Assembly (NCBI RefSeq): GCF_031583025.1
Contig: NZ_CP134062.1
Span: 372,001 to 436,000 of the forward strand
Source: Mycobacterium sp. Z3061
GTDB lineage: Bacteria; Actinomycetota; Actinomycetes; Mycobacteriales; Mycobacteriaceae
Length of the DNA stretch: 64,000 nt
Direction: 5' to 3'
The notes beneath the pieces are model-generated. The model made no database searches and was not told the origin of the DNA. It saw only the letters and a program-made list of their open reading frames with translations. The position numbers and the translations under genes were made by a program. Shown here piece after piece: positions 1 through 64,000 of this stretch. Every line of letters starts with the position of its first letter. Within the stretch, counting starts at the first letter, position 1.

Positions 1-95
1 CGGCCGAGATACTGACCTCGCATCTGTAGCTGGTGCGAGAGTGTCCGTCGTTCGTCGCCCCAAGGGTTGGACGGGGTCGTCACAAGCGGGAAGTC

Positions 96-125
96 TATGT
101 CCTAGATCACATTCTGCGGGACATA
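96..125. repeat. Inverted repeat downstream of the sulfotransferase gene
   Basis: TATGTCC (96-102) and GGACATA (119-125) are exact inverted copies separated by 16 bases, in a stretch with no convincing gene on either strand. The position, just past the 3' end of the leftward sulfotransferase gene, would suit a weak terminator, but no T-run follows. It could equally be an operator for a gene left of the window. Confidence 0.3.
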
Positions 126-163
126 ACGAATTCATTTCTTCGATTGATTTTGGCGGGCGCCGC

Positions 164-1336
164 TCACCGCAACTCCTCGGTCGGCACCGCGTAGCGCTCC
201 TGGTACGCGCTCACCCGCTCCCGAACCTCGCCGGCGATCAGGCCGGTGTCCGACCAGGTGTAGCGACCGCGCCCGCCATCGCCGGGATGGGCTGCCAGAA
301 AATCGCGCATACGTTGCTCGGCGCTCGGGGTCAGTTCGCGGCCCAGCTTCCGATAGATGCCGCGGATCGTGGTCCAGGGGTCGCTGATGAAGTCCGCGTA
401 ATGGATGTCGATCACCTGGTCCGTGGGGAGCTTGCCGCTGTCGCGTAGTGCCATCTCGCGGTCGAGACCGACGGCGATCTCTTCATAGGACTGGGCCGCG
501 CACTCGGTGATGTCGGGTTCGTCGCTGGCCATCCGGCGCAGGTGGTGGGTCAGCGCGGCGATCGACGAGATGACATTGAGCGGATCCCGATGCGTCTGCA
601 CGATCAACGCGTCCGGGTACTCGGTGAACAAGGTGTCGAGCTGCCACAGGTGTGCCGGCGACTTCAGTAGCCACTGGCCGGGCACTCCGGATTGCAGGTG
701 CTGCAGGAAGATTCGGTGGAAGCGGTAGGCGCCGGCGTGGTCTGCCTCATAGAGCAACCACCGGTAGTAGCTCGGCAGCCGGTACTGGACCGAGAAGATC
801 ATGCTGGTGAACTCGCAGGCGGTGATGCGAACACACTCCTGGCCCACCAGTGCGCCCATCGGATGGAACGCCATGAAACCCGGGATGATCTGCTCGGACA
901 TCTCAATGGCGGCCTGGGCGGCCGCGATCCGCGGGTCGTCGTGGTAGGTCTCGGGCTGGGGCGCCGGGCAGGGAGCGTCGACCTCCCAGGTCAGCGGCGC
1001 CCGCAGGTCGGGGTCCTGGGCGAGCAGGTCGTAGAGAATGGTGGTCCCGGTGCGGGGCTGGCCGACGATGACGATCGGCGCATCGATCCCTTTGGTCGCG
1101 ACCTCCGGATGTTGCTTGCGCCAGTCGATCACTTCGAGGCGATTCTTCAGGGCACGCATCAGGTCGAGGTAGGCGACCTCCACGCCGATGAGCGACAGCC
1201 GTGCCTCGTTGACTAGCCCGTCGGCGACCAGTTCGAGTCCGTGCTGCCAGCCGTCAGCGCCGAAGTCGTCATGACCCGTTTCCTCGCACGCGGTCGCGAT
1301 GAGCCGGTCCGGCGCGAACCGCTCGTGCAGGCTCAC
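164..1336 (-). CDS. Sulfotransferase family protein (PAPS-type)
   Basis: A 390-residue cytoplasmic enzyme expected to transfer sulfate from PAPS to a lipid, sterol or xenobiotic hydroxyl; the substrate cannot be told. Seen: the PAPS 5'-phosphosulfate loop VIVGQPRTGTT near residue 90 and a 3'-phosphate-binding segment THRDPLNVISS in the second half, as in the Sulfotransfer_3 group common in mycobacteria. The GTG start at 1336 follows an AGGAG site and overlaps the stop of the upstream DUF1214 gene by four bases (GTGA), so the two are co-translated. A longer frame to 1555 exists but would run deep into the DUF1214 gene and lacks family similarity. The divergent TetR gene at 2424 probably controls the pair. 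Confidence 0.88.
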   Translation of the reverse strand: MSLHERFAPDRLIATACEETGHDDFGADGWQHGLELVADGLVNEARLSLIGVEVAYLDLMRALKNRLEVIDWRKQHPEVATKGIDAPIVIVGQPRTGTTILYDLLAQDPDLRAPLTWEVDAPCPAPQPETYHDDPRIAAAQAAIEMSEQIIPGFMAFHPMGALVGQECVRITACEFTSMIFSVQYRLPSYYRWLLYEADHAGAYRFHRIFLQHLQSGVPGQWLLKSPAHLWQLDTLFTEYPDALIVQTHRDPLNVISSIAALTHHLRRMASDEPDITECAAQSYEEIAVGLDREMALRDSGKLPTDQVIDIHYADFISDPWTTIRGIYRKLGRELTPSAEQRMRDFLAAHPGDGGRGRYTWSDTGLIAGEVRERVSAYQERYAVPTEELR

Positions 1337-2406
1337 GGTTGCTCTCCTCGATTGCGCACCGACACCGAGACGTCCGGTGGCGACGGATTGTCCAGCCAGC
1401 GCAGGACGATGAAGCCGCGATGACGGCCGCCGGTGTCCAGCCAGTGGCCGAAACCCAAGTCCTGAGCCGAGATTGCGATGCGCACCCGCCCGTCGGCGTC
1501 GGGTTGCACACCGCGGTTCGTCACTGAGCTGTGCCGCCGGCGCGGCTCGAGGCATTCGTGCCAGATGCTCTCCAGCGTGACGTTCCAGTACCGGGTGTCG
1601 GGCGGGGAGATGTCGAGTATGAGGGCCTGGTCCGGGTCGAGACGGAACGTGCCGATCATGTAGAGGTTGTCCGGGGTGGTGTCGGCCGCTCCCAGGTCGG
1701 CCGCCTCAGCGGTCACCAGCGTATTGGGCTGATCGAGGAGCTCCGGCTTGATCGTGCGATGCAGTGTCACCAGCTTCATCAGGGTCCAGGCCATCGCGGT
1801 GAACTGATCGGCCAGCTCGCTCCGCGTCAGCGGCGCCACCGGGTCCGCGTCCAGGGCCTCGATGTGCAGGGTGGCCAGCCGTTCGGCGGCGCGGTCGCCG
1901 ATGTACTCCCGGACGACGAGGGACGACGCGTCCGCGGGGATCTGCAGCCAGTGCGCGCCTGCCCTGGCGGCAGGCTGGTCGGCGGACAGGATGATCTCGA
2001 ATTCGTCTGACCCCAGCCCGGTATCGCTCAGGTACGCCGCCATGCGCCTGGGCGTCAGCCCGGTGCCGGCGAGTATCTGGAAACCGAGATAGGCGCTGGT
2101 GCCCCGAGTGCCGGTGATCCGGTAGCGCCGATCGCCACGGATCATCGCGAGGTAGTAGTTGCCGTCGGGGTTGGGGCCACCGATCATCCGGTTGGGCGTG
2201 GACATGTCGAAGAACGACGGCTGCGCGGTGTCCGCCTCGACGGACAGCTGCGAGCACAGCGAAGACACCCGCGCGATCACCCGCAACCCCTCCAGCAGTT
2301 CACGCTCGGATTCGGCGTCCTCGGTCACGACGTTGGTCGCGTTGACGAGTATCTGCTGGAAGAACTGCCACGCGGCGAGCGCCTCCGGCGCCTCGACTTG
2401 AGTCAT
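1333..2406 (-). CDS. DUF1214-domain protein
   Basis: A 357-residue protein whose C-terminal half (RLDPDQALILDI, then PDTRYWNVTLES, then a final FIVLRW segment) matches the DUF1214/DUF1254 type of unknown biochemical role, often found beside sulfotransferases or oxidoreductases in mycobacteria. No signal peptide or membrane segment is obvious. The ATG at 2406 (MTQVEAPEAL) is preferred because any longer start would run into the divergent TetR gene, whose ATG is only 17 bases away. It is the first gene of a two-gene unit with the overlapping sulfotransferase. Function is unknown; co-transcription suggests both act on one substrate class. Confidence 0.82.
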   Translation of the reverse strand: MTQVEAPEALAAWQFFQQILVNATNVVTEDAESERELLEGLRVIARVSSLCSQLSVEADTAQPSFFDMSTPNRMIGGPNPDGNYYLAMIRGDRRYRITGTRGTSAYLGFQILAGTGLTPRRMAAYLSDTGLGSDEFEIILSADQPAARAGAHWLQIPADASSLVVREYIGDRAAERLATLHIEALDADPVAPLTRSELADQFTAMAWTLMKLVTLHRTIKPELLDQPNTLVTAEAADLGAADTTPDNLYMIGTFRLDPDQALILDISPPDTRYWNVTLESIWHECLEPRRRHSSVTNRGVQPDADGRVRIAISAQDLGFGHWLDTGGRHRGFIVLRWLDNPSPPDVSVSVRNRGEQP

Positions 2407-2431
2407 AGTCTCATAATTAGACGATGACTCA
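2399..2431. promoter_or_regulatory. Probable TetR operator in a 17-base divergent intergenic region
   Basis: TGAGTCAT (2399-2406) and ATGACTCA (2424-2431) form a perfect 8-base inverted repeat that contains the start codons of both divergent genes. Between them GTCT (2408-2411) and AGAC (2419-2422) give a nested dyad. The space is too short for two independent promoters, so a bound regulator would block both. Part of the outer repeat follows simply from both proteins starting Met-Thr-Gln. Confidence 0.5.
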
Positions 2432-3026
2432 GGAGTTGGCCAGTACTTCGCGCGAATCCCTGTCGGCACGGCGGCGCGCCGCGACGCGTCAGCGCATCGC
2501 GACAGCCGCGGCACAGTTGGTGGCCGAGGTGGGGCTCGCGGGGGCCACGGCGGAGCGCATCGCGGACGCGGCTGACATCGGGCGTGCCACCTTCTTCCGC
2601 TACTTCAATTCCAAGGAAGACGCCGTCGCGGAAGGCGTGAACCTCGACTGGCTGCAGCGGATCACCACCGCACTGGCCGGTCAGCCGGGCGAGCTGTCCG
2701 CCATCGAGGCTGTCGTCGGCGCGTTCGGAGACCTCGCCGACGGTTTTCCCGAGATCGAGAACCAGGTGCGCGAATTGGCCATGCTCACCCGCTCTTCGGA
2801 GACGTTGGACGCCTGGACCCTGCATATCTATGTGCGGTACGAGGCGGTGATCGCCGACCTGATCGCGCCGCGGCTGCCGGAGTTGGTTCCACAGGATCCC
2901 CGGCCCCGTCTGATCGGTGCGCTGGCAATGGCCACCGTCCGGCACGCCCTCGACGACTGGCTGTTGCACGGGGGGTCACTGCCCGACCGGGTGCGTCAGG
3001 GCCTGGGGGCGATCACGATCGGATGA
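2424..3026 (+). CDS. TetR/AcrR family regulator
   Basis: 200 residues. The N-terminal helix-turn-helix is clear ([18 protein letters not shown], then [17 protein letters not shown]), followed by a variable all-helical ligand domain. It is divergent from the DUF1214-sulfotransferase pair with a 17-base gap, so local repression of that pair and of itself is the natural inference. Its 3' end overlaps the converging TetR gene 3013-3585 by 14 bases. The ligand is unknown. Confidence 0.9.
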
Positions 3027-3585
3027 GTGACGCGACGATGAGGCGGGTCGTGTGTTCGGCACGTCGCGGCGAATAACGTTGTGCGTCAGAGAGAATCGGA
3101 TACACGACGCCCCCGACGATCGCGTCCGCGGCCGACTCGGCGGTGGCCTCGTCGATGTCGTCGGCCAGCAGGCGGGTCCGGACGCTGTCGTGCAGCGGCG
3201 TGCTGAACCCGGCGCGAAGTTTGACGGCGGTGTCCTCGTGCTCCATCCCCGCAGCGGTCAGGATCCGCAACATCGCCGCACCGCGGTCGGTGGTCAGCGT
3301 GGTGGCGAGCTTGCCCACCCACTCCACGAGATCGGCGGCCAGGTCGTCGGTGTGATTCATCGACGCGAGGATGCGGTCGGCGTCTTCGAGCATGACGTCG
3401 GCGACGAGGGCGGGACGGCTGCGCCACCAGCGGTAGATGGTCTGTTTGCCCACTCCGGCCCGGGCGGCGACCGCTTCGATGCTCAGGCCGTCGAAGCCGC
3501 GCTCGAGCAGCAGCTCACGCGTGGCGGCCACGATCGCCGTGCGCGACTTCTCGCTGCGGCGCCGAGGCGTGAGATCGGTGGGCAT
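3013..3585 (-). CDS. TetR/AcrR family regulator
   Basis: 190 residues with a typical TetR DNA-binding domain (residues about 10-60; [20 protein letters not shown]) and a C-terminal domain of the TetR_C_16-like kind. It diverges from the FadE-thiolase-DUF35 genes beginning near 3734, and a perfect operator palindrome lies between them (3627-3650). It most likely represses that acyl-CoA catabolic operon until a CoA thioester or free acid accumulates. Confidence 0.9.
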
Positions 3586-3626
3586 CGCTCGCCTTTACAG
3601 AACAGGACCCGGCAACGTAATCTTCG

Positions 3627-3650
3627 ACAAGACGAGACGGTTCGTCTTGT
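3627..3650. promoter_or_regulatory. Perfect palindromic TetR-type operator
   Basis: ACAAGACGA (3627-3635) and TCGTCTTGT (3642-3650) are exact inverted 9-base arms around a 6-base spacer. The site lies 41 bases upstream of the TetR gene (start 3585, minus) and about 84 bases upstream of the FadE start (3734, plus), the right place to control both. Confidence 0.75.
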
Positions 3651-3733
3651 AAGGGGAGAGGATAGCAGTCTGTGCGGCCGAAGCCGAGCCCTTGCACTCC
3701 GAGCACCACCGACCGGCCGACCGGGTCGGCGTC

Positions 3734-5953
3734 GTGACCCTCGGGCTGACCGCGGAGCAGCTGCAGCTCAGCGATGCCGTTGGGCAGTTCGCGGCACGCC
3801 ATGCCCCGATCGCCGCGACCCGGGACAACTTCGAGGCGCTCGCCGCAGGCAAGCTGCCGCAGTGGTGGGAAGCCTTCGTCGACAACGGTTTTCATGCGGT
3901 TCACCTGCCGGAGCAGCTGGGCGGCCAGGGCGGGCGATTGATCGACTGCGCCTGCGTACTGGAAGCTGCGGCCAAGGCGCTGTTGCCCGGCCCGCTGCTG
4001 CCGACCGTGACCGCTGGTGCCGTGGCCTCGCTGGCCGACCGGACACCGGCAGCCGAGTCACTGGTGCGCCGCCTTGCCGCGGGGGCGCCGGCCGCGGTCA
4101 TCCTGCCCGGCAATGGGGATTTCCGGGCGCGCCCGGATGGTGAGGGCTGGGTGGTCTCCGGCGCATCCGATGTCACCGCCGGTGTGTGCTCGGCCCAGGT
4201 CGTTCTGGTGGCGGCTAGTACCCCGGACAACGACGTCGTGTGGGTCGTCACCGATTCTGAAAATCGTTCGGCTGCGACCGAACCCGAGAACGGCACCGAC
4301 ATCGTCACCGACGTCGGACGGTTACGCCTGACCGAATACGGCGCCGCCGGGGTTCTCACCGGCATCGACCCGGACCGGGCGGAGTGCGTGGCGGCGGCGC
4401 TGGTGGCCAGCACGACGGCCGGCCTGACCCAGTGGTGCGTGGAGGCGGTCACCGCACATCTGCGCATTCGCGAACAGTTCGGCAAGGTGATCGGCACCTT
4501 CCAGGCTCTGCAGCACAGCGCGGCGATGTTGTTGATCAACAGCGAACTTGCGACGGCGGCGGCCTGGGACGCGGTGCGGGCCAACGGCGAATCGCTCGAG
4601 CAGCACCGAATCGCCGCCGCCGGGGCCGCGGTGATCGCGATCTCGCCGGCCCCGGATCTGGTGCTGGACGCGCTGACGATGTTCGGTGCCATCGGCTTCA
4701 CCTGGGAGCACGACGTCCACCTGTACTGGCGCCGCGCCATCAGCCTGGCCGCCTCGATCGGACCGGCCAACCGGTGGGCCCGCCGGCTGGGGCGGCTCAC
4801 CTGCGCTCAGCAACGCGACATGTCGGTCAACCTGGGCGACGCCGACGCGGAATTTCGGTCACAGGTGGCTCACACCTTGGACGCCGCAATGAAATTGAGC
4901 AACGACCAGCCCGGGCGGCAAGGCGATTACGAGGACTTCAAGACCGGTCCGCAACGCACGCTGATCGCCGAGGCGGGTTTGATCGCACCGCACTGGCCGA
5001 AGCCGTGGGGGCTCGACGCCGGGCCGCTGCGCCAACTCATCATCGACGACGAGTTCGCCAGGCGGCCCGAGCTGGTGCGGCCGTCCCTGGGTATCGCTGA
5101 GTGGATCCTGCCCTCGGTGCTGAAGGCGGCGCCGGAAGACCTGCGGCAGAAGCTGATACCACCGACCCAGCGGGGTGAGATCGCGTGGTGCCAGCTGTTC
5201 AGCGAGCCCGGCGCCGGCTCTGATCTCGCGGCGCTGGCCACCCGCGCCACCAAAGTGGACGGTGGCTGGAAGATCAACGGGCACAAGATTTGGACGTCGG
5301 TCGCGCACCGCGCAGACTACGGCGCGCTGCTGGCCCGCACCGACCCGGCGGCCAGCAAGCACCGTGGCATCGGCTACTTCATCCTGGATATGCGATCGCC
5401 GGGGATCGAGATCCAGCCGATCAAGACCGCGACGGGCGAGGCTCACTTCAACGAGGTCTTTCTCGACGACGTCTTCATACCGGACCACATGCTGCTCGGA
5501 GACCCGGTCGGCGGCTGGAACCTGGCGATCGCCACGATGGCCGAAGAGCGTTCGGCGATCAGCGGATACGTCAAGTTCGACCGCGCCGCCGCGCTGCGCC
5601 GGCTGGCATCCGAACCCGGGCCCGACCGTGATGACGCCCTGCGCGCACTCGGAGAGCTCGACGCGTACACCAACGCGATCAAGGCGCTGGGTGTGCGCGA
5701 AACCATCCGGCTCCTCGACGGTCAGCCGTCCGGACCGGCTTCCAGCATCGCCAAGGTTGCGATGAATGTGTTGCTAAGACGCACCTTTGAGGCGACGTTG
5801 CAGCTGACGGGCCGCCTGGCGATGGTTGCCGACTCCGATCCCGCCATCGTCGAGCCGTATCTGCACCTTCCTGCTGAATTGATCGGTGGGGGAACCCGCG
5901 AGATTCAGCTGAACATCATCGCCCAGATGATTCTCGGCTTACCGCGAAAATAA
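3734..5953 (+). CDS. Tandem acyl-CoA dehydrogenase (two fused FadE domains, FadE6-like)
   Basis: 739 residues holding two acyl-CoA dehydrogenase units end to end, like the roughly 730-residue FadE6/FadE22/FadE34 proteins of M. tuberculosis. The first half carries the REQFGKVIGTFQALQH segment; the second carries the flavin-side motif LFSEPGAGSDLAAL and the C-terminal GGGTREIQLNIIA with the family's typical ending LGLPRK. It should catalyse FAD-dependent alpha,beta-dehydrogenation of an acyl-CoA; size and context suggest a bulky or branched substrate. GTG 3734 matches the family start (TLGLTAEQLQL); a TTG at 3692 is an alternative. The thiolase-like gene follows 9 bases later. Neither start has a strong ribosome-binding site. 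Confidence 0.88.
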   Translation: MTLGLTAEQLQLSDAVGQFAARHAPIAATRDNFEALAAGKLPQWWEAFVDNGFHAVHLPEQLGGQGGRLIDCACVLEAAAKALLPGPLLPTVTAGAVASLADRTPAAESLVRRLAAGAPAAVILPGNGDFRARPDGEGWVVSGASDVTAGVCSAQVVLVAASTPDNDVVWVVTDSENRSAATEPENGTDIVTDVGRLRLTEYGAAGVLTGIDPDRAECVAAALVASTTAGLTQWCVEAVTAHLRIREQFGKVIGTFQALQHSAAMLLINSELATAAAWDAVRANGESLEQHRIAAAGAAVIAISPAPDLVLDALTMFGAIGFTWEHDVHLYWRRAISLAASIGPANRWARRLGRLTCAQQRDMSVNLGDADAEFRSQVAHTLDAAMKLSNDQPGRQGDYEDFKTGPQRTLIAEAGLIAPHWPKPWGLDAGPLRQLIIDDEFARRPELVRPSLGIAEWILPSVLKAAPEDLRQKLIPPTQRGEIAWCQLFSEPGAGSDLAALATRATKVDGGWKINGHKIWTSVAHRADYGALLARTDPAASKHRGIGYFILDMRSPGIEIQPIKTATGEAHFNEVFLDDVFIPDHMLLGDPVGGWNLAIATMAEERSAISGYVKFDRAAALRRLASEPGPDRDDALRALGELDAYTNAIKALGVRETIRLLDGQPSGPASSIAKVAMNVLLRRTFEATLQLTGRLAMVADSDPAIVEPYLHLPAELIGGGTREIQLNIIAQMILGLPRK

Positions 5954-5962
5954 GGACACGGC

Positions 5963-7171
5963 ATGGGATTACGTGGAGAAGCCGCCATCGTCGGTTATGT
6001 CGAGCTACCGCCCGAACGGCTCAACAAGGCGTCGCCTGCCCCGTTCGTGCTCGAACAGTGGGCCGAACTCGCCGCCGCCGCACTCGACGATGCGGGCCTG
6101 CCGGGTGATGTCGTCAACGGCATCGCCACCTCGCACCTGGCGGAGTCGCAGATTTTCGTTCCCTCCACGATCGCCGAATACCTGGGCATACCAGCGCGAT
6201 TCGCCGAGTTGGTGGACCTCGGCGGGGCCAGCGCCGCCGCGATGGTGTGGCGGGCAGCCGCGGCGATCGAACTCGGAATCTGCGATGTTGTGCTGTGCGC
6301 GCTGCCGGCGCGCTACATCACCCCGTCGTCCAGGAAGAAGCCGCGTCCGATGGTGGACGCGATGTTCTTCGGTTCGTCGAGCAACCAGTACGGCTCTCCG
6401 CAAGCCGAATTCGAGATTCCCTACGGCAACCTGGGTCAGAACGGGCCCTATGGTCAGGTCGCTCAGCGCTACGCTGCCGTGTACGGATACGACGAGCGCG
6501 CGATGGCCAAGATCGTCGTCGACCAGCGGTTCAACGCCAACAACACCGAGGGCGCTATCTGGAAAGACAAGCCGCTGACCGTCGATGACGTGTTGGCCAG
6601 CCCGGTGATCGCGGACCCGCTGCACATGCTGGAGATCGTGATGCCGTGTGTCGGCGGCGCGGCGGTGGTGGTCGCCAATGCCGACCTGGCCCGGCGCGCC
6701 AGAAATCGACCGGTGTGGATCAAGGGATTCGGCGAGAACGTGCCTTTCAAGACGCCGACCTACGCCGAAGACCTGTTGAACACGCCGATGGCCGCCGCGG
6801 CCGAGACCGCATTCGCCATGACCGATCTGAGTCGCGAGCAGATGGACATGGTGTCGATCTACGACTGCTACACCATCACCGTCATGCTCTCGCTCGAAGA
6901 CGCGGGCTTCTGCGAGAAGGGAACGGGTTTGAAGTTCATCGCCGAGCACGACCTGACGTTCCGCGGTGACTTCCCGCTCAACACCGCCGGCGGCCAACTC
7001 GGATTCGGGCAGGCCGGCCTGGCGGGCGGCATGCACCACGTCTGCGATGCCACTCGCCAGATCATGGGCCGCGCCGGCGCGGCGCAGGTCGCCGACTGCA
7101 ACCGTGCCTTCGTGTCCGGCAACGGCGGGATCTTGTCCGAGCAGACTGCGCTCGTGCTGCAGGGAGACTGA
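5963..7171 (+). CDS. Thiolase-fold lipid-transfer protein (Ltp/SCP2-thiolase type)
   Basis: 402 residues with a complete thiolase fold. The position of the nucleophilic cysteine reads DLGGASAAAM, without Cys, and the usual C-terminal G-H pair reads GFGQAG, so ordinary thiolysis is unlikely. Such Cys-less thiolase proteins (Ltp2-like) paired with a DUF35 partner act as retro-aldolases in steroid side-chain loss, using tyrosines; a YDCYT segment is present here. A DUF35 gene follows immediately (ATG 7173), supporting a two-subunit enzyme. Aldol cleavage after FadE action is inference; simple acyl binding is the alternative. Confidence 0.85.
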   Translation: MGLRGEAAIVGYVELPPERLNKASPAPFVLEQWAELAAAALDDAGLPGDVVNGIATSHLAESQIFVPSTIAEYLGIPARFAELVDLGGASAAAMVWRAAAAIELGICDVVLCALPARYITPSSRKKPRPMVDAMFFGSSSNQYGSPQAEFEIPYGNLGQNGPYGQVAQRYAAVYGYDERAMAKIVVDQRFNANNTEGAIWKDKPLTVDDVLASPVIADPLHMLEIVMPCVGGAAVVVANADLARRARNRPVWIKGFGENVPFKTPTYAEDLLNTPMAAAAETAFAMTDLSREQMDMVSIYDCYTITVMLSLEDAGFCEKGTGLKFIAEHDLTFRGDFPLNTAGGQLGFGQAGLAGGMHHVCDATRQIMGRAGAAQVADCNRAFVSGNGGILSEQTALVLQGD

Positions 7172-7172
7172 C

Positions 7173-7580
7173 ATGAACTTCGACCGCCCGATGCCCGTCA
7201 AAACACCGACGACGGCGCCGTTCTGGGACGCGCTGGCCCAACACCGCATCGTCATCCAGTACTCCCCGTCGTCGCAGAGTTACGTGTTCTATCCGCGGGT
7301 GCGGGCACCCCGCACCCTGGCCGACGACTTGGAGTGGCGCGAGATCTCGGGCATGGGAACGCTGTATTCCTATACCGTCGCGCGACGGCCGGTCAGTCCG
7401 CATTTCGCCGACGCGGTCCCGCAACTGCTGGCCATCGTCGAATGGGACGAAGGCCCAAGGTTTTCCACCGAGATGGTGAATGTGGAGCCGGAGGCACTCC
7501 GGGTCGGCATGCGGGTGCGGCCGGTGTTCTGCGACTACCCCGAGCACGATGTCACGATGCTGCGCTACGAACCCGCCTGA
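7173..7580 (+). CDS. DUF35 OB-fold protein lacking the zinc-ribbon cysteines
   Basis: 135 residues. It has the typical DUF35 order: N-terminal helix (PFWDALAQHRIVIQY), ribbon segment, then OB-fold (GTLYSYTVARRPVSPHFADA and RVGMRVRPVF). The ribbon, normally two CxxC pairs, reads YSPSSQSYVFYPRVRAP with no cysteine. DUF35 proteins form heterodimers with thiolase-fold Ltp proteins and modulate acyl-CoA hydration or aldol cleavage. ATG 7173 follows AGGGAG and sits two bases past the thiolase stop, so the genes are coupled. Compare the intact ribbon in the second DUF35 gene at 15561. Confidence 0.85.
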   Translation: MNFDRPMPVKTPTTAPFWDALAQHRIVIQYSPSSQSYVFYPRVRAPRTLADDLEWREISGMGTLYSYTVARRPVSPHFADAVPQLLAIVEWDEGPRFSTEMVNVEPEALRVGMRVRPVFCDYPEHDVTMLRYEPA

Positions 7581-7585
7581 GTGGC

Positions 7586-7643
7586 CGAGCAGACGCAAAA
7601 TCGCGTTTATCCGGCCCGATTTATGCGATTTTGCGACTGCTCG
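7586..7643. repeat. Dispersed palindromic repeat, copy A; probable two-way terminator
   Basis: A 19-base arm (7586-7604, beginning CGAGCAGACGCAAAATCGC) is repeated inverted at 7625-7643 with one mismatch. It lies between two converging genes. The A-run and T-run inside the arms make it usable as a terminator from either side. A sequence-related second copy lies at 16618-16675, also between converging genes, with the same flanks (GGCC before, GCGCAGGG after). Confidence 0.75.
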
Positions 7644-7653
7644 CGCAGGGTAG

Positions 7654-9108
7654 CTACATCTGCGCCCAGACGATTTTGGTCTGCAGGTAGGTCTCCAGGC
7701 CGGCCTTGCCGGACTCATAACCCCACCCGGACTGCTTGTAACCGCCGAACGGCATCGAGTGGTCGAACTGCATCTGGCAGTTTAGGCCCACCGTTCCGGC
7801 CTTGAGCCGCTTGGCGATTCGGTGCGCGCGGCCCAGGTCGCGGGTCCACGCGGTGGCGGCCAGGCCGTAGGTGGTGTCGTTGGCCAGAGCCACCGCTTCG
7901 TCCTCGTCGTCGAACGGGATGACCGCGACCACCGGTCCGAAGATCTCCTCCTGGAACAGGCGACTGGTGGTGGCGACGTTGGTCAGCACGGTGGGGCGCA
8001 CGAAATAGCCCTTGCGGTCTACGCGATTGCCGCCGGTGACGACCTCGACGCCGTCGGAGCGGCCCTGGTCGAGGTAGCCCAGCACGCGGGTGAGTTGCTT
8101 CTGGCTGATCAGCGGGCCGATGAGACTGCCCTCGTCCTTCGGGCCGCCCTGCGGCAGGCCGTCCGCAACCTTGGCCAGGCCGTCCACGAACTGGTCGAAG
8201 ATGCCGCGCTGCACGAAGATTCGCGATCCGCACACACAGGCCTGCCCGGAGTGGATGAAGGTGCCGAACGCGGCCATCGGTACGGCTTTGGACAGGTCGG
8301 CGTCGTCGAACACCACCACCGGCGACTTGCCACCCAGTTCCAAAGTGACCTTTTTCAAGTTGCTTTCGCCGGCCGCGTGCACGATGGCCCGGCCGACCTC
8401 GGTGGAGCCGGTGAAGGCGACCTTCTCGACATCGGGGTGCGCGGTGATGGCCGCGCCGGCGGTGTGGCCGTTACCCAGCACCAGGTTCGCCACACCCTCG
8501 GGTACGCCGGCCTCGTGCAGGATGTTGTCCAGCACCAGCGCCGAAAGAGGCGTCTCCTCAGCGGGTTTGACGACGCTGCTGCACCCGGCCGCCAGGGCCG
8601 GAGCGAGCTTGCAACAGAAATTGAAGACCGGCCCGTTCCACGGGAAGATCAGGCCCACTACGCCGTAAGGCTCTTTCAGGGTGTAGGCGTGCTGGTGTGA
8701 GTCGATGCCGGTGAGACCGCCGGTGTGCACGTCGGCCGCGATGCCCTCGATCTTGGTGCACCAGCCCGCGTAGTAGCGGAAGAACTCCGATCCCACGGTC
8801 ACGGTGCCCTGCGCCTGCATCGGCGTCATGCCGGCGTTCAACGATTCCAGTTCGGCCAGCAGGTCGGCGTTCTGGTCAATCAACTCGCCGACCCGCCACA
8901 GGATCTTCGCCCGCTCGCTGGGCGGCTTGTCCCGCCAGACTCCGGCTTCGAAGGATGCCTTCGCCCGCGCGACAGCGTCGTCGACAGCCTCGGGGCCGCA
9001 GTCCTTGAACTCGGTGACCTGCTCCTCGGTGGCGGGATCGACAACCGTGATCAGTTCGCCGGTGCCGGGGCGCTCCCGGATCTCGTCCAAAACAGCCTGG
9101 ACCGTCAT
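7654..9108 (-). CDS. NAD(P)-dependent aldehyde dehydrogenase
   Basis: 484 residues, full length for the ALDH superfamily. Seen: the substrate tunnel motif PWNGPVFNF, NAD motif FTGSTEVGRAI, general base Glu in VTLELGGKSP, and catalytic Cys in HSGQACVCGSR; C-terminal PFGGYKQSGWG. It should oxidise an aldehyde to the acid in the cytoplasm. Start ATG 9108 has a strong GGAGGAG site. A dyad at 9180-9199 lies just upstream, followed by a LacI-family gene on the same strand, which may regulate it. Confidence 0.93.
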   Translation of the reverse strand: MTVQAVLDEIRERPGTGELITVVDPATEEQVTEFKDCGPEAVDDAVARAKASFEAGVWRDKPPSERAKILWRVGELIDQNADLLAELESLNAGMTPMQAQGTVTVGSEFFRYYAGWCTKIEGIAADVHTGGLTGIDSHQHAYTLKEPYGVVGLIFPWNGPVFNFCCKLAPALAAGCSSVVKPAEETPLSALVLDNILHEAGVPEGVANLVLGNGHTAGAAITAHPDVEKVAFTGSTEVGRAIVHAAGESNLKKVTLELGGKSPVVVFDDADLSKAVPMAAFGTFIHSGQACVCGSRIFVQRGIFDQFVDGLAKVADGLPQGGPKDEGSLIGPLISQKQLTRVLGYLDQGRSDGVEVVTGGNRVDRKGYFVRPTVLTNVATTSRLFQEEIFGPVVAVIPFDDEDEAVALANDTTYGLAATAWTRDLGRAHRIAKRLKAGTVGLNCQMQFDHSMPFGGYKQSGWGYESGKAGLETYLQTKIVWAQM

Positions 9109-9179
9109 CGGTACTCCTCCTTGAGTATCTGACTCGTCAAGGCGAGGTTATGCGCTTAACCAAGAGATGTCCAGACCTT

Positions 9180-9199
9180 GGATAGTCGATCGGCTATCC
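9180..9199. promoter_or_regulatory. 20-base dyad between the LacI-family and ALDH genes
   Basis: GGATAG (9180-9185) and CTATCC (9194-9199) flank an inner CGATCG, so the whole 20 bases are symmetric except for one pair. The central CG is typical of LacI-family operators. It sits about 70 bases upstream of the ALDH start and just past the LacI-family stop; a terminator for the latter is the alternative. Confidence 0.5.
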
Positions 9200-9204
9200 C
9201 GCGG

Positions 9205-10200
9205 CTAGGTCGATGCCCGCACCACGACGCGGGCGATATCGGTGATGTCCGGAGACGGCGGGGCCGGGTAGCCCAACCGTTCGTAGATGGCCGCGATCGC
9301 GGCATCGGCGACCGCGCGTGGATCGAACTGGACCGAGGTCAGGGGCGGCGTGCTCACCTCGCCCATCGGGCTCGCGTCGACACCGATCACCGCGAGGTCG
9401 CCGGGACACTGCAATCCCGCCTGGTGGATGCCGTACAGAATCAGGCACGCGATGTCGTCGCTCTGCGCGCACACCGCGGTGACGCCGTCGCGGACCCAGC
9501 CGGCCACGACATCGGCAGCGTTGTCGATGGTGACGGTGGCGACGCGCACCGGCGGCAGGCCACGCGATTGCGCCGCGCGGCTGACGCCGTCGAGCCAGTA
9601 GTCACCCAGGGCGCGCCATTTGGGTGTTCCACCGTAGGCATAGGCAATCTGCCGGTGGCCCCGCGAGACGAGGTGGGCCACCCGCATGTCGCCGACCGCC
9701 AGATGGGGATCGCCCAGGGCGGGCAGGCTGCCGATGTCGATGTGCGGGATACCCGCCGCCTTGACCGCGGCTGCCGCCGCCTCGCTGAGCGGGAACAGGC
9801 TGGCTACCGCGACCGGGTCGAGATTCTCGATGGCGTCGACGACGTGATTGTCGTCTTCGGTCTCGAAGATCTGAACCTGGAGCAACCCGAGTCGCGCCAG
9901 TTCGGTCGTCATACGGCTACCGGCCTGCATCGGCATGTCGCCCACGGCCACGTGCGGGACGACATAGAGGACGACGCCGCCCTTGCCGCGGGCGAGATTG
10001 CGGGCCGCAATGTTGGGGCGGTAGCCGAGCAATTTCGCGGCGCGGTTGACCGCGTCCCGGGTCTGCGGCGAGATCCTGCGCCCCTCGGCGTTGTTCAGCA
10101 CGTAGCTGACCGTCGCGGTGGACACGTCCGCCAGGCGGGCGACATCGGCGGTGGTGGGTCGGGCACCCCTGACCGTGCTCAACTCGTCACCGACCGGCAT
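9205..10200 (-). CDS. LacI family transcriptional regulator
   Basis: 331 residues. The N-terminal LacI helix-turn-helix and hinge are clear (TTADVARLADVSTATVSYVL, about residues 15-35, and the hinge NIAARNLARGK), followed by a periplasmic-binding-type effector domain ending with the family's VIGVDASPMGEVSTPPLT and SVQFDP. The effector is not evident; LacI proteins usually bind sugars but this one sits among acyl-CoA enzymes. Candidate targets are the ALDH downstream and the amidohydrolase-CaiB operon that diverges to the right, whose control region holds a 13-base palindrome. Confidence 0.92.
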   Translation of the reverse strand: MPVGDELSTVRGARPTTADVARLADVSTATVSYVLNNAEGRRISPQTRDAVNRAAKLLGYRPNIAARNLARGKGGVVLYVVPHVAVGDMPMQAGSRMTTELARLGLLQVQIFETEDDNHVVDAIENLDPVAVASLFPLSEAAAAAVKAAGIPHIDIGSLPALGDPHLAVGDMRVAHLVSRGHRQIAYAYGGTPKWRALGDYWLDGVSRAAQSRGLPPVRVATVTIDNAADVVAGWVRDGVTAVCAQSDDIACLILYGIHQAGLQCPGDLAVIGVDASPMGEVSTPPLTSVQFDPRAVADAAIAAIYERLGYPAPPSPDITDIARVVVRAST

Positions 10201-10248
10201 GCCTCATGGTGGCACGCGTGTCAACTCTTTAGCGGAGTACTTCTTGGT

Positions 10249-10261
10249 GGACTAATAGTCC
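10249..10261. promoter_or_regulatory. Palindrome in the LacI-family/amidohydrolase control region
   Basis: GGACTA-A-TAGTCC is a perfect 13-base palindrome in the 169-base gap between the divergent LacI-family gene (start 10200) and the amidohydrolase gene (start 10370). It is a candidate operator for the LacI-family protein. A related half site, CTAGTAGTC, lies near 10341. Confidence 0.5.
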
Positions 10262-10369
10262 GTTGTCAGCGCACGGTCGAGCGGACCTTACCGGGGTGTT
10301 AGATGCTATAGCGGCTGGCGCCCTAGGTCTGACATCATGGCCTAGTAGTCACTCATCGGGGAGCGCGAT

Positions 10370-11719
10370 ATGAACAAAGACGACCTGATCCTGATCAGCG
10401 TTGACGACCACATCGCCGAACCTGCCGACATGTTCGACGCCCATGTCCCGGCCAGATACAAGCACCTCGCGCCAAGGGTGGTGACCGAACCCGACGGCGT
10501 TCAGCAGTGGTACTACGGCGACATTCGCGGCCGGAACATGGGGCTCAACGCCGTGGCCGGCAAACCCCGCGAGATGTACAACGTCGACGCTTCCCGCTAC
10601 GACGAGATGCGGCCCGGCTGCTTCAACGTCGACGAGCGGGTACGCGACATGAACGCCGGTGGCCAGTTGGCCGGTCTGAATTTCCCGAACTTCACCGGGT
10701 TCTCCGGCCAGGTGCTCAACCAGGGCCCGGACCGCGACGTCAACCTGGTGATGATCAACGCCTACAACGACTGGCACGTCGATGAGTGGTGCGCGGCATA
10801 CCCGGGCCGGTTCATCCCGTGCGGCATTCTCCCGCTCTACGACGTGGCCGAAGCGGCTAAAGAAGTAAAGCGATTGGCGGACAAAGGCTGTCACGCGGTG
10901 ACGTTCTCGGAGAATCCAGAAGCGCTGCAGATGCCCAGCATTCACACCAGTTACTGGTACCCGCTGTTCGAAGCCGTCTGTGAGAACAGAACGGTGCTGT
11001 GCACCCACGTGGGTTCCGCTTCCCGCTCACCGATGGTGTCGATGGATGCGCCGGCCAGTGTGATGATGACCGCGTCGTCGATGATGAGCATGTTCACCTT
11101 CACCGAACTCATCTGGGCTCAATTCTGGGCCGACTTCCCGGAGCTGAAGTTCTCACTCACCGAAGGCGACATCGGTTGGATGCCGTATTTCCTGTGGCGC
11201 GCCGAGCATGTCTACCAACGGCATTCGGGCTGGACGCTGGCCACCTTCCCGCCGGGCTACGATGGCCCGCTCGATGTGTTCCAGCGCCACTTCTACACCT
11301 GCTTCATCAGCGACAAGGTCGGCGTGCGCAACATGGACTGGTTCAACGCGGACATGGTGTGCTGGGAGTCGGACTTCCCGCACTCGGACAGCAACTGGCC
11401 GTTCGCGCCAGAGGATGTCATCGAGACGATGGGCCACCTCGGCGACCCGGTCATCAACAAGATCACGCACGAAAACGCGATGGCCGCCTATTCATTCGAT
11501 CCGTTCCGGCACATCCCGAAAGAGCACGCCCGCGCCGGACAGCTGCGCGGCCAGGCCACTGACGTCGACGTGGTGACGCACGTGGGCCATCAGGCCAGCC
11601 AGCGTGACCGCGATGCGTGGACTCGGATGACGACCTTCGCTTTGCAGGCCCAGGGCGCGACACCGGTGACCGCGGAAGCGACTGGTATCGCCGGGCGAGC
11701 CACGACACTGGGTAACTGA
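10370..11719 (+). CDS. Amidohydrolase-superfamily (Amidohydro_2) metal-dependent hydrolase/decarboxylase
   Basis: 449 residues with a TIM-barrel amidohydrolase pattern: N-terminal metal segment ISVDDHIAEP, a middle His in LCTHVGS, and a late Asp in WESDFPHSDSNWP. Members hydrolyse or decarboxylate small acids and ring-cleavage products; in actinobacterial catabolic clusters they often sit with thiolases and CoA-transferases as here. ATG 10370 follows GGGGAGC. The CaiB gene starts two bases after the stop, so this is the first gene of an operon that runs to the PadR gene ending at 16630. Confidence 0.88.
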   Translation: MNKDDLILISVDDHIAEPADMFDAHVPARYKHLAPRVVTEPDGVQQWYYGDIRGRNMGLNAVAGKPREMYNVDASRYDEMRPGCFNVDERVRDMNAGGQLAGLNFPNFTGFSGQVLNQGPDRDVNLVMINAYNDWHVDEWCAAYPGRFIPCGILPLYDVAEAAKEVKRLADKGCHAVTFSENPEALQMPSIHTSYWYPLFEAVCENRTVLCTHVGSASRSPMVSMDAPASVMMTASSMMSMFTFTELIWAQFWADFPELKFSLTEGDIGWMPYFLWRAEHVYQRHSGWTLATFPPGYDGPLDVFQRHFYTCFISDKVGVRNMDWFNADMVCWESDFPHSDSNWPFAPEDVIETMGHLGDPVINKITHENAMAAYSFDPFRHIPKEHARAGQLRGQATDVDVVTHVGHQASQRDRDAWTRMTTFALQAQGATPVTAEATGIAGRATTLGN

Positions 11720-11721
11720 GC

Positions 11722-14052
11722 GTGGCGCAGCAACCCCCCTTCACCGGGTGGCGCGTACTGGAGTTGTCCAACGGCATCGCGGCCTCCTACGCCGGCAAGA
11801 TGTTCGCCGATGCCGGTGCCGATGTCGTCAAAATTGAGTCTGAACAGGGGGATTCACTGCGATCGTGGTCGGCCGGTGGTGGACCGCCGGGGGCACTGTT
11901 CGGGTACCTGGCCGCGGGCAAGAAATCGGTTCGGGGTGACGATCTGCATGCGTTGTTGCCGTCCGCCGACGTGGTTCTCACTGATCTGACCGACGGACAT
12001 ACCCTGGATAACATTGCCGCGCAGAAGGATCCGTCGACGGTGGTCGTCACCGTCACGCCGTTCGGAACGACCGGACCCTACGTCGACGATCAAGTGCTCG
12101 CCAACGAGTTCATCCTGCAGGCACTGTCCGGCTCGACAGCCAGCCGCGGTTGGCCGGGGGACGAGCCCGTGCAGGCCGGTGGGCGGCTGGGCGAGTGGCT
12201 GGCCGGCACCTTCGCGGCGGCGGTGGCCGCGGCCGCCGCGCGCCACGCCGCCCGCTGCGGACGCGGCGAGATCATCGACGTCTCGACCTACGAGGCGATG
12301 GCAATCGCAATGGGCGGCCTGCCCGCCATGTCGGCCAGCGTCATGGGTGTCGACTCCCAAATGAATTCCCGCAGCCTGGAACTGCCGTCGATCGTGCCGA
12401 CAGCCGACGGCATGGTCGGCTTCTGCACCATCACCGCGCAACAGTTTCAGGACTTCCTGGTACTCATCGAGCGTGCCGACCTCCTGGACGACGCCGAACT
12501 GGCTTCCATCGAGGGGCGCATCGCGCGCCGTGACGAGTTCCTGGGGATGGTCACCCAGTGGACCGAGGGTCGCACCACCCAGGAGATCGTCGACCTCGCA
12601 ACGGGATTCCGCATCCCGGTGGCGCCGATCGGCACCCCGGCGGCGCTGGCGGCCGTCGATCATTTCGTCCAACGGGGAGTCTTCGTCGAGTCTGAACTCG
12701 GCGTGCTGCAACCACGCGTGCCGTACCGTGCTGACGCATTCAGCACCAGGTCTGCGGGCCGGCCACCGGAACTCGGCGAACACAGCGGCAGCATCGACTG
12801 GCCGCCCCGTCCCGAAATCGCCGGCCGGGCCGATCCCGCAACACTTCCGTTGTCCGACATCCGGGTTGCCGACTTCACGGCTTTCTGGGCCGGACCATTC
12901 GCCACCCAGTTTCTCGGCGCGCTGGGGGCCGACGTAGTCAAAGTGGAGGGTGTACGCCGGCCCGACGGCATGCGGTTCTCCGCGGGCCGGCCACCCAGTT
13001 GGGACCAGTGGTGGGAATGGGGCCCGGTTTTCCTGTGCAGCAACAACAACAAGCGCGACGTCAGCATCGAACTCGGAACCGGAACCGGGCGCGCGGTGGC
13101 GCTGAAACTCATCGCCGCGAGCGATCTCGTCATCGAGAACTTCTCCCCTCGGGTGATGGAGAACTTCGACCTGCAGTGGGATGCCGTCAGCACCGTGAAC
13201 CCCCGCGCCGTCATGGTGCGGATGCCGGCATTCGGGCTGGACGGACCCTGGCGCGACCGGGTGGGCTTCGCTCAGACCATGGAGCAGGCGACGGGCATGG
13301 CGTGGATCACCGGCCACGCCGATGGGCCGCCGGTGATTCCGCGCGGTGTGTGTGACCCGATCGCGGGTCTGCATGCCGCCTTCGCCGCCGTGGCGGCGCT
13401 GGTGGTCCGTGACCGCGACGGGGTCGGCGTGCACGTGGAATCCACCATGGTGGAGGCGGCGCTGAATGTGGCCGCCGAGATGCTCGTCGAACACTCGCGC
13501 AACGGAATCGACCTGCGCCGGCAGGGCAATCGCGGCCCGGGTGCCAGCCCGCAGGGCGTGTACCGCTGCCAGGGCGACGACGAGTGGGTGGCGCTGGCTG
13601 CGATCGACGATGCCGGCCGGGTGGCACTGGCGGATCTCCTTGATCGGCCGGAACTGGATTCCGACGAGATCAGCTGGCGGGATCGGGCCGACGAGATCGA
13701 CAAACAGATCACCACCTGGGCGGCACAACGCACGGTGCCCGACGCCGTCCGATTCCTGCGTTCGGTCGGCGTCGCCGCGGCGCCGGTCCGGGCACCGGCC
13801 GGCCTGCTGACCGATCCGCACCTGCTCGACCGTGGTTTCTGGGAACGTGTCGATCATCCGGTGGTGGGCTCGTTTCTGTGTACCGGCATGCCGTTCACGT
13901 TCCTCGGCAGACCACGGCACTGGATCCAGCGCGGTGCCCCACGGTACGGCGAGCACACCAGCGACGTGTTGTCCGAGTTGGGTTACAGCCGAGCAGAACT
14001 CGCCGAGCTGACCGATTCGAAGATCACCGCGGCACGGCCGGCGGGCCTGTGA
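11722..14052 (+). CDS. Tandem class III CoA-transferase (two CaiB/BaiF domains fused)
   Basis: 776 residues, about twice the usual 380-400. Domain 1 (residues 1 to about 365) begins WRVLELSNGIAASYAGKMFA; domain 2 (about 370-770) begins RVADFTAFWAGPFATQFLGA. The family moves CoA between carboxylic acids through an aspartyl-CoA intermediate. In both halves the catalytic position seems to carry Glu rather than Asp (DVSTYEAM and ESTMVEAAL). Fused CaiB proteins occur in mycobacterial steroid and terpenoid catabolism. GTG start at 11722; the next gene begins one base past the stop. Substrate activation for the neighbouring thiolase is inferred. Confidence 0.88.
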   Translation: MAQQPPFTGWRVLELSNGIAASYAGKMFADAGADVVKIESEQGDSLRSWSAGGGPPGALFGYLAAGKKSVRGDDLHALLPSADVVLTDLTDGHTLDNIAAQKDPSTVVVTVTPFGTTGPYVDDQVLANEFILQALSGSTASRGWPGDEPVQAGGRLGEWLAGTFAAAVAAAAARHAARCGRGEIIDVSTYEAMAIAMGGLPAMSASVMGVDSQMNSRSLELPSIVPTADGMVGFCTITAQQFQDFLVLIERADLLDDAELASIEGRIARRDEFLGMVTQWTEGRTTQEIVDLATGFRIPVAPIGTPAALAAVDHFVQRGVFVESELGVLQPRVPYRADAFSTRSAGRPPELGEHSGSIDWPPRPEIAGRADPATLPLSDIRVADFTAFWAGPFATQFLGALGADVVKVEGVRRPDGMRFSAGRPPSWDQWWEWGPVFLCSNNNKRDVSIELGTGTGRAVALKLIAASDLVIENFSPRVMENFDLQWDAVSTVNPRAVMVRMPAFGLDGPWRDRVGFAQTMEQATGMAWITGHADGPPVIPRGVCDPIAGLHAAFAAVAALVVRDRDGVGVHVESTMVEAALNVAAEMLVEHSRNGIDLRRQGNRGPGASPQGVYRCQGDDEWVALAAIDDAGRVALADLLDRPELDSDEISWRDRADEIDKQITTWAAQRTVPDAVRFLRSVGVAAAPVRAPAGLLTDPHLLDRGFWERVDHPVVGSFLCTGMPFTFLGRPRHWIQRGAPRYGEHTSDVLSELGYSRAELAELTDSKITAARPAGL

Positions 14053-14053
14053 C

Positions 14054-14380
14054 ATGGCAGTGACACTGTGTGTGCCCCCGCGACCCGGCGAGTTGTGCCA
14101 ACCGGTCCGTTTCCTGCTGCGCCAGGATTCGGTGGTCATGGAACTGACAGCGCGGCACCGCATCACCGGTGTGGAGTGGGACGAGCAAGAACACGCGGTC
14201 GCCATGGTCGTCGAGATCACCGATCCGCAGACCGCGCGGCCGGTCGATGTGCGGATCGACGTCATGGAGGGTGCCGCGCCGCCGGACACCCGGTCCCGGT
14301 TGATCGGGCGGATCGTGCGGGATGGGCACGAATATGACGTGATGGGAACCTATCTGGGTGTGGTGGCAGACGAAAACTGA
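14054..14380 (+). CDS. Hypothetical protein in the CoA-transferase operon
   Basis: 108 residues of mixed beta character, without a recognised motif, signal peptide or membrane segment. The ATG lies one base past the CaiB stop, and the thiolase-like gene follows 26 bases later, so it belongs to the same operon. Not recognised; a small accessory domain for the CoA-transferase or thiolase is only a guess. Confidence 0.7.
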   Translation: MAVTLCVPPRPGELCQPVRFLLRQDSVVMELTARHRITGVEWDEQEHAVAMVVEITDPQTARPVDVRIDVMEGAAPPDTRSRLIGRIVRDGHEYDVMGTYLGVVADEN

Positions 14381-14406
14381 CTGGCGCCGCAAAGAATGGA
14401 GTTGAT

Positions 14407-15564
14407 GTGAGGCAGCAGCGCACCGCGGCGATCGTCGGGGTGTACAACACCGTCCAGGGACGGCGACTGGACGGCGAAACCTCGCGCGGCCTGGCCGTCA
14501 AGGCCGTCAACGGCGCACTCGACGATGCGGGCCTGCGTCTGCAGGACGTGGACGGCGTCAGCGCGGGCCCACTGTCGACCGCACTGATCTACGACCTGCG
14601 CGTCGGGCCGGCCTGGCAGGGAATGGGTTTCGGTGTCGGCATGATCACCGAGGCCGCCACCGCAATCGAGCACGGGATGGCCGACGTGGTGGTGCTCGTC
14701 GCCGCCCAGGCAGGCGAGTACCGCGACCATGAAGCCACCGCGCCGTGGACGCGGCCGGAGAACGAATTCGTAGCGCCCTGGGGGATGTTCACCACCGCGG
14801 AGTTCGCCCTCATCGCCCGACGGCACATGCACGTCTACGGCACCACGCGTGAACAGCTGTCGACGGTGGCCGCGACCATCCGCAACAACGGGTCGAACAA
14901 TCCGGAAGCCGTTTACTACCAGCGCGGTCCATTCACCCCGAGTGACATCACGGCATCTCGACTGATAGCCGACCCGTTTCATCTGCTTGACTGCGCGACC
15001 ACATCCGAGGGCGGCTGCGCGTTGGTGGTCGCGAACCTGAACGCGGTCGAGACGTCCGGTCGGCCGATCTACATTCTGGGCAGCGGCGCCGACTTTCACG
15101 GCCCGTCGTACCAACACCCGCCTGCCTGGGATCTCGCGGGGCGTCGGGGCGATCACGTCAACGGCGTGGTGGGCCGAAACGCTGCTGACCGGGCATTCGC
15201 ACACGCCGGAATCCGGCGCGAGGACGTGGACGTGCTCGAACTCTACGATCCGTTCTCATTCGAGATCATCCGCCAGTTGGAGGCGTTCCGGTTCTGCGGC
15301 GACGGTGAGGGCGGACCGTTTGTCGCCGACGGTCACATCGCCATCGGCGGTAGCCATCCGATCACCACCGACGGAGGGACAATGTCTTTCAGCCATGCCG
15401 GAGCCAACCCGCAGATGATGCAGCGCGCCGTTCGCGCGGTGCAACAGTTGCGCGGTGACGCCGGGACCCTGCAAGTGCCCGGTGCGCGAATCGCGCTGTG
15501 CAGCAACGGCGGAGCGGGCGCACTGTTCACCACCGTGCTGCTGCTGGGGGACGAGCCCCGATGA
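14407..15564 (+). CDS. Thiolase-fold lipid-transfer protein (Ltp type)
   Basis: 385 residues with thiolase fold. As in the first Ltp-like protein the Cys region lacks the nucleophile (QGMGFGVGMITEA), but the C-terminal SFSHAG keeps the His. YDPFSFEII and FCGDGEGGPFV are typical of SCP2-type thiolases that pair with DUF35. GTG 14407 has a GGAG site nine bases before it; the stop overlaps the DUF35 start by four bases (ATGA). Probable retro-aldolase or acyl-CoA-binding subunit with the next gene product. Confidence 0.86.
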   Translation: MRQQRTAAIVGVYNTVQGRRLDGETSRGLAVKAVNGALDDAGLRLQDVDGVSAGPLSTALIYDLRVGPAWQGMGFGVGMITEAATAIEHGMADVVVLVAAQAGEYRDHEATAPWTRPENEFVAPWGMFTTAEFALIARRHMHVYGTTREQLSTVAATIRNNGSNNPEAVYYQRGPFTPSDITASRLIADPFHLLDCATTSEGGCALVVANLNAVETSGRPIYILGSGADFHGPSYQHPPAWDLAGRRGDHVNGVVGRNAADRAFAHAGIRREDVDVLELYDPFSFEIIRQLEAFRFCGDGEGGPFVADGHIAIGGSHPITTDGGTMSFSHAGANPQMMQRAVRAVQQLRGDAGTLQVPGARIALCSNGGAGALFTTVLLLGDEPR

Positions 15565-15977
15565 GCCTGTTGCGACCTCAGAGCGGATCAGTTCCGCACG
15601 CCAGCAGTCCGGTCAGCGCGCCGTTCTGGGAGGGCTGCCGTTCGCAGGAACTGCGCTACCAGCACTGCACCGAGTGCAGCGCCGTCAATTTCCCGCCGAC
15701 AGAGCACTGCCGTCAATGCCTTTCACCGTCGCTGGAGTGGACGCGGAGCAACGGAACGGGCGAAATTTACAGCTGGACCGTGGTGCACCGTCCAGTGACC
15801 GCCGATTTCGACCCGCCTTACGCACCGGCGATCGTGACACTGGACGAGGGTTACCAGATGCTGACCAACATCGTCGGCATCGCAGCTGAGGCTCTGGTGA
15901 TCGGCATGCGGGTACGGGTCGAGTTTCATTCCGTCGGGCCAGATTTGACGCTTCCGTATTTCACCGGGTCAGCATGA
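15561..15977 (+). CDS. DUF35 OB-fold protein with intact zinc ribbon
   Basis: 138 residues. The N-terminal ribbon holds two Cys pairs, YQHCTECSA and EHCRQCLSP, then an OB-fold (GTGEIYSWTVVHRPVT, IGMRVRVEF). It is the expected partner of the thiolase-like protein just upstream, with which its gene overlaps by ATGA. It also overlaps the PadR gene downstream by four bases, so all three are co-translated. Confidence 0.9.
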   Translation: MSLLRPQSGSVPHASSPVSAPFWEGCRSQELRYQHCTECSAVNFPPTEHCRQCLSPSLEWTRSNGTGEIYSWTVVHRPVTADFDPPYAPAIVTLDEGYQMLTNIVGIAAEALVIGMRVRVEFHSVGPDLTLPYFTGSA

Positions 15978-16630
15978 GCCCGCGGCGCACCGTTGACGGG
16001 CTTCCGGTGACGGCATACCTGGTGCTGGGCGTGCTGGCGGTCACCGACGAACAACTCACCGCAGGCGAAATCAAAACGCGCGCAGAGCTTTCTGTCGGAC
16101 ACTTCTACTGGTCGCCGTCGGTCAGTCACGTGCGGCGCGAGCTGGGCCGGCTGCTGGGCCGCGGGATGGTCAACGAGATCGACGCGCGGTCCGGTAAGCG
16201 GACCGTCACGCTGTACGAGACCACCGACTCCGGGCTCGAGGCGTTGCGCGCCTGGGTGCAGCGCTTTCCCGGCGAGGATCAGGTCGTCATCAAACACCCC
16301 GTGATTCTGCGGACCTGGCTGGCCCGCGGCGAGGACCCGGAGCGGGTGCTCGACACCTTGGAGCGGCACCTCGAGGCAACTCGGCGTCGACTGGACGAGG
16401 CATTGTGGTCGCGACGGCGATCCCGCGAGGTCGGCATCCTCGACGATCCCGAACAGCGTTACTCTTTCGCGGTCCTGGACTACGCCATCCGCGGCCTCTA
16501 TGCGGAGATCTCCAACATCGAACAGCTGCGAGACGAGATCGCCGCGGGCACAACGCGAGACCCCGCCGAGCGGGTGCGACGGCCCAAGGGGCAGATCCGC
16601 CGCCGCACCACGTGGGCCGAGCAGACGTAA
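15974..16630 (+). CDS. PadR family transcriptional regulator
   Basis: 218 residues: N-terminal winged helix of PadR type (LVLGVLAVTDEQLTAGEI, then SHVRRELGRLLGRGM) and a C-terminal coiled-coil helix (LERHLEATRRRLDEALW) used for dimerisation. Last gene of the amidohydrolase-CaiB-thiolase-DUF35 operon and translationally coupled by ATGA to DUF35, so it likely gives feedback on that operon. Its last codons and TAA stop fall inside a dispersed palindromic repeat (copy B). Confidence 0.88.
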   Translation: MSPRRTVDGLPVTAYLVLGVLAVTDEQLTAGEIKTRAELSVGHFYWSPSVSHVRRELGRLLGRGMVNEIDARSGKRTVTLYETTDSGLEALRAWVQRFPGEDQVVIKHPVILRTWLARGEDPERVLDTLERHLEATRRRLDEALWSRRRSREVGILDDPEQRYSFAVLDYAIRGLYAEISNIEQLRDEIAAGTTRDPAERVRRPKGQIRRRTTWAEQT

Positions 16631-16675
16631 AATCGCCCAATTTCGTTCCGAAATGGGCGATTTTACGTCTGCTCG
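16618..16675. repeat. Dispersed palindromic repeat, copy B; terminator between converging genes
   Basis: A perfect 22-base inverted repeat (16618-16639 and 16654-16675) around a 14-base loop. The arm begins CGAGCAGACGTAAAATCGC, one base different from copy A at 7586, and the 3' flank GCGCAGGG is identical. The left arm supplies the TAA stop of the PadR gene. The A and T tracts within the arms suit termination in both directions. Confidence 0.8.
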
Positions 16676-16685
16676 CGCAGGGAAA

Positions 16686-17450
16686 TCAGCCACCGACCAT
16701 GATCAGGCCGCCGTCCACCGCGAGCAGTTGTCCGGTGATGAAGCCGGAGCCGGGTCCGGCCAGGAACACCAGCACCGGTCCGAGGTCGCGCGCCGGATCA
16801 CCGAGTGCGCCGCCGAGCGGAATCCTCGTCTTGAGCTGCTCGTCGATCAACGGCGCGGCGTCCGGCCCGAGAAACTCCCGGAACCGGTTGGATCCCGGTG
16901 TCTGCACTGCCGGCGCCAGTGCGTTGACGGTGATCTTGTCATGGGCCCAGGCTTGCGCCGCCGACCGCGTCCAGGCCTGCACGGCGCCCTTGGTCGCGGC
17001 GTAGACGGCCGAGACCGGGCTGCCCATCACGGCTTCCGACGACCCGAAGTTGATGATCCGGCCGCCCTTGGGTTGCTGGTCCTTCATGACCGCATAGGCG
17101 GCCTGGTTGGTCAGGATCGTCGCTTTCACGTTGGTGTCCAACAGGAACGAGATCTCCTCGGCGCCGATGTAACCCGGGATCCCGGGTTGCCAAAGCCCCG
17201 CCGCGTTGACCAGGACGTCGAGCCCACCGAGCACCTCGGCCGCCCTGCCAACCACGGACGACACGGCGTCCGCGTCGCGCACATCGCACTGCAGCCAGGT
17301 CGCGGTGAGGTCGTCGGGAGGCGGCGTCCGGTGGTAGGTGGCGGCGATCCGAGCGCCGGCCGCGCTCAGCGCGGCGACCGCCGCGGCACCGATACCCGTT
17401 GCGGCACCCGTCACGAGAATGCGTCTGCCCTGCAGGGCTGTGTCCGACAT
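16686..17450 (-). CDS. Short-chain dehydrogenase/reductase
   Basis: 254 residues. NAD(P) motif LVTGAATGIGAA near residue 12, NAAG at about 90, and the catalytic pair in VYAATKGAV. A classical SDR oxidising or reducing a hydroxyl or keto group; substrate unknown. It stands alone, converging on the PadR gene across repeat copy B and diverging from the M19 dipeptidase gene at 17511. Confidence 0.9.
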   Translation of the reverse strand: MSDTALQGRRILVTGAATGIGAAAVAALSAAGARIAATYHRTPPPDDLTATWLQCDVRDADAVSSVVGRAAEVLGGLDVLVNAAGLWQPGIPGYIGAEEISFLLDTNVKATILTNQAAYAVMKDQQPKGGRIINFGSSEAVMGSPVSAVYAATKGAVQAWTRSAAQAWAHDKITVNALAPAVQTPGSNRFREFLGPDAAPLIDEQLKTRIPLGGALGDPARDLGPVLVFLAGPGSGFITGQLLAVDGGLIMVGG

Positions 17451-17510
17451 GGTGAAACGCTAGCTGTCGAGATGGCCGGGCTGCACACGGGTGCGGCAGT
17501 ATCGGTATCC

Positions 17511-18461
17511 ATGATCCTGTGGGACCAGCACACCTGCCTGCCGTTGCAGGCCGACGCGGAAGTCGGCCCGCTGACCCGGTACCGGCGCCGCGGTGGCGCC
17601 TTCGTCTCGGTCAACGCGGGATACTCACCGCACAGCTTCGCTGACACCACGGCGCTGTTGCGTCACTTCCGGAGTGCGGTGGCCGCTCACCCGGACCTGG
17701 AGCTGGCAGGCACGGCCGACGAGGTGAGCAGCATTGCGGGCGAAGGCCGCATCGCCGTGGTCTTCGACCTGGAAGACTCGCGTCCCCTCGACGACGATCT
17801 GGACAACCTGGCCGTGCTGGCCGCGCTCGGGGTGCGAACCCTGTTGCCCACCTACAACCATGCCAACCGCGCCGGCAGCGGATGTCTGGATGCGGTCGAC
17901 GGCGGCCTCACCGGCTGGGGGCGTTCGATCGTCGCCGAGATGAACCGGGTAGGTATCGTCCCGGACGGGTCGCACTGCAGCCCGCGCACCGGGTTGGACA
18001 TGTGTGAGATATCCACGGGCCCGGTGATTTACAGCCACTCGTGCATGCGGGCGGTCTGGGATCATCCACGCAATATCAGCGACCGACAGGCGCTGGCCTG
18101 CGCGGCCACCGGAGGAGTCATCGGCATCACCGGCGTCGGTATCTTCCTGGGCCCCAACACCCCCACTCTGGAAGCGATGACACGACATCTCGAGTACGCG
18201 GTCGACCTGGTCGGCATCGACCATGTGGGTATCAGCAGCGATTTCTCGTTCGACTACGACGATTTCGTCGCGGAGGTCGCCCGCAACCCGCACCTGTTCG
18301 ACGACAACTACACCCGGTGGGGGACGATCCAGTGGATGCCGCCGGGGACACTGTTGACACTCGCTGAGCATCTCGACGAGCGTGGCTGGGGCACCGCGGA
18401 CATCGCCGCCGTCCTCGGTGGAAACTTCCTACGTGTCGCGCAGCGCGCCTGGGCCGCTTGA
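17511..18461 (+). CDS. Peptidase M19 (renal dipeptidase-like) metal-dependent hydrolase
   Basis: 316 residues matching the M19 barrel: a His in DGSHCSPRT, a second in IYSHSCMRAVW, and the late Asp in HVGISSDFSFDYDDF. The first metal motif, normally HxD, reads WDQHTCLPL with Cys in place of Asp, so one ligand is altered. ATG 17511 is chosen because the fold starts there; ATG 17472 would add 13 residues. No signal peptide is seen, unlike the membrane dipeptidases of animals. Substrate unknown. Confidence 0.82.
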   Translation: MILWDQHTCLPLQADAEVGPLTRYRRRGGAFVSVNAGYSPHSFADTTALLRHFRSAVAAHPDLELAGTADEVSSIAGEGRIAVVFDLEDSRPLDDDLDNLAVLAALGVRTLLPTYNHANRAGSGCLDAVDGGLTGWGRSIVAEMNRVGIVPDGSHCSPRTGLDMCEISTGPVIYSHSCMRAVWDHPRNISDRQALACAATGGVIGITGVGIFLGPNTPTLEAMTRHLEYAVDLVGIDHVGISSDFSFDYDDFVAEVARNPHLFDDNYTRWGTIQWMPPGTLLTLAEHLDERGWGTADIAAVLGGNFLRVAQRAWAA

Positions 18462-18475
18462 TATCTCGGGCGAAC

Positions 18476-19306
18476 CTAGGCGCGCACCGCGACCGATGAC
18501 AACAGATCGGCAAGGTGGCCGGGTTGGTCCACCATCGAGAAGGTGCGCGCGCCCTCGATGACCTCGAACCGGGCGTTCGGAATGGTGGCCGCGAGCCGGC
18601 GACCGTCTTCGAGTTCGAAGAAGACGTCGTCACCCGACCATGCGATGAGCGTCGGCAGGTCGATTTCGGGGAGGCGGGCAGCCACCCCGGTGGTGACCTC
18701 GGTGCGCAGCGACAGCGAGAACTGGCGCAGATCCTCCGCGACCGCCGGATCGGACAATGCCGGCTGCACCCAGATCTGGGTCAGCGCGTCAATGTCACTG
18801 TGCGCCAGACCTTCATACGCCCGCTTGCGCGCGACCGGCGCCCGCATGGCCTGCATTGCGGCCCGGAACACCTTCTTCGACTTGGCCGCGAGGATGACCG
18901 GCTTGAGGATCGGCGGCGGGAAGTGCTCGAAGGCATCGCAACTGGTCAGCACCAATGCGCCGAGTCGCTCCGGGCGGTGCACCGCGACGAGTTGGGTCAC
19001 CACTCCGCCGGTGTCGTTGCCGACCAGCACGACATCTGTGAGATCAAGCGCGCCATGGAAATCGGCGACGATGCCGGCTACGCCGGTGATGCTCCGGTCG
19101 GCCCCCGGGCGCAGCGGCTCGGGATGGGCGCCGAGCGGAAAGGTGGGCGCGATACACCGCAGGCCACGCTCGGCGAGCCGTTCGCTGACTCGGCGCCACA
19201 ACTGGCCGCCCATCATGTATCCGTGCACGAACACCACGGGCCTGCCGGTCTCGGGTCCGGTTGCTTCGTAATGGATGGTTCCGGCGCTAATGTCGATCGT
19301 CGGCAT
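18476..19306 (-). CDS. Alpha/beta hydrolase with Asp nucleophile position
   Basis: 276 residues. Oxyanion motif FVHGYMMGG, nucleophile elbow VGNDTGG with Asp (as in haloalkane dehalogenases and epoxide hydrolases) and a late acid segment LIAWSGDDVFF. The usual catalytic His motif (GxGHF) reads EGARTFSMVDQPG with no His at that position. Either another His takes over or the protein is not a hydrolase. Diverges from a TetR gene with a clear operator between. Confidence 0.85.
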   Translation of the reverse strand: MPTIDISAGTIHYEATGPETGRPVVFVHGYMMGGQLWRRVSERLAERGLRCIAPTFPLGAHPEPLRPGADRSITGVAGIVADFHGALDLTDVVLVGNDTGGVVTQLVAVHRPERLGALVLTSCDAFEHFPPPILKPVILAAKSKKVFRAAMQAMRAPVARKRAYEGLAHSDIDALTQIWVQPALSDPAVAEDLRQFSLSLRTEVTTGVAARLPEIDLPTLIAWSGDDVFFELEDGRRLAATIPNARFEVIEGARTFSMVDQPGHLADLLSSVAVRA

Positions 19307-19332
19307 GGACGGCTCCTAGCAGAGAGTGGGAT

Positions 19333-19357
19333 TTACAAACAGTCTGTCTGTTCGTAA
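19333..19357. promoter_or_regulatory. TetR-type operator between hydrolase and TetR genes
   Basis: TTACAAACAG (19333-19342) and CTGTTCGTAA (19348-19357) are inverted arms with one mismatch and a 5-base spacer. The site lies 27 bases upstream of the hydrolase ATG (19306) and 17 bases upstream of the TetR ATG (19374), so it can silence both. Confidence 0.75.
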
Positions 19358-19373
19358 GTTACCAACAGGTTGT

Positions 19374-19979
19374 ATGGAAATCAAGAGACGCACCCAGGAG
19401 GAGCGCTCCGCGGCAACCCGCGAGGCGCTGATCTCGGCTGCGCGGAAGCTTTGGGGCCTGCGTGGCTATGCCGACGTCGGTACTCCGGAGATAGCCACCG
19501 AGGCCGGCGTCACCCGCGGCGCGATGTATCACCAATTCTCGGACAAGGCAACGCTATTCCGCGATGTGGTGGAAGCCGTCGAACTGGACGTGATGACCCG
19601 GATGGCCACCCTGGTGGGTTCGTCGGGAGCCACCACCCCGGCTGACATGATCCGGGCCTCGGTGGATGCCTGGCTCGAGGTGTCCGGCGATCCGGAGGTG
19701 CGGCAGTTGATCCTGCTGGATGCGCCGGCCGTGCTGGGCTGGGCCGCCTTTCGGGACGTCGCGCAGCGCTACAGCCTAGGTATGACCGAGCAGTTGATCA
19801 CCGAGGCGATCAACGCGGGTCAACTGGCCAGACTGCCGGTGCGCCCGCTGGCGACGGTGCTGATCGGTGCCCTCGACGAGGCGGCCATGGCGATCGCGAC
19901 CGCCGACGACCAGCAGGGGACCCGCGATGAGATCCGCCAGGTGCTGCACCGGCTCATCGACGGGATGCTCGAGGGGTAA
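19374..19979 (+). CDS. TetR/AcrR family regulator
   Basis: 201 residues. Helix-turn-helix at about residues 30-50 (TPEIATEAGVTRGAMYHQFS), then a helical ligand domain with AVLGWAAFRDV, typical of one mycobacterial TetR subgroup. ATG 19374 (MEIKRRTQEER) is used because a longer start would cross the operator. Likely represses itself and the divergent alpha/beta hydrolase gene. Confidence 0.9.
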   Translation: MEIKRRTQEERSAATREALISAARKLWGLRGYADVGTPEIATEAGVTRGAMYHQFSDKATLFRDVVEAVELDVMTRMATLVGSSGATTPADMIRASVDAWLEVSGDPEVRQLILLDAPAVLGWAAFRDVAQRYSLGMTEQLITEAINAGQLARLPVRPLATVLIGALDEAAMAIATADDQQGTRDEIRQVLHRLIDGMLEG

Positions 19980-20001
19980 CAGTCCGGGCGAGATCGGCCG
20001 G

Positions 20002-20553
20002 TCACTTCACCCTGGCGATGGTCTGGCGCGCCAGTTCGGTGGCGATGTCGCACGGATTGGGAAAGGGTTTCCTGACGAATTGTATTGACCATTCGAAGAA
20101 GTCGTCCTGGTACTGGATCGAGACGTCGCAGAGCCGGGTCCCGAGCCGGTCGGTCGCGACGGCAATGTAACCGCCGTGGCCGTCGATGGTGATGTCGTCC
20201 ACCTTGGTCCGGCTCAGGTCCTCGTTCTTTCGTTCACGGCCGATGGGGCTGCCGCGGAACCAGCTGAACGAGAACCATGGCCCGGAGATGCTGCCGTTCA
20301 CCAGCCACTGGCATCCGACGGCGTTGCGGGCCGTAACCACCAGCCCCGCCACGCCGGTCAGCTGTGCCAGGGTCTGGTCGCTGACGCCGCCACACTCGGG
20401 GAAGAACGGACCGTGGGTGGCCTGTTTCGGGGTGGTTGCGGCCGACGAGGACGCGTGTCCACCGGCGTCGCGTGAACCGCCGGCGCACGCGGCCAACAGG
20501 GGCAGGACGGCCACCAGAGCCGGCGCCAGCAGGCGGTCCCGAAACGCGCTCAT
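20002..20553 (-). CDS. DUF3558 lipoprotein
   Basis: 183 residues. A lipoprotein signal peptide ends in the lipobox LLAAC (Cys at about 22). The exported part has three further Cys and the DUF3558 features (GPFFPECGGVSDQ, VGCQWLVNG). Membrane-anchored on the outer face; role unknown, although DUF3558 lipoproteins are abundant in mycobacteria. The start overlaps the stop of the PaaX-like gene by four bases, so they are co-transcribed. Confidence 0.87.
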   Translation of the reverse strand: MSAFRDRLLAPALVAVLPLLAACAGGSRDAGGHASSSAATTPKQATHGPFFPECGGVSDQTLAQLTGVAGLVVTARNAVGCQWLVNGSISGPWFSFSWFRGSPIGRERKNEDLSRTKVDDITIDGHGGYIAVATDRLGTRLCDVSIQYQDDFFEWSIQFVRKPFPNPCDIATELARQTIARVK

Positions 20554-21353
20554 CCCTCGAACACCCTGTTCATCCGCTTCTTGAAGGAATCGTCGAACAG
20601 ACGGTAGGTGCCGCGCAGCGCGTTGCCCGGCCAGTGTTCTTCCACCAGTTCGGCGGGCAGCAGGGGGTCCAGTTGAAGGTGGCGGACCACTGCGATCGAC
20701 AACGCGAACTCGTAGGTGAGGTTCTCGGGCGAACTGTCGTGGCTGTTGCGCTCAAGGGCGGTCTCCATCGCGTCGATGAGTGCCCGGGCATCGTCGGCCC
20801 AGCCGTCGAGGGCGAACAGTGATCGCATCCGGTCGGCCGTGATGTCGGTGGCCGCGCCGTGAAAGTGCGTGCACTGGCGGTCCAGCACGGCGCGTGACGC
20901 GGAAAGCCGTTGCGGATCCAGGTTGTCCGGCCGGATCCAGACGCCTTCGCGGAAGTCCGCCAGGTGCAGTGCCGTCGCCGCCTTGCGCAGTTCCAGGCGG
21001 TCCGCCGCGGTGCGGCGCTCCACCGAGACGATGGCAAGTTCCCAGGTGCCGTCCCATGCCGTGACATCGTCGATGCGATAGGCCTCATCGACCCGCTGGC
21101 GGCGGTCGGCCAACCGCCCCGCCAGGGCGTAGCTGCCGTCGTCCCCGCTGAGTTCGCCGTTGGAGACCATCCGCCACAGGCAGGTGCGGGCGGCGCCGTC
21201 GCTGATGCCGAAGAGGGACGCGAACGCGACAAGATTCGACACCGGAAGCCGGGCCTCGTCGGAGCCCAACAAGGCCGATGCGAGCACCGAACGTGCGCTG
21301 AGCGGTCGGTCGCCGATAAGTTCGCGCACACGAGATCCGGACGCGGCGGGCAT
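20550..21353 (-). CDS. PaaX-like transcriptional regulator
   Basis: 267 residues with the PaaX order: N-terminal winged helix (LVAFASLFGISDGAARTCLW), central region (WDGTWELAIVSVERR) and C-terminal domain (LRGTYRLFDDSFKKRM). PaaX proteins repress aryl-CoA catabolism, phenylacetyl-CoA in the model case. It diverges from a Rieske oxygenase gene; ATG 21353 is the only start compatible with the control region, which carries an 8-base inverted repeat (21379-21422). Confidence 0.85.
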   Translation of the reverse strand: MPAASGSRVRELIGDRPLSARSVLASALLGSDEARLPVSNLVAFASLFGISDGAARTCLWRMVSNGELSGDDGSYALAGRLADRRQRVDEAYRIDDVTAWDGTWELAIVSVERRTAADRLELRKAATALHLADFREGVWIRPDNLDPQRLSASRAVLDRQCTHFHGAATDITADRMRSLFALDGWADDARALIDAMETALERNSHDSSPENLTYEFALSIAVVRHLQLDPLLPAELVEEHWPGNALRGTYRLFDDSFKKRMNRVFEG

Positions 21354-21378
21354 TCGTCCATCTTCCCCGATCCGGTCC

Positions 21379-21422
21379 AGTATCACTGTTTCATTGACGT
21401 GTGACAATAAAATTGTGATACT
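21379..21422. promoter_or_regulatory. Inverted repeats in the PaaX-like/Rieske control region
   Basis: AGTATCAC (21379-21386) and GTGATACT (21415-21422) are exact inverse copies 28 bases apart. Inside, TGACAAT and ATTGTGA form a near-perfect second dyad. The repeats sit directly before the GTG of the Rieske gene (21430) and upstream of the regulator start (21353), as expected for the PaaX-like repressor. Confidence 0.55.
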
Positions 21423-21429
21423 AGCGGGC

Positions 21430-22611
21430 GTGGCCTCCCCGACGAAGCCGTTGGTCGCCGACGACATCGAGATCGTTCGGCGGGTGCTCGCCCATATCGA
21501 CGCCGGCACCACCGACGAAGGTCCCTCCTGGCGCGAGCCGGTCGAAAACTATTTGGACCCAGCCCGATTCGGGCGCGAGATGCGGCTGCTGCGGACCATG
21601 CCGAGCGTTTTCGTGCCGTCGGCAGCGCTGCCCAGCCCGGGTGACCACGTGGATCGAACGGCGTTCGGGGTGCCCCTGTTCGCGGTGCGCGGACGCGATC
21701 GGCGCGTGCGGGTGTTCCGCAATGCGTGCCGGCATCGAGGGTTCGCTCTGGTCGAAGGCCCCGGTTGTGCCCACGCGCTGGTGTGCCGCTACCACGGCTG
21801 GACGTACCGGCTGGACGGGTCGCTCGCTCACGTACCGCACCAGGAGGCATTCCCCGATATCGATATGCCGGCCCGGGGGTTGGTTGAGGTCGGCAGCCAT
21901 GAGGTGGACGGCCTCATCGTCATCGAGGCGCTGGATCCCGCTGTGAAACCGCATGACGACGCCTTGGCGTGGTTGACCGACGGAACTCCCTGGCGCGACA
22001 AGTTGCTGCCGGCCCGACGACTGGTGTACGTCGACAGCACGGTGCGGCCGATGAACTGGAAGGTCCTCGTCGAACAGTTCCTGGAGGGCTATCACCTCCG
22101 CTCGACCCACAAGGACACCTTCTTTCCGCTGCAGTACGACGACCTCAACGTGGTCGAGATGTTCGGCCCGAATTGCCGTCTGACGTTCCCGTACCGCAAC
22201 ATCGAGCGGCTGCGCGACCGTCCGGAGAGCATCTGGACGACGGAAGCGCGGGTGACTTACCTGTATCAGCTCTTCCCCAACGTGATGCTGGCGACGTTCC
22301 CGGGGTTGATGCTGATGATCGTGGTCGACCCGGTGGATATCGGCCACAGCACGGTCACCATCTACTCGATGGCGCGGCCCGAGCTGGCCGAGCGCGCGAA
22401 TAATGCTGACGGACAGTACAACCCGGCGGCCGCCGGCACGCTGGTCGCCCGCGGCTCGGTGGAGGACAACGAGATGTCCGAAGGTGTTCAGCGCGGGTTA
22501 AGCTCTGGCGCAAACGATTTCGTCGAGTTCGGCCGGCACGAGAGTGCGGCGGGCCATTTCCACGCCGTCCTTGACGAGCGCCTGCACGCGGCGGCCGCTA
22601 CGGAGTCTTGA
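21430..22611 (+). CDS. Rieske non-haem iron oxygenase, alpha-type subunit
   Basis: 393 residues. Rieske [2Fe-2S] motif: CRHRG, then after 15 residues CRYHGW. Mononuclear iron site: EGYHLRSTHKD. C-terminal half is the aromatic-ring-hydroxylating catalytic domain. It should hydroxylate an aromatic or alicyclic acid, needing electrons from a reductase not encoded nearby. GTG 21430 is the likely start; GTG 21415 would overlap the operator. Its 3' end overlaps the converging deacetylase gene by 14 bases. Confidence 0.9.
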   Translation: MASPTKPLVADDIEIVRRVLAHIDAGTTDEGPSWREPVENYLDPARFGREMRLLRTMPSVFVPSAALPSPGDHVDRTAFGVPLFAVRGRDRRVRVFRNACRHRGFALVEGPGCAHALVCRYHGWTYRLDGSLAHVPHQEAFPDIDMPARGLVEVGSHEVDGLIVIEALDPAVKPHDDALAWLTDGTPWRDKLLPARRLVYVDSTVRPMNWKVLVEQFLEGYHLRSTHKDTFFPLQYDDLNVVEMFGPNCRLTFPYRNIERLRDRPESIWTTEARVTYLYQLFPNVMLATFPGLMLMIVVDPVDIGHSTVTIYSMARPELAERANNADGQYNPAAAGTLVARGSVEDNEMSEGVQRGLSSGANDFVEFGRHESAAGHFHAVLDERLHAAAATES

Positions 22612-23422
22612 GGAAGACGTCGTTGAAGGTGACCGTGCGAAGGTTGCGGGCGCGGATGATATCGACCAGCTGCGGGTAGACGTGGGTGACGGGCAAATGG
22701 TTCAGGTGCCCGATCACGATGGACTGCGGCGTGAAGTACTGGTCGGCCATCTTCACGATGTATTCCTCGGTGATCAACGTCGAATCCGACAGCGATCCCG
22801 ACCACAGGACCGGCACGCTGTATCCGAGGTCGGCGGCCACCGCGTCGACAGCCGCGTTGTGCTTTGCATACGGTGGGCGCCAGTAGGGCTTGGCGCCAAC
22901 GCCGTACGTCTTTTTCAGGAACTCGTCGTTGCGCGTGAGCTGCTTGGCGATATCACCCTTGGACAGGGTGGTCAGGTCGGGATGCGACCAGGTGTGGTTG
23001 CCGAGCTCGATCTGCCCGGATTCGACCAACGGCCGGAGCAGCGCCAGGTTGTCGGTCCACGAGTCGTAGGTTCCGTTGACGAAGTACGTCAATCGGATAC
23101 CGGTGTCCTTCGCGAACTGCGTGTAGGCGCGCACCACCTCGCTGTTGGTCCCGTCGTCGACGGTGAGCGCCAGCAGGTCACCACTACCGGGCAGCTGGCT
23201 CAGTACACCGCCGCCGGGCAGCCTCACGCGTGCGCTCGGGGGTGGCGGCGGCAACAGGCCCGCGACGGTCGGACCGGCGGGTGGAGCGTCCGCAGCGGCG
23301 ACAGCGGGCGTCTGGGCGAATGTGCGCGGCTGGGGGTCGACCATGCAGCGGGCCAGGCCCACGCCTGCAACGGTGGAGACGGCGAGGGAACCAAGGAAAC
23401 GGCGGCGGCTCAGCTCTGACAT
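22598..23422 (-). CDS. Exported polysaccharide deacetylase (NodB homology, Tat signal)
   Basis: 274 residues. The start MSELSRRRFLGSLAV is a twin-arginine signal; a Pro-rich stretch follows, then a NodB domain with ALTVDDGTN (metal and base Asp), GNHTWSHPDL (metal His pair) and WRPPYAKHN. It should remove N-acetyl groups from peptidoglycan or another cell-wall glycan outside the membrane. ATG 23422 starts the Tat signal. Stands alone; the 164 bases upstream show no operator I can defend. Confidence 0.88.
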   Translation of the reverse strand: MSELSRRRFLGSLAVSTVAGVGLARCMVDPQPRTFAQTPAVAAADAPPAGPTVAGLLPPPPPSARVRLPGGGVLSQLPGSGDLLALTVDDGTNSEVVRAYTQFAKDTGIRLTYFVNGTYDSWTDNLALLRPLVESGQIELGNHTWSHPDLTTLSKGDIAKQLTRNDEFLKKTYGVGAKPYWRPPYAKHNAAVDAVAADLGYSVPVLWSGSLSDSTLITEEYIVKMADQYFTPQSIVIGHLNHLPVTHVYPQLVDIIRARNLRTVTFNDVFLKTP

Positions 23423-23586
23423 TCTGCAATCGATCTCCGGGTGCGCCGGGACCGGTGCACGCCCCCGTCCGGGCTGCACAACAGGTTCACCAGCAACGAC
23501 ACCACAGCAGCGAACCGTACCATGACCAGCGCGGATATAACCTGCGCAGCGCCGCAGCAGCCTCTAACTGTTGCGCCGATCACAAA

Positions 23587-24408
23587 TCAGCAGTAGCCGA
23601 TCCCGATGTCGACCGAGAGCTGGGTGCCGGTCACGAACCTGGACTGATCCGAAGCCAGCCACGCGACCGCATCCGCGATGTCCTCGGGCTGGGCGATGCC
23701 TTCGGGCAGCAACGGCTTGTGCATGTCACGCAGCTGCGGGTTGGTGTCGGCGGCCGACTGCATGGCCTCCCGCATCCGGCCGGTCCCCATCGGTGTCGCG
23801 ACCGCTCCCGGATTCAGGCTGTTGACGCGAATGTTGTGCCGGCCGAGCTCGGCTGCGAACCCGCGGGCCATGCCCACGACGGCGTGCTTGCTGGCGGTGT
23901 AGTGGATCATGAACGACTGCATCCGGATGCCGGCGGCCGACCCGATCAGGATGATGGACCCGCCGCGGCCACCATCGATGATGTGATGGGCGCCGGCCAT
24001 CACGGTGTTCCACGTCCCGATCACATTCGTGTCGATGGTGTCGCGGAATGCCTGGGCGGTGATCTGATCCCAGGCCGCGGGATTGCAGATACCCGCGTTG
24101 GCGACGATCACGTCGAGCCGGCCGAATTCGGCGACCCCGCGGTCGACGGCGATCTTGAGGGTGTCCAGGTCGCGCACGTCGACCGCGGCCGTCACGGCTC
24201 GCCGGCCGTTGGCCTGCACCAGCCGGGAGGTCTCGGCGAGGTCATCGGGTGTCGGTGAGTCGTAGGGGACGCTGCTGGGCAGAGGCCCGGCGAGGTCGAG
24301 CGCGATGATGTCGGCGCCATCGGCGCTGAGCCGCACCGCGTGCGCCCGGCCCTGTCCGCGCGCCGCGCCGGTGATCACCGCGACGCGTCCCTTCAACGGA
24401 CTATCCAT
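23587..24408 (-). CDS. Mycofactocin-coupled SDR family oxidoreductase
   Basis: 273 residues. VAVITGAARGQGRAHAV and the insert IIALDLAGPLPSS...DDLAETSRLV are the marks of the TIGR03971-type SDR with bound NAD that passes electrons to mycofactocin; catalytic YTASK follows. Likely an alcohol or steroid-like carbinol dehydrogenase in the cytoplasm. ATG 24408 has GGAGAG six bases upstream. Diverges from the SRPBCC gene at 24460. Confidence 0.9.
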   Translation of the reverse strand: MDSPLKGRVAVITGAARGQGRAHAVRLSADGADIIALDLAGPLPSSVPYDSPTPDDLAETSRLVQANGRRAVTAAVDVRDLDTLKIAVDRGVAEFGRLDVIVANAGICNPAAWDQITAQAFRDTIDTNVIGTWNTVMAGAHHIIDGGRGGSIILIGSAAGIRMQSFMIHYTASKHAVVGMARGFAAELGRHNIRVNSLNPGAVATPMGTGRMREAMQSAADTNPQLRDMHKPLLPEGIAQPEDIADAVAWLASDQSRFVTGTQLSVDIGIGYC

Positions 24409-24459
24409 AGCTCTCCTCGCGTCGTGGAACTGTCCTGTCCCCGACGATAGGCTGACAGA

Positions 24460-24933
24460 ATGACTGTCATCGTCGTCGACAGGGGACCCCGCAGGGTCAG
24501 TCGCAGGGTCGAGGTCGCCGCGCCAGTGGCTGAATTGTTCGCAATGGCCGCCGATCCGCGGCGGCACAGTGAATTGGACGGGTCGGGCACGGTGCAGGCC
24601 AACGTGAAGGCCCCGGCCCAGCTGTCCGAGGGTGCGAAGTTCTCGACGAACATGAAGATGTTCGGTTTGCCCTACCGCATCACCAGCACGGTGACCGCCT
24701 TCAAGCCCGATGAACTGATCGAGTGGCGGCATCCGCTCGGTCACCGGTGGCGGTGGGAATTCGAAGCGGTCTCACCGACCGTCACCCGCGTCACCGAGAC
24801 CTTCGACTACCACGACGCCGGGACGCTCAAGAAGAAACTGAAGTACTACGAGCGCATGGGTTTCGCGAAAGCGAATGCCCGCGGTATCGAGGCGACGCTG
24901 GCCAAGCTGCGCGACCGCTACCCGACGGCTTGA
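24460..24933 (+). CDS. SRPBCC (START/polyketide cyclase-like) family protein
   Basis: 157 residues. The N-terminal strand [20 protein letters not shown] and the later [20 protein letters not shown] follow the SRPBCC pattern, a helix-grip fold that binds hydrophobic ligands. No catalytic residue can be assigned. Converges with the PPOX gene (7 bases apart) and diverges from the SDR. Confidence 0.8.
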
Positions 24934-24940
24934 GGGCCGC

Positions 24941-25498
24941 TCACGCCGCGGGGTCGGCGGCGTCCCACGGCACCACGCCGGAAACCCAGTGCGACAGCTG
25001 TTCGACCTCGTCGTTGCGGTGCAGATGCCGGGGCGGCGTGGCGAACGTCGAGTAAGGGCGGCAACGGATCACCACGCGGTTCTCCCGGTCACACATCGCC
25101 TCGATCGACGGGCGCGCCTCTGCTCCGAGCGGCTGGCCCGACATCCGTCCGGCCACTGCCATCATCACGTCCACCGCCAGGTCGCGGTCCTCGTCCAGCG
25201 TTGCGTCCGTGTAGACCTGCAGGTAGGTGAAGGGCCAGCGCTCGTCCAGCACGCACAGACTGATCTTGTTGTCCCGCTCGATGATCCGGGCCTTGCCGCG
25301 GCCGGCCATCGTGGAAACCAGCAACTCGCCGTCGTCGGTGGGGATGTAGTAGACGACCGACATCGCCGGGCCGTCGTTGCGGCGGCGGTAGCCGAATATC
25401 GCGGTGCGGTGGGTGCGGACGAATTCGCGGCGCTCGGAGGGAAGCATGTCGCGGTCGGTGGGAGCCGTGAACGGCTCCGCGGCAAGGGGGAGAAGCAT
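24941..25498 (-). CDS. Pyridoxamine-phosphate-oxidase-fold (F420-type) protein
   Basis: 185 residues with a split-barrel PPOX pattern: AIFGYRRRNDGPAMSVVYY, ELLVSTMAGRGKARII and NKISLCVLDERWPFTYLQV. In mycobacteria this subgroup (TIGR03618-like) mostly uses F420 rather than FMN, to reduce quinones, biliverdin or similar; the cofactor is inferred. A divergent TetR gene and a 25-base operator lie upstream, indicating inducible expression. Confidence 0.85.
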   Translation of the reverse strand: MLLPLAAEPFTAPTDRDMLPSERREFVRTHRTAIFGYRRRNDGPAMSVVYYIPTDDGELLVSTMAGRGKARIIERDNKISLCVLDERWPFTYLQVYTDATLDEDRDLAVDVMMAVAGRMSGQPLGAEARPSIEAMCDRENRVVIRCRPYSTFATPPRHLHRNDEVEQLSHWVSGVVPWDAADPAA

Positions 25499-25540
25499 GC
25501 TGAAACGTCCTTCATGGCAGGGGCGTTGACCCGCGGCTTA

Positions 25541-25565
25541 TTTATGGATACAGTGTCTCCATAAA
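25541..25565. promoter_or_regulatory. 25-base TetR operator palindrome
   Basis: TTTATGGA (25541-25548) and TCCATAAA (25558-25565) are exact inverse arms; the 9 inner bases (TACAGTGTC) continue the symmetry partly. It lies 43 bases before the PPOX start (25498) and 22 bases before the TetR start (25588). AT-rich against its surroundings, so it probably overlaps promoter elements. Confidence 0.75.
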
Positions 25566-25587
25566 TATCGACGATGTCAACAGGGCC

Positions 25588-26223
25588 GTGGGCCGGCCGC
25601 GCGGGCGTCCGGCGCTTCCGCTGGACCGGATCGTGGGCACCGCCCTGGAACTCGTCGACGAAGAAGGTGCGGAGGCGCTGTCCATGAGATCGCTCGCGCA
25701 GCGTCTGGGCTCGGGCACCGCAACGCTCTACCGTCACTTTGCGAATCGCGCGGAATTGGTGGCCATGGTGGTCGACCGGATGCTCGGCGAGGTAGCGATT
25801 GCGAGCGAGCCGGCACTGCCATGGGACGAGGCGTGTATCTTGTTCGCGCACAACATGTTCGAAGCGCTCGGGCGACATAGCAACGCCGCCAAGTTGCTGG
25901 CCGGTCATATTCCGATGGGGCCGAACGCGATGGCGCAGCGCGAGTTCGTGCTGAGCGTCCTACTGAACGGTGGGTTCGCCGCGGAAGCGGCCGCACGCAC
26001 CTACGCCACCCTGTCGCGCTTCATTCTGGGCTTCGCCATGCAGGTTTCGGCGTCGGAGGTCACGGAACACAATGACGAGTCGGCGACGGTGATGTTCGGC
26101 CGCCTCGACGCCGACAGTTACCCGGCGACCGTGGCGGTCGCCGGGCACCTGCCGGTGCCGTTGGCCGATGAGTTCGACTTCGGGCTGCGACTCATCGTCG
26201 ACGGGTTGGCGCGCCTCGCCTGA
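25588..26223 (+). CDS. TetR/AcrR family regulator
   Basis: 211 residues. Starts GRPRGRPALPLDRIV, an AT-hook-like Arg/Gly/Pro arm common in TetR_C_11-type proteins; helix-turn-helix SMRSLAQRLGSGTATLYRHF. The GTG at 25588 has only a weak ribosome-binding site. It likely controls the divergent PPOX gene through the 25541-25565 palindrome. Confidence 0.88.
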   Translation: MGRPRGRPALPLDRIVGTALELVDEEGAEALSMRSLAQRLGSGTATLYRHFANRAELVAMVVDRMLGEVAIASEPALPWDEACILFAHNMFEALGRHSNAAKLLAGHIPMGPNAMAQREFVLSVLLNGGFAAEAAARTYATLSRFILGFAMQVSASEVTEHNDESATVMFGRLDADSYPATVAVAGHLPVPLADEFDFGLRLIVDGLARLA

Positions 26224-26227
26224 TTTG

Positions 26228-26938
26228 TCAGTTGCCGAAGCCGGACGGAACCGGCGCCGGAGCGCCGCCGCCGAGGCGAGCCGCGGCGAAGGCCGCGCCC
26301 TGCTCGATCGACGCCCCGTCGTCGGCGTAAGAGTTGTGCGCGGCGAAGTTCAAACCCTGCGAGCACACCGGGTCTTCGGGGGCGCAGATCTTCAGCGTCT
26401 TCGCCTGATACAGCGGACCGATCGCCACCTGCGGCTGACCCAGGAACTCCATCGCGCGCACGTTAGGCGTCCCGAACAGCACCACCGAGGAGACATGGTC
26501 GGCCACAGCAGGATCGAGCGGTTTGGGCACGGTCGCGGGGTCGACGCCGTCCGGAACCCTGGCGGAGGTGACGAAGCCCATGACCGCGGCCCCCTGCGAG
26601 AAGCCGGAGAGCACCATCTTGGTCTTGGGGCAGGCGGCGGCCATCGAGTTCACGTGAGCGCCGGCGTCCCTGATGCCGTCGACTCCGGTGGCCCACTCCT
26701 CGCTGGCGGGGTAGTTGACCGAATACACGCCCATCGACTGCGCGCCGATGCGCGGCCGCAGTGCGTCGACGAAAGCCTGACCCGTGGCGCCGAGGCCCTC
26801 TTCGCCGGTACCCCTGGCGTACACCACCTCGACGTCGGGGCATGGCTCGGCCGATGCGGAGGGGGCGGGGGAAGCCAGGATCGAGGCACTGAAACCCGCA
26901 GCCACGGCTGCGGCGGAACCGAGGATACGCGTGATCAT
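26228..26938 (-). CDS. Secreted cutinase-family serine esterase
   Basis: 236 residues with a cleavable signal peptide ending near ASAEPCP. Catalytic triad of the cutinase family: Ser in LSGFSQGAAV, Asp in CAPEDPVC, His in AAHNSYA; four Cys at the usual disulfide positions (EPCPDV, AAACPK, ICAPEDPVC). Similar to the mycobacterial Culp proteins, which hydrolyse short esters or phospholipids outside the cell. ATG 26938 begins the signal peptide. A perfect 16-base palindrome lies 55 bases upstream. Confidence 0.92.
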   Translation of the reverse strand: MITRILGSAAAVAAGFSASILASPAPSASAEPCPDVEVVYARGTGEEGLGATGQAFVDALRPRIGAQSMGVYSVNYPASEEWATGVDGIRDAGAHVNSMAAACPKTKMVLSGFSQGAAVMGFVTSARVPDGVDPATVPKPLDPAVADHVSSVVLFGTPNVRAMEFLGQPQVAIGPLYQAKTLKICAPEDPVCSQGLNFAAHNSYADDGASIEQGAAFAAARLGGGAPAPVPSGFGN

Positions 26939-26992
26939 GCCGCTTATTTTGCCCGCCGATGCGTTATCCAAACCACTGCGAACGTATTATCA

Positions 26993-27008
26993 CTGTGAAT
27001 TTTCACAG
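26993..27008. promoter_or_regulatory. Perfect 16-base palindrome upstream of the cutinase gene
   Basis: CTGTGAA-TT-TTCACAG. It resembles a CRP half-site pair (TGTGA and TCACA), but the gap is 4 rather than 6 bases, so a different dimeric regulator is more likely. The only nearby gene it could control is the cutinase (start 26938). Confidence 0.45.
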
Positions 27009-27052
27009 GCAGGGTTCACGCGAGTTTTCCGTGGTGTACCGCGAAACCGCCT

Positions 27053-28036
27053 TCACACGTACGGGAGAACCTCATCGACCAACCGGTGCAAGCCGGCCCA
27101 GCCGTCATCGATCGGAAGACCGCCGATCAACGGGTTGATCACGATGTCTTTACGGCCGCAGCGAATCTGCGCGAGCAACTGGTCCGGAGTCAGTATCTCG
27201 ACGTTGTCGAGATGCCGCAGGTCTTCGACCGACGCCGCGGGCCTCTCGTTCGGCCGGGGGACCCCGTCCCGTTTCCAGCCCGAGTACTCGGCTGCCTCGT
27301 TCATGATGAATCCGCCGTAGCGCGACCAGGCCTCGTCCGGGTCGGGATGCAGCAGGGTGACCGTGCTGCCCTTCTCCGGGTAGTAGGCGAAGCCGGTTTT
27401 GCCGTGCTTGCGTAACTCGTCGTGGTACACGGCCACCAGGTCCGGCATCGCCATCGGCGGCGAGAACGGCAACCCGAAACGTGCCGCGCGGCGGGCCGCC
27501 GCGGCGGTCATCCCGCCGACGAAGAAGAAGGGGTGTGGACGGGTGTGCGGCTTGGGCGTGACATTGATGACCGTGCCGCCGTACTCGAAGGATTCGTCGC
27601 CCCATGCCTGCAGCAGCACCGAGAGGCAGTGGTCCATCAGGGCGCCGCGCTGTGACCAGTCCTTGCCGACGGCGTGGTATTCCTCTGGGCGGTAACCCAT
27701 TCCGGCCACGAAGCTGAACCGGCCCTGAGCCAGATTGTCCAGCACGGCGATGTCCTCGGCGAGCCTGATCGGATCGTAGAGCGGAACGATCAGCGCATTG
27801 ATGCTGATCCGGACGCGGCGGGTGCGTCCCGCCAGTGCGGCGGCCAGCAGCAACGGCGACGGCAGCCAACCCGTGGCGGCCAGGTGGTGCTCCTCGCCGC
27901 TGACGGCCGTGAACCCGTTCTTGTCGGCGAACTCCGCCATCTCCAGCGCAGCCCGATAGCGGTCGCCGTGACGCGCCGCCGGATCGGCGATGTTGGTCAT
28001 GTTCAGCCGCAGCGCGGTGAGCAGTTCCGCCATCAC
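27053..28036 (-). CDS. Luciferase-like (F420/FMN) monooxygenase family protein
   Basis: 327 residues with the LLM barrel pattern: GFTAVSGEEHHLAATGW, LDNLAQGRFSFVAGMGYRPEEY and a C-terminal ILTPDQLLAQIR. These flavin- or F420-dependent enzymes oxidise or reduce small organics. The start (GTG 28036 or ATG 28033) overlaps the stop of the TetR gene upstream, so both are one transcription unit under the 28758-28775 operator. Confidence 0.87.
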   Translation of the reverse strand: MMAELLTALRLNMTNIADPAARHGDRYRAALEMAEFADKNGFTAVSGEEHHLAATGWLPSPLLLAAALAGRTRRVRISINALIVPLYDPIRLAEDIAVLDNLAQGRFSFVAGMGYRPEEYHAVGKDWSQRGALMDHCLSVLLQAWGDESFEYGGTVINVTPKPHTRPHPFFFVGGMTAAAARRAARFGLPFSPPMAMPDLVAVYHDELRKHGKTGFAYYPEKGSTVTLLHPDPDEAWSRYGGFIMNEAAEYSGWKRDGVPRPNERPAASVEDLRHLDNVEILTPDQLLAQIRCGRKDIVINPLIGGLPIDDGWAGLHRLVDEVLPYV

Positions 28037-28698
28037 TGCCCGTTTTTCGGCCGCGCGAACAACGTTCCTCTGATCATTCGTTTGGCAACACCGAGGGTGG
28101 CGTCGTACGCCTCCGGTGTGTCGAGGGCCGCCGGCTCCGTCAGGCCGCGCGTCAGCGCGCAGATGGCGTCGATCGCTGCCGCGGTGTTGGTGGCAGGAGA
28201 CAACGCACCCTGGCGGTCTGCGTTTTCGACGATCTCCGTCACGACGTCGCGCAGCGCCTTGGAGCCGGGATATGGGGGCGCCCCCAGCCTCGACTGTGTG
28301 GTGCCGCCCGAGCGCACGGCGCGCAGAAAGGCGGCCAGGTGCGGGAAGTCGCGCACCAGTCGCTTCGACTCGTCCAGCACCGCATCGAGTTGATCGGCGA
28401 CGTCCTCGGAGCGCTGTACGGCGCCACGCAGCCGGGGCGCGACGATGTTCTCGATCTCCTGACCGGTCGCACGCAGCAGTTCGGACTTGTTCGGAAAGTA
28501 GTGATAGAGGCTGCCGCTGGTCATGTCAGCGGCCCGGGCGATCTCGCGGATCGTCGTCTGCGAATAGCCGACCTCTGCCACACACCGCATGGCCGCGGTG
28601 ATGATGCGGCGCCGGGTCTGCTCGCCGTCAGCGCCTACCGGGCGGCCCAGCTGAGTTCCGGGTGGGGACGAATCGGACAGGGAAGAACTGACAGTCAC
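28033..28698 (-). CDS. TetR/AcrR regulator, paralogue of the divergent gene
   Basis: 221 residues. The N-terminal half is closely similar to the divergent TetR gene at 28836: both read QLGRPVGA, GE.TRRRII, CVA.VG and TIREIAR. GTG 28698 (VTVSSSLSDSS) is the likely start; a longer frame would run over the operator. Co-transcribed with the LLM gene. The C-terminal ligand domains of the two paralogues differ, so they may share DNA targets but sense different molecules. Confidence 0.88.
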   Translation of the reverse strand: MTVSSSLSDSSPPGTQLGRPVGADGEQTRRRIITAAMRCVAEVGYSQTTIREIARAADMTSGSLYHYFPNKSELLRATGQEIENIVAPRLRGAVQRSEDVADQLDAVLDESKRLVRDFPHLAAFLRAVRSGGTTQSRLGAPPYPGSKALRDVVTEIVENADRQGALSPATNTAAAIDAICALTRGLTEPAALDTPEAYDATLGVAKRMIRGTLFARPKNGQ

Positions 28699-28757
28699 GC
28701 CGCTTTGCCCCCATGGAGAAGACGCTGAAAACGCCCGGTCGCGAGAACTAATTGATC

Positions 28758-28775
28758 GGTCGAATATATTCGACC
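28758..28775. promoter_or_regulatory. Perfect 18-base palindrome between two TetR paralogues
   Basis: GGTCGAATA-TATTCGACC without mismatch or spacer. It is 60 bases from each TetR start (28698 minus, 28836 plus), so it is centrally placed in the divergent region. Both paralogues have near-identical recognition helices and may compete for it. Confidence 0.78.
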
Positions 28776-28835
28776 ACGTCGACACCGGCCCCGCCTCACC
28801 AGGTGGACAGCCCACGAGTAAGGACACCGCTGGCC

Positions 28836-29447
28836 ATGGCCCGATCGCAGCTGGGCCGCCCCGTCGGGGCAAGCGGCGAGGAGACTCGCCGGCGGATCAT
28901 CGGCGCGACGATGCGCTGCGTGGCGCAGGTCGGCTGCCAACGCGCCACCATCCGCGAGATCGCCCGCATGGCCGACGTCACGAGCGCCAGCCTCTACAAC
29001 TACTTCCCCAACAAAGCGGAACTGCTCAAGGCGACGATCGCGGACAGGGCCGAGACCGCCCTGCCGAGGTTGCGCAGGGCGGCCGACGGTCCGGGGCACG
29101 CCGTCGATCGAATCGAGGCCGTGCTCGACGAATGCGGGGCTCTGATGCGCGAGTATCCCGACCTGGCGGCGTTCGAGTGGGCGATCCGGGCCGAACACCT
29201 CGTCAGGGTCGGAGGGGAAGCCCGGTTCGAGGCTTTCCGCGGGATCATCGAAGGCTTGGTGGACCGGGCCCACCGAAACGGCGAGCTCGGTGACCATCCT
29301 GATTTGCACGCCACCGGGGAAGCGATCTACGCGCTCATCTACGGCTTGACCGAGCTGGCCGCGGCGCTGCCGCCCGACGAGTACCACGCTGCGCTGGACG
29401 CTGCCAAAGTCATGGTCAGAGGCGAACTCTTCGCTCCGGGAAGCTAG
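28836..29447 (+). CDS. TetR/AcrR regulator, paralogue of the divergent gene
   Basis: 203 residues. Begins MARSQLGRPVGASGEETRR; helix-turn-helix TIREIARMADVTSASLYNYF, nearly the same as in 28033-28698. ATG 28836 is favoured over an upstream ATG (28752), which would place the palindrome inside the gene. It precedes the two Baeyer-Villiger monooxygenase genes and is a candidate to control them. Confidence 0.88.
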   Translation: MARSQLGRPVGASGEETRRRIIGATMRCVAQVGCQRATIREIARMADVTSASLYNYFPNKAELLKATIADRAETALPRLRRAADGPGHAVDRIEAVLDECGALMREYPDLAAFEWAIRAEHLVRVGGEARFEAFRGIIEGLVDRAHRNGELGDHPDLHATGEAIYALIYGLTELAAALPPDEYHAALDAAKVMVRGELFAPGS

Positions 29448-29462
29448 CATCTTCTTGATGCG

Positions 29463-29479
29463 ATCAAGCGATCGATTAT
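29463..29479 (+). repeat. 17-base element upstream of the first BVMO gene (copy 1 of 3)
   Basis: ATCAAGCGATCGATTAT, ending 33 bases before the TTG start of the monooxygenase gene. It matches the two elements upstream of the PE_PGRS gene (32854-32870, 32911-32927) at 14 of 17 positions; consensus ATCAAnnGATYGATTAT. Probably a shared regulator site. Confidence 0.5.
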
Positions 29480-29512
29480 CGGTACTGGCTCGCTGAGAGT
29501 GGGGTCGAGGGT

Positions 29513-31308
<1,796 letters not shown>

Positions 31309-31312
<4 letters not shown>

Positions 31313-32850
31313 GGTATGTCCTCGGTCGGATCAGGGCGGCCGGGCGCCGCCGGCCTTCCCCGAAGGTGGCGATCATCGGGGCGGGGTTCGGCGGCCTGGG
31401 CGCCGCGATTGCGCTGCGTCGTGCCGGTATCGATGACCTGGTGATCATCGAAGCCGCCGACGGCGTCGGCGGGACCTGGCGGCGCAACACCTACCCGGGC
31501 GCAGCCTGTGACATCCAGAGCCACCTCTATTCATTTTCGTTCGCGCCCAACAAATCCTGGAGCCGAACCTACGCCCGGCAGCCCGAGATACTGGCCTATC
31601 TCGAGTCGGTGGTCGACGACTTCGACCTCCGGCGCCACCTCATGCTCAACACCGCGCTGCGGTCTGCCCGCTGGGACGACGGAGCCGGACGGTGGAACTT
31701 GCAGCTGGACCGTCAAGGCAGCGATCAGGATCTCGCCGTCGACGTCGTCGTCTGTGCCGCCGGTCTTTTCGGATCCGTGCGATTTCCAGACATTGCCGGC
31801 CTGACCGAATTCGGTGGCGCCCTCATGCACACCGCGCAGTGGGATCACGACGTCGACCTGACAGGCGAGCGGGTGGCGGTGATCGGAACCGGCGCCAGCG
31901 GCGTGCAGGTCATCCCCGAGCTGGCGAGGATCGCCGGGCACCTCACGGTTTTCCAGCGGACACCGCCCTGGATGGTGCCCAAAGAGGACCGGCCATACAG
32001 CGCAACGGAATTGGCGCAGTTTCGGCGGAACCCGCTGGCCGCGCGCCGGAAGCGTTGGGAGATCTGGAAATTCCAGCACGACAACACCGCGACCATGGCC
32101 GACGACCCGATCGTCGCCGCGCGATCGCAATTCGCGACATCGTTTCTGGAACGCACCGTGCCCGATGAGCAGTTGCGCCGCGATCTGACGCCGGACTATC
32201 CGTTCCGCTGCAAACGCGTGTTGCTGGGCGACGATTTCTACCGGGCGCTGCAACGGGACAACGTCACTCTGGTCACCGATCCCGTCGAGCGGTTGACGAA
32301 GACCTCGGTGGTCACGGCGTCGGGGGCCACGGTCGATGTGGACGCCGTCGTGCTCGCCACCGGATTCGAAACGTCGCACTACCTGTCAGGCATCGATGTG
32401 GTGGGTGCAGGGGGACAGAACCTGCACCAACGGTGGGGTGCCGACCCGACCGCCTATCTGGGCGTGGCGGTGCCGGGGTTCCCGAATTTCTTCATGCTCT
32501 ACGGGCCCAACACCAACCAGGGCGGCAATTCGATCGTCTACATCCTCGAGGCGGGAGCGCGACTGGTGGCTAGCGCGGTGTCCCGGATCGCCCGTCGCGG
32601 AGGATTCCTCCAGGTGCGTCCCGAGGCGGAGCAGCGCTACAACGACCGACTCTCGGCGGACTTGGAACGCTCCATCTGGACGCAGTGCGACAGCTACTTC
32701 CGCTCACCCAGCGGTCGCGTCGTGACCCAGTGGCCGTACACCGAGTTGGAATACGCACGCCGTACCTGGCGGGTCCGGCCCGGCGACTGGGTGCACGCCC
32801 AAGCCGCTTCGCCGAAAATTGCCGCAGGGCGACTGCCGAATCGACCCTAA
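31309..32850 (+). CDS. Baeyer-Villiger/flavin-containing monooxygenase
   Basis: 513 residues. FAD motif IIGAGFGGLGAA at about 20, BVMO fingerprint FGGALMHTAQWDH at about 175 and NADPH motif VIGTGASGVQ. Closer to the EtaA/4-hydroxyacetophenone monooxygenase type than to the partner gene, as the N-terminal extension is missing. GTG 31309 overlaps the stop of the first BVMO. Likely complementary substrate range to its neighbour; ketone or thioether oxidation inferred. Confidence 0.9.
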
Positions 32851-32853
32851 ACT

Positions 32854-32870
32854 ATCAACTGATTGATTAT
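32854..32870 (+). repeat. 17-base element upstream of PE_PGRS (copy 2 of 3)
   Basis: ATCAACTGATTGATTAT, 16 of 17 positions identical to the copy at 32911 and 14 of 17 to that at 29463. It lies right after the second BVMO stop in an AT-rich 99-base gap, 57 bases (between five and six helical turns) from copy 3. Confidence 0.55.
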
Positions 32871-32910
32871 TCGCTGAAAATGCTCCGCCATCCGGGACGG
32901 CGTGCATACG

Positions 32911-32927
32911 ATCAATTGATTGATTAT
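32911..32927 (+). repeat. 17-base element upstream of PE_PGRS (copy 3 of 3)
   Basis: ATCAATTGATTGATTAT; it includes the perfect palindrome ATCAATTGAT. Ends 23 bases before the PE_PGRS ATG, so it would overlap the core promoter, and a bound protein would probably repress or tightly gate the gene. Confidence 0.55.
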
Positions 32928-32949
32928 ATAGCTGGCTGGAAGGTCGAGG

Positions 32950-34725
32950 ATGTCGTACGTGCTGGCAATCCCTGAGTTGTTGTCCTCGGCGGCGACGGAG
33001 TTGGCGGGCCTCGGCTCGACGCTTATTGCCGCCAATGCCGCGGCGGCGCTGCCGACAAGCTCGCTCCTGGCCGCGGGGCAAGACGAGGTGTCGGCGGCCA
33101 TCGCCGCGTTGTTCGCCGGTCACGCCCGCGAGTATCAGGCCGTCAACGGCCAGGTCGAGGCGTTTCACCAGCAGTTTGTGCGGATGTTGACGTCCGGCGC
33201 GGCCTCGTACGCCGCCGCCGAGGTGGCCAACGCCAACCCGCTCGAGCAGGCGCTCGAGCTGATCAACGCGCCGTCCAGGACGCTGACCGGCCGCCCGCTG
33301 ATCGGCAACGGCGCGGACGGACTGGCCGGCACGGGTCAGGACGGTGGCGCCGGAGGACTGCTGTACGGCAATGGCGGCAAAGGTGGATCGGGAGCTGCCG
33401 GCCGCGCCGGCGGTAACGGCGGCAGCGCCGGACTGATCGGTAACGGCGGCGCGGGGGGTCAGGGTGGTGCCGGGGTCGATGCCACCAGGGCGGCGCCTGC
33501 GGGCGGCCTCGGCGGCAACGGCGGGTTGCTGGCCGGCAACGGTGGTGCCGGCGGAGTGGGCGGCGCCGGGGTGATCGGTGGCGCCGGGGGTGCCGGCGGG
33601 CACGCCGGACTGGTGGGCGACGGCGGCACCGGGGGCACCGGTGGATCCGGCCAGACACCGGGCGCGGGCGGCGCCGGTGGCTCCGGCGGGCAACTCGCCG
33701 GCCACGACGGCTCCCAGGGCGCAGCGGGGACGAAGTTGAGCGCTCCGAGCGACCCGAGCAACCCAGGCGACCCGAGCAACCCGGGCAACCCGACCGATCC
33801 GGGTAATCCGACGGACCCGGGTAATCCGACGGACCCGGGTAATCCGTCCAACCCATCTGGCCAGAACGCCGTGGACGCGGCCCGCGACGGCAAGATCAGC
33901 TCCTCCAACGGCGGGACCATCACCGACGGCAACCTCAAGGAGATCTCCGGCATCGACGCCGGCATCAACAATCCCGATGTCTACTGGGTGCACAACGATT
34001 CCGGAGACAGCGCCCGGATCTTCGCCGTGGATGCCAAGACCGGTCAGACCCTGGCCACCTACAAGCTCAGTGGCGCAACGGCCAGCGACTGGGAGGACAT
34101 CGAGGTTGCCAGGGGCGCTGACGGGAAGTCGTACATCTACGTCGGGGACATCGGTGACAACGGCCTGTCGCGCAGCAACGTCACGGTCTACCGGGTCCCC
34201 GAGCCGATCGTCACCGGCACCGCCGCCAATCCCACGAACGGCTCCCTGTCCGGAGTCGAACAGCTTCGGCTGCAGTATCCGGGCGGCGAGAAAATCAACT
34301 CCGAGGCGCTGGCGGTCGACCCGAACACGCACAACCTCGTGGTCATCGAGAAGACCAGCGGCAGCGTCTCCCGGGTGTTCTCCACCCCGGACAGCGGGTG
34401 GACCAGCGCCGGCAGCAGCGCCACCCCGGCGCAGTGGAATCAGGTTGCCACCCTTGACATGTCGCACTCCGGGTCGAAACTCGTCACCGGCGCCGACTTC
34501 TCGCCGGACGGCTCGCAACTGGCGGTGCGGACGTATCGCGATGTGCTGCTGTGGGATCGCGCCCCGGGAACCAGCGCCTGGTCGCCGTTCAGCCAGCAAC
34601 CGGTCGACGGGCCGGTGGTCAGCGAAACCCAGGGCGAAGCGATCGCCTTCCACCCCGACGGCCAGGGCTACGTGACTGTCAGCGAGGGAACCGGTCAGAC
34701 GTTGCACGAGTACACCGTTCGCTGA
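32950..34725 (+). CDS. PE_PGRS protein with a beta-propeller-like C-terminal domain
   Basis: 591 residues in four parts: a PE domain (1 to about 95; [31 protein letters not shown]), a PGRS stretch of GNGG/GAGG repeats (about 110-262), a linker of NPTDPG repeats (about 265-303), and a 285-residue C-terminal domain with blade-like strands ([50 protein letters not shown]). PE domains direct ESX-5 export, so the propeller should end on the cell surface. The C-terminal domain has no catalytic motif I can name. ATG 32950 follows GGAAGG. Long PGRS genes are uncommon outside slow growers. Confidence 0.88.
33802..33846 (+). repeat. 18-base tandem repeat in the PE_PGRS linker
   Basis: The unit GGTAATCCGACGGACCCG occurs exactly twice (33802-33819, 33820-33837) and starts a third time at 33838; it encodes NPTDPG. 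Diverged units extend upstream to about 33765. Exact tandem copies imply recent expansion, and copy number may vary between strains. Confidence 0.8.
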
Positions 34726-34854
34726 TGAAAGCCGTGATCAGCGGCGGTCTGGCCTGCGCGGCTTTATCTTCTGCCTGATTCTCACCGCTGCCGCGAACCG
34801 GCCGGATCGTTAGCATCGACGAATTGCCCGTCGACCGTACGAGTGGGGATCGTT

Positions 34855-35907
34855 GTGAGTGGCCGTCTGCGTTGGCTTGGTCGGGTGCCCTGGCTCAACG
34901 TCCTCGGCGTTACGGCAATCGTATTCGCGGCAACCGCGATCGTGGTGAAGAACCTGCCCGAGGACCGGTCGAACCAGATCCTCAACGTCTCATATGACCC
35001 GACACGTGAGTTGTACGCGGCGATCGACCACGCCTTCACCGCCCAGTACGGAAACAAGTTGGTTATCAAGCAGTCTCACGGCGGTTCGGGCCGGCAGGCG
35101 CGCAGCGTGGTGGACGGGTCCCAGCGGGCCGACGTGGTGTCGCTGGCGCTGATCAGTGACATCGACATCTTGGCCAGGCGCGGACTGCTGCCGTCCGACT
35201 GGCGGCAACGGCTGCCCAACAACTCCGTCCCGTACACCTCGACGATCGTGTTCCTGGTCCGCAAGGGCAACCCCAAGGGCATTCGCGACTGGCCCGACCT
35301 GGTGAACCGTGATGTCGCCATCGTGTCGCCGAACCCGCGCACGTCGGGTAATGGTCAGCTCAGCGTGCTGGCCGCCTGGGGTTCGGTCATCACGCGCGGC
35401 GGCAGCCCTGAACAGGCCGGCAGCTATGTGCGGGCACTGCTTCAACATGTCGCGGTGGCCGATGCCGGGGCCCGTGGGGCCGGGGTCAGCTTCGCCGTCC
35501 AGCGGATCGGTGATGTGCAATTGACCTGGGAGAACGAGGCGCTGCGCGAAGTCGCCGCCAATAAGGACGAACTCGAGATCGTCTACCCGCCGGTGAGCAT
35601 TTTGGCCGAGCCCGCGGTGGCATGGGTGGACGCGAACCTCACCGATCCCAGGGCGGCGACGTATGCGAAGGACTACCTGCGTTACCTGTTCACCGATGCC
35701 GCACAGGAAGTGATCGCTCAGTACGGCTACCGGCCGTTCCGCCCGGATGTTCTCGCGCGGCATGCCGACCGGCTCCCGGCTCTGACGTTGTTCCCCGTCA
35801 CCGCCGTCGCTCGGGATTGGACCGACGCTCGGGAGAAGTTCTTCGGCGACAACGGAATTCTGGACACCCTGACGGCGCCCCCGGTCCTCGCGGCGCCGGC
35901 GACGTAG
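34855..35907 (+). CDS. Sulfate-type substrate-binding protein, membrane-anchored
   Basis: 350 residues. One N-terminal membrane segment (about 17-35) and no lipobox Cys. The mature part follows the Sbp/CysP pattern: [46 protein letters not shown]. It should bind sulfate or a related oxyanion outside the membrane. GTG 34855 has GGGGA before it (GTG 34843 possible). No ABC permease or ATPase is next to it; the SulP permease gene starts 10 bases after its stop. Confidence 0.87.
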
Positions 35908-35917
35908 AGGCAGGCAC

Positions 35918-37663
35918 GTGGGCCATCCATTTCAGTACGGCTGGATCAAAGGGCGGGCGGATCTCATCGCCGGTCTGACTGTCGCGGCCATCTCGTTTCC
36001 GCAAGCGATCGCGTACGCGCTGATCGCCGGGGTGGACCCGAAGTTCGGCGTCTACTCGGCCATCGTGGTGACGACGATCGCGTCGATCTTCGGGTCCTCC
36101 TCACACCTGATCAACGGCCCGACGAGTGCGATTTCGCTGCTGGTCTTCACCGCGCTGGCATTCATCGACTCGGAGAACACCGGACAGCTCTACCAGGCGC
36201 TGTTCCTGCTCGGGGTGTTGGTGGGGGCGTTCCAGATCATCATCGCGGTGTTCCGGCTGGGCAATCTCACCCGCTATATCTCCGAATCCGTGATCATCGG
36301 TTTCATGGCGGCGGCCGCCTTTCTGCTCGCCATCGGACAACTGGGTAATGCGTTGGGCGTCAAGGACAAAGGCAACGGCCATATGCAGGTGCTGCGGCGC
36401 GTATGGCTCACGCTCTTCCACGGGGACGCGATCAATTACCGCGCGGTGATCATCAGCGCCTCCGCAGTAGTGCTGGCTGTGGTGCTGCGAAAGGTCGTGC
36501 AGCGCTTCGGGTTGCCGCAGATCGACATGCTCGCGGTACTGGTCATCACGGCCGTGATCGCCTATGTGGCCGGTTGGTCCGTTCCGGGCACAGGTGGCCG
36601 CACCGCGGTGTCGGTGGCGGCCAAGGTGCCGCGTAGCCTGCCCACCCCGCACATCCCCGACGTCAACACGGCGTGGTTGCCGGAACTGTCGACCGGAGCG
36701 CTGGCCATCGCGTTCGTCGGCATCATCGAAGCCCTGTCGATCGCGAAAGCCATTGCGCACCAGACCCAGCAGAAGCTGGACTACAACCGTCAGATCATGG
36801 CCGAAGGACTGGCCAACCTCGGTGGCGGGTTCTTCCAGAGTCTGCCCGGCTCGGGGTCGTTGTCGCGCTCGGCGATCAACTATCAATCCGGTGCCGCGAC
36901 CCGATTCTCCGGGATCGTCTCGGCCGCAACGGTTGCCGTGGCGCTACTGTTGTTCGCGCCCTTGTTGCGCTATGTACCGCAGCCCGCGCTGGCCGGACTG
37001 CTGCTGGTGACCGCGGCTCGGCTCGTCGACTTCAAGCGCCTCATCTACACGTTGAAGGCGTCTCGGTACGACGCCGGGCTGGTGGTCGTGACGGCCCTGA
37101 CGGGAATCGCCATAGACCTCGACAAGGCCGTGCTGCTCGGGGTGATTCTGTCGATCCTGCTGTTCGTGCCCCGAGCGGCCAAACTCAAGGCAACCGAACT
37201 CATCGTCACGCCCGAACGCGTCGTCCGCGAGCGTGTTCGGGGCGACGAGCCGGACGCCAGCACCGTCATCTACGACCTGGAAGGTGAGCTGTTCTTCGGA
37301 GCCGCGCCGGAATTGGACCGCCACCTCGCGGATTTGACGCACCGGATCGAGGCGGAGGATCAGGGCAAGATCGTGATCCTGCGACTCAAACGCGTTCGAC
37401 ACCCCGACGTGGTGTGCATCGAGCGAATCGAGCACTTCCTGCGCGAACTCACGGACCGCGACGTCACCGTGCTGCTCGCCGGCGTGCGCCCCGACACCGC
37501 CGAGATTCTGAAAAACGTCGGTTTCCAAAGCTGGTTCCCCGCCGAGCACGTCTTTCCCGAGGAGGACCGGGAGTTCTCGGCGACCCTGAAGGCCGTGCGC
37601 TATGCCCACGCCAAAGCGGCAGACCGGCCCGGGGCGGAACCTGACCTTTACTACCTGGTCTGA
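35918..37663 (+). CDS. SulP/SLC26 family anion permease with STAS domain
   Basis: 581 residues: 10-12 membrane segments from about 15 to 410 (DLIAGLTVAAISFPQAIAYA; SINGPTSAISLL-like segment HLINGPTSAISLL; SLPGSGSLSRSAIN), then a cytoplasmic STAS domain (about 440-555; VIYDLEGELFFGAAPEL). Transports sulfate or bicarbonate in symport or exchange. GTG 35918 lies 10 bases after the Sbp-like gene, so both are one operon, an unusual pairing. Confidence 0.9.
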   Translation: MGHPFQYGWIKGRADLIAGLTVAAISFPQAIAYALIAGVDPKFGVYSAIVVTTIASIFGSSSHLINGPTSAISLLVFTALAFIDSENTGQLYQALFLLGVLVGAFQIIIAVFRLGNLTRYISESVIIGFMAAAAFLLAIGQLGNALGVKDKGNGHMQVLRRVWLTLFHGDAINYRAVIISASAVVLAVVLRKVVQRFGLPQIDMLAVLVITAVIAYVAGWSVPGTGGRTAVSVAAKVPRSLPTPHIPDVNTAWLPELSTGALAIAFVGIIEALSIAKAIAHQTQQKLDYNRQIMAEGLANLGGGFFQSLPGSGSLSRSAINYQSGAATRFSGIVSAATVAVALLLFAPLLRYVPQPALAGLLLVTAARLVDFKRLIYTLKASRYDAGLVVVTALTGIAIDLDKAVLLGVILSILLFVPRAAKLKATELIVTPERVVRERVRGDEPDASTVIYDLEGELFFGAAPELDRHLADLTHRIEAEDQGKIVILRLKRVRHPDVVCIERIEHFLRELTDRDVTVLLAGVRPDTAEILKNVGFQSWFPAEHVFPEEDREFSATLKAVRYAHAKAADRPGAEPDLYYLV

Positions 37664-37667
37664 GAAT

Positions 37668-38489
37668 TCACGGCGTCCCCGCCTTCACCGCTGCGATGAC
37701 ACCACCGTCCACCAGCAGGTCGGTGCCGGTGATGAACGAGGCATCGCTGCCGAGCAGAAACGCGGCCGCCGCGGCGATGTCGTCGGGGGTGCCGATGCGG
37801 CCGGTCCCGGACATGGCGATCATGGCCCGCATCCCGTCGCCGACGGGCGAGGCGAGTTCCTGCTGACCCATCGGCGTGGAGATGATGCCTGGGCTGATCG
37901 AGTTGATGCGGGCGCCACGGCGGCCCCATTGCGCACTGGCGCCACGGACGCGAATCAGGTTGGCTTGCTTGGCGATCGGGTAGGCGAAGTTCGGCTCCGT
38001 GATCTTCCTGACGAGATCCAGCGTGAGCAGTTCCTCTGGCGGATTGTGCGCCAACGCCCTTTCCTGCTCGGCGGACAGCGGCGGGAACATGTGGCCCGCC
38101 ATGCTGGCGATGACGACGCCCGCGCCGCCGGGCGCGATGACCTCGCCGAACTCCCGCAGCACCAGCGCGACGCCGAGTAGGTCCACGGCCAGGATCGCCT
38201 CGGCCGCGGCCTGCGCCGGTGAGAGGCCGGCGGTGTGGGCCAGTTGAACGATGGGACCGAGGGAGGCTGCGAACCCGGCAAGCGCGTGCACCGACTCCGC
38301 GGAGGAGACATCGACGGTCTGACTCTCGACGTCGTAACCATCCGCGGAAAGGGAGTCGGCGACCGAGGCCAGTGCCTGCTCGTTGTTGTCAGCCAGCAAC
38401 ACCGTCTTCGACGAACCAAGGCGCCGGGCAATCGCCTGCCCCATCCCCCCGACACCGATGATTACCAGCACTTCTCGATGCACCGTCAC
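37668..38489 (-). CDS. SDR family oxidoreductase
   Basis: 273 residues. Rossmann loop VIIGVGGMGQAIARRL, an atypical SDR glycine motif, then catalytic YPIAKQA and C-terminal FITGTDLLVDGG. No Asn-Ala-Gly motif; HTAGLSPAQ stands in its place. Substrate unknown. GTG start at 38489; diverges from the methyltransferase gene and converges on SulP with a 4-base gap. Confidence 0.87.
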   Translation of the reverse strand: MTVHREVLVIIGVGGMGQAIARRLGSSKTVLLADNNEQALASVADSLSADGYDVESQTVDVSSAESVHALAGFAASLGPIVQLAHTAGLSPAQAAAEAILAVDLLGVALVLREFGEVIAPGGAGVVIASMAGHMFPPLSAEQERALAHNPPEELLTLDLVRKITEPNFAYPIAKQANLIRVRGASAQWGRRGARINSISPGIISTPMGQQELASPVGDGMRAMIAMSGTGRIGTPDDIAAAAAFLLGSDASFITGTDLLVDGGVIAAVKAGTP

Positions 38490-38548
38490 GCCATCTCCTC
38501 TGTCCGCGTCGATCGAAAAATGGTGGTCCGGCCGCTACGTTGGACGAG

Positions 38549-39139
38549 GTGCCGACGCAACAACCGTGGAATATCAATATCCACTACAACGCGCTGGTGG
38601 ATGCACAGGTCCCTACCGGTGCCCAGCAGGTCCTCGATGTGGGCTGTGGTGACGGCTTCCTGGCCGCACTGCTGGCCGAGCGGGTACCGCGGGTCGTCGC
38701 GCTCGACATCGACGAGCCCGTATTGCAGCGCGCGGCCGCCAGGTTTCCCGATGCGCCGGTGCAGTGGCGGCACGGCGACGTGATGACCGCGGACTTGCCC
38801 GGCTTCGATGCGGTGGTGTCCAACGCCGCCCTGCACCATATCGACGACTCCCGGGCCGCATTGGCGCGGCTTGCGCAGCTGGTGCGGCCGGGAGGCACGC
38901 TGACGGTGGTGACTTTCGTCAAACCCTCGGTGCGGGAGGGGTTGTGGCATCTCGGCGCGGCGGTCGCCTGCGCCGTCGTCAATCAGATCCGAGGTAAATG
39001 GGAGCACACCGCACCGATCAAATGGCCACCACCGGACAACTTCGCCCAGCTGCGCGCACACGCTCGGGAAGTGCTTCCCGGGGTGCGGGTCCGGCGACTG
39101 CTCTACGGACGCGTGCTGATCACTTGGCGCGCAACCTAA
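38549..39139 (+). CDS. Class I SAM-dependent methyltransferase
   Basis: About 196 residues. SAM motif I VLDVGCGDGFLAALLAE, motif II ALDIDEPVLQRA, HGDVMTAD and LVRPGGTLTVVT. Methyltransf_11/25 type with no target assigned. GTG 38549 chosen (TTG 38540 also possible). Its last bases overlap the end of the converging SDR gene (39136). Confidence 0.87.
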   Translation: MPTQQPWNINIHYNALVDAQVPTGAQQVLDVGCGDGFLAALLAERVPRVVALDIDEPVLQRAAARFPDAPVQWRHGDVMTADLPGFDAVVSNAALHHIDDSRAALARLAQLVRPGGTLTVVTFVKPSVREGLWHLGAAVACAVVNQIRGKWEHTAPIKWPPPDNFAQLRAHAREVLPGVRVRRLLYGRVLITWRAT

Positions 39140-39951
39140 TCCGATCCCATGGCAGCGGCGCTGGCCGCGCTGATGAGTTTGACGGCCTCATTGCGGGGCA
39201 GTGAGCCCAGCAGCTGCATACCTGCCCGCAACTCCTCGCCCACGATCCAGGTCGGCCCGCCGGTCAGGTTGTCGAAAGCCTCCGCGATGACGTCATCCAC
39301 GGCGACGGCGCCGGGCGGCGCATCGTCGGGCGACGCGATCTGTCCGCGGCGGTACTCCAGTTCGCGCAGCGCAGGGGTGTCTGTCTTGCCGAGGATCAGA
39401 CCCAGGACGTCGACGCCTTTGTCGTGCAACTCGGCCCACAACGCCTCGGCGAAGACCATGTCGAAAGCCTTGGAAGCCGCGTAGGCCACCATGTTGGGCC
39501 CGCCGGCGAACCCGGCGCCGGAGCCGAAGATGACGATGCCGCCGCGGCCGCGCTCGACCATCGTCGGCGCGAAGTGGTGACACAACTGCGCCGGGACCAT
39601 GCAGTTGCGTTGCACCATCGACTCGGCGGCCTGCACCGGACTGGACAGATAAGGCTTGAAATTCGGGTCCGCCCCGGCGCAATAGACAAGAAACCCGATC
39701 TCCAGGTCGGCGGTGGCCTCAGCGATGGCGACCGCCGCCCCGGGCGCCGCGAGGTCGACCGCCAAAGTCCGGGCCTGTGCCGACGTGGCCGAAACAATTT
39801 GGGCGGCAACGTCATCGAGCACCGCCCGGCGGCGGGCCAGCAGGACGACGTTGACGCCTCGCTCGGCAAGCCCCCGGGCGAACGCGGCGCCCACGCCGTC
39901 GGACGCACCTGCCACCAGTGCCCAGGGGCCGTACTTGGCCGCGAATGTCAC
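39136..39951 (-). CDS. SDR family oxidoreductase
   Basis: 271 residues. LVAGASDGVGAAFARGLAE at the N-terminus, catalytic YAASKAF at about 155, and a C-terminal lid with NLTGGPTWIVGEE. Resembles the ketoreductase-like SDRs of lipid metabolism. It follows the SnoaL-like gene by nine bases on the same strand, so both are probably transcribed with the DUF302/CstR-like unit upstream. Confidence 0.88.
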   Translation of the reverse strand: MTFAAKYGPWALVAGASDGVGAAFARGLAERGVNVVLLARRRAVLDDVAAQIVSATSAQARTLAVDLAAPGAAVAIAEATADLEIGFLVYCAGADPNFKPYLSSPVQAAESMVQRNCMVPAQLCHHFAPTMVERGRGGIVIFGSGAGFAGGPNMVAYAASKAFDMVFAEALWAELHDKGVDVLGLILGKTDTPALRELEYRRGQIASPDDAPPGAVAVDDVIAEAFDNLTGGPTWIVGEELRAGMQLLGSLPRNEAVKLISAASAAAMGSD

Positions 39952-39960
39952 CCGTAACCC

Positions 39961-40359
39961 CTAGCCGACCGCGCTGACTCGCACCGTGGTGAACCGCCTA
40001 CGGGCGATCCGCCATCCTTGCCGCGTGCGCACCATCTCGTCGTCGTAGAAACCGATGCCGTTGACGCCCGACGTGTTGTCAGCGGCCATGATCAGGGCGT
40101 CGACATACGTACGGGCCACCGCGTTGTCGCCGTCGACGTCAATGGCCTGATTGGTCAGCCGGTGCAGCGTGTGCCCGGCCATCGCATGCACCTTCTCCAT
40201 GAAGTCGGTGACGGCGTCGACCCCGCTCCATGCGCCGATCTCGCCGTAGTCCAGTTGACAGTCTTCGGTGAACACCGTGCGGAACAGCGACCAGTCACGC
40301 CGGTCGATCCCGGTGGCATATCTCACCAGCAGGTCGGAGATATCGTCGCGGTCCGTCAT
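39961..40359 (-). CDS. SnoaL/NTF2-like protein
   Basis: 132 residues with the SnoaL_4-like sequence: DISDLLVRYATGIDRRDWSL, VFTEDCQLDYGE and AGHTLHRLTNQAIDVDGDNA. A small alpha+beta barrel used as isomerase, dehydratase or simple ligand binder; no catalytic residues are certain. Starts inside the end of the DUF302 gene (4-base overlap, ATGA). Confidence 0.85.
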   Translation of the reverse strand: MTDRDDISDLLVRYATGIDRRDWSLFRTVFTEDCQLDYGEIGAWSGVDAVTDFMEKVHAMAGHTLHRLTNQAIDVDGDNAVARTYVDALIMAADNTSGVNGIGFYDDEMVRTRQGWRIARRRFTTVRVSAVG

Positions 40360-40760
40360 GCCTGACTGAGTTTGCCGATGGCGGCCTGCAGCTTGGCTGC
40401 GGCTTCATCGGCGACCTCCTGCAAGCCCGGCTGGTCCACGACGCGGACCATCAACTGGGGGTCCATCGCCTCGACCAGGACACCGCCGTCCTCGGCGGCG
40501 CGCAGCACCACGTTGCAGGGCAGCAGCTGTCCGACGTGGCGGTCCACGTCCAGGGCGCGGTGCGCGAGCTGTGGGTTGCAGGCGCCGAGGATGAGATAGT
40601 CCTCCATGTCCTCGCCGAGTTTCTGCTTCAGCGTCGCCTTGACATCGATTTTGGTCAGGACGCCGAACCCCTGTTCGGCGAGGGCCTGCGTCGTCTGTTC
40701 GACGGCATCACCGAACGAGGTGTGCAAGGTGGCGGTCAATCCCGCGGTTCCTAGTGTCAT
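40356..40760 (-). CDS. DUF302 family protein
   Basis: 134 residues. The DUF302 signature is present: LILGACNPQLAHRAL with Cys61, and LLPCNVVLR with Cys82. DUF302 proteins are often found with persulfide- or metal-responsive repressors; a role in thiol/sulfur or heme handling is only inferred. Lies 20 bases downstream of the CsoR/CstR-like gene on the same strand. Confidence 0.88.
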   Translation of the reverse strand: MTLGTAGLTATLHTSFGDAVEQTTQALAEQGFGVLTKIDVKATLKQKLGEDMEDYLILGACNPQLAHRALDVDRHVGQLLPCNVVLRAAEDGGVLVEAMDPQLMVRVVDQPGLQEVADEAAAKLQAAIGKLSQA

Positions 40761-40780
40761 GACTGATCCCTTTCTCCTTC

Positions 40781-41484
<704 letters not shown>

Positions 41485-41493
41485 CCTCGATCT

Positions 41494-42447
41494 ATGGAAC
41501 TGCGGCAGCTGCGGTACTTCGTGGCGGTTGCCGAGGAACTGCACTTCGGCCGCGCCGCGCAGCGCCTGCATATCTCGGGGCCGGCTTTGTCGCAACAGAT
41601 CGTGGCGCTGGAACGAGACCTGGGTGCGGAGCTGTTCGTCCGCGACCGTCGCTCTGTCCGGTTGAGTCAGAGCGGCCGGACGCTGCTGCCGGATGCGCGT
41701 CGCATGCTGGCGCTGGCCGACGACGCGAAAAGCCGGGTGCGGCAGGCGGCGGAGATCTCCGCGCCCGTCCGACTCGGATACGTGAGTTGGCTGCCCGACG
41801 ATGTGACCAGCCTGGTCGGCGACGTGGCCGTGCGCATCGATGAATGGGTGCTGCCCTCGCATGTGCAAGCCGACCGGGTGGCCGAGGGCAGCCTCGACGT
41901 CGCGCTGACCTGGGTCACTGCGCGGCAGGCCACCGAGCGCGGGCTGACCTCGCACCTGCTGCGCGCGGAGCAGCTGGGAGCGGTGCTTCCCGGCGTAGAC
42001 TCCACCGAACCCGTTGCGGCAAAGCAACTTCGGATCCTCGTCGACACCGACGAATCGGCCTGGCAGTCATGGAATCGGTTCGCGCGGGAACTCGCCGCGG
42101 ACACCGGTGCGCGCGTCGTCGACATCGACGACGGCGGCATCACCGGCCCCGCGTTCTATGCGCATGTCCGCCGACTCGGTGCCGCTGTGCTGGCCTCGCC
42201 CAAGCGCCACACTGCGGTGCCGCCGCCGAGCCTGGGGCAACGACTCGTGGCGAATCCTGTTCCGGTGTGGACGTGGTCGCTGGTCCACCGAAACGACGAG
42301 GAACGCGCCGCCGTGCACGCGCTGGTGGACGCACTGCTGGGCGTCGCCGGCCGCCACGGGTGGCGCACGCCTCCCGTCGGGCGGTGGTGGACGCCGTCCG
42401 ACGATCCGCATCGAAGGGTGCTCGCGGACGCCGCTGAACAGCGATAG
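41494..42447 (+). CDS. LysR family transcriptional regulator
   Basis: 317 residues. N-terminal helix-turn-helix MELRQLRYFVAVAEELHFG and LHISGPALSQQI, then a substrate-binding domain. The gene is on the same strand 9 bases after the AhpD-like gene and 94 bases before MmgE/PrpD. LysR proteins normally control a divergent gene; none is available here, so the target may be MmgE/PrpD downstream. Confidence 0.9.
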   Translation: MELRQLRYFVAVAEELHFGRAAQRLHISGPALSQQIVALERDLGAELFVRDRRSVRLSQSGRTLLPDARRMLALADDAKSRVRQAAEISAPVRLGYVSWLPDDVTSLVGDVAVRIDEWVLPSHVQADRVAEGSLDVALTWVTARQATERGLTSHLLRAEQLGAVLPGVDSTEPVAAKQLRILVDTDESAWQSWNRFARELAADTGARVVDIDDGGITGPAFYAHVRRLGAAVLASPKRHTAVPPPSLGQRLVANPVPVWTWSLVHRNDEERAAVHALVDALLGVAGRHGWRTPPVGRWWTPSDDPHRRVLADAAEQR

Positions 42448-42541
42448 GAAGTTTGGCCGAAGACAGGTAGCCAAAGAGTCCTGGACGCACCGTGGCGGAC
42501 GCGCTTGAGTCGGGGTATCGACGAGAGAAAGGCGAAAGCCG

Positions 42542-43948
42542 ATGGCGCCGAACTACTTTCTGGACGATCTCGCGGGCTTCGTGGTCCGCGCGCAACACCC
42601 GGATCTGGCAGGCGCGGCCAGGGCGACGCTCAAGCGCAACGTGCTGGACAGCATCGCCTGTGCGGTCGGGGCTCTGGACGGCGAACTCGTCCCCGCCGTT
42701 CGCGCCCAGGCCGACGAATTCAGTGGACGCCGTAGCGCGACACTCGTCGGCGGTGGCACTGCCTCGGTGGATCAGGCGGCGTTCTTCAACGCCGTCCTCG
42801 TCCGTTACCCGGATCTGCTCGACACGTATCTGACCCAGGGCGGTCTGTGCCACCCGGCCGACAACTTCGGAGCCATCCTCGCCGTCGCTGAGCATCTCGA
42901 GGCCTCGGGTGCGAATTTCCTTCTCGCCCTTGCGGTTGCCTACGAAGTGCAGTGCCGGTTCAGCGCGGCAGTGCCGGTGATGGCGCATGGCCTCAACCAT
43001 GCGCTGCAACTGGCGATGTCGGTTGCGGCAGGCTCGGCGAAGCTCATGGGCCTGGACGCCGGCCGGACCGCCGCCGCCATCTCGGCCGCCACGGCCGATA
43101 ACGTCTCGCTCGCCGCGGTGCACGCCGAACCGGTCTCCAACTGGAAAGGAATCTCGCCGGCCGTCACCGGTATGCGCGCGGTCTACGCCACCATGCTGGC
43201 GAGCCGCGGTATCACCGGGCCCCGGACGCTGTTCGAGGGCCCGCACGGACTGGCCCAGCTCTTCGATCAGCCCATCGATTTCGACATCGGCACAACAGAA
43301 CTCACCGCGGCCGAACACACCTACCTCAAGCGGTACTGTGCGCTGATCCATGGGCAGGTGATCATCGACGCCGTTCTGGGGCTGCGCGATGCGCACGGAC
43401 TACGCGGCCGGGACGTCGCCTCGGTGACGCTGGAAGTTTTCCAGGGCGCGTTCGACTTCGCCGGTGGCGGTGCATACGGAAACAAGGACCATCCGTCGAC
43501 GAAAGAGCAAGCGGACTACAACCTCAGGTATCTGACCGCGGTCGCGCTGCTCGACGGTGATGTCGGCCCGGAACAGCTTGAGAATGACCGGGTTCGGCGC
43601 TCCGACGTACAGGATCTGTTGACCCGGGTCGTCGTCGAACCGGCCGCGGACCTCACCGCGGCCTACCCCGATCGCACGGCCGCCCGGGTACGGGTCGTGA
43701 CGCAGGACGGGCGAAGCTTGAGCCGCGAGCAATCCGATTACGAGGGCTCGCCCACCCACCCGATGTCGTGGGACCGCGTCGTCGAGAAGTTTCACTGGCT
43801 GGCCGAGCCGTTCTGCGGTGCAGGGCTGTGCGGCGAGATCATCGATGCGGTCCGGCGGATCGACGAGATTGCCGTTCGCGATCTCACCGCGCTGCTAGGT
43901 GCCGTCAGCCCGACGGCCAGCCGGACGCGCAGCGCCCGGCGGTCGTGA
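42542..43948 (+). CDS. MmgE/PrpD family protein
   Basis: 468 residues, usual length for the family (2-methylcitrate dehydratase, aconitate decarboxylase). Seen: an N-terminal all-helical domain (LKRNVLDSIACAVGALDG, GHP-like segment PADNFGAILAVAEHL, AVAYEVQCRF) and a C-terminal alpha+beta domain (YPDRTAARVRVVTQDGR). No methylcitrate genes are nearby, so a different hydroxyacid dehydratase or decarboxylase is likely. ATG 42542 preceded by AGAAAGG. Confidence 0.88.
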   Translation: MAPNYFLDDLAGFVVRAQHPDLAGAARATLKRNVLDSIACAVGALDGELVPAVRAQADEFSGRRSATLVGGGTASVDQAAFFNAVLVRYPDLLDTYLTQGGLCHPADNFGAILAVAEHLEASGANFLLALAVAYEVQCRFSAAVPVMAHGLNHALQLAMSVAAGSAKLMGLDAGRTAAAISAATADNVSLAAVHAEPVSNWKGISPAVTGMRAVYATMLASRGITGPRTLFEGPHGLAQLFDQPIDFDIGTTELTAAEHTYLKRYCALIHGQVIIDAVLGLRDAHGLRGRDVASVTLEVFQGAFDFAGGGAYGNKDHPSTKEQADYNLRYLTAVALLDGDVGPEQLENDRVRRSDVQDLLTRVVVEPAADLTAAYPDRTAARVRVVTQDGRSLSREQSDYEGSPTHPMSWDRVVEKFHWLAEPFCGAGLCGEIIDAVRRIDEIAVRDLTALLGAVSPTASRTRSARRS

Positions 43949-44029
43949 CGAACGCCGACACCGGCGCCGCCTTGCGCGTTTTGCCGCTGGCGTTGAATGA
44001 TCGGCGTCAAACTCGCCGAAGGAGCGCAC

Positions 44030-44803
44030 GTGGGGAAAAGCAGGAATCGCGCCGTCAACCGGTGGGAATTGGTCACCTGCGCGGTGACGGGCCACGCCAC
44101 GTATGCTCCGGACGACGAGCAGCTGGCCGCGCGTCTGCACGCCAAGACCGAGCTCGGTGAGGTGTGGCGTTGTCTGCGCTGCGGCGACTTCGCGCTGGGC
44201 GAACCGCACGGCCGCGGCCATCCCGAAGATGCACCGATGATCATGCGGGGCAAGGCTTTACGTCAGGCCATTATCATCCGCGCGCTGGCCGTGGAGCGGC
44301 TCGGGCGGGCAGTCGTGCTGGGTCTGGCCGCGTGGGCGGTGTGGACCTTCCGCGGTGCGCGGGGCGCCATTCAGGCCACCCTCGATCGCGACCTGCCGGT
44401 CTTTCGCGCCGCCGGTTTCAAAGTCGACCAGATGTCGGCGATCCATGAACTGGAGAAGGCGCTGGCGGCCAAACCGTCCACCCTCACCCTGATCACCTGC
44501 CTGCTCGCCGCCTACGCCGTGCTGCAGATCGTCGAAGGCGTCGGCCTATGGCTGATGAAACGCTGGGGTGAGTACTTCGCGGTGGTGGCGACCTCGGTGT
44601 TTCTGCCGCTGGAGATTCATGACCTGCTCAAGGGCATCACCACGACGCGGGTGGCGACTCTGACGATCAACATCGCCGCGGTGCTCTATCTGCTGATCTC
44701 CAAGCGGCTGTTCGGGTTACGGGGCGGCCGCAAAGCCTACGAAGAGGAGCGGCAGGGCGAACAACTGCTCGATCTGGAACGCGCGGCGATGACGGCGGAA
44801 TGA
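44030..44803 (+). CDS. DUF2127 membrane protein
   Basis: 257 residues. A cytoplasmic N-terminus with a CLRCGDF zinc-like pair (WRCLRCGDFALGEPH), then four membrane segments: about 97-113, 150-165, 175-195 and 205-225, ending with basic and acidic helices. DUF2127 proteins have no assigned activity. GTG 44030 follows AAGGAG, which settles the start; the SDR gene begins right after the stop codon. Confidence 0.85.
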   Translation: MGKSRNRAVNRWELVTCAVTGHATYAPDDEQLAARLHAKTELGEVWRCLRCGDFALGEPHGRGHPEDAPMIMRGKALRQAIIIRALAVERLGRAVVLGLAAWAVWTFRGARGAIQATLDRDLPVFRAAGFKVDQMSAIHELEKALAAKPSTLTLITCLLAAYAVLQIVEGVGLWLMKRWGEYFAVVATSVFLPLEIHDLLKGITTTRVATLTINIAAVLYLLISKRLFGLRGGRKAYEEERQGEQLLDLERAAMTAE

Positions 44804-45658
44804 GTGGGCACCTACGCGATCACCGGATCCGCGTCCGGCATGGGGCAGGCAACGGCCGCGCGACTCCGCGGCCAGGGTCACCGGGTCATCGGTGTGGACC
44901 TCAAGGACGCTGAGGTCAGTGCGGATCTCTCGACGGCGCAGGGTCGCAAACAGGCTGCTCAGGGTGTGCTGGAAGCATCCGGCGGAACACTCGACGGCGC
45001 CGTCATGGCAGCGGGGTTGGGGCCGAATCCCGGGCGGGACCGGCCCCGCCTGATCGCAGAAGTCAATTTCCTCGGCGTCGTAGACCTGCTGCAAGCCTGG
45101 CGACCCGCCCTGGCCGCCGCCGAACGCGCGAAAGTTGTGGTGGTGGCCAGTAACTCCACCACCACGGTCCCGCTGGTCCCGCGGCGGGCTGTGCGCGCCC
45201 TGCTTGCCCATGATGCCGAGAAGGCGGTGCGTGCGGTGCAGCCGTTCGGGAAGGTGGCGCCGGTGATGATGTACGCCGCCTCGAAAATCGCTGTCAGCCG
45301 GTGGGTTAGGCGGCATGCCGTGCGGCGCGAGTGGGCAGGATCTGGCGTGCGCCTGAACGCGCTGGCTCCCGGGGCCATCATGACGCCGCTACTGCAACAG
45401 CAACTTTCGACCCCGGCGGAGGCCAAAAGGGTCAGGTCGTTCCCGGTTCCGATCGGGGGCTTCGGAGACGTCGCGCACATCGCCGACTGGATCTGCTTCA
45501 TGGTGTCGGATTCCGCCGACTTCCTCTGCGGCAGCGTGGTGTTCGTCGACGGCGGCTCGGACGCCTATTTCCGTGCCGACGACTGGCCCAGGCCCGTGCC
45601 CGCCCGACGACTGCTCAGCTATCTCTACCGGTTCCGGAAAGGACCGGCAGCAGTGTGA
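44804..45658 (+). CDS. SDR family oxidoreductase
   Basis: 284 residues. N-terminal TYAITGSASGMGQATAARL, catalytic MMYAASKIAVSRW and C-terminal FLCGSVVFVDGGSDA. The Rossmann strand order and the long insert around residues 120-150 place it with 3-alpha-hydroxysteroid-type SDRs. GTG 44804 directly follows the DUF2127 stop, so both are translated together. Confidence 0.88.
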   Translation: MGTYAITGSASGMGQATAARLRGQGHRVIGVDLKDAEVSADLSTAQGRKQAAQGVLEASGGTLDGAVMAAGLGPNPGRDRPRLIAEVNFLGVVDLLQAWRPALAAAERAKVVVVASNSTTTVPLVPRRAVRALLAHDAEKAVRAVQPFGKVAPVMMYAASKIAVSRWVRRHAVRREWAGSGVRLNALAPGAIMTPLLQQQLSTPAEAKRVRSFPVPIGGFGDVAHIADWICFMVSDSADFLCGSVVFVDGGSDAYFRADDWPRPVPARRLLSYLYRFRKGPAAV

Positions 45659-45674
45659 CCTGGGCAATTATGCG

Positions 45675-45700
45675 GCTGACTTGACTTGAGTTTAGTCAGC
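45675..45700. promoter_or_regulatory. Inverted repeat upstream of the thioesterase-HxlR operon
   Basis: GCTGACT (45675-45681) and AGTCAGC (45694-45700) are perfect inverse copies with 12 bases between, immediately before the thioesterase start. Likely operator of the HxlR-type regulator encoded as second gene. Confidence 0.5.
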
Positions 45701-45705
45701 ATCGG

Positions 45706-46239
45706 ATGATGCCAAGTATGAGCGAAACCGCGTGCGCTGCCGAGCGCGAGCAAGGCGAGCGAAACCGGACAATCGAGTGGTCGGATCCCCTGCGCGCGGC
45801 GCAGGCGGCACGCAGCCGCAGCGGCCTGGAGTTTCTGCAGGCCATGGTGGACGGAGAGATACCGCCGCCGCCCGTCATGAGCACCATCGGTGGCCGGCTG
45901 GAGTCCGTTTCGGCGGGCATGGCGGTCTTCACCCTGACCCCGGCCGAGTTCCACTACAACCCGATCGGGTCGGTGCACGGTGGAATGTACTGCACGCTGC
46001 TGGACTCGGCGGCCGCGTGTGCCGTGCACAGCATGCTGCCCGCCGGGGTGGGCTACACCAGCCTGGATCTGTCGGTGCGGTTCATCGGTGCGATGAGTGT
46101 CGAGACCGGGCCGGTCCGGTGTACCGGCACGGTGACGCATCTGGGCCGGCGTACCGCGCTGGCCGAGGCGAAGCTGACCAGCGGCACCGGCAAATTGCTG
46201 GCCACCGCCACCAGTAACTGCCTGATCCTGAATGCCTGA
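45706..46239 (+). CDS. PaaI-type hotdog thioesterase
   Basis: 177 residues. The hotdog signature NPIGSVHGGMYCTLLDSAAA contains the Asn-Pro, His-Gly-Gly and Asp that mark PaaI/thioesterase proteins. It should hydrolyse an acyl-CoA, perhaps aromatic. Three ATG codons (45706, 45709, 45718) are possible; none has a good ribosome-binding site. The HxlR gene follows 12 bases after the stop. Confidence 0.88.
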   Translation: MMPSMSETACAAEREQGERNRTIEWSDPLRAAQAARSRSGLEFLQAMVDGEIPPPPVMSTIGGRLESVSAGMAVFTLTPAEFHYNPIGSVHGGMYCTLLDSAAACAVHSMLPAGVGYTSLDLSVRFIGAMSVETGPVRCTGTVTHLGRRTALAEAKLTSGTGKLLATATSNCLILNA

Positions 46240-46251
46240 CAGCGAGACGTC

Positions 46252-46731
46252 ATGAAGTTGTCGGGACGCCTTGCCGATCGGGAAGGGTGGACGGCCGCCG
46301 ACTGGTGCCCCATGGAATACGCGCTGCGGCTGATCGGCACTCATTCGGCCATGGTGCTGCTGCGCGAAGCCTTCTGGGGTGGGCGACGTTTCGACGACCT
46401 GGCGCGTCGGGCCGGAGTCACCGAACAGATTGCGGCGAAGCGTTTGCGCCAGCTGGTCGAGGCGGGTTTGCTGGACAAGCAGCCTTACCAGGAAGCCGGC
46501 CAGCGCACGCGTTACGAGTATGTGCTCACCGATCGGGGCCGCGAGCTGTTCCCGGTGCTGATCAGCCTGATCGAATTCGGCCGGCTGCTGCAGGTAGAGC
46601 CGGGCACGGAATTGATCCACGAGGGCTGCGGCGAATCCGTGGTGCCGCAGGTTCGATGCACCGCCGGGCACGAAGTTTCGTTCTCCGACGTGATGATTCG
46701 GAAAAAGAAGCGCCGACCGGAAACACTGTGA
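46252..46731 (+). CDS. HxlR family transcriptional regulator
   Basis: 159 residues. Winged helix of HxlR type: CPMEYALRLIGTHSAMVLL, RRFDDLARRAGVTEQIAAKR and YEYVLTDRGREL. A short basic tail (KKKRRPET) follows. In the same operon as the thioesterase; probably controls it through the repeat at 45675-45700. HxlR proteins often sense aldehydes or oxidation by Cys, and Cys19 and two late Cys are present. Confidence 0.9.
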   Translation: MKLSGRLADREGWTAADWCPMEYALRLIGTHSAMVLLREAFWGGRRFDDLARRAGVTEQIAAKRLRQLVEAGLLDKQPYQEAGQRTRYEYVLTDRGRELFPVLISLIEFGRLLQVEPGTELIHEGCGESVVPQVRCTAGHEVSFSDVMIRKKKRRPETL

Positions 46732-46888
46732 CGCCGGCGATGCCCCGGCGCCCAGTGTGCCGGATCGCACAGCCCACACGCGCCCCGCTTTCCCCGTTGT
46801 TCACCGTGCCGCGGTGCACGCTTAAAGGGAAGCCGCTGATATGGCACCAAGCGACCTGACGACGTCGCACCGATGAAGGACCGAGACC
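46732..46888. other. Non-coding stretch between HxlR and a possible small gene
   Basis: I find no convincing gene, operator or strong hairpin here. With the small open frame that follows, it makes a 328-base gap between HxlR and the CGNR gene. A short GC-rich dyad just past the HxlR stop (CCGGCG, CCCCGG) could help termination. Confidence 0.5.
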
Positions 46889-47053
46889 GTGACAGCACTG
46901 CAGAACTGGATCAACCAGAGCCCCGGTGGCGCTGGGATCGCCGCGCCCGTGAAGGCGCGGGCCTGCCGCGCGCTGTATGCCATGCGGCGAGGACGGCCAC
47001 GACCGGCGGTTACCGGCCCCAACCTGATGCGGCGCGGCGACGAGCGCTGCTGA
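46889..47053 (+). CDS. Possible small protein of 54 residues
   Basis: GTG start with AAGGA eight bases before, then an open frame beginning VTALQNWINQSPGGAGI and ending RRGDERC, stop at 47051-47053. The product is basic with an amphipathic N-terminal part and no known family. It lies on the plus strand, six bases before the converging CGNR gene. Support is only the ribosome-binding site and the otherwise empty stretch. Confidence 0.35.
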   Translation: MTALQNWINQSPGGAGIAAPVKARACRALYAMRRGRPRPAVTGPNLMRRGDERC

Positions 47054-47059
47054 GGCACA

Positions 47060-47641
47060 TCAGCCCGCCTGCGCCTGCTTGCGCCGTGCTCGGGACGCCC
47101 GGAGATTTGCCGCGTTTCCGCACGTTTTCACGTCATGCCACACGCCGCTGTTGTTTTTCGAGCGGTCGTAGAACGTAGACGTGCAGTGGGGGTTGCGGCA
47201 CTGCTTGATCCGCCGCCAGCTGCCGGCCAGCTGACTGAGCAGGATCTCCGTCCAGAGCGCCGAAGCGTACCAACGCCAACCGGTGCCAACCGGTTCCAGA
47301 TGCACCTCGCCGCGTTCGGACACCGCGAAGGTCGCCGAGACAGGCCCGACATCCCATCGTGCTGAATCACCGTTGACCAGCCGCGCGATCGCGTCGCGCA
47401 AACCGCGCAGCTCAGCCACGTCTGCGTCGCTCAGTTGCGGTGGCGTCGCGTCGATGCCGCGCTCGGCCAACCAGGCCGGGGCGGCGGCCGCGGCCCACGT
47501 GCAGGCCGACTCCGTCCCGCCCAACAGATCTGGACCGTAGTCGCCGATGCTTACCGTATTGAGGAAATCCTGCACCAGGGCGAGGCCGCCGGGTGCGGGC
47601 GCCAGGCGGTACCGCTGTGACGCAGACCACGGAATTGACAT
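47060..47641 (-). CDS. CGNR zinc-finger (ABATE-domain) regulator
   Basis: 193 residues. The N-terminal ABATE domain (ALVQDFLNTVS) is a stress-type ligand domain; the C-terminal zinc finger has CRNPHCTSTFYDRS and KTCGNAANLRASRAR, giving the CGNR name. It diverges from an SDR gene, and the 33-base palindrome at 47635-47667 reaches over its own ATG, so tight self-repression is expected. Confidence 0.92.
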   Translation of the reverse strand: MSIPWSASQRYRLAPAPGGLALVQDFLNTVSIGDYGPDLLGGTESACTWAAAAAPAWLAERGIDATPPQLSDADVAELRGLRDAIARLVNGDSARWDVGPVSATFAVSERGEVHLEPVGTGWRWYASALWTEILLSQLAGSWRRIKQCRNPHCTSTFYDRSKNNSGVWHDVKTCGNAANLRASRARRKQAQAG

Positions 47642-47667
47642 AGCTAAAGTCTAGTTGGCTATGTCAA
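47635..47667. promoter_or_regulatory. Long operator palindrome for the CGNR regulator
   Basis: TTGACATAGCTAA (47635-47647) and TTGGCTATGTCAA (47655-47667) are inverted 13-base arms with one mismatch and a 7-base spacer. The left arm covers the CGNR start codon (47639-47641); the SDR start at 47700 is 33 bases to the right. I know of no defined CGNR operator, so this is a good one to test. Confidence 0.8.
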
Positions 47668-47699
47668 ATAGCTCGAACAGTGGCAGAGGAGAGCCGATC

Positions 47700-48392
47700 A
47701 TGGTCAGCATTCAAGGGGCGATCGCGGTGGTCACCGGCGGGCAGCGGGGCTTGGGCAAGGCCATCGCGGACGAGTTGTTGCGGCGAGGCGCCGCCAAGGT
47801 ATACGCGACCGCGCGGGCGCCACGGCCCAGTGCCGACCCTCGCGCGGTCAGCGTCGCGCTTGACGTTACCGACGCGGAATCCGTTGCCGCACTGGCTGAA
47901 ATCGCAGCAGACGCGCAGATCGTCGTCAACAACGCGGGCATCGCCGGCGGACACAGCCTGCTCGGCAGCGACCTCGGGGAGATTCGGGAAGTCTTTGAAA
48001 CCAACTACTTCGGCGCGCTCCGGGTCGCTAAGGCCTTCGCGCCGATACTCGCCGCCAACGGGGGTGGAGCGCTGGTGGACATCCACTCGGTGCTGTCCTG
48101 GATGGGCGGTTTCGGTGCCTACGGCGCCTCGAAGGCCGCGCTGTGGTCGGCGACCAACTCATTGCGCGTAGAGCTAGAAGGGCAAGGCACCGCGGTGACC
48201 GGCGTGCACCTCGGCTACACCGACACCGACATGGTCGCGGACGTCGACGCCGCCAAGAACGACCCGCGTGACGTGGCGCGCAGCATCGTGGACGCCGTCG
48301 AGCGCGGGGACGCCGAGGTGCTGGCAGACGACCTCACCCGGTACGTCAAAGCCGCGTTGTCCGGACCGGTCGAAGCGCTGCGTGCGGGATAA
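47700..48392 (+). CDS. SDR family oxidoreductase
   Basis: 230 residues. AVVTGGQRGLGKAIADELL, IVVNNAGIAGG and catalytic GAYGASKAALW. The fold is short and lacks the long C-terminal lid. ATG 47700 has GAGGAG before it, which fixes the start beyond the operator. It is the only likely target of the divergent CGNR regulator and so may detoxify whatever the ABATE domain senses. Confidence 0.9.
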   Translation: MVSIQGAIAVVTGGQRGLGKAIADELLRRGAAKVYATARAPRPSADPRAVSVALDVTDAESVAALAEIAADAQIVVNNAGIAGGHSLLGSDLGEIREVFETNYFGALRVAKAFAPILAANGGGALVDIHSVLSWMGGFGAYGASKAALWSATNSLRVELEGQGTAVTGVHLGYTDTDMVADVDAAKNDPRDVARSIVDAVERGDAEVLADDLTRYVKAALSGPVEALRAG

Positions 48393-48418
48393 CGTCGGGG
48401 CGTGATTGGATCGCTTGC

Positions 48419-48874
48419 ATGGCCGAGTCAGCGCGGGTGGTCAGCTCCAGCCGTGACATCGCGGCCGGCGCGCCGCGGATCTTCGAACTGATCGCCGATC
48501 CGTCCCGCCAGCCGGGTTGGGACGGCAACGACAACCTCGCCGCCGCCGAGCCCGGGCAGCGCGTCCGCGGGGTCGGCGATGTGTTCGCGATGACGCTGAC
48601 GCTCGGCACAGTCCGGCACAACCACGTCGTCGAATTCGACGAGGGACGTCGAATCGCCTGGCGCCCTTCAGAACCCGGCAAACCACCGCCCGGTCATCTC
48701 TGGCGTTGGGAACTCACCCCGGTGTCGGAGACGCGGACCACGGTCACCCACACCTACGACTGGACCGAGTTGAACGACCCCGAGCGCCTGGCTCGCGCGC
48801 AGGCCACCACCGCTGAACGGTTGCGGGCGTCGATCGACCGGCTCGCGGTGATTGCCGAGAGCGCGGAGGCTTAG
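48419..48874 (+). CDS. SRPBCC family protein
   Basis: 151 residues. Strand-helix order fits SRPBCC: VVSSSRDIAAGAPRIFELIA, then RHNHVVEFDEGRRIAWRP, GHLWRWELTPVSETRTTVTH. Acidic C-terminus. Ligand unknown. The ATG is 26 bases after the SDR stop, so it is probably transcribed with that gene. Confidence 0.85.
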   Translation: MAESARVVSSSRDIAAGAPRIFELIADPSRQPGWDGNDNLAAAEPGQRVRGVGDVFAMTLTLGTVRHNHVVEFDEGRRIAWRPSEPGKPPPGHLWRWELTPVSETRTTVTHTYDWTELNDPERLARAQATTAERLRASIDRLAVIAESAEA

Positions 48875-48907
48875 TCGTCCAGCCCTGAGCCCGGGTACGG
48901 TCTCGGT

Positions 48908-49714
48908 ATGGCTCTCCCACCTGCAGGAAGTACCAGCGCGGCCGTCGTGACCGGGGCATCGTCGGGCATCGGCGAGGAGATCGCCACCATTCTGGCGAAA
49001 CGCGGGTACCACATCGTCCTGGTCGCCCGCAGCGCCGACCGGCTCGAGGCGCTCGCCAGGAAGCTCGGGTCCAAGGCGCATCCGCTGCCTGCCGACCTCG
49101 CCCAACGCAGCGACCGCGCGACGCTGCTGGACCGGGTCGGCGAACTCGGGCTGACCCCCGACATCCTGATCAACAACGCCGGCCTGTCGACGCTGGGAGT
49201 GGTGGCGAAGTCCGACCCGGAGAAGGAACTCAATCTGGTCGAAGTCGACGTGGCGGCCGTCGTGGATCTGTGCAGCAGGTTCCTGCCCGGCATGGTGGAA
49301 CGCCGTCGCGGCGCGATCCTGAACGTCGCTTCGGTCGCCGCGTTCGGCCCGCTGCCCGGACAGGCGGCCTATGGGGCGGCCAAGGCATTCGTGTTGTCCT
49401 ACACCCACAGTCTGCGGGGCGAGTTGAAGGGAAAGGGCGTCTCGGTGACCGCCCTGTGCCCGGGACCGGTGGACACCGGATTCGGCGAGGCAGCGGGGTT
49501 CTCCAAAGAGGAAGCCGACGCCGCGCTGCCGCGGGTCATGTGGATACCCGCCGATCAAGTGGCGCAGGCTGGGATCGACGCCCTGGCGGCCGGAAAGGCC
49601 GTCGTGGTCCCCGGACTGGCCAACCGGATCTCCGCGGGACTCTTCCGCGTCGCGCCACCGGAGTGGATGCTGCCGCTGCTGACCCGCAACCACCCCGCCA
49701 TGAAGGGCAACTGA
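48908..49714 (+). CDS. SDR family oxidoreductase
   Basis: 268 residues. AAVVTGASSGIGEEIATIL, ILINNAGLST and catalytic AAYGAAKAFVLSY, then DTGFGEAAGF. This is the DltE/YdfG-like classical SDR type often acting on beta-keto or hydroxy acyl chains. It converges on sigC with ten bases between. Substrate unknown. Confidence 0.9.
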   Translation: MALPPAGSTSAAVVTGASSGIGEEIATILAKRGYHIVLVARSADRLEALARKLGSKAHPLPADLAQRSDRATLLDRVGELGLTPDILINNAGLSTLGVVAKSDPEKELNLVEVDVAAVVDLCSRFLPGMVERRRGAILNVASVAAFGPLPGQAAYGAAKAFVLSYTHSLRGELKGKGVSVTALCPGPVDTGFGEAAGFSKEEADAALPRVMWIPADQVAQAGIDALAAGKAVVVPGLANRISAGLFRVAPPEWMLPLLTRNHPAMKGN

Positions 49715-49724
49715 ACGTCCCCGG

Positions 49725-50291
49725 CTAGCCCGCGCAGTCGCCCTCGGCGGTCGCGCGCAGCAGATCGTCGCGGGCCCGGGCCACCCGGGAGCGGATGGTG
49801 CCGACGGGACACCCGCAGACCTCGGCCGCTTCGGCGTAGGACAGGCCGAGCACCTGGGTGACGATCAATGCCTCCCGGCGCTTGGGGTCCAATCCGTCCA
49901 GCAGGATGCGGATCTCCACCATGTTCTCGATCCGGCTGCCGCGACGGCCCTGACCGAGCGCCTCGTCGAGGTCGGCCACCTGAGCGGAGCGGGGCCTGCG
50001 CATCTTGGACCGGAAGTGGTCGGCAACGACACGACGGGCGATCGAAAACAGCCAGGTCCGCGCGGTCGACCGCCCGGTGAAACTCGGCAGCGAACCCATC
50101 GCCCGCAGGAAAGTCTCCTGCGTCAGGTCGTCCGCACTGCCGGGATCGGCGAGGTAGGCCACCATCCGCCAGACGTCACGCTGGGTGCACCGGATGAATT
50201 CGGACAACGCTGCCCGGTCACCGCGCCCCGCGGATCTGGCGAGATCGGTAATTTGGTCGTCGTGAGTTCGTCCGTCACTGCCCGGGGCCAC
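49725..50291 (-). CDS. sigC: ECF sigma factor SigC
   Basis: 188 residues, like M. tuberculosis SigC (Rv2069, 185 residues). Region 2 contains DDLTQETFLRAMG and ARTWLFSIARRVVADH; region 4 contains LGLSYAEAAEVCGCPVGT then IRSRVARARDDL. These match remembered SigC closely. GTG start at 50291, diverging from the copper ATPase gene. In M. tuberculosis sigC lies far from ctpA; here they are neighbours, so the sigma factor sits with its likely targets: ctpA, the anti-sigma-like gene and the PPE-NRPS operon, all preceded by the same promoter. I see no such promoter before sigC itself. Confidence 0.92.
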   Translation of the reverse strand: MAPGSDGRTHDDQITDLARSAGRGDRAALSEFIRCTQRDVWRMVAYLADPGSADDLTQETFLRAMGSLPSFTGRSTARTWLFSIARRVVADHFRSKMRRPRSAQVADLDEALGQGRRGSRIENMVEIRILLDGLDPKRREALIVTQVLGLSYAEAAEVCGCPVGTIRSRVARARDDLLRATAEGDCAG

Positions 50292-50330
50292 GGGCTTTGA
50301 GCCTAGGCCATGCGAACATGACGAACGCAG

Positions 50331-50358
50331 GGAACTCTTGAACCGGCGCCGACGACTT
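50331..50358 (+). promoter_or_regulatory. SigC-type ECF promoter of the copper ATPase gene
   Basis: -35 box GGAAC (50331-50335, preceded by G) and -10 box CGACTT (50353-50358), 17 bases apart. The same boxes and spacing recur before the anti-sigma-like gene and the PPE gene, and the inner sequence TGAACCGGCGCCGAC is also nearly shared with the PPE promoter. Transcription would start about 30 bases before the GTG (50394), which has AGGAGG at 50377-50382. Confidence 0.72.
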
Positions 50359-50393
50359 GTCTAGGGACGAGTTCGCAGGAGGCGAGACACTAC

Positions 50394-52625
50394 GTGACGA
50401 CGGCAACGACTGACGCGCACCCAGAGGTGCAGCGGATACAACTGGACATCACCGGGATGTCCTGCATGGCCTGCGCGCTCAAGGTCAAATCGACCCTCAA
50501 CAAGCTGCCCGGCGTACGGGCTTCGGTCAATTTCTCCACCCGGGTGGCGACGCTCGAGCTCAGCGAGGACATTGCCACCGACGAGCTCTGCGCGGCCGTC
50601 GAGAAGGCCGGCTACCAGGCCGAGCCGCATACTGGCGGCGGTGACAACCTCGGCGACCCCGACGCCGATCATGCCCGGTACCTCCTGGTCCGGTTGGCGG
50701 TGGCGGCAGTGTTCTTCGTGCCGCTGGCGCACCTGTCAGTGATGTTCGCGGTGGTGCCCAGCTCCCGGTTCACCGGCTGGGGATGGGTGCTCACCCTGCT
50801 GGCGCTACCGGTCGTGGTCTGGGCAGCCTGGCCGTTCCACCGGGTCGCGCTGCGCAACGCGATGCACGGGACCGCGTCGATGGAGACGCTGATCTCGGTC
50901 GGGATCACCGCGGCCACGGTGTGGTCGCTGCACACGGCGTTCGGCACCCATCAAACCGCCGAACGCCGCGGTGTGTGGCAGGCGCTGCTCGGCAGTGACG
51001 CCATCTACTTCGAGGTCGCCGCCGGCGTCACGGTCTTCGTGCTGGCCGGCCGGTACTTCGAGGCACGGGCCAAGTCGCGGGCCGGCGGCGCGCTGCGGGC
51101 GCTGGCGGCCCTGAGTGCCAAGGACGTCGCGGTGCTGCAGGCCGACGGGTCGGAAGTGGTCATCCCGGCAGACCAGCTCAAGGAGCAGCAGCGCTTCGTG
51201 GTGCGTCCCGGGCAGACGATCGCCGCGGACGGCCTGGTGGTCGAGGGCCGCGCGGCGGTCGACGTCAGCGCGATGACCGGCGAGGCCAAACCGGTGAAAG
51301 TCCACCCGGGCGCCCAGGTGATCGGTGGCACCGTCGTGCTGGACAGCAGGCTGATCGTGGAGGCTGCCGCCGTCGGGGCCGACACCCAGTTCGCCGGAAT
51401 GGTGCGCCTGGTCGAGGAGGCGCAGGTGCAGAAGGCCGATGCGCAGCGGTTGGCCGACCGCATCGCGTCGGTGTTCGTTCCGTGCGTCTTCGTCATTGCC
51501 GGCCTGACCGCAGCCGGCTGGCTGCTGGCCGGGGCCGGCCCCGAGCGGGCCTTCTCGGCCGCGCTCGCGGTTCTCGTCATCGCCTGCCCGTGTGCCCTCG
51601 GCCTGGCGACGCCGACCGCCATGCTGGTCGCCTCCGGGCGCGGCGCTCAACTCGGCATATTTCTCAAGGGCCTGCACGCCCTGGAGGCCACCCGCGCCGT
51701 CGACACCGTTGTGTTCGACAAGACGGGCACCCTGACCACCGGCCAGCTGGCGGTCAGCGCGGTGACGGCCGCACCGGGCTGGGATGCCGATGAGGTGCTG
51801 GAACTGGCAGCGGTGGTGGAGGCGGCTTCCGAGCACGCCGTGGGCCTCACGATCGCGGCGGCCGTGCCGCAGCGGGATTCCGTTGCCGACTTCCGCGCGG
51901 TGCCCGGCCGCGGCGTCAGCGGCACCGTGCGAGGGCGCGCGGTGCGGGTCGGAAAACCCTCCTGGATTGCCGCGCCGGTTGGCGCCGGGGTGTTGACCGA
52001 CGCGCGACGTGACGCCGAGTCACGTGGTGAGACAGCGGTATTCGTCGAGGTCGACGGTGCGGTCTGCGCGGTCATCGCGGTCGCCGACGCGGTCAGGGAT
52101 TCCGCGGTGCCCGCCGTGGCCCAGTTGCACGACCGCGGCCTGCGAACCGTGCTGTTGACCGGCGACAACCCGGCATCGGCGGCGGCCGTGGCAGCCCGGG
52201 TCGGCATCGACGAAGTGATCGCGGACGTGCTGCCCGAAGGCAAGGTCGACGTGATCGAGCAACTCCGTGAACGTGGGCACGTGGTCGCGATGGTCGGTGA
52301 CGGCATCAATGACGGTCCGGCCCTGGCACGCGCCGATCTGGGCATGGCCATCGGGCGCGGGACCGACGTCGCGATCGGCGCCGCCGACGTCATCCTCGTC
52401 CGGGACAACCTCGAGGTCGTACCCCTGGCCCTGGGCCTGGCCGCGGCGACGATGCGCACCATCAAGGTCAACATGATCTGGGCCTTCGGCTACAACATCG
52501 CGGCCATCCCGATCGCCGCCGCGGGATTGCTCAACCCGCTGGTGGCCGGCGCGGCGATGGCCTTCTCGTCGTTCTTCGTCGTGTCGAACAGCCTGCGCCT
52601 GCGCAGCTTTGGCGAGAGCCGCTGA
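50394..52625 (+). CDS. ctpA: Copper-type P1B ATPase (CtpA/CtpB-like)
   Basis: 743 residues. N-terminal HMA domain with the copper motif [11 protein letters not shown] (about 21-31), eight membrane segments, TGEA actuator motif, CPC channel motif in [18 protein letters not shown] phosphorylation site, [10 protein letters not shown] hinge, and the Cu(I)-type sites FGYNIAAIP and [11 protein letters not shown] in the last helices. The HP motif reads SEHAVG (Ala for Pro). Position beside the zf-HC2 gene and PPE1 matches Rv0092 ctpA. Expected to move copper across the membrane to periplasmic or secreted cuproenzymes rather than simply detoxify, given the copper-acquisition context. Confidence 0.9.
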
Positions 52626-52627
52626 AA

Positions 52628-53326
52628 TCAGGCGGCTGAGCCGTCGGTGGGCCACAGGTGACCCCGGCGACGGCCCCGGGACGCGTTGTCCGGCAACACG
52701 ATATCGGTTTCGGCGGCCTGCGGCGCGGGCCCGGGTGCCGGGGAGGTTCGCCACACGATGGCCGCCAGGACCGCCCCCAGCACCACCGGCAGGTGGGTGA
52801 GCATCCGTCCGAGGGTGACGGAACCCGAGGCCGCGTCCAAGGCGATGTAGACGGCCAGTACCGCGACGAACACCATGAGTACCCCCGCCAGCCCTGCCGA
52901 CGCAGCCGGCCACAGCGCGGCGACCACCATGGATACGCCGAGCGCGACGCACCACGACGTGGATTCGTGGAGGAGATGATCGGTGCCGTCCATCCCGTGG
53001 TGCAGGCCTACATCCAGGCCCAAGCCCTGCACGACTGCCAGGGCAATCTGTGCGACGCCGACGCACATCAACGCCCAGCGTTGCCAGCTGAGTGACCGGC
53101 GCCGTCGCGGCGTCGGCTGCTGAATCCCGATCGGGCCCACCGGCGCGATGACCGGCCGGGACTCCACCAGGCGGCGCAGTTGGCGAGCCTGAAGACCCAC
53201 CTGCTCGAACCATTCGCGACAGGCGGCGCACTCGTCCAGGTGTTGATCGACCCGCGCCGACGGCACGGGCTCCCGCTCGCCGTCGAGCCGGGCCGACAGC
53301 GCTTCGCGCGCCACCTCGCAATCCAT
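52628..53326 (-). CDS. Zinc-finger (zf-HC2) membrane protein, probable anti-sigma factor, Rv0093c-like
   Basis: 232 residues. Cytoplasmic N-terminus with the ZAS motif His29-x3-Cys33-x2-Cys36 (HLDECAACREW), then four membrane segments (about 84-106, 123-140, 144-163, 178-192). A His-rich loop (GLHHGMDGTDHLLHEST) between segments 1 and 2 would face outside and could bind metal. Converges with ctpA, three bases apart, as Rv0093c does in M. tuberculosis. It is preceded by its own copy of the SigC-type promoter, which is typical of negative feedback. That it binds SigC is inference. Confidence 0.85.
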   Translation of the reverse strand: MDCEVAREALSARLDGEREPVPSARVDQHLDECAACREWFEQVGLQARQLRRLVESRPVIAPVGPIGIQQPTPRRRRSLSWQRWALMCVGVAQIALAVVQGLGLDVGLHHGMDGTDHLLHESTSWCVALGVSMVVAALWPAASAGLAGVLMVFVAVLAVYIALDAASGSVTLGRMLTHLPVVLGAVLAAIVWRTSPAPGPAPQAAETDIVLPDNASRGRRRGHLWPTDGSAA

Positions 53327-53333
53327 GCCCTAA

Positions 53334-53362
53334 TAGTCGCGCATGACGGGCGATTTGTTCCC
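53334..53362 (-). promoter_or_regulatory. SigC-type promoter of the anti-sigma-like gene; near-leaderless
   Basis: On the minus strand GGGAAC (53362-53357), 17 bases, CGACTA (53339-53334): the same boxes and spacing as at 50331 and 54223. The -10 box ends seven bases before the ATG (53326), so transcription probably begins at or next to the start codon. Confidence 0.72.
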
Positions 53363-53380
53363 GGCCCGTTACAGACTCGG

Positions 53381-54190
53381 CTATCCGAATTCGACGAGGG
53401 TGTTGGGCGCCCGTAACCGGTCGAGGGCAGAAAGCCGGTAGGTCAGCGCGACCACCTTGGGGAGGAACCGGCCGCGCGCCGGTGGTGCCGGCAGCTCGCG
53501 AACGGCGCGGACGCCGGGGACGGCACACAATTCGGCGTACTGGTTCGCGGTGAACCAGAACGGCATCGGCGGCGCCGTGTAGAACTCGCTGAGTTTGAAA
53601 CCGCGCCGCCGCGAATACACGCTCAGCAGCCACGGAATGCTGTCAAAGACCAACTGACCGCCGGGAAAGCGCCTGGCGCAGGCCTCGATCAGGTCGAATA
53701 CGGTTGCCCGCTCAAAGTATTGGAACAGACCCTCCGCGGTGATCAGCACGCCGTTGCCGGCGTCCACCCGATCCATCCACGAGTAATCGAGTGCGGACTG
53801 GGCGCAGTACCGCAACCGGTCGGAGGCGGGCAGCAGTTGCCGGCGTATGTGCACGATCGGCTCCAGATCCACCGACAGCCAGTTCAGTTCGCCGTTGTCG
53901 AGGCGCCAGAAGCTGGTTTGCAGCCCTTCGGCGAGCGCGACCACCGTCGCCCGCGGGTGGGTGGTCAGGAATTCGCGTGCGGCATTGTCGAAAGCCAGTG
54001 CCCGCAGCGCCGTCGCTTGGTGGGTCCGGCCGAAATGCTGGTAGTCGTAGTCGATGCGGTCGCGCAACGCGATGGCCATCGGATCGTCGATGATGCCGTC
54101 CGGCCGGGCGGCCTCGGTGGCTCGCTGATGCAGCGTCAGCAGTGCGGTCTCGGATACCCCGTCGAGGTGACGGGCGTCGAACGCTGGCAT
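53381..54190 (-). CDS. Class I SAM methyltransferase (LCM/TcmP-like)
   Basis: 269 residues. The N-terminal arm VSETALLTLHQRATEAARPD and the SAM segment TVVALAEGLQTSFWRLD then WLSVDLEPIVHIRRQL are typical of leucine-carboxyl-methyltransferase-like O-methyltransferases. The glycine-rich loop is altered. It lies between the anti-sigma-like gene and the PPE-NRPS operon, divergent from the latter with 128 bases between. O-methylation of the peptide product is possible but unsupported; it may only be a neighbour. Confidence 0.85.
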   Translation of the reverse strand: MPAFDARHLDGVSETALLTLHQRATEAARPDGIIDDPMAIALRDRIDYDYQHFGRTHQATALRALAFDNAAREFLTTHPRATVVALAEGLQTSFWRLDNGELNWLSVDLEPIVHIRRQLLPASDRLRYCAQSALDYSWMDRVDAGNGVLITAEGLFQYFERATVFDLIEACARRFPGGQLVFDSIPWLLSVYSRRRGFKLSEFYTAPPMPFWFTANQYAELCAVPGVRAVRELPAPPARGRFLPKVVALTYRLSALDRLRAPNTLVEFG

Positions 54191-54230
54191 GGGTCAGACA
54201 GTACTGACCCCCGGAAGTTGCGGGAACTTC
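54191..54230. promoter_or_regulatory. Two palindromes next to the PPE/NRPS operon promoter
   Basis: GGGTCAG-ACAGTA-CTGACCC (54191-54210) is a perfect 20-base dyad right before the methyltransferase ATG (54190). GAAGTT-GCGGG-AACTTC (54214-54230) is a second dyad that covers the -35 box of the SigC-type promoter. Both could be sites for a repressor that acts on top of SigC, or for a divergent promoter of the methyltransferase. Confidence 0.55.
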
Positions 54231-54250
54231 TGAAGTACCGGCGCCGACTA
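54223..54250 (+). promoter_or_regulatory. SigC-type promoter of the isonitrile lipopeptide operon
   Basis: -35 GGAAC (54223-54227, preceded by G) and -10 CGACTA (54245-54250) with 17 bases between. The match to the ctpA promoter also covers part of the spacer (TGAA, CCGGCGCCGAC). A transcript starting near 54257 would give a leader of about 60 bases with a consensus AGGAGG at 54306-54311. Confidence 0.75.
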
Positions 54251-54318
54251 ACACACCACGGGGCAACGCAAGGTCGGTTTCCGCCTCGCGCAATCGATCT
54301 AAGCGAGGAGGTGGCAGC

Positions 54319-55746
54319 CTGACCGGCCCGATATGGATGGCCCTGCCTCCGGAGGAGCATTCAGCTCTGCTGAATGCCGGGCTGGGTCCAGGATCATTGC
54401 TGGCTGCCGCGCAGGAGTGGCAAGGACTCAGCAACCATTACAGTGAAGCGGCCGCCGAGCTGAGCCGGGTGCTCGCCGGCGTGCAGGCCGGTAGCTGGCA
54501 GGGCGACAGCGCGAGCAAGTATGTCGCTGCCCACGGCCCCTACCTGGCGTGGCTCGAACAGGCCGCCGCCGACAGCGCCAATACGGCCGCGCAGCACGAA
54601 ACGGCCGCCATCGCATACAGCGCCGCCGTTGCGGCCATGCCCACCCTGGCGGAACTTGCCGCTAACCACGCGCTGCACGGCGTACTGGTCGCCACCAACT
54701 TCTTCGGCGTGAACACCCTCCCCATCGCCCTCAATGAGGCCGACTACGTCCGGATGTGGATTCAGGCCGCCGAGACCATGACCGTCTATCAGGCCACCGC
54801 CATGGGGGCATTGGCGACAACGCCGACGACTCCGCCGGCACCCCCCATCAGGGCGGCCAGTGCGGAAGCTCAAGCTGCTCCGGCCGCCCCGGCGGATTCG
54901 ATCGCCCAACTCATCGCGGATCTGGAAAACCTCATCGCCAACCCGTACCAGTATTTTCTGAACTTCTTCCAGCAACTCGGGTTCAGTCCCGCCACCACCG
55001 TTGTCCTGGCGGTTATCGCGCTGTTCCTGTACGACCTGCTCTGGTACCCGTACTACGCCTCGTATTCCCTGCTGCTGCTGCCGTTCTTCACCCCTGCGCT
55101 GAGCGCGCTGAGCGCGCTGAGGCTGCTGCTTCCGTTCCTGTTCGGCGAGCTGCCGGCCGGGCCGCTGCCGGTGGCCGCCGAACCGGGCCCTGCTACCCGT
55201 GCGGACGTCCTCACGAATATCGTTGTCGCGCCGCCAGTATCGGTTGCACCCGCGCCAAGCTCACCGGTGGGCAATCCCGCGCCCAGCGCGACCGCGCCGG
55301 CGCCGGCGACCAGCCCGGCGCCGGCCTCCACCATCAGCTACGCAGTGCCCGGCCTGGCGCCGCCTGGAGTCGGCGCCGGCCCCAGAGTGGGTGCGAAGGC
55401 GCCGGACAGCGTGGCCGACAGCGTCGACGCCGCGGCCCCGGCCCAGGTCGCCGCCGCGAGAGCCCAGAGCCGGCGCCGGCGCCGCGCCACCGCCGGGATA
55501 CGCGGCCATCGTGACGAATTCCTTGATGCCACAGCTGAAATGGACGACGCGCCCGAGGCCGGCACCGAGCCCGAACCCGCCTCCGCCGGCACCCGGGGAG
55601 CCGGCGGACTCGGTTTCACCGGCACCGCCGCAGCCCGCGCCGAAGCGCCGGCCGGAATCGCCCGATTGACCGACGACGGCTCCGGTGGCACCGTCCCGAT
55701 GCTGCCTGCCACGTGGCCGACCGACGCGACCTCGGGACGCCGATGA
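54319..55746 (+). CDS. PPE1: PPE family protein, PPE1 (Rv0096) orthologue
   Basis: 475 residues from CTG 54319, or 469 from ATG 54337. N-terminal PPE domain ([18 protein letters not shown] at about 55, [21 protein letters not shown] at about 125-145), then a hydrophobic helix ([20 protein letters not shown]) and a Pro/Ala-rich tail with the PPE1-like segment [13 protein letters not shown] and [15 protein letters not shown]1 opens the Rv0096-0101 operon; its role in export or uptake of the lipopeptide is inferred. The AGGAGG at 54306 is spaced for CTG 54319, which gives the common family start [11 protein letters not shown], whereas ATG 54337 has no such site. Confidence 0.9.
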
Positions 55747-55874
55747 TGCGAACTCTCATTGAGACGCCTTCAAGGATTACGCAAGAAACGGGCAAGCGAC
55801 TGCTGACACCCTCGGTTCATCTCAAGCCGCGCCGCCAGTGCGATACGGCGACATCATCGGAAGAATTCACTTAA
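55746..55874 (+). CDS. Possible small protein of 42 residues in the isonitrile operon
   Basis: The ATG overlaps the PPE1 stop as TGATG, an arrangement typical of translational coupling. The frame reads [20 protein letters not shown] and ends ATSSEEFT, stop at 55872-55874. No signal peptide or membrane helix. It fills most of the 204-base gap before the isonitrile synthase gene, a gap I recall as much shorter in M. tuberculosis. Not recognised as any family; it may be a chance frame. Confidence 0.35.
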   Translation: MRTLIETPSRITQETGKRLLTPSVHLKPRRQCDTATSSEEFT

Positions 55875-55950
55875 GGGGGTTGGACCATCACGGCACCTTA
55901 CCTGCACGCGCAGCCCTGACTCATTTTCTATCAGACAGGAAAGACACTCA

Positions 55951-56820
55951 ATGACACTTAACGTGAAAGGCGAGGGACTCGGTGCTCAGGTCACCGGGCT
56001 GGACCCCGCAAACCTGGACGATCTCGCTACCGAAGAAATCCGCGAGATCGTGTACAGCAACAAACTCGTCGTCCTCAAAGACGTCCATCCGACTCCGGAA
56101 CAATTCATCAAACTCGGCCGGATAATCGGTCAGATCGTTCCCTATTACGAGCCGGTCTACCATCACCACGAGCATCCGGAAATCTTCGTCTCCTCCACCG
56201 AGGAAGGGCAGGGCGTTCCGAAGACCGGCGCGTTCTGGCACATCGACTACATGTTCATGCCGGAGCCGTTCGCGTTCTCCATGGTGCTGCCGCTGACCGT
56301 GCCGGGAGCTGACCGCGGCACCTATTTCATCGACCTCGCCAGGGTCTGGGAGTCGCTGCCGGCCGCCGCGCAGGACCCGGTCCGGGGCACCTTCAGCACC
56401 CACGATCCGCGGCGGCACATCAAGATTCGCCCGCGTGACGTGTATCGGCCGATCGGCGAAGTCTGGGACGAGATCAACCGAACGACGCCCCCGATCAAGT
56501 GGCCGACGGTGATCCGCCACCCGCACACCGGCCAGGAGATCCTCTACATCTGCGCGACCGGCACCACGAAGATCGAAGACAAGGACGGGAACCTGCTCGA
56601 CCCGGCCATTCTGCAAGAACTGATGGAGGCGACGGGCCAACTCGACACCGAGTACAAATCGCCATTCATCCACACCCAGCACTATGAAGTCGGCGACATC
56701 ATTCTGTGGGACAACCGTGCTCTCATGCACCGCGCGAAACACGGCACCGCCGCAGGTCATTTAACCACCCACCGTCTGACGATGTTGGACGGACTCAAAA
56801 CACCAGGATATGCAGTATGA
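55951..56820 (+). CDS. Isonitrile-forming non-haem iron(II)/2-oxoglutarate oxygenase (Rv0097/MmaE/ScoE-type)
   Basis: 289 residues of the TauD fold. Iron ligands are visible: HxD in FWHIDYMF (about His110, Asp112) and the distal His in DNRALMHRAKHG; the 2-oxoglutarate Arg is in TTHRLTMLDG. Rv0097-type enzymes convert an N-carboxymethyl-3-aminoacyl group to a 3-isocyano acid by oxidation and decarboxylation. Position between PPE1 and the FcoT gene matches the M. tuberculosis order. The stop overlaps the FcoT start (ATGA), so both are translated together. ATG 55951 has AGGAAAG before it. Confidence 0.92.
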   Translation: MTLNVKGEGLGAQVTGLDPANLDDLATEEIREIVYSNKLVVLKDVHPTPEQFIKLGRIIGQIVPYYEPVYHHHEHPEIFVSSTEEGQGVPKTGAFWHIDYMFMPEPFAFSMVLPLTVPGADRGTYFIDLARVWESLPAAAQDPVRGTFSTHDPRRHIKIRPRDVYRPIGEVWDEINRTTPPIKWPTVIRHPHTGQEILYICATGTTKIEDKDGNLLDPAILQELMEATGQLDTEYKSPFIHTQHYEVGDIILWDNRALMHRAKHGTAAGHLTTHRLTMLDGLKTPGYAV

Positions 56821-57380
56821 GTACCATCACTTTGTCCCCTTCCACACGGACGCGGACCGAATTCGCGGACATCAGCGACACCGCTTCGATAGAAGAGCAT
56901 TTGCTGGTCAAGGTGCTCGACCCGTACGAATACAAAGGGTGCCGCTACCTCATCGACGCGAGTTACAGGGCCACGGCGGATTCGGTACTCGCCTACGGGA
57001 ATTTCAGTATCAGCGAGCCGGCCTACATCCGCAGCACCGGGCATTTCAACGCGGCGGAATTGATTCTGTGCTTCAACCAGCTCGCGTACAGCGCGTTCGC
57101 GCCGGCGATCCTCAACGAGGAGATTCCGGTGCTGCGGGGTTGGTCGATCTCGGACTACTTCGACCTCCAACTGCCCAGCATGTTGATCAAGAACACTGCC
57201 TCCCGCTTCAAGAGGATGATTCACGCCCAGAAGTTCTCCGCACGGCTGCTCTGCCAGGACTTCGAGGTGATCGATCGCAATCTGCGTTACCTGTCGATCA
57301 AGTGCGCCATCGAGTTCTGGGACGAGTACGGCGGGGCCGCGTCCGGCGAGGTCGAGCTGGCGGCCCTCAACATCCCGTAG
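56817..57380 (+). CDS. fcoT: FcoT/ScoD-type hotdog thioesterase (Rv0098 orthologue)
   Basis: 187 residues; FcoT of M. tuberculosis has 183. Motifs of that family are clear: LDPYEYKGCRYLIDASYRA, ELILCFNQLAYSAF and LLCQDFEVIDRNLRYL. In the isonitrile pathway this protein is reported to add glycine to the beta carbon of an enoyl-ACP and then release the acid; it was first described as a long-chain acyl-CoA thioesterase. ATG 56817 overlaps the stop of the oxygenase gene by four bases. Confidence 0.9.
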   Translation: MSTITLSPSTRTRTEFADISDTASIEEHLLVKVLDPYEYKGCRYLIDASYRATADSVLAYGNFSISEPAYIRSTGHFNAAELILCFNQLAYSAFAPAILNEEIPVLRGWSISDYFDLQLPSMLIKNTASRFKRMIHAQKFSARLLCQDFEVIDRNLRYLSIKCAIEFWDEYGGAASGEVELAALNIP

Positions 57381-57406
57381 AGCACCACAGAAAGCACCTG
57401 AACGTC

Positions 57407-58990
57407 ATGTCTCACTTAGCATCAACCGTCTTGGAACGGGTCTTCGAACAGGCGCGGCTGCGGCCCCAGGCGACCGCCCTGCGCCGGTGCGACGGCAAGA
57501 GCTCGCTGCGGTACTCCGAACTGGTGGCCGAAGTGAGCGCGCTCGCCGCGACGCTTCGGACGCGGTCGGTATCCCCGGGCTCCCGGATACTCGTCCTGTC
57601 GGACAACGGGCCCGAGACATACCTCTCGGTGCTGGCCTGCGCGAAACTCGGGGCGATCGCGGTGCTGGCCGACGGAAACCTGCCGCCGGCCACCATCGAT
57701 CGTTTCGCCGAAATCACTGCTCCGAGCGCGATTCTCATCGCGCCTGGGAGCAGAACCGACCTGTCCACCCTGTCCCAGAGCCTGCACTCCATACCGGTGG
57801 TGAAGGTCCAGCTCAACGGTCACGCCGGGAATTCCGTTGTCACAGATGACGATTACCGCTGTCCGGATCGCGGTGCCGACGATCCACTGGCGATGATCTT
57901 CACCAGCGGGACGACCGGCGAGCCGAAGGCCGTACTGCTGGCCAACCGCACCTTCTACGCCGTCCAGGACATTCTGCGCGAAACCGGGCTGAACTGGGTC
58001 AGCTGGGTGGACGGCGAAACCACCTACTCGCCGTTGCCGGCGACGCATATCGGCGGATTGTGGTGGATACTCACCTGTTTGATGCGCGGCGGACTGTGCA
58101 TCACCGGTGGTGAGAACACCACGTCCCTGCTGGAGATTCTCAGCAGGAACGAGGTCGCGACGACATGCGTCGTCCCGACCTTGCTTTCGAAACTGATCGC
58201 CGAATTGAAGGCGACCGATGAAAAGATCCCGTCGCTACGACTGCTCGGCTACGGCGGATCTCGGGCGATCGCGGCCGACGTCCGGTTCATCGAAGCGCTG
58301 GGCGTGCGCACCGCACAGGTCTACGGATTGAGCGAAACAGGTTGCACCGCTTTATGTCTGCCGACCGACGAAGACTCGATTGCCAAGATCGAGGCCGGTG
58401 CGGTGGGGCGGCCCTATCCCGGAGTCCAGGTGTACCTGGCCGGTCCTGACGGCGCCGGGCCCGCGGCGCCGGGTGCTGGGCCCTCCGCCTCCTTCGGCAC
58501 GCTCTGGATCAAGTCTCCGGCAAACATGCTGGGGTACTGGAACAATGCCGCGCGAACGCAAGAGGTGCTGGTGGACGGATGGGTCAACACCGGAGATCTG
58601 CTCGAGCGCCACGAGGATGGTTTCTTCTACATCAAGGGAAGATCGTCGGAGATGTTCATCTCCGGTGGTGTGAATATCGCGCCCGACGAGGTCGACCGCA
58701 TCGCTGAAGGCGCAGACGGCGTCCGCGAAGCCGCGTGCTACGAGATCCCGGACCCGGAGTTCGGGGCCCTGGTAGGCCTGGCCGTGATTCCTTCGGCGGA
58801 GCTGGACGAGTCGGCGGCCCGCAAGCTCAAGCAGGTGATCGCTGCCCGCTTCCGGGAGCAGTCGGAATCGATGGCACGGCCCTCGACGATCGAGATCGTC
58901 CCCGAAATCCCACGAACACAGTCCGGTAAGGTCATGCGGGCATCGCTGGCCGCGTCGCTCGGCAAAGCCGGGGTGGCCGGTCATGGCTGA
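57407..58990 (+). CDS. fadD10: Fatty acyl-AMP ligase FadD10 type (ScoB/MmaB)
   Basis: 527 residues. Adenylation motifs: A3 FTSGTTGEPKAVLLA, A5 VYGLSETGCTALCLP, A7 NTGDLLER, A8 GRSSEMFISGGVNIAP, A10 RTQSGKVMR with the catalytic Lys. FadD10 activates a fatty acid (or the glycine adduct) as acyl-AMP and loads the ACP of the next gene rather than CoA. Fits Rv0099 by length and place. The stop overlaps the ACP start by eight bases. ATG 57407 is 26 bases after the FcoT stop. Confidence 0.92.
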   Translation: MSHLASTVLERVFEQARLRPQATALRRCDGKSSLRYSELVAEVSALAATLRTRSVSPGSRILVLSDNGPETYLSVLACAKLGAIAVLADGNLPPATIDRFAEITAPSAILIAPGSRTDLSTLSQSLHSIPVVKVQLNGHAGNSVVTDDDYRCPDRGADDPLAMIFTSGTTGEPKAVLLANRTFYAVQDILRETGLNWVSWVDGETTYSPLPATHIGGLWWILTCLMRGGLCITGGENTTSLLEILSRNEVATTCVVPTLLSKLIAELKATDEKIPSLRLLGYGGSRAIAADVRFIEALGVRTAQVYGLSETGCTALCLPTDEDSIAKIEAGAVGRPYPGVQVYLAGPDGAGPAAPGAGPSASFGTLWIKSPANMLGYWNNAARTQEVLVDGWVNTGDLLERHEDGFFYIKGRSSEMFISGGVNIAPDEVDRIAEGADGVREAACYEIPDPEFGALVGLAVIPSAELDESAARKLKQVIAARFREQSESMARPSTIEIVPEIPRTQSGKVMRASLAASLGKAGVAGHG

Positions 58991-59228
58991 GACGATCCGG
59001 GACAAGGTGCTCGCCGCCGTCTGCGATGTGTTGTACATCGACGAACAGGATCTGCACGATGGCGACGGCACTGACCTTCGAGACCTCGGACTGGATTCCG
59101 TTCGCTTCGTCCTGCTGATGAAAAGGCTTGACGTGGACCGGGAATCCGACGTGCCGGCCCGCCTGGCGGAGGATCTCTCGATTGCCGGGTGGGTTCGGGA
59201 GCTGGAGAATCTCTGTGAGCGCGCCTGA
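58983..59228 (+). CDS. Acyl carrier protein of the isonitrile pathway (Rv0100/MmaC type)
   Basis: 81 residues. The 4'-phosphopantetheine Ser is in DLGLDSVRFVLL at about residue 39, in the usual four-helix ACP pattern. It should carry the fatty acyl chain from FadD10 through glycine addition. Its gene overlaps fadD10 by eight and the NRPS gene by fourteen bases, so the three proteins are made in close ratio. Confidence 0.93.
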   Translation: MAETIRDKVLAAVCDVLYIDEQDLHDGDGTDLRDLGLDSVRFVLLMKRLDVDRESDVPARLAEDLSIAGWVRELENLCERA

Positions 59229-62200
59229 AGTCTGGGTGGACCGCCTCACGCTGAGCAGGTCGCAACAGAACCTCTACAACGGAGTGCTGCAGGACGGCGA
59301 TCCGTCGCTGTACCTGATCGGCAAGACGTACCGATTCCACCCGCTGCAGCTGCCGAGATTCCTGGCCGCCCTGGAGGCCATGGTCTGCGAGAATCCGATT
59401 CAGCTCTGCGTCTTGGAGACACCGGCGTCGGACAGCGACTATCCCCGCCTGGTACCCCGGCTGCGGTTCGGCGACATCGTGCGGGTGCGGTCGGGCGAAA
59501 TGCAGAGTGCTGGTGATGAATTCGAACTCCAGCGCACCTGGTCTTCCGGGATCCTCGATACCGCGCTGGTGCGGTACACCGTGTGGACCAACCCGGACGG
59601 CGATGTGTCCGGCCTCGACGTGCATGCGCACCACATCGTGGTCGACGGTGGCGCCACCGCGATCATCGAAGCCGACCTGGCCCGCCACCTCGCGGCCGGC
59701 GGCGCCGCGGAACTGCCCTCTCTGGCCAAGGGTTTGACGAAGCTGGCGCAGGCGCATCGTCGTGAACTGGCGAAGACCGATGAGACGCTGCACCGCGTCG
59801 GTGCCGCCGTGCAGCGCGAGCTCGCCGAGGATGCGCGCCTCGCCGGGCCCGCTCAGAGCCCGCACGCCGCCGGATCCGCCGCCAAGGGGATCCTGCAGGA
59901 ATCCGTGACGATAGCCGGGGAGGCCTTCGACGCGCTCCTGCGGCTGTCGGAGACCGAGCAGGTCCCGCTCAACGTCCTGGTGGCCACGGCGGCACTGGCG
60001 GTGGACGCAGGCCTGCGGCACGACACCGGGGGCCTTCTCGTCCACGCCGTCGACAACAGATTCGGTGATCCGGACCTCAATGTCGCTACGTGCCTGGTGA
60101 ATTCGGTGGCGCACCCGGTGAGGTTCGCTCCCTTCGCGTCGATCCGCGACGTCGTGCGGGCGGTCGACCGGGGATACGTCAGGGCGGTGCGACGACGCTG
60201 GCTGCGTGAGGAGCAGTACCGGCGAATGTATCTGGCGACCAACCGGACCTCCCGTGTCGACGCGCTGACACTGAACTTCATCCGCGAGACATGCGCGCCC
60301 AGCCTTCGCCCGTACCTGATCCAGGCGCCGGTCGCGACGGATATCGGCCCGATCGAGGGCAGGACCGTAGCCAGCGTGCTTGACGAAGATCAGCGCGTCC
60401 TCAACGTGGCCATCTGGGACCGGTCGGACCAGCCGGAATCCCGGATCCCGGTTGCCAACCGGATCGCCGCGGCACTCGGATCGATGGTGAGTCTGTGGGA
60501 TCAACCGATCGCGAAGGCCGTTGACGAATGGTTCGAACTCGGCCCGGACGGGTCCATCGGCTCAGGCACCACGGATATCGACACGCCCCGGCAGCGTGCC
60601 TGGTTTGTGGACGGGGCCGTAGCGGTCCGCGCGGCCCTCGCGGACCGGCCCGCAGTCCACCAATGGATCGCCTATCTGGTGCGCAGCGGCATCGCGCCCG
60701 GTGACGTCGTGGTGCTCACCGACGACGACACCGGCAACACCATTGACTGCCTGATCGCGACCCATCTGGCCGGCTGCGGATACAGCATCTGCGATGCGCC
60801 CGAACAGCTTTCGGCGCGCGCACAGGCCATCTCCGAGCACCTGGAGGGCGCGACGGCGCAGGTGCTCGACGTACGCGGCGTGGACCTGCCGGTGGCCTTG
60901 GATGAGGACGCCGGCGCGCGCCTCGCCGAACGCCTTACCCAAGTGGCACAGGACATGTCACTCGGAACCAAGACGGCCTACATCATGCCGACCTCGGGTT
61001 CCACCGGCCAGCCCAAGCTGGTCAGAGTCACCCATGAATCGCTGGCGCTGTTCTGTGCCGCCGCGGTCAGCGCCTACGGTTGGGGCCCGCAGGACACCTT
61101 ATTGCAGTGCGCGCCGCTGACTTCCGACATCAGCGTCGAGGAGATCTTCGGTGCCGCCGTCAGCGGAGCGGAGTTGGTGCGAACCACGGCGATGAAAGCG
61201 GGCGATTTCGACCGACTCGCCAAGGATCTGGTTGCCGGCGGCGCGACGCTCGTCGACCTGCCCACCGCCGTGTGGCATCTGCTGTGTGAAGATACCGAGG
61301 CGGTGGACGCGATCCGGCGTTCGCGTCTTCGGCAGATCGTGGTCGGCGGCGAAGCGCTTCGCCCGGCCGTTGTCGACAGATGGCTGAGCTCGGTTGCGGG
61401 ACAACGAGTCGAGCTGGTGTCGAGCTATGGACCCACCGAGACCACCGTCGTTGCAACCTATTTGCCGATCGGTTCGGACGGCGCGGTCGAGGCACGGCGA
61501 CGGCTTGGGCGACCGATAGTGCCGGGCACGGTGTGTATCGCCTTCGGTGAGGTTGTGATCGTCGGGGGCCTGGTCTCCGCCGGATACCTCGGGACGGACG
61601 ACCGCAGCTTCGGTACCGTCACCGCCGCTGACGGTACGCAACACCGCGCATTCGCCACCGCCGACCGGATGATCCTGGACGCCGAGGGATTCCCGCTCTT
61701 CGCCGGCCGCAAAGACGATGTCGTCAAGGTGGCCGGAAAGCGCGTCGACATCGCGGACATCGCCAGGCGCATATCCGCGGACCCCGCGATAGCCGATGTC
61801 GCGGTCGAATTGCACGACGGCCGCCTCGGCGTGTGGTTTCAAACCCTGCAGACCCGCGAAGCCGACGGCGACCCGGCCGGGCGGATCCGAAACATACTGG
61901 TGAGCAACGGGGTATCCGCGTTCTTCGTGGTGGTGACCTCGACCATCCCGCGCAAGCCCGGCGGAAAGGTGGACAGCGCCAACCTCCGAACGATGCCCGA
62001 GTTCGTGGATAGGTTGCCCGACGACACCGAAACCGCCGAGATCGCAGTCGGTCTGGCGCGGCTGTGGAGCCGGCACCTGGGGACAGTCATTGAGCCCGAC
62101 ACGTCGCTGCTCGCCGCCGGCATCGGTTCGCTGGACCTCATCAGAATCCTTCCTGACACCAGACGAGCTCTCCGGCAACAGGTTTCGATCCTGGACCTGA

Positions 62201-63366
62201 TCAGTGCCGACACCGCCGCCAACCTCGTCACCGACCTGGCCGGTGCCGTGACGACCGGGTGGATGGACCCGGCGACCGCCATCGAGATACAACGCGACCT
62301 CGAGGACCTGCGGACACCCCGCGCCGGCTGTTGCGCCTCGCCCCACGCCGGCGGCGCGATCCTGGTGCTGGGCGCGTCAGGCATCCTGGGCACCGGATTC
62401 GCCGGTGCGATCCTCGACCTCAAGCGGTCCGGAGTCCGGTGTCCCGATGTGGTCCTGGCGAGCCGATCCCAACCGGAGCACGGCCCGTGGTCGGACCTTC
62501 AAGATGTCGAAGGCGTTCGGATCAGCCGGCTTTCACCCGATTTCGGGCCGGCGGAACTGGACGCGCTGATCCGCGATACCGGCGCCGGAACCGTCATCAA
62601 CTGCATCGGCAATACCAACGTGCTCATTCCCTACCGCGAACTTCGGACGGCGAACGTGGATCTGGTTTCCTCGATCGTCGGCGTGTGCGCGGACCGGAGT
62701 GTCAGGTTGGTGCACTTGTCGACGTTCGTCGTCGACGCCGAGGTCACCGCTGCCCGCGTCACCGATCCGCGGACTGCGCCTTACCCCTACGCGGCGTCCA
62801 AGTCGCTCGCGGAACTGGCGGTGGCCGGCGCGCCAAATGGACTCGACTTCACCATCGTGCGGTTGCCCCGGGTACTGGGCGAGGACAGTCAGCTGCGGGA
62901 CTCCGCGGACATCCTGGTATCGGTCGTGGATGCCTGCGCCGCGCTGGGTGCATACCCTGCGCTGACGCTGGTCGAGGAGGTCACCACCGGACGTGCTGCC
63001 GCGACCGCGATCCTGAGCCTCCTACCGGAGGTTTCGGGTGTGCGGGAGCTGGGACGGGGCATCACCGTGGCGCGTGGCGAGGCCGTGGACTATGCAGACT
63101 TGCTCGGCGGGTTTGCGCTCGACGAACTCGACGTGGCCCAGTGGAAGCAGCGGCTCGATGACAGCGAGTGGGCGACGGCGAACCCGCGCCGGTGGTCGGT
63201 GGTGGATGCGTGGGTGAGCCTGGGCATGCGCCTGAGGGGGCGCTCGTACGCCGAGTACCTCGCGGAGTACCCGACCATCGCCCTCGACCTCGAATCCGTT
63301 ACCGAACTCGCCGCACCACCACCGTCGGTCCACACCCTGCTGGCGCGAGAATTCCAGGGTGTCTGA
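59215..63366 (+). CDS. Single-module NRPS, C-A-PCP-reductase (isonitrile lipopeptide synthetase; Rv0101 relative)
   Basis: 1,383 residues. Condensation domain (about 10-430) with HHIVVDG at 139-145; adenylation domain (about 450-910) with A3 TSGSTGQPKLV near 590, A5 SSYGPTETTVV, A8 GRKDDVVKVAGKRVDIADI and A10 IPRKPGGKVDS; PCP with Ser near 973 (GIGSLDLIRIL); thioester reductase with LGASGILGTG near 1052 and YAASK near 1191. It should load an amino acid (lysine in studied relatives), acylate its amino groups with isocyano fatty acids, and release a reduced product. Nrp of M. tuberculosis is about 2,512 residues with two modules, so one is absent here. Frame and termini are intact. GTG 59215 has GGAG before it. 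Confidence 0.9.
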   Translation: MSAPEVWVDRLTLSRSQQNLYNGVLQDGDPSLYLIGKTYRFHPLQLPRFLAALEAMVCENPIQLCVLETPASDSDYPRLVPRLRFGDIVRVRSGEMQSAGDEFELQRTWSSGILDTALVRYTVWTNPDGDVSGLDVHAHHIVVDGGATAIIEADLARHLAAGGAAELPSLAKGLTKLAQAHRRELAKTDETLHRVGAAVQRELAEDARLAGPAQSPHAAGSAAKGILQESVTIAGEAFDALLRLSETEQVPLNVLVATAALAVDAGLRHDTGGLLVHAVDNRFGDPDLNVATCLVNSVAHPVRFAPFASIRDVVRAVDRGYVRAVRRRWLREEQYRRMYLATNRTSRVDALTLNFIRETCAPSLRPYLIQAPVATDIGPIEGRTVASVLDEDQRVLNVAIWDRSDQPESRIPVANRIAAALGSMVSLWDQPIAKAVDEWFELGPDGSIGSGTTDIDTPRQRAWFVDGAVAVRAALADRPAVHQWIAYLVRSGIAPGDVVVLTDDDTGNTIDCLIATHLAGCGYSICDAPEQLSARAQAISEHLEGATAQVLDVRGVDLPVALDEDAGARLAERLTQVAQDMSLGTKTAYIMPTSGSTGQPKLVRVTHESLALFCAAAVSAYGWGPQDTLLQCAPLTSDISVEEIFGAAVSGAELVRTTAMKAGDFDRLAKDLVAGGATLVDLPTAVWHLLCEDTEAVDAIRRSRLRQIVVGGEALRPAVVDRWLSSVAGQRVELVSSYGPTETTVVATYLPIGSDGAVEARRRLGRPIVPGTVCIAFGEVVIVGGLVSAGYLGTDDRSFGTVTAADGTQHRAFATADRMILDAEGFPLFAGRKDDVVKVAGKRVDIADIARRISADPAIADVAVELHDGRLGVWFQTLQTREADGDPAGRIRNILVSNGVSAFFVVVTSTIPRKPGGKVDSANLRTMPEFVDRLPDDTETAEIAVGLARLWSRHLGTVIEPDTSLLAAGIGSLDLIRILPDTRRALRQQVSILDLISADTAANLVTDLAGAVTTGWMDPATAIEIQRDLEDLRTPRAGCCASPHAGGAILVLGASGILGTGFAGAILDLKRSGVRCPDVVLASRSQPEHGPWSDLQDVEGVRISRLSPDFGPAELDALIRDTGAGTVINCIGNTNVLIPYRELRTANVDLVSSIVGVCADRSVRLVHLSTFVVDAEVTAARVTDPRTAPYPYAASKSLAELAVAGAPNGLDFTIVRLPRVLGEDSQLRDSADILVSVVDACAALGAYPALTLVEEVTTGRAAATAILSLLPEVSGVRELGRGITVARGEAVDYADLLGGFALDELDVAQWKQRLDDSEWATANPRRWSVVDAWVSLGMRLRGRSYAEYLAEYPTIALDLESVTELAAPPPSVHTLLAREFQGV

Positions 63367-63371
63367 TCGGG

Positions 63372-63977
63372 TCAGGCCTGAAAAACCATGATGCAGAACA
63401 TGATTGCCATGCCCGCGGCCGTGGTCGCCTGAACCAGGGCGCCCAGTCTCGCACGCCACACCGGGCCCTCGCGGCGGCGGCGCAGCGTCATGAAGAGGTA
63501 GCTCCACACAAAGGCGGCCAGCACGAACACGGCGGCCCAGATCCAGTTGACCGTGGTGATCCAACCGTGCGAAGTGTCCGTCGACGCTGCCTGCATTTCC
63601 GGCATCGCGGGCATGCTCGACATCGAAGGGCGTTCGGGTGTCAGATGTCCACCCATCGCGGCGTACATCCATGCCATCGCCACCATCTTCAGCGCGTGGT
63701 AGCCGAGCGCCAGGCGTGCGCCGATCATCCGGGCGGCGAGGACGGCGACGATCAGGAACCACAACGCCGCGGCCAGGAAGAACGCCTCCGCGGGTGTCGG
63801 CGGCAGCCCGAGTGCCTCCGGCCAGGCCATCGCCGCCATGGCGATCGCCATCGCGACGTGCAGTGCGTGGCTGATCACCGAGGTCCAGGATCTCCGGTCG
63901 GTGGCGAGGGCGAAGCCCACGGCGCTGAACAGGAACAGGCCCGTGACCACCCACCGCAGCGGCAGATCGTCGATCAT
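63372..63977 (-). CDS. DUF5134 membrane protein with a Met-rich loop
   Basis: 201 residues. Five or six membrane segments (about 8-24, 33-50, 60-85, 90-110, 142-165, 180-200). Between segments 4 and 5 is a Met-rich loop, PSMSSMPAMPEMQ, of the kind that binds Cu(I), and several His lie at membrane edges. DUF5134 has no known activity but occurs near copper genes in actinobacteria. It converges on the NRPS gene, six bases apart. A role in copper entry or sensing is inferred from the loop and context. The start ATG 63977 has GAGGAAC before it. Confidence 0.82.
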   Translation of the reverse strand: MIDDLPLRWVVTGLFLFSAVGFALATDRRSWTSVISHALHVAMAIAMAAMAWPEALGLPPTPAEAFFLAAALWFLIVAVLAARMIGARLALGYHALKMVAMAWMYAAMGGHLTPERPSMSSMPAMPEMQAASTDTSHGWITTVNWIWAAVFVLAAFVWSYLFMTLRRRREGPVWRARLGALVQATTAAGMAIMFCIMVFQA

Positions 63978-64000
63978 GCCCGGTGTTCCTCGGCGATAAG

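What the first reader, a model, noticed from the sequence alone, without database searches (positions are those of the whole stretch)
49725..63977. One copper-acquisition locus: sigC, copper ATPase, anti-sigma-like gene and complete isonitrile lipopeptide operon
M. tuberculosis keeps sigC (Rv2069) apart from Rv0092-Rv0101. Here the sigma gene, the P1B ATPase, the Rv0093c-like zinc-finger membrane protein, PPE1, the isonitrile synthase, FcoT, FadD10, ACP, NRPS and a Met-rich DUF5134 protein are contiguous. Isonitrile lipopeptides are reported copper-binding chalkophores and SigC has been tied to copper supply, so this arrangement shows the logic of the regulon directly.
Basis: partly seen in the sequence, partly recalled or inferred. 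Interest (0 to 1): 0.9.

Follow-up and report, generated by a model that had tools for sequence, protein, structure and literature searches.

The report
SigC copper-starvation gene cluster
This mycobacterium keeps a copper-starvation switch (a sigma factor and its likely off-switch protein), copper pumps and the genes for a copper-grabbing molecule side by side, with a matching promoter sequence in front of three of the units, which points to a testable candidate for the off-switch and hints that some relatives swapped in a different sigma factor.

Summary
The regulon reading is supported: GGGAAC-N17-CGAC occurs three times in 64 kb (0.31 expected), before ctpA, rscA and PPE1 only. Among 76 distinct unfused rscA upstreams from several families 43 carry it, 41 of them 36-37 nt from the start codon, so RscA is probably an autoregulated, leaderless anti-sigma; in 38 of 99 mycobacterial SigC frames RscA and SigC are one protein. 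One premise needs correction: this SigC is the unfused, ctpA-linked type (A), whereas M. tuberculosis SigC groups with clade B (mostly RscA-fused). Two 3.27-Mb genomes keep a decayed A-type SigC beside ctpA and an intact SigC-B elsewhere, so the split arrangement looks like sigma replacement, not relocation. Contiguity is common: 20 of 35 operon-bearing genomes of the genus sample. SigC control of the operon, the SigC-copper link and a putative rscA are in print. Direct copper sensing by RscA is inference.

The parts
49725..50291 (-). sigC, ECF sigma factor (unfused, ctpA-linked type A)
   Evidence: NF007231 SigC 227.1 bits, cut-off 219; tree
50330..50356 (+). SigC-type promoter GGGAAC-N17-CGAC before ctpA
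   Evidence: 3 hits in window, 0.31 expected; a site in 42 of 61 distinct ctpA-type upstreams
50394..52625 (+). ctpA-like P1B-1 copper ATPase, divergent from sigC (103 bp by BLAST ends)
   Evidence: TIGR01511 494.7 bits, cut-off 397; CPC, YN, MxxSS, GMSCMAC motifs
52628..53326 (-). rscA (Rv0093c-like): ZAS zinc-finger anti-sigma candidate with about four TM helices
   Evidence: zf-HC2 37.8 bits; C3 H29 C33 C36 and membrane-part H117 E121 D164 H178 invariant in 26 rows; four hydrophobic peaks in the near-identical L035 copy; fused to SigC in 38 of 99 SigC frames
53336..53362 (-). SigC-type promoter before rscA, -35 start 36 nt from the ATG (leaderless mRNA inferred)
   Evidence: same spacing in other families
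53381..54190 (-). SAM-dependent methyltransferase, conserved near PPE1 or the operon, role unknown
   Evidence: PF04072 29.5 bits, cut-off 22.3; seen in 24 of 28 scoE loci (one of them cut), one locus ends before it, absent in 3
54222..54248 (+). SigC-type promoter before PPE1 and the isonitrile operon
   Evidence: 54 of 74 distinct PPE1-type upstreams
54337..55746 (+). PPE1-like PPE-PPW protein
   Evidence: PF00823 199.2 bits, PF18878 41.4
55951..56820 (+). ScoE-type isonitrile-forming oxygenase/decarboxylase (Rv0097-like)
   Evidence: NF049937 488.3 bits, cut-off 400
56817..57380 (+). FcoT thioesterase
   Evidence: PF10862 190.8 bits
57407..58990 (+). FadD10 ligase
   Evidence: NF004515 983.9 bits, cut-off 726; frame check
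58983..59228 (+). acyl carrier protein
   Evidence: PF00550 35.8 bits
59230..63366 (+). NRPS (adenylation, carrier, terminal reductase; N-terminal part not typed by Pfam); start codon chosen by me
   Evidence: TIGR01746 thioester reductase 163.8 bits, below its curated cut-off 213.35
63372..63977 (-). DUF5134 Met-rich membrane protein
   Evidence: PF17197 106.5 bits; H40, M43, M47, M98, M101, M190, M193 invariant in 20 rows

Best explanation
A self-contained copper-starvation regulon. SigC is held at the membrane by RscA, a ZAS-type anti-sigma factor with about four membrane helices. When copper outside the cytoplasm falls, RscA lets go; SigC then starts transcription at GGGAAC-N17-CGAC promoters of ctpA (copper delivery to envelope cuproenzymes such as the aa3 oxidase), of PPE1 and the isonitrile lipopeptide operon (copper capture), and of rscA itself, probably as a leaderless mRNA, which resets the switch. 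Shown here: gene contents, contiguity, promoter-like sites and their fixed place, SigC-RscA co-occurrence, linkage and natural fusion, invariant ZAS and membrane residues. From the literature: SigC dependence and copper function in M. tuberculosis. Inferred: binding of RscA to SigC, leaderless start, four-helix topology, and that H117/E121/D164/H178 form a copper-sensing site.
For: Sites: 3 in the window vs 0.31 expected, each before one of the three units; in 2.76 Mb of related loci (overlaps and the own genome included) 292 sites vs 14 for the reversed pattern; by distinct upstreams ctpA-type 42/61, PPE1-type 54/74, unfused rscA 43/76, control 0 in the classes tested. Of the 43 rscA sites 41 lie 36-37 nt from the start codon. 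SigC and rscA: 95 genomes both, 1 sigC only (63% complete), 2 rscA only, 50 neither, of 148 (relatedness not corrected). One-frame RscA-SigC proteins in 38 of 99 SigC frames (96 distinct genes by their first 120 SigC residues). RscA profile match of 150 bits or more in 50 of 80 SigC loci of named records, with Nocardia, Amycolatopsis, Micromonospora and Salinispora among them. Outside the genus sigC lies 122 bp (G250) and 1.6 kb (G295) from scoE, with SigC-type sites in both stretches. Literature: SigC needed in low copper (PMC7924339), chalkophore feeds the aa3 oxidase (PMC12140626), loss of nrp alone induces the operon (PMC9600254).
Against: No binding or expression data here. AlphaFold on a natural RscA-SigC fusion gave good domains (pLDDT 81.6) but pTM 0.53 and no readable interface; a first model was poor (pLDDT 50.6). 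The site is missing before 33 of 76 distinct unfused rscA genes and before all 47 fused ones, before 19 of 61 ctpA-type and 20 of 74 PPE1-type genes. Genome-wide the motif with Y after GGGAAC is not above its control (22 vs 21). ctpB-like and CtaG-type genes here have no site, although ctpB is a reported SigC target in M. tuberculosis. PMC8999054 says control of M. tuberculosis SigC by its own conformation has been proposed. None of 15 Corynebacterium SigC loci has an RscA match.
Confidence: 0.75

Rival explanations
1. RscA is the anti-sigma factor but does not itself sense copper: it senses a consequence, such as oxidase or redox state (through the ZAS cysteines), or it is cleaved by a membrane protease.
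For: [quoted passage not shown] ZAS cysteines are invariant.
Against: H117, E121, D164 and H178 in the membrane part are invariant across families (26 rows), which fits a metal site; loss of nrp alone induces the operon in cells not chelated of copper (PMC9600254).
Confidence: 0.4
2. SigC needs no anti-sigma factor; it is kept inactive by its own folding, and RscA serves another sigma factor.
For: Proposed for M. tuberculosis SigC (PMC8999054); PMC7924339 says no anti-SigC is identified; G074 and G091 have an rscA match without sigC.
Against: 95 of 96 sigC genomes have rscA; 38 of 99 SigC frames are fused to it; 43 of 76 unfused rscA genes carry the SigC-type site.
Confidence: 0.08
3. The operon is mainly controlled by Rip1/PdtaS/PdtaR and the ppe1-5' RNA, and SigC is secondary.
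For: In M. tuberculosis the nrp cluster is a reported target of Rip1/PdtaS/R in nitric oxide resistance, and ppe1-5' is the RNA most induced by a copper chelator (PMC9600254, passages); Rip1 is said to integrate nitric oxide and excess copper through a small RNA (PMC10449499, passages).
Against: The passages read do not show that this pathway causes the copper-starvation induction; sigC loss lowers operon expression in copper-poor medium (PMC7924339); the SigC-type site is conserved before PPE1.
Confidence: 0.1
4. sigC simply moved away from the cluster in the lineages where it is apart, rather than being replaced by a second SigC.
For: The published wording only says that the putative rscA lies elsewhere from sigC (PMC6917791). 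The three unfused mycobacterial SigC clades are not resolved against each other.
Against: Decayed SigC copies still lie beside ctpA in G115 and G075 (93.2 and 76.3 bits to the window's SigC; 52.0, with a further piece of 30.0, and 57.8 to a clade-B SigC), with intact SigC-B elsewhere; clade B has SH-aLRT 100; G057 and G143 hold both kinds.
Confidence: 0.07

Closest known systems
SigC/ppe1-nrp/ctpB copper regulon of M. tuberculosis (PMC7924339, PMC9147137)
   Same: Same enzymes, PPE1, copper ATPases; SigC is reported (in BCG) to bind upstream of ppe1 and ctpB with nearly the same -35/-10 elements
   Different: There sigC is elsewhere, monocistronic, and by similarity of clade B; here A-type sigC and rscA sit in the cluster. 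The ctpB-like gene here has no SigC-type site
putative rscA near sigC in M. marinum (one gene between) and the M. mucogenicum clade (four or five between) (PMC6917791)
   Same: sigC and the putative anti-SigC gene close together
   Different: That paper's main text does not contain the word copper; no promoter of rscA was seen in the passages read
ECF36 sigma factors, some fused to an N-terminal anti-sigma with 3-4 TM helices and DUF2275 (PMC8999054); sigC-Rv0093c fusion in M. avium complex (PMC7563442)
   Same: Same group by the review's placing of M. tuberculosis SigC; the fusions counted here look like this kind
   Different: The window's pair is separate and rscA has its own SigC-type site; 0 of 47 fused ones do. 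Pfam gave zf-HC2 only, no DUF2275, for the window protein
Sco diisonitrile cluster of Streptomyces (product SF2768; gene set recalled, product named in PMC9600254)
   Same: ScoE-type oxygenase, FcoT-like, ligase, ACP, NRPS with reductase
   Different: Adds PPE1 and the SigC/RscA/ATPase module

Membership tests
SigC (ECF36) sigma factor | SigC model above cut-off | tested here: met
   NF007231 227.1 bits vs 219
SigC (ECF36) sigma factor | same clade as M. tuberculosis SigC | tested here: not met
   M. tuberculosis fragments: 188.6/111 bits with clade-B L063, 122/74.2 with window; window ranks 125 of 180. Fragments only, not in the tree
ZAS anti-sigma factor | zf-HC2 with HxxxCxxC | tested here: met
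   37.8 bits vs 22.2; C3, H29, C33, C36 invariant in 26 rows
ZAS anti-sigma factor | binds and inhibits its sigma factor | not testable with these tools
   AlphaFold of a natural fusion inconclusive on the interface
ZAS anti-sigma factor | gene under the promoter type of its sigma factor | tested here: met
   53336-53362; 43 of 76 distinct unfused rscA upstreams; promoter activity not tested
Diisonitrile lipopeptide (chalkophore) cluster | ScoE-type enzyme, FcoT, FadD10, ACP, NRPS with terminal reductase, in order | tested here: met
   reductase by Pfam NAD_binding_4 above its cut-off, TIGR01746 below its curated cut-off
Diisonitrile lipopeptide (chalkophore) cluster | product binds copper | not testable with these tools
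   no chemistry here
P1B-1 copper ATPase | copper subfamily model and CPC/MxxSS/HMA motifs | tested here: met
   494.7 bits vs 397; motifs (motif names recalled)

The most novel reading that the evidence does not exclude
RscA is a copper sensor in its own right: a polytopic anti-sigma factor in which invariant H117, E121, D164 and H178, all on the outer face if the four-helix topology holds, bind envelope copper and keep SigC bound; SigC drives rscA back from a leaderless mRNA. In the leprae-like genomes, and by inference M. tuberculosis, the local A-type SigC died and a SigC-B without its own fused anti-sigma took over both the regulon and the orphaned A-type RscA, a partner swap that would explain why no anti-SigC gene was found next to sigC.
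Probability: 0.35. Interest if true: 0.8.

Novelty: new variant of a known kind. Interest (0 to 1): 0.6.

Why it matters
PMC7924339 asks how M. [quoted passage not shown] The intact cluster gives a concrete candidate with promoter, topology and residues to test, and it can be tested in harmless actinomycetes that carry a linked SigC-RscA pair. It also suggests a sigma-factor replacement with a change of partner as a way for a regulon to be rewired.

Tried and rejected
AlphaFold of the natural RscA-SigC fusion (M. bohemicum record L183) with 13 fused rows: pLDDT 50.6, unusable. With 94 rows (13 fused, 33 RscA-only, 48 SigC-only, of 116 prepared; I left out near-duplicates and some Corynebacterium rows): domains good, best PDB matches are SigC and other ECF factors, but no readable contact between the zinc-finger and sigma parts. 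A relation between the RscA membrane part and DUF5134 was tested by hhalign: probability 0.8%, rejected. PDB search with RscA: no hit at E 0.1. The motif as a genome-wide regulon finder: with Y after GGGAAC 22 sites vs 21 control; with a start codon 4-12 nt after it 12 rows (11 distinct sites) vs 6 control: not usable alone. tRNA scan: none.

Rows dropped before counts: only ctp hits of 67% identity or more were kept (itself cut its list), and the second, weaker scoE hits of G018 and G143 were left out. One search dropped SigC hits under 90 bits and frames under 60 residues. One search counts include overlapping and duplicate loci; removes identical upstreams within a class, across the rscA classes (which changed 45 sites in 79 to 43 in 76). 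Not located: G206's SigC (row cut). No supplements of papers were read.
Full report
Gene content. Genes were typed with Pfam and NCBIfam and frames checked. In order: sigC (-), ctpA-like copper ATPase (+), rscA (-), a SAM-methyltransferase (-), PPE1, ScoE-type oxygenase, FcoT, FadD10, ACP, NRPS (all +), DUF5134 (-). Past the window come a Caa3_CtaG protein and a second P1B copper ATPase.

How common. In a sample of 148 genomes of the genus (tabulated) 96 have sigC (E 1e-40 or better), 97 rscA (1e-8), 35 scoE (1e-60). All 35 scoE genomes have sigC and rscA. scoE lies within 15 kb of sigC in 20 of 35, all 20 with a ctp gene within 15 kb of sigC and 19 with rscA within 20 kb. sigC and a ctp gene (67% identity or more) are divergent within 300 bp in 44 of 96 sigC genomes. 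So the linked arrangement is the commonest one in this sample, not a peculiarity of this genome. Broken contigs can hide further linkage. Of the other 15, G018 and G063 have an unfused SigC on another contig, nine have a clade-B SigC and four (G050, G088, G092, G147) one of its unfused sister group.

Promoters. GGGAAC-N17-CGAC occurs at 50330-50356 (+), 53336-53362 (-) and 54222-54248 (+), and nowhere else in 64 kb; 0.31 expected, and none of 100 shuffles reached 3. The sites precede ctpA, rscA and PPE1. In 2.76 Mb of loci (L033-L214, overlaps included) there are 292 sites (spacer 16-18) against 14 for the reversed pattern. By distinct 250-base upstreams: ctpA-type 42/61, PPE1-type 54/74, DUF5134 18/37, scoE 10/31, CtaG-type 3/47, sigC 6/159, unfused rscA 43/76, fused rscA 0/47; the reversed pattern is 0 in each class. 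Of the 43 rscA sites, 41 have the -35 start 36-37 nt before the start codon; the spacers differ while GGGAAC and CGAC stay (they stay by definition of the exact pattern, so degenerate sites are not counted). In the window the CGAC ends 9 nt before the ATG, so the transcript should begin at or next to the start codon (inference). A fourth site in this genome, at 755832, lies directly before another PPE gene. The ctpB-like, CtaG-type and DUF5134 genes of this genome lack a site even with a relaxed pattern, and genome-wide the motif with Y after GGGAAC is at background (22 vs 21).

RscA. It has a zf-HC2 domain and four hydrophobic peaks (on the copy in the same-species genome G006). Across 26 RscA proteins the invariant residues are C3, S11, D15, E17, H29, C33, C36 (zinc-finger part), R83, Q93, H117, E121, D164 and H178 (membrane part); in 125 distinct sequences the corresponding membrane His/Glu/Asp columns are 99-100%. 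With four helices and the zinc finger inside, H117/E121 and D164/H178 face outward together, and a SigC fused at the C-terminus would be inside, as it must be (inference). SigC and rscA co-occur in 95 genomes, 1 has sigC only, 2 rscA only, 50 neither (Fisher p 7e-36, not corrected for relatedness). In named records of Actinobacteria an RscA match of 150 bits or more lies within the fetched flanks of 50 of 80 SigC genes, a weaker or partial one in 7, none in 23, and none in the 15 Corynebacterium loci.

Two kinds of SigC. A tree of 180 SigC rows (quick method, SH-aLRT) puts the window in a 25-row clade (99) of unfused SigC; two further unfused mycobacterial clades (15 rows, 95; 17 rows, 94) are not resolved against it, so 'A type' here means unfused and ctpA-linked, not one proven clade. 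The fused proteins fall in a 58-row clade (100, clade B), which also has a few unfused members. M. tuberculosis SigC, available here only as PDB fragments 2o7g and 2o8x, scores 188.6 and 111 bits with clade-B L063 but 122 and 74.2 with the window protein; the 12 best of 180 rows by the sigma-2 fragment are all in clade B and the window ranks 125. G057 and G143 hold both kinds. Two genomes of 3.27 Mb (G075, G115; leprae-like by size only, unnamed) have a clade-B SigC, unfused, 1.05 and 0.64 Mb from scoE, an open A-type rscA in the cluster (63% to the window, 38-41% to B type), no RscA match near their sigC, and beside ctpA a decayed SigC with stops and frame breaks that matches A type best. The split arrangement in such genomes is therefore best read as loss of the local SigC and take-over by SigC-B. 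That this holds for M. tuberculosis is inference: none of my searches returned an M. tuberculosis genome, and Rv0093c itself was not compared.

Beyond the genus. In a 249-genome sample of the order, 5 genomes outside the genus have a scoE match (E 1e-70): sigC lies 122 bp away in G250 and 1.6 kb in G295, about 28 kb in G361, was not located in G206 (row cut), and G351 is not among the genomes with a sigC match at 1e-40. G250 has rscA, sigC, scoE, fcoT, fadD10 and an NRPS together, with SigC-type sites 36 nt before the rscA start and 36 nt before an in-frame ATG of scoE. In G295 the site lies some 200 bases before a different gene ahead of scoE, so its meaning is less clear; G206 and G351 show no exact site. 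In named records Allokutzneria (L159) has rscA-sigC-scoE-fcoT-fadD10-nrp, with a site before rscA but none found before scoE, and two Nocardia (L152, L153) have fadD10, fcoT and scoE about 8 kb from sigC at the edge of the fetched stretch. Three of nine Amycolatopsis loci and one of two Gordonia loci have sigC with a copper ATPase and a CtaG-type gene but no operon in the fetched flanks. The copper module with SigC thus looks older than the chalkophore link (inference).

Mechanism and literature. SigC induction raises ctpB and ppe1-nrp, and a sigC deletion lags in copper-poor medium (PMC7924339, abstract, first part of section 2 and section 2.8 read). The diisonitrile operon and PPE1 are needed in low copper, and loss of nrp induces the operon without a chelator (PMC9600254, passages). 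Chalkophores keep the bcc:aa3 oxidase working (PMC12140626, passages). [quoted passage not shown] PMC7924339 section 2.8 states that no anti-SigC has been identified and asks how copper deficiency is sensed. Others already speak of a putative rscA near sigC (PMC6917791, passages), of sigC-Rv0093c fusion in the M. avium complex (PMC7563442, passage), and of ECF36 members fused to anti-sigma factors (PMC8999054, passages). I found no paper on a SigC-type promoter of rscA, on two kinds of mycobacterial SigC, or on SigC with isonitrile clusters outside mycobacteria in the listings, which cover open-licence PMC papers only; most of the listed papers were not opened.

Verdict. The locus is a complete copy of a known regulon in what is probably its older, linked form, with a different kind of SigC from that of M. 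tuberculosis. What is new is the promoter evidence that ties rscA into the regulon across families, and the apparent sigma replacement. Copper sensing by RscA is a hypothesis that these residues make testable.

Noticed in passing
window 53381-54190: A SAM-methyltransferase gene sits near PPE1 or the operon in 24 of 28 scoE loci (one of these cut at the locus end); it is absent in L054, L057 and L058, and L047 ends before it. It may act on the lipopeptide.
   Followed up: partly
L045:10759-11157, L049:9505-9861 and similar: In several relatives a small stand-alone HMA (copper-chaperone-like) frame of about 110-150 residues follows nrp; none was found at that place in the window's genome.
   Followed up: partly
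G000:C1:755832-755870 (L240): A further SigC-type site lies directly before another PPE gene whose N-terminus resembles PPE1 by eye.
   Followed up: partly
L074, L160, L173 and similar: Fused rscA-sigC genes of clade B have a divergent PPE1-like gene with a SigC-type site, also in a genome without a scoE match (G100, L074).
   Followed up: partly
L072 (G143): The RscA part beside the clade-B sigC is broken into three frames while that SigC is open and an A-type SigC is present beside ctpA.
   Followed up: no
L034:1375-1977, alignment A4: DUF5134 has invariant Met and His residues (H40, M43, M47, M98, M101, M190, M193 in 20 rows), suggesting copper handling.
   Followed up: no
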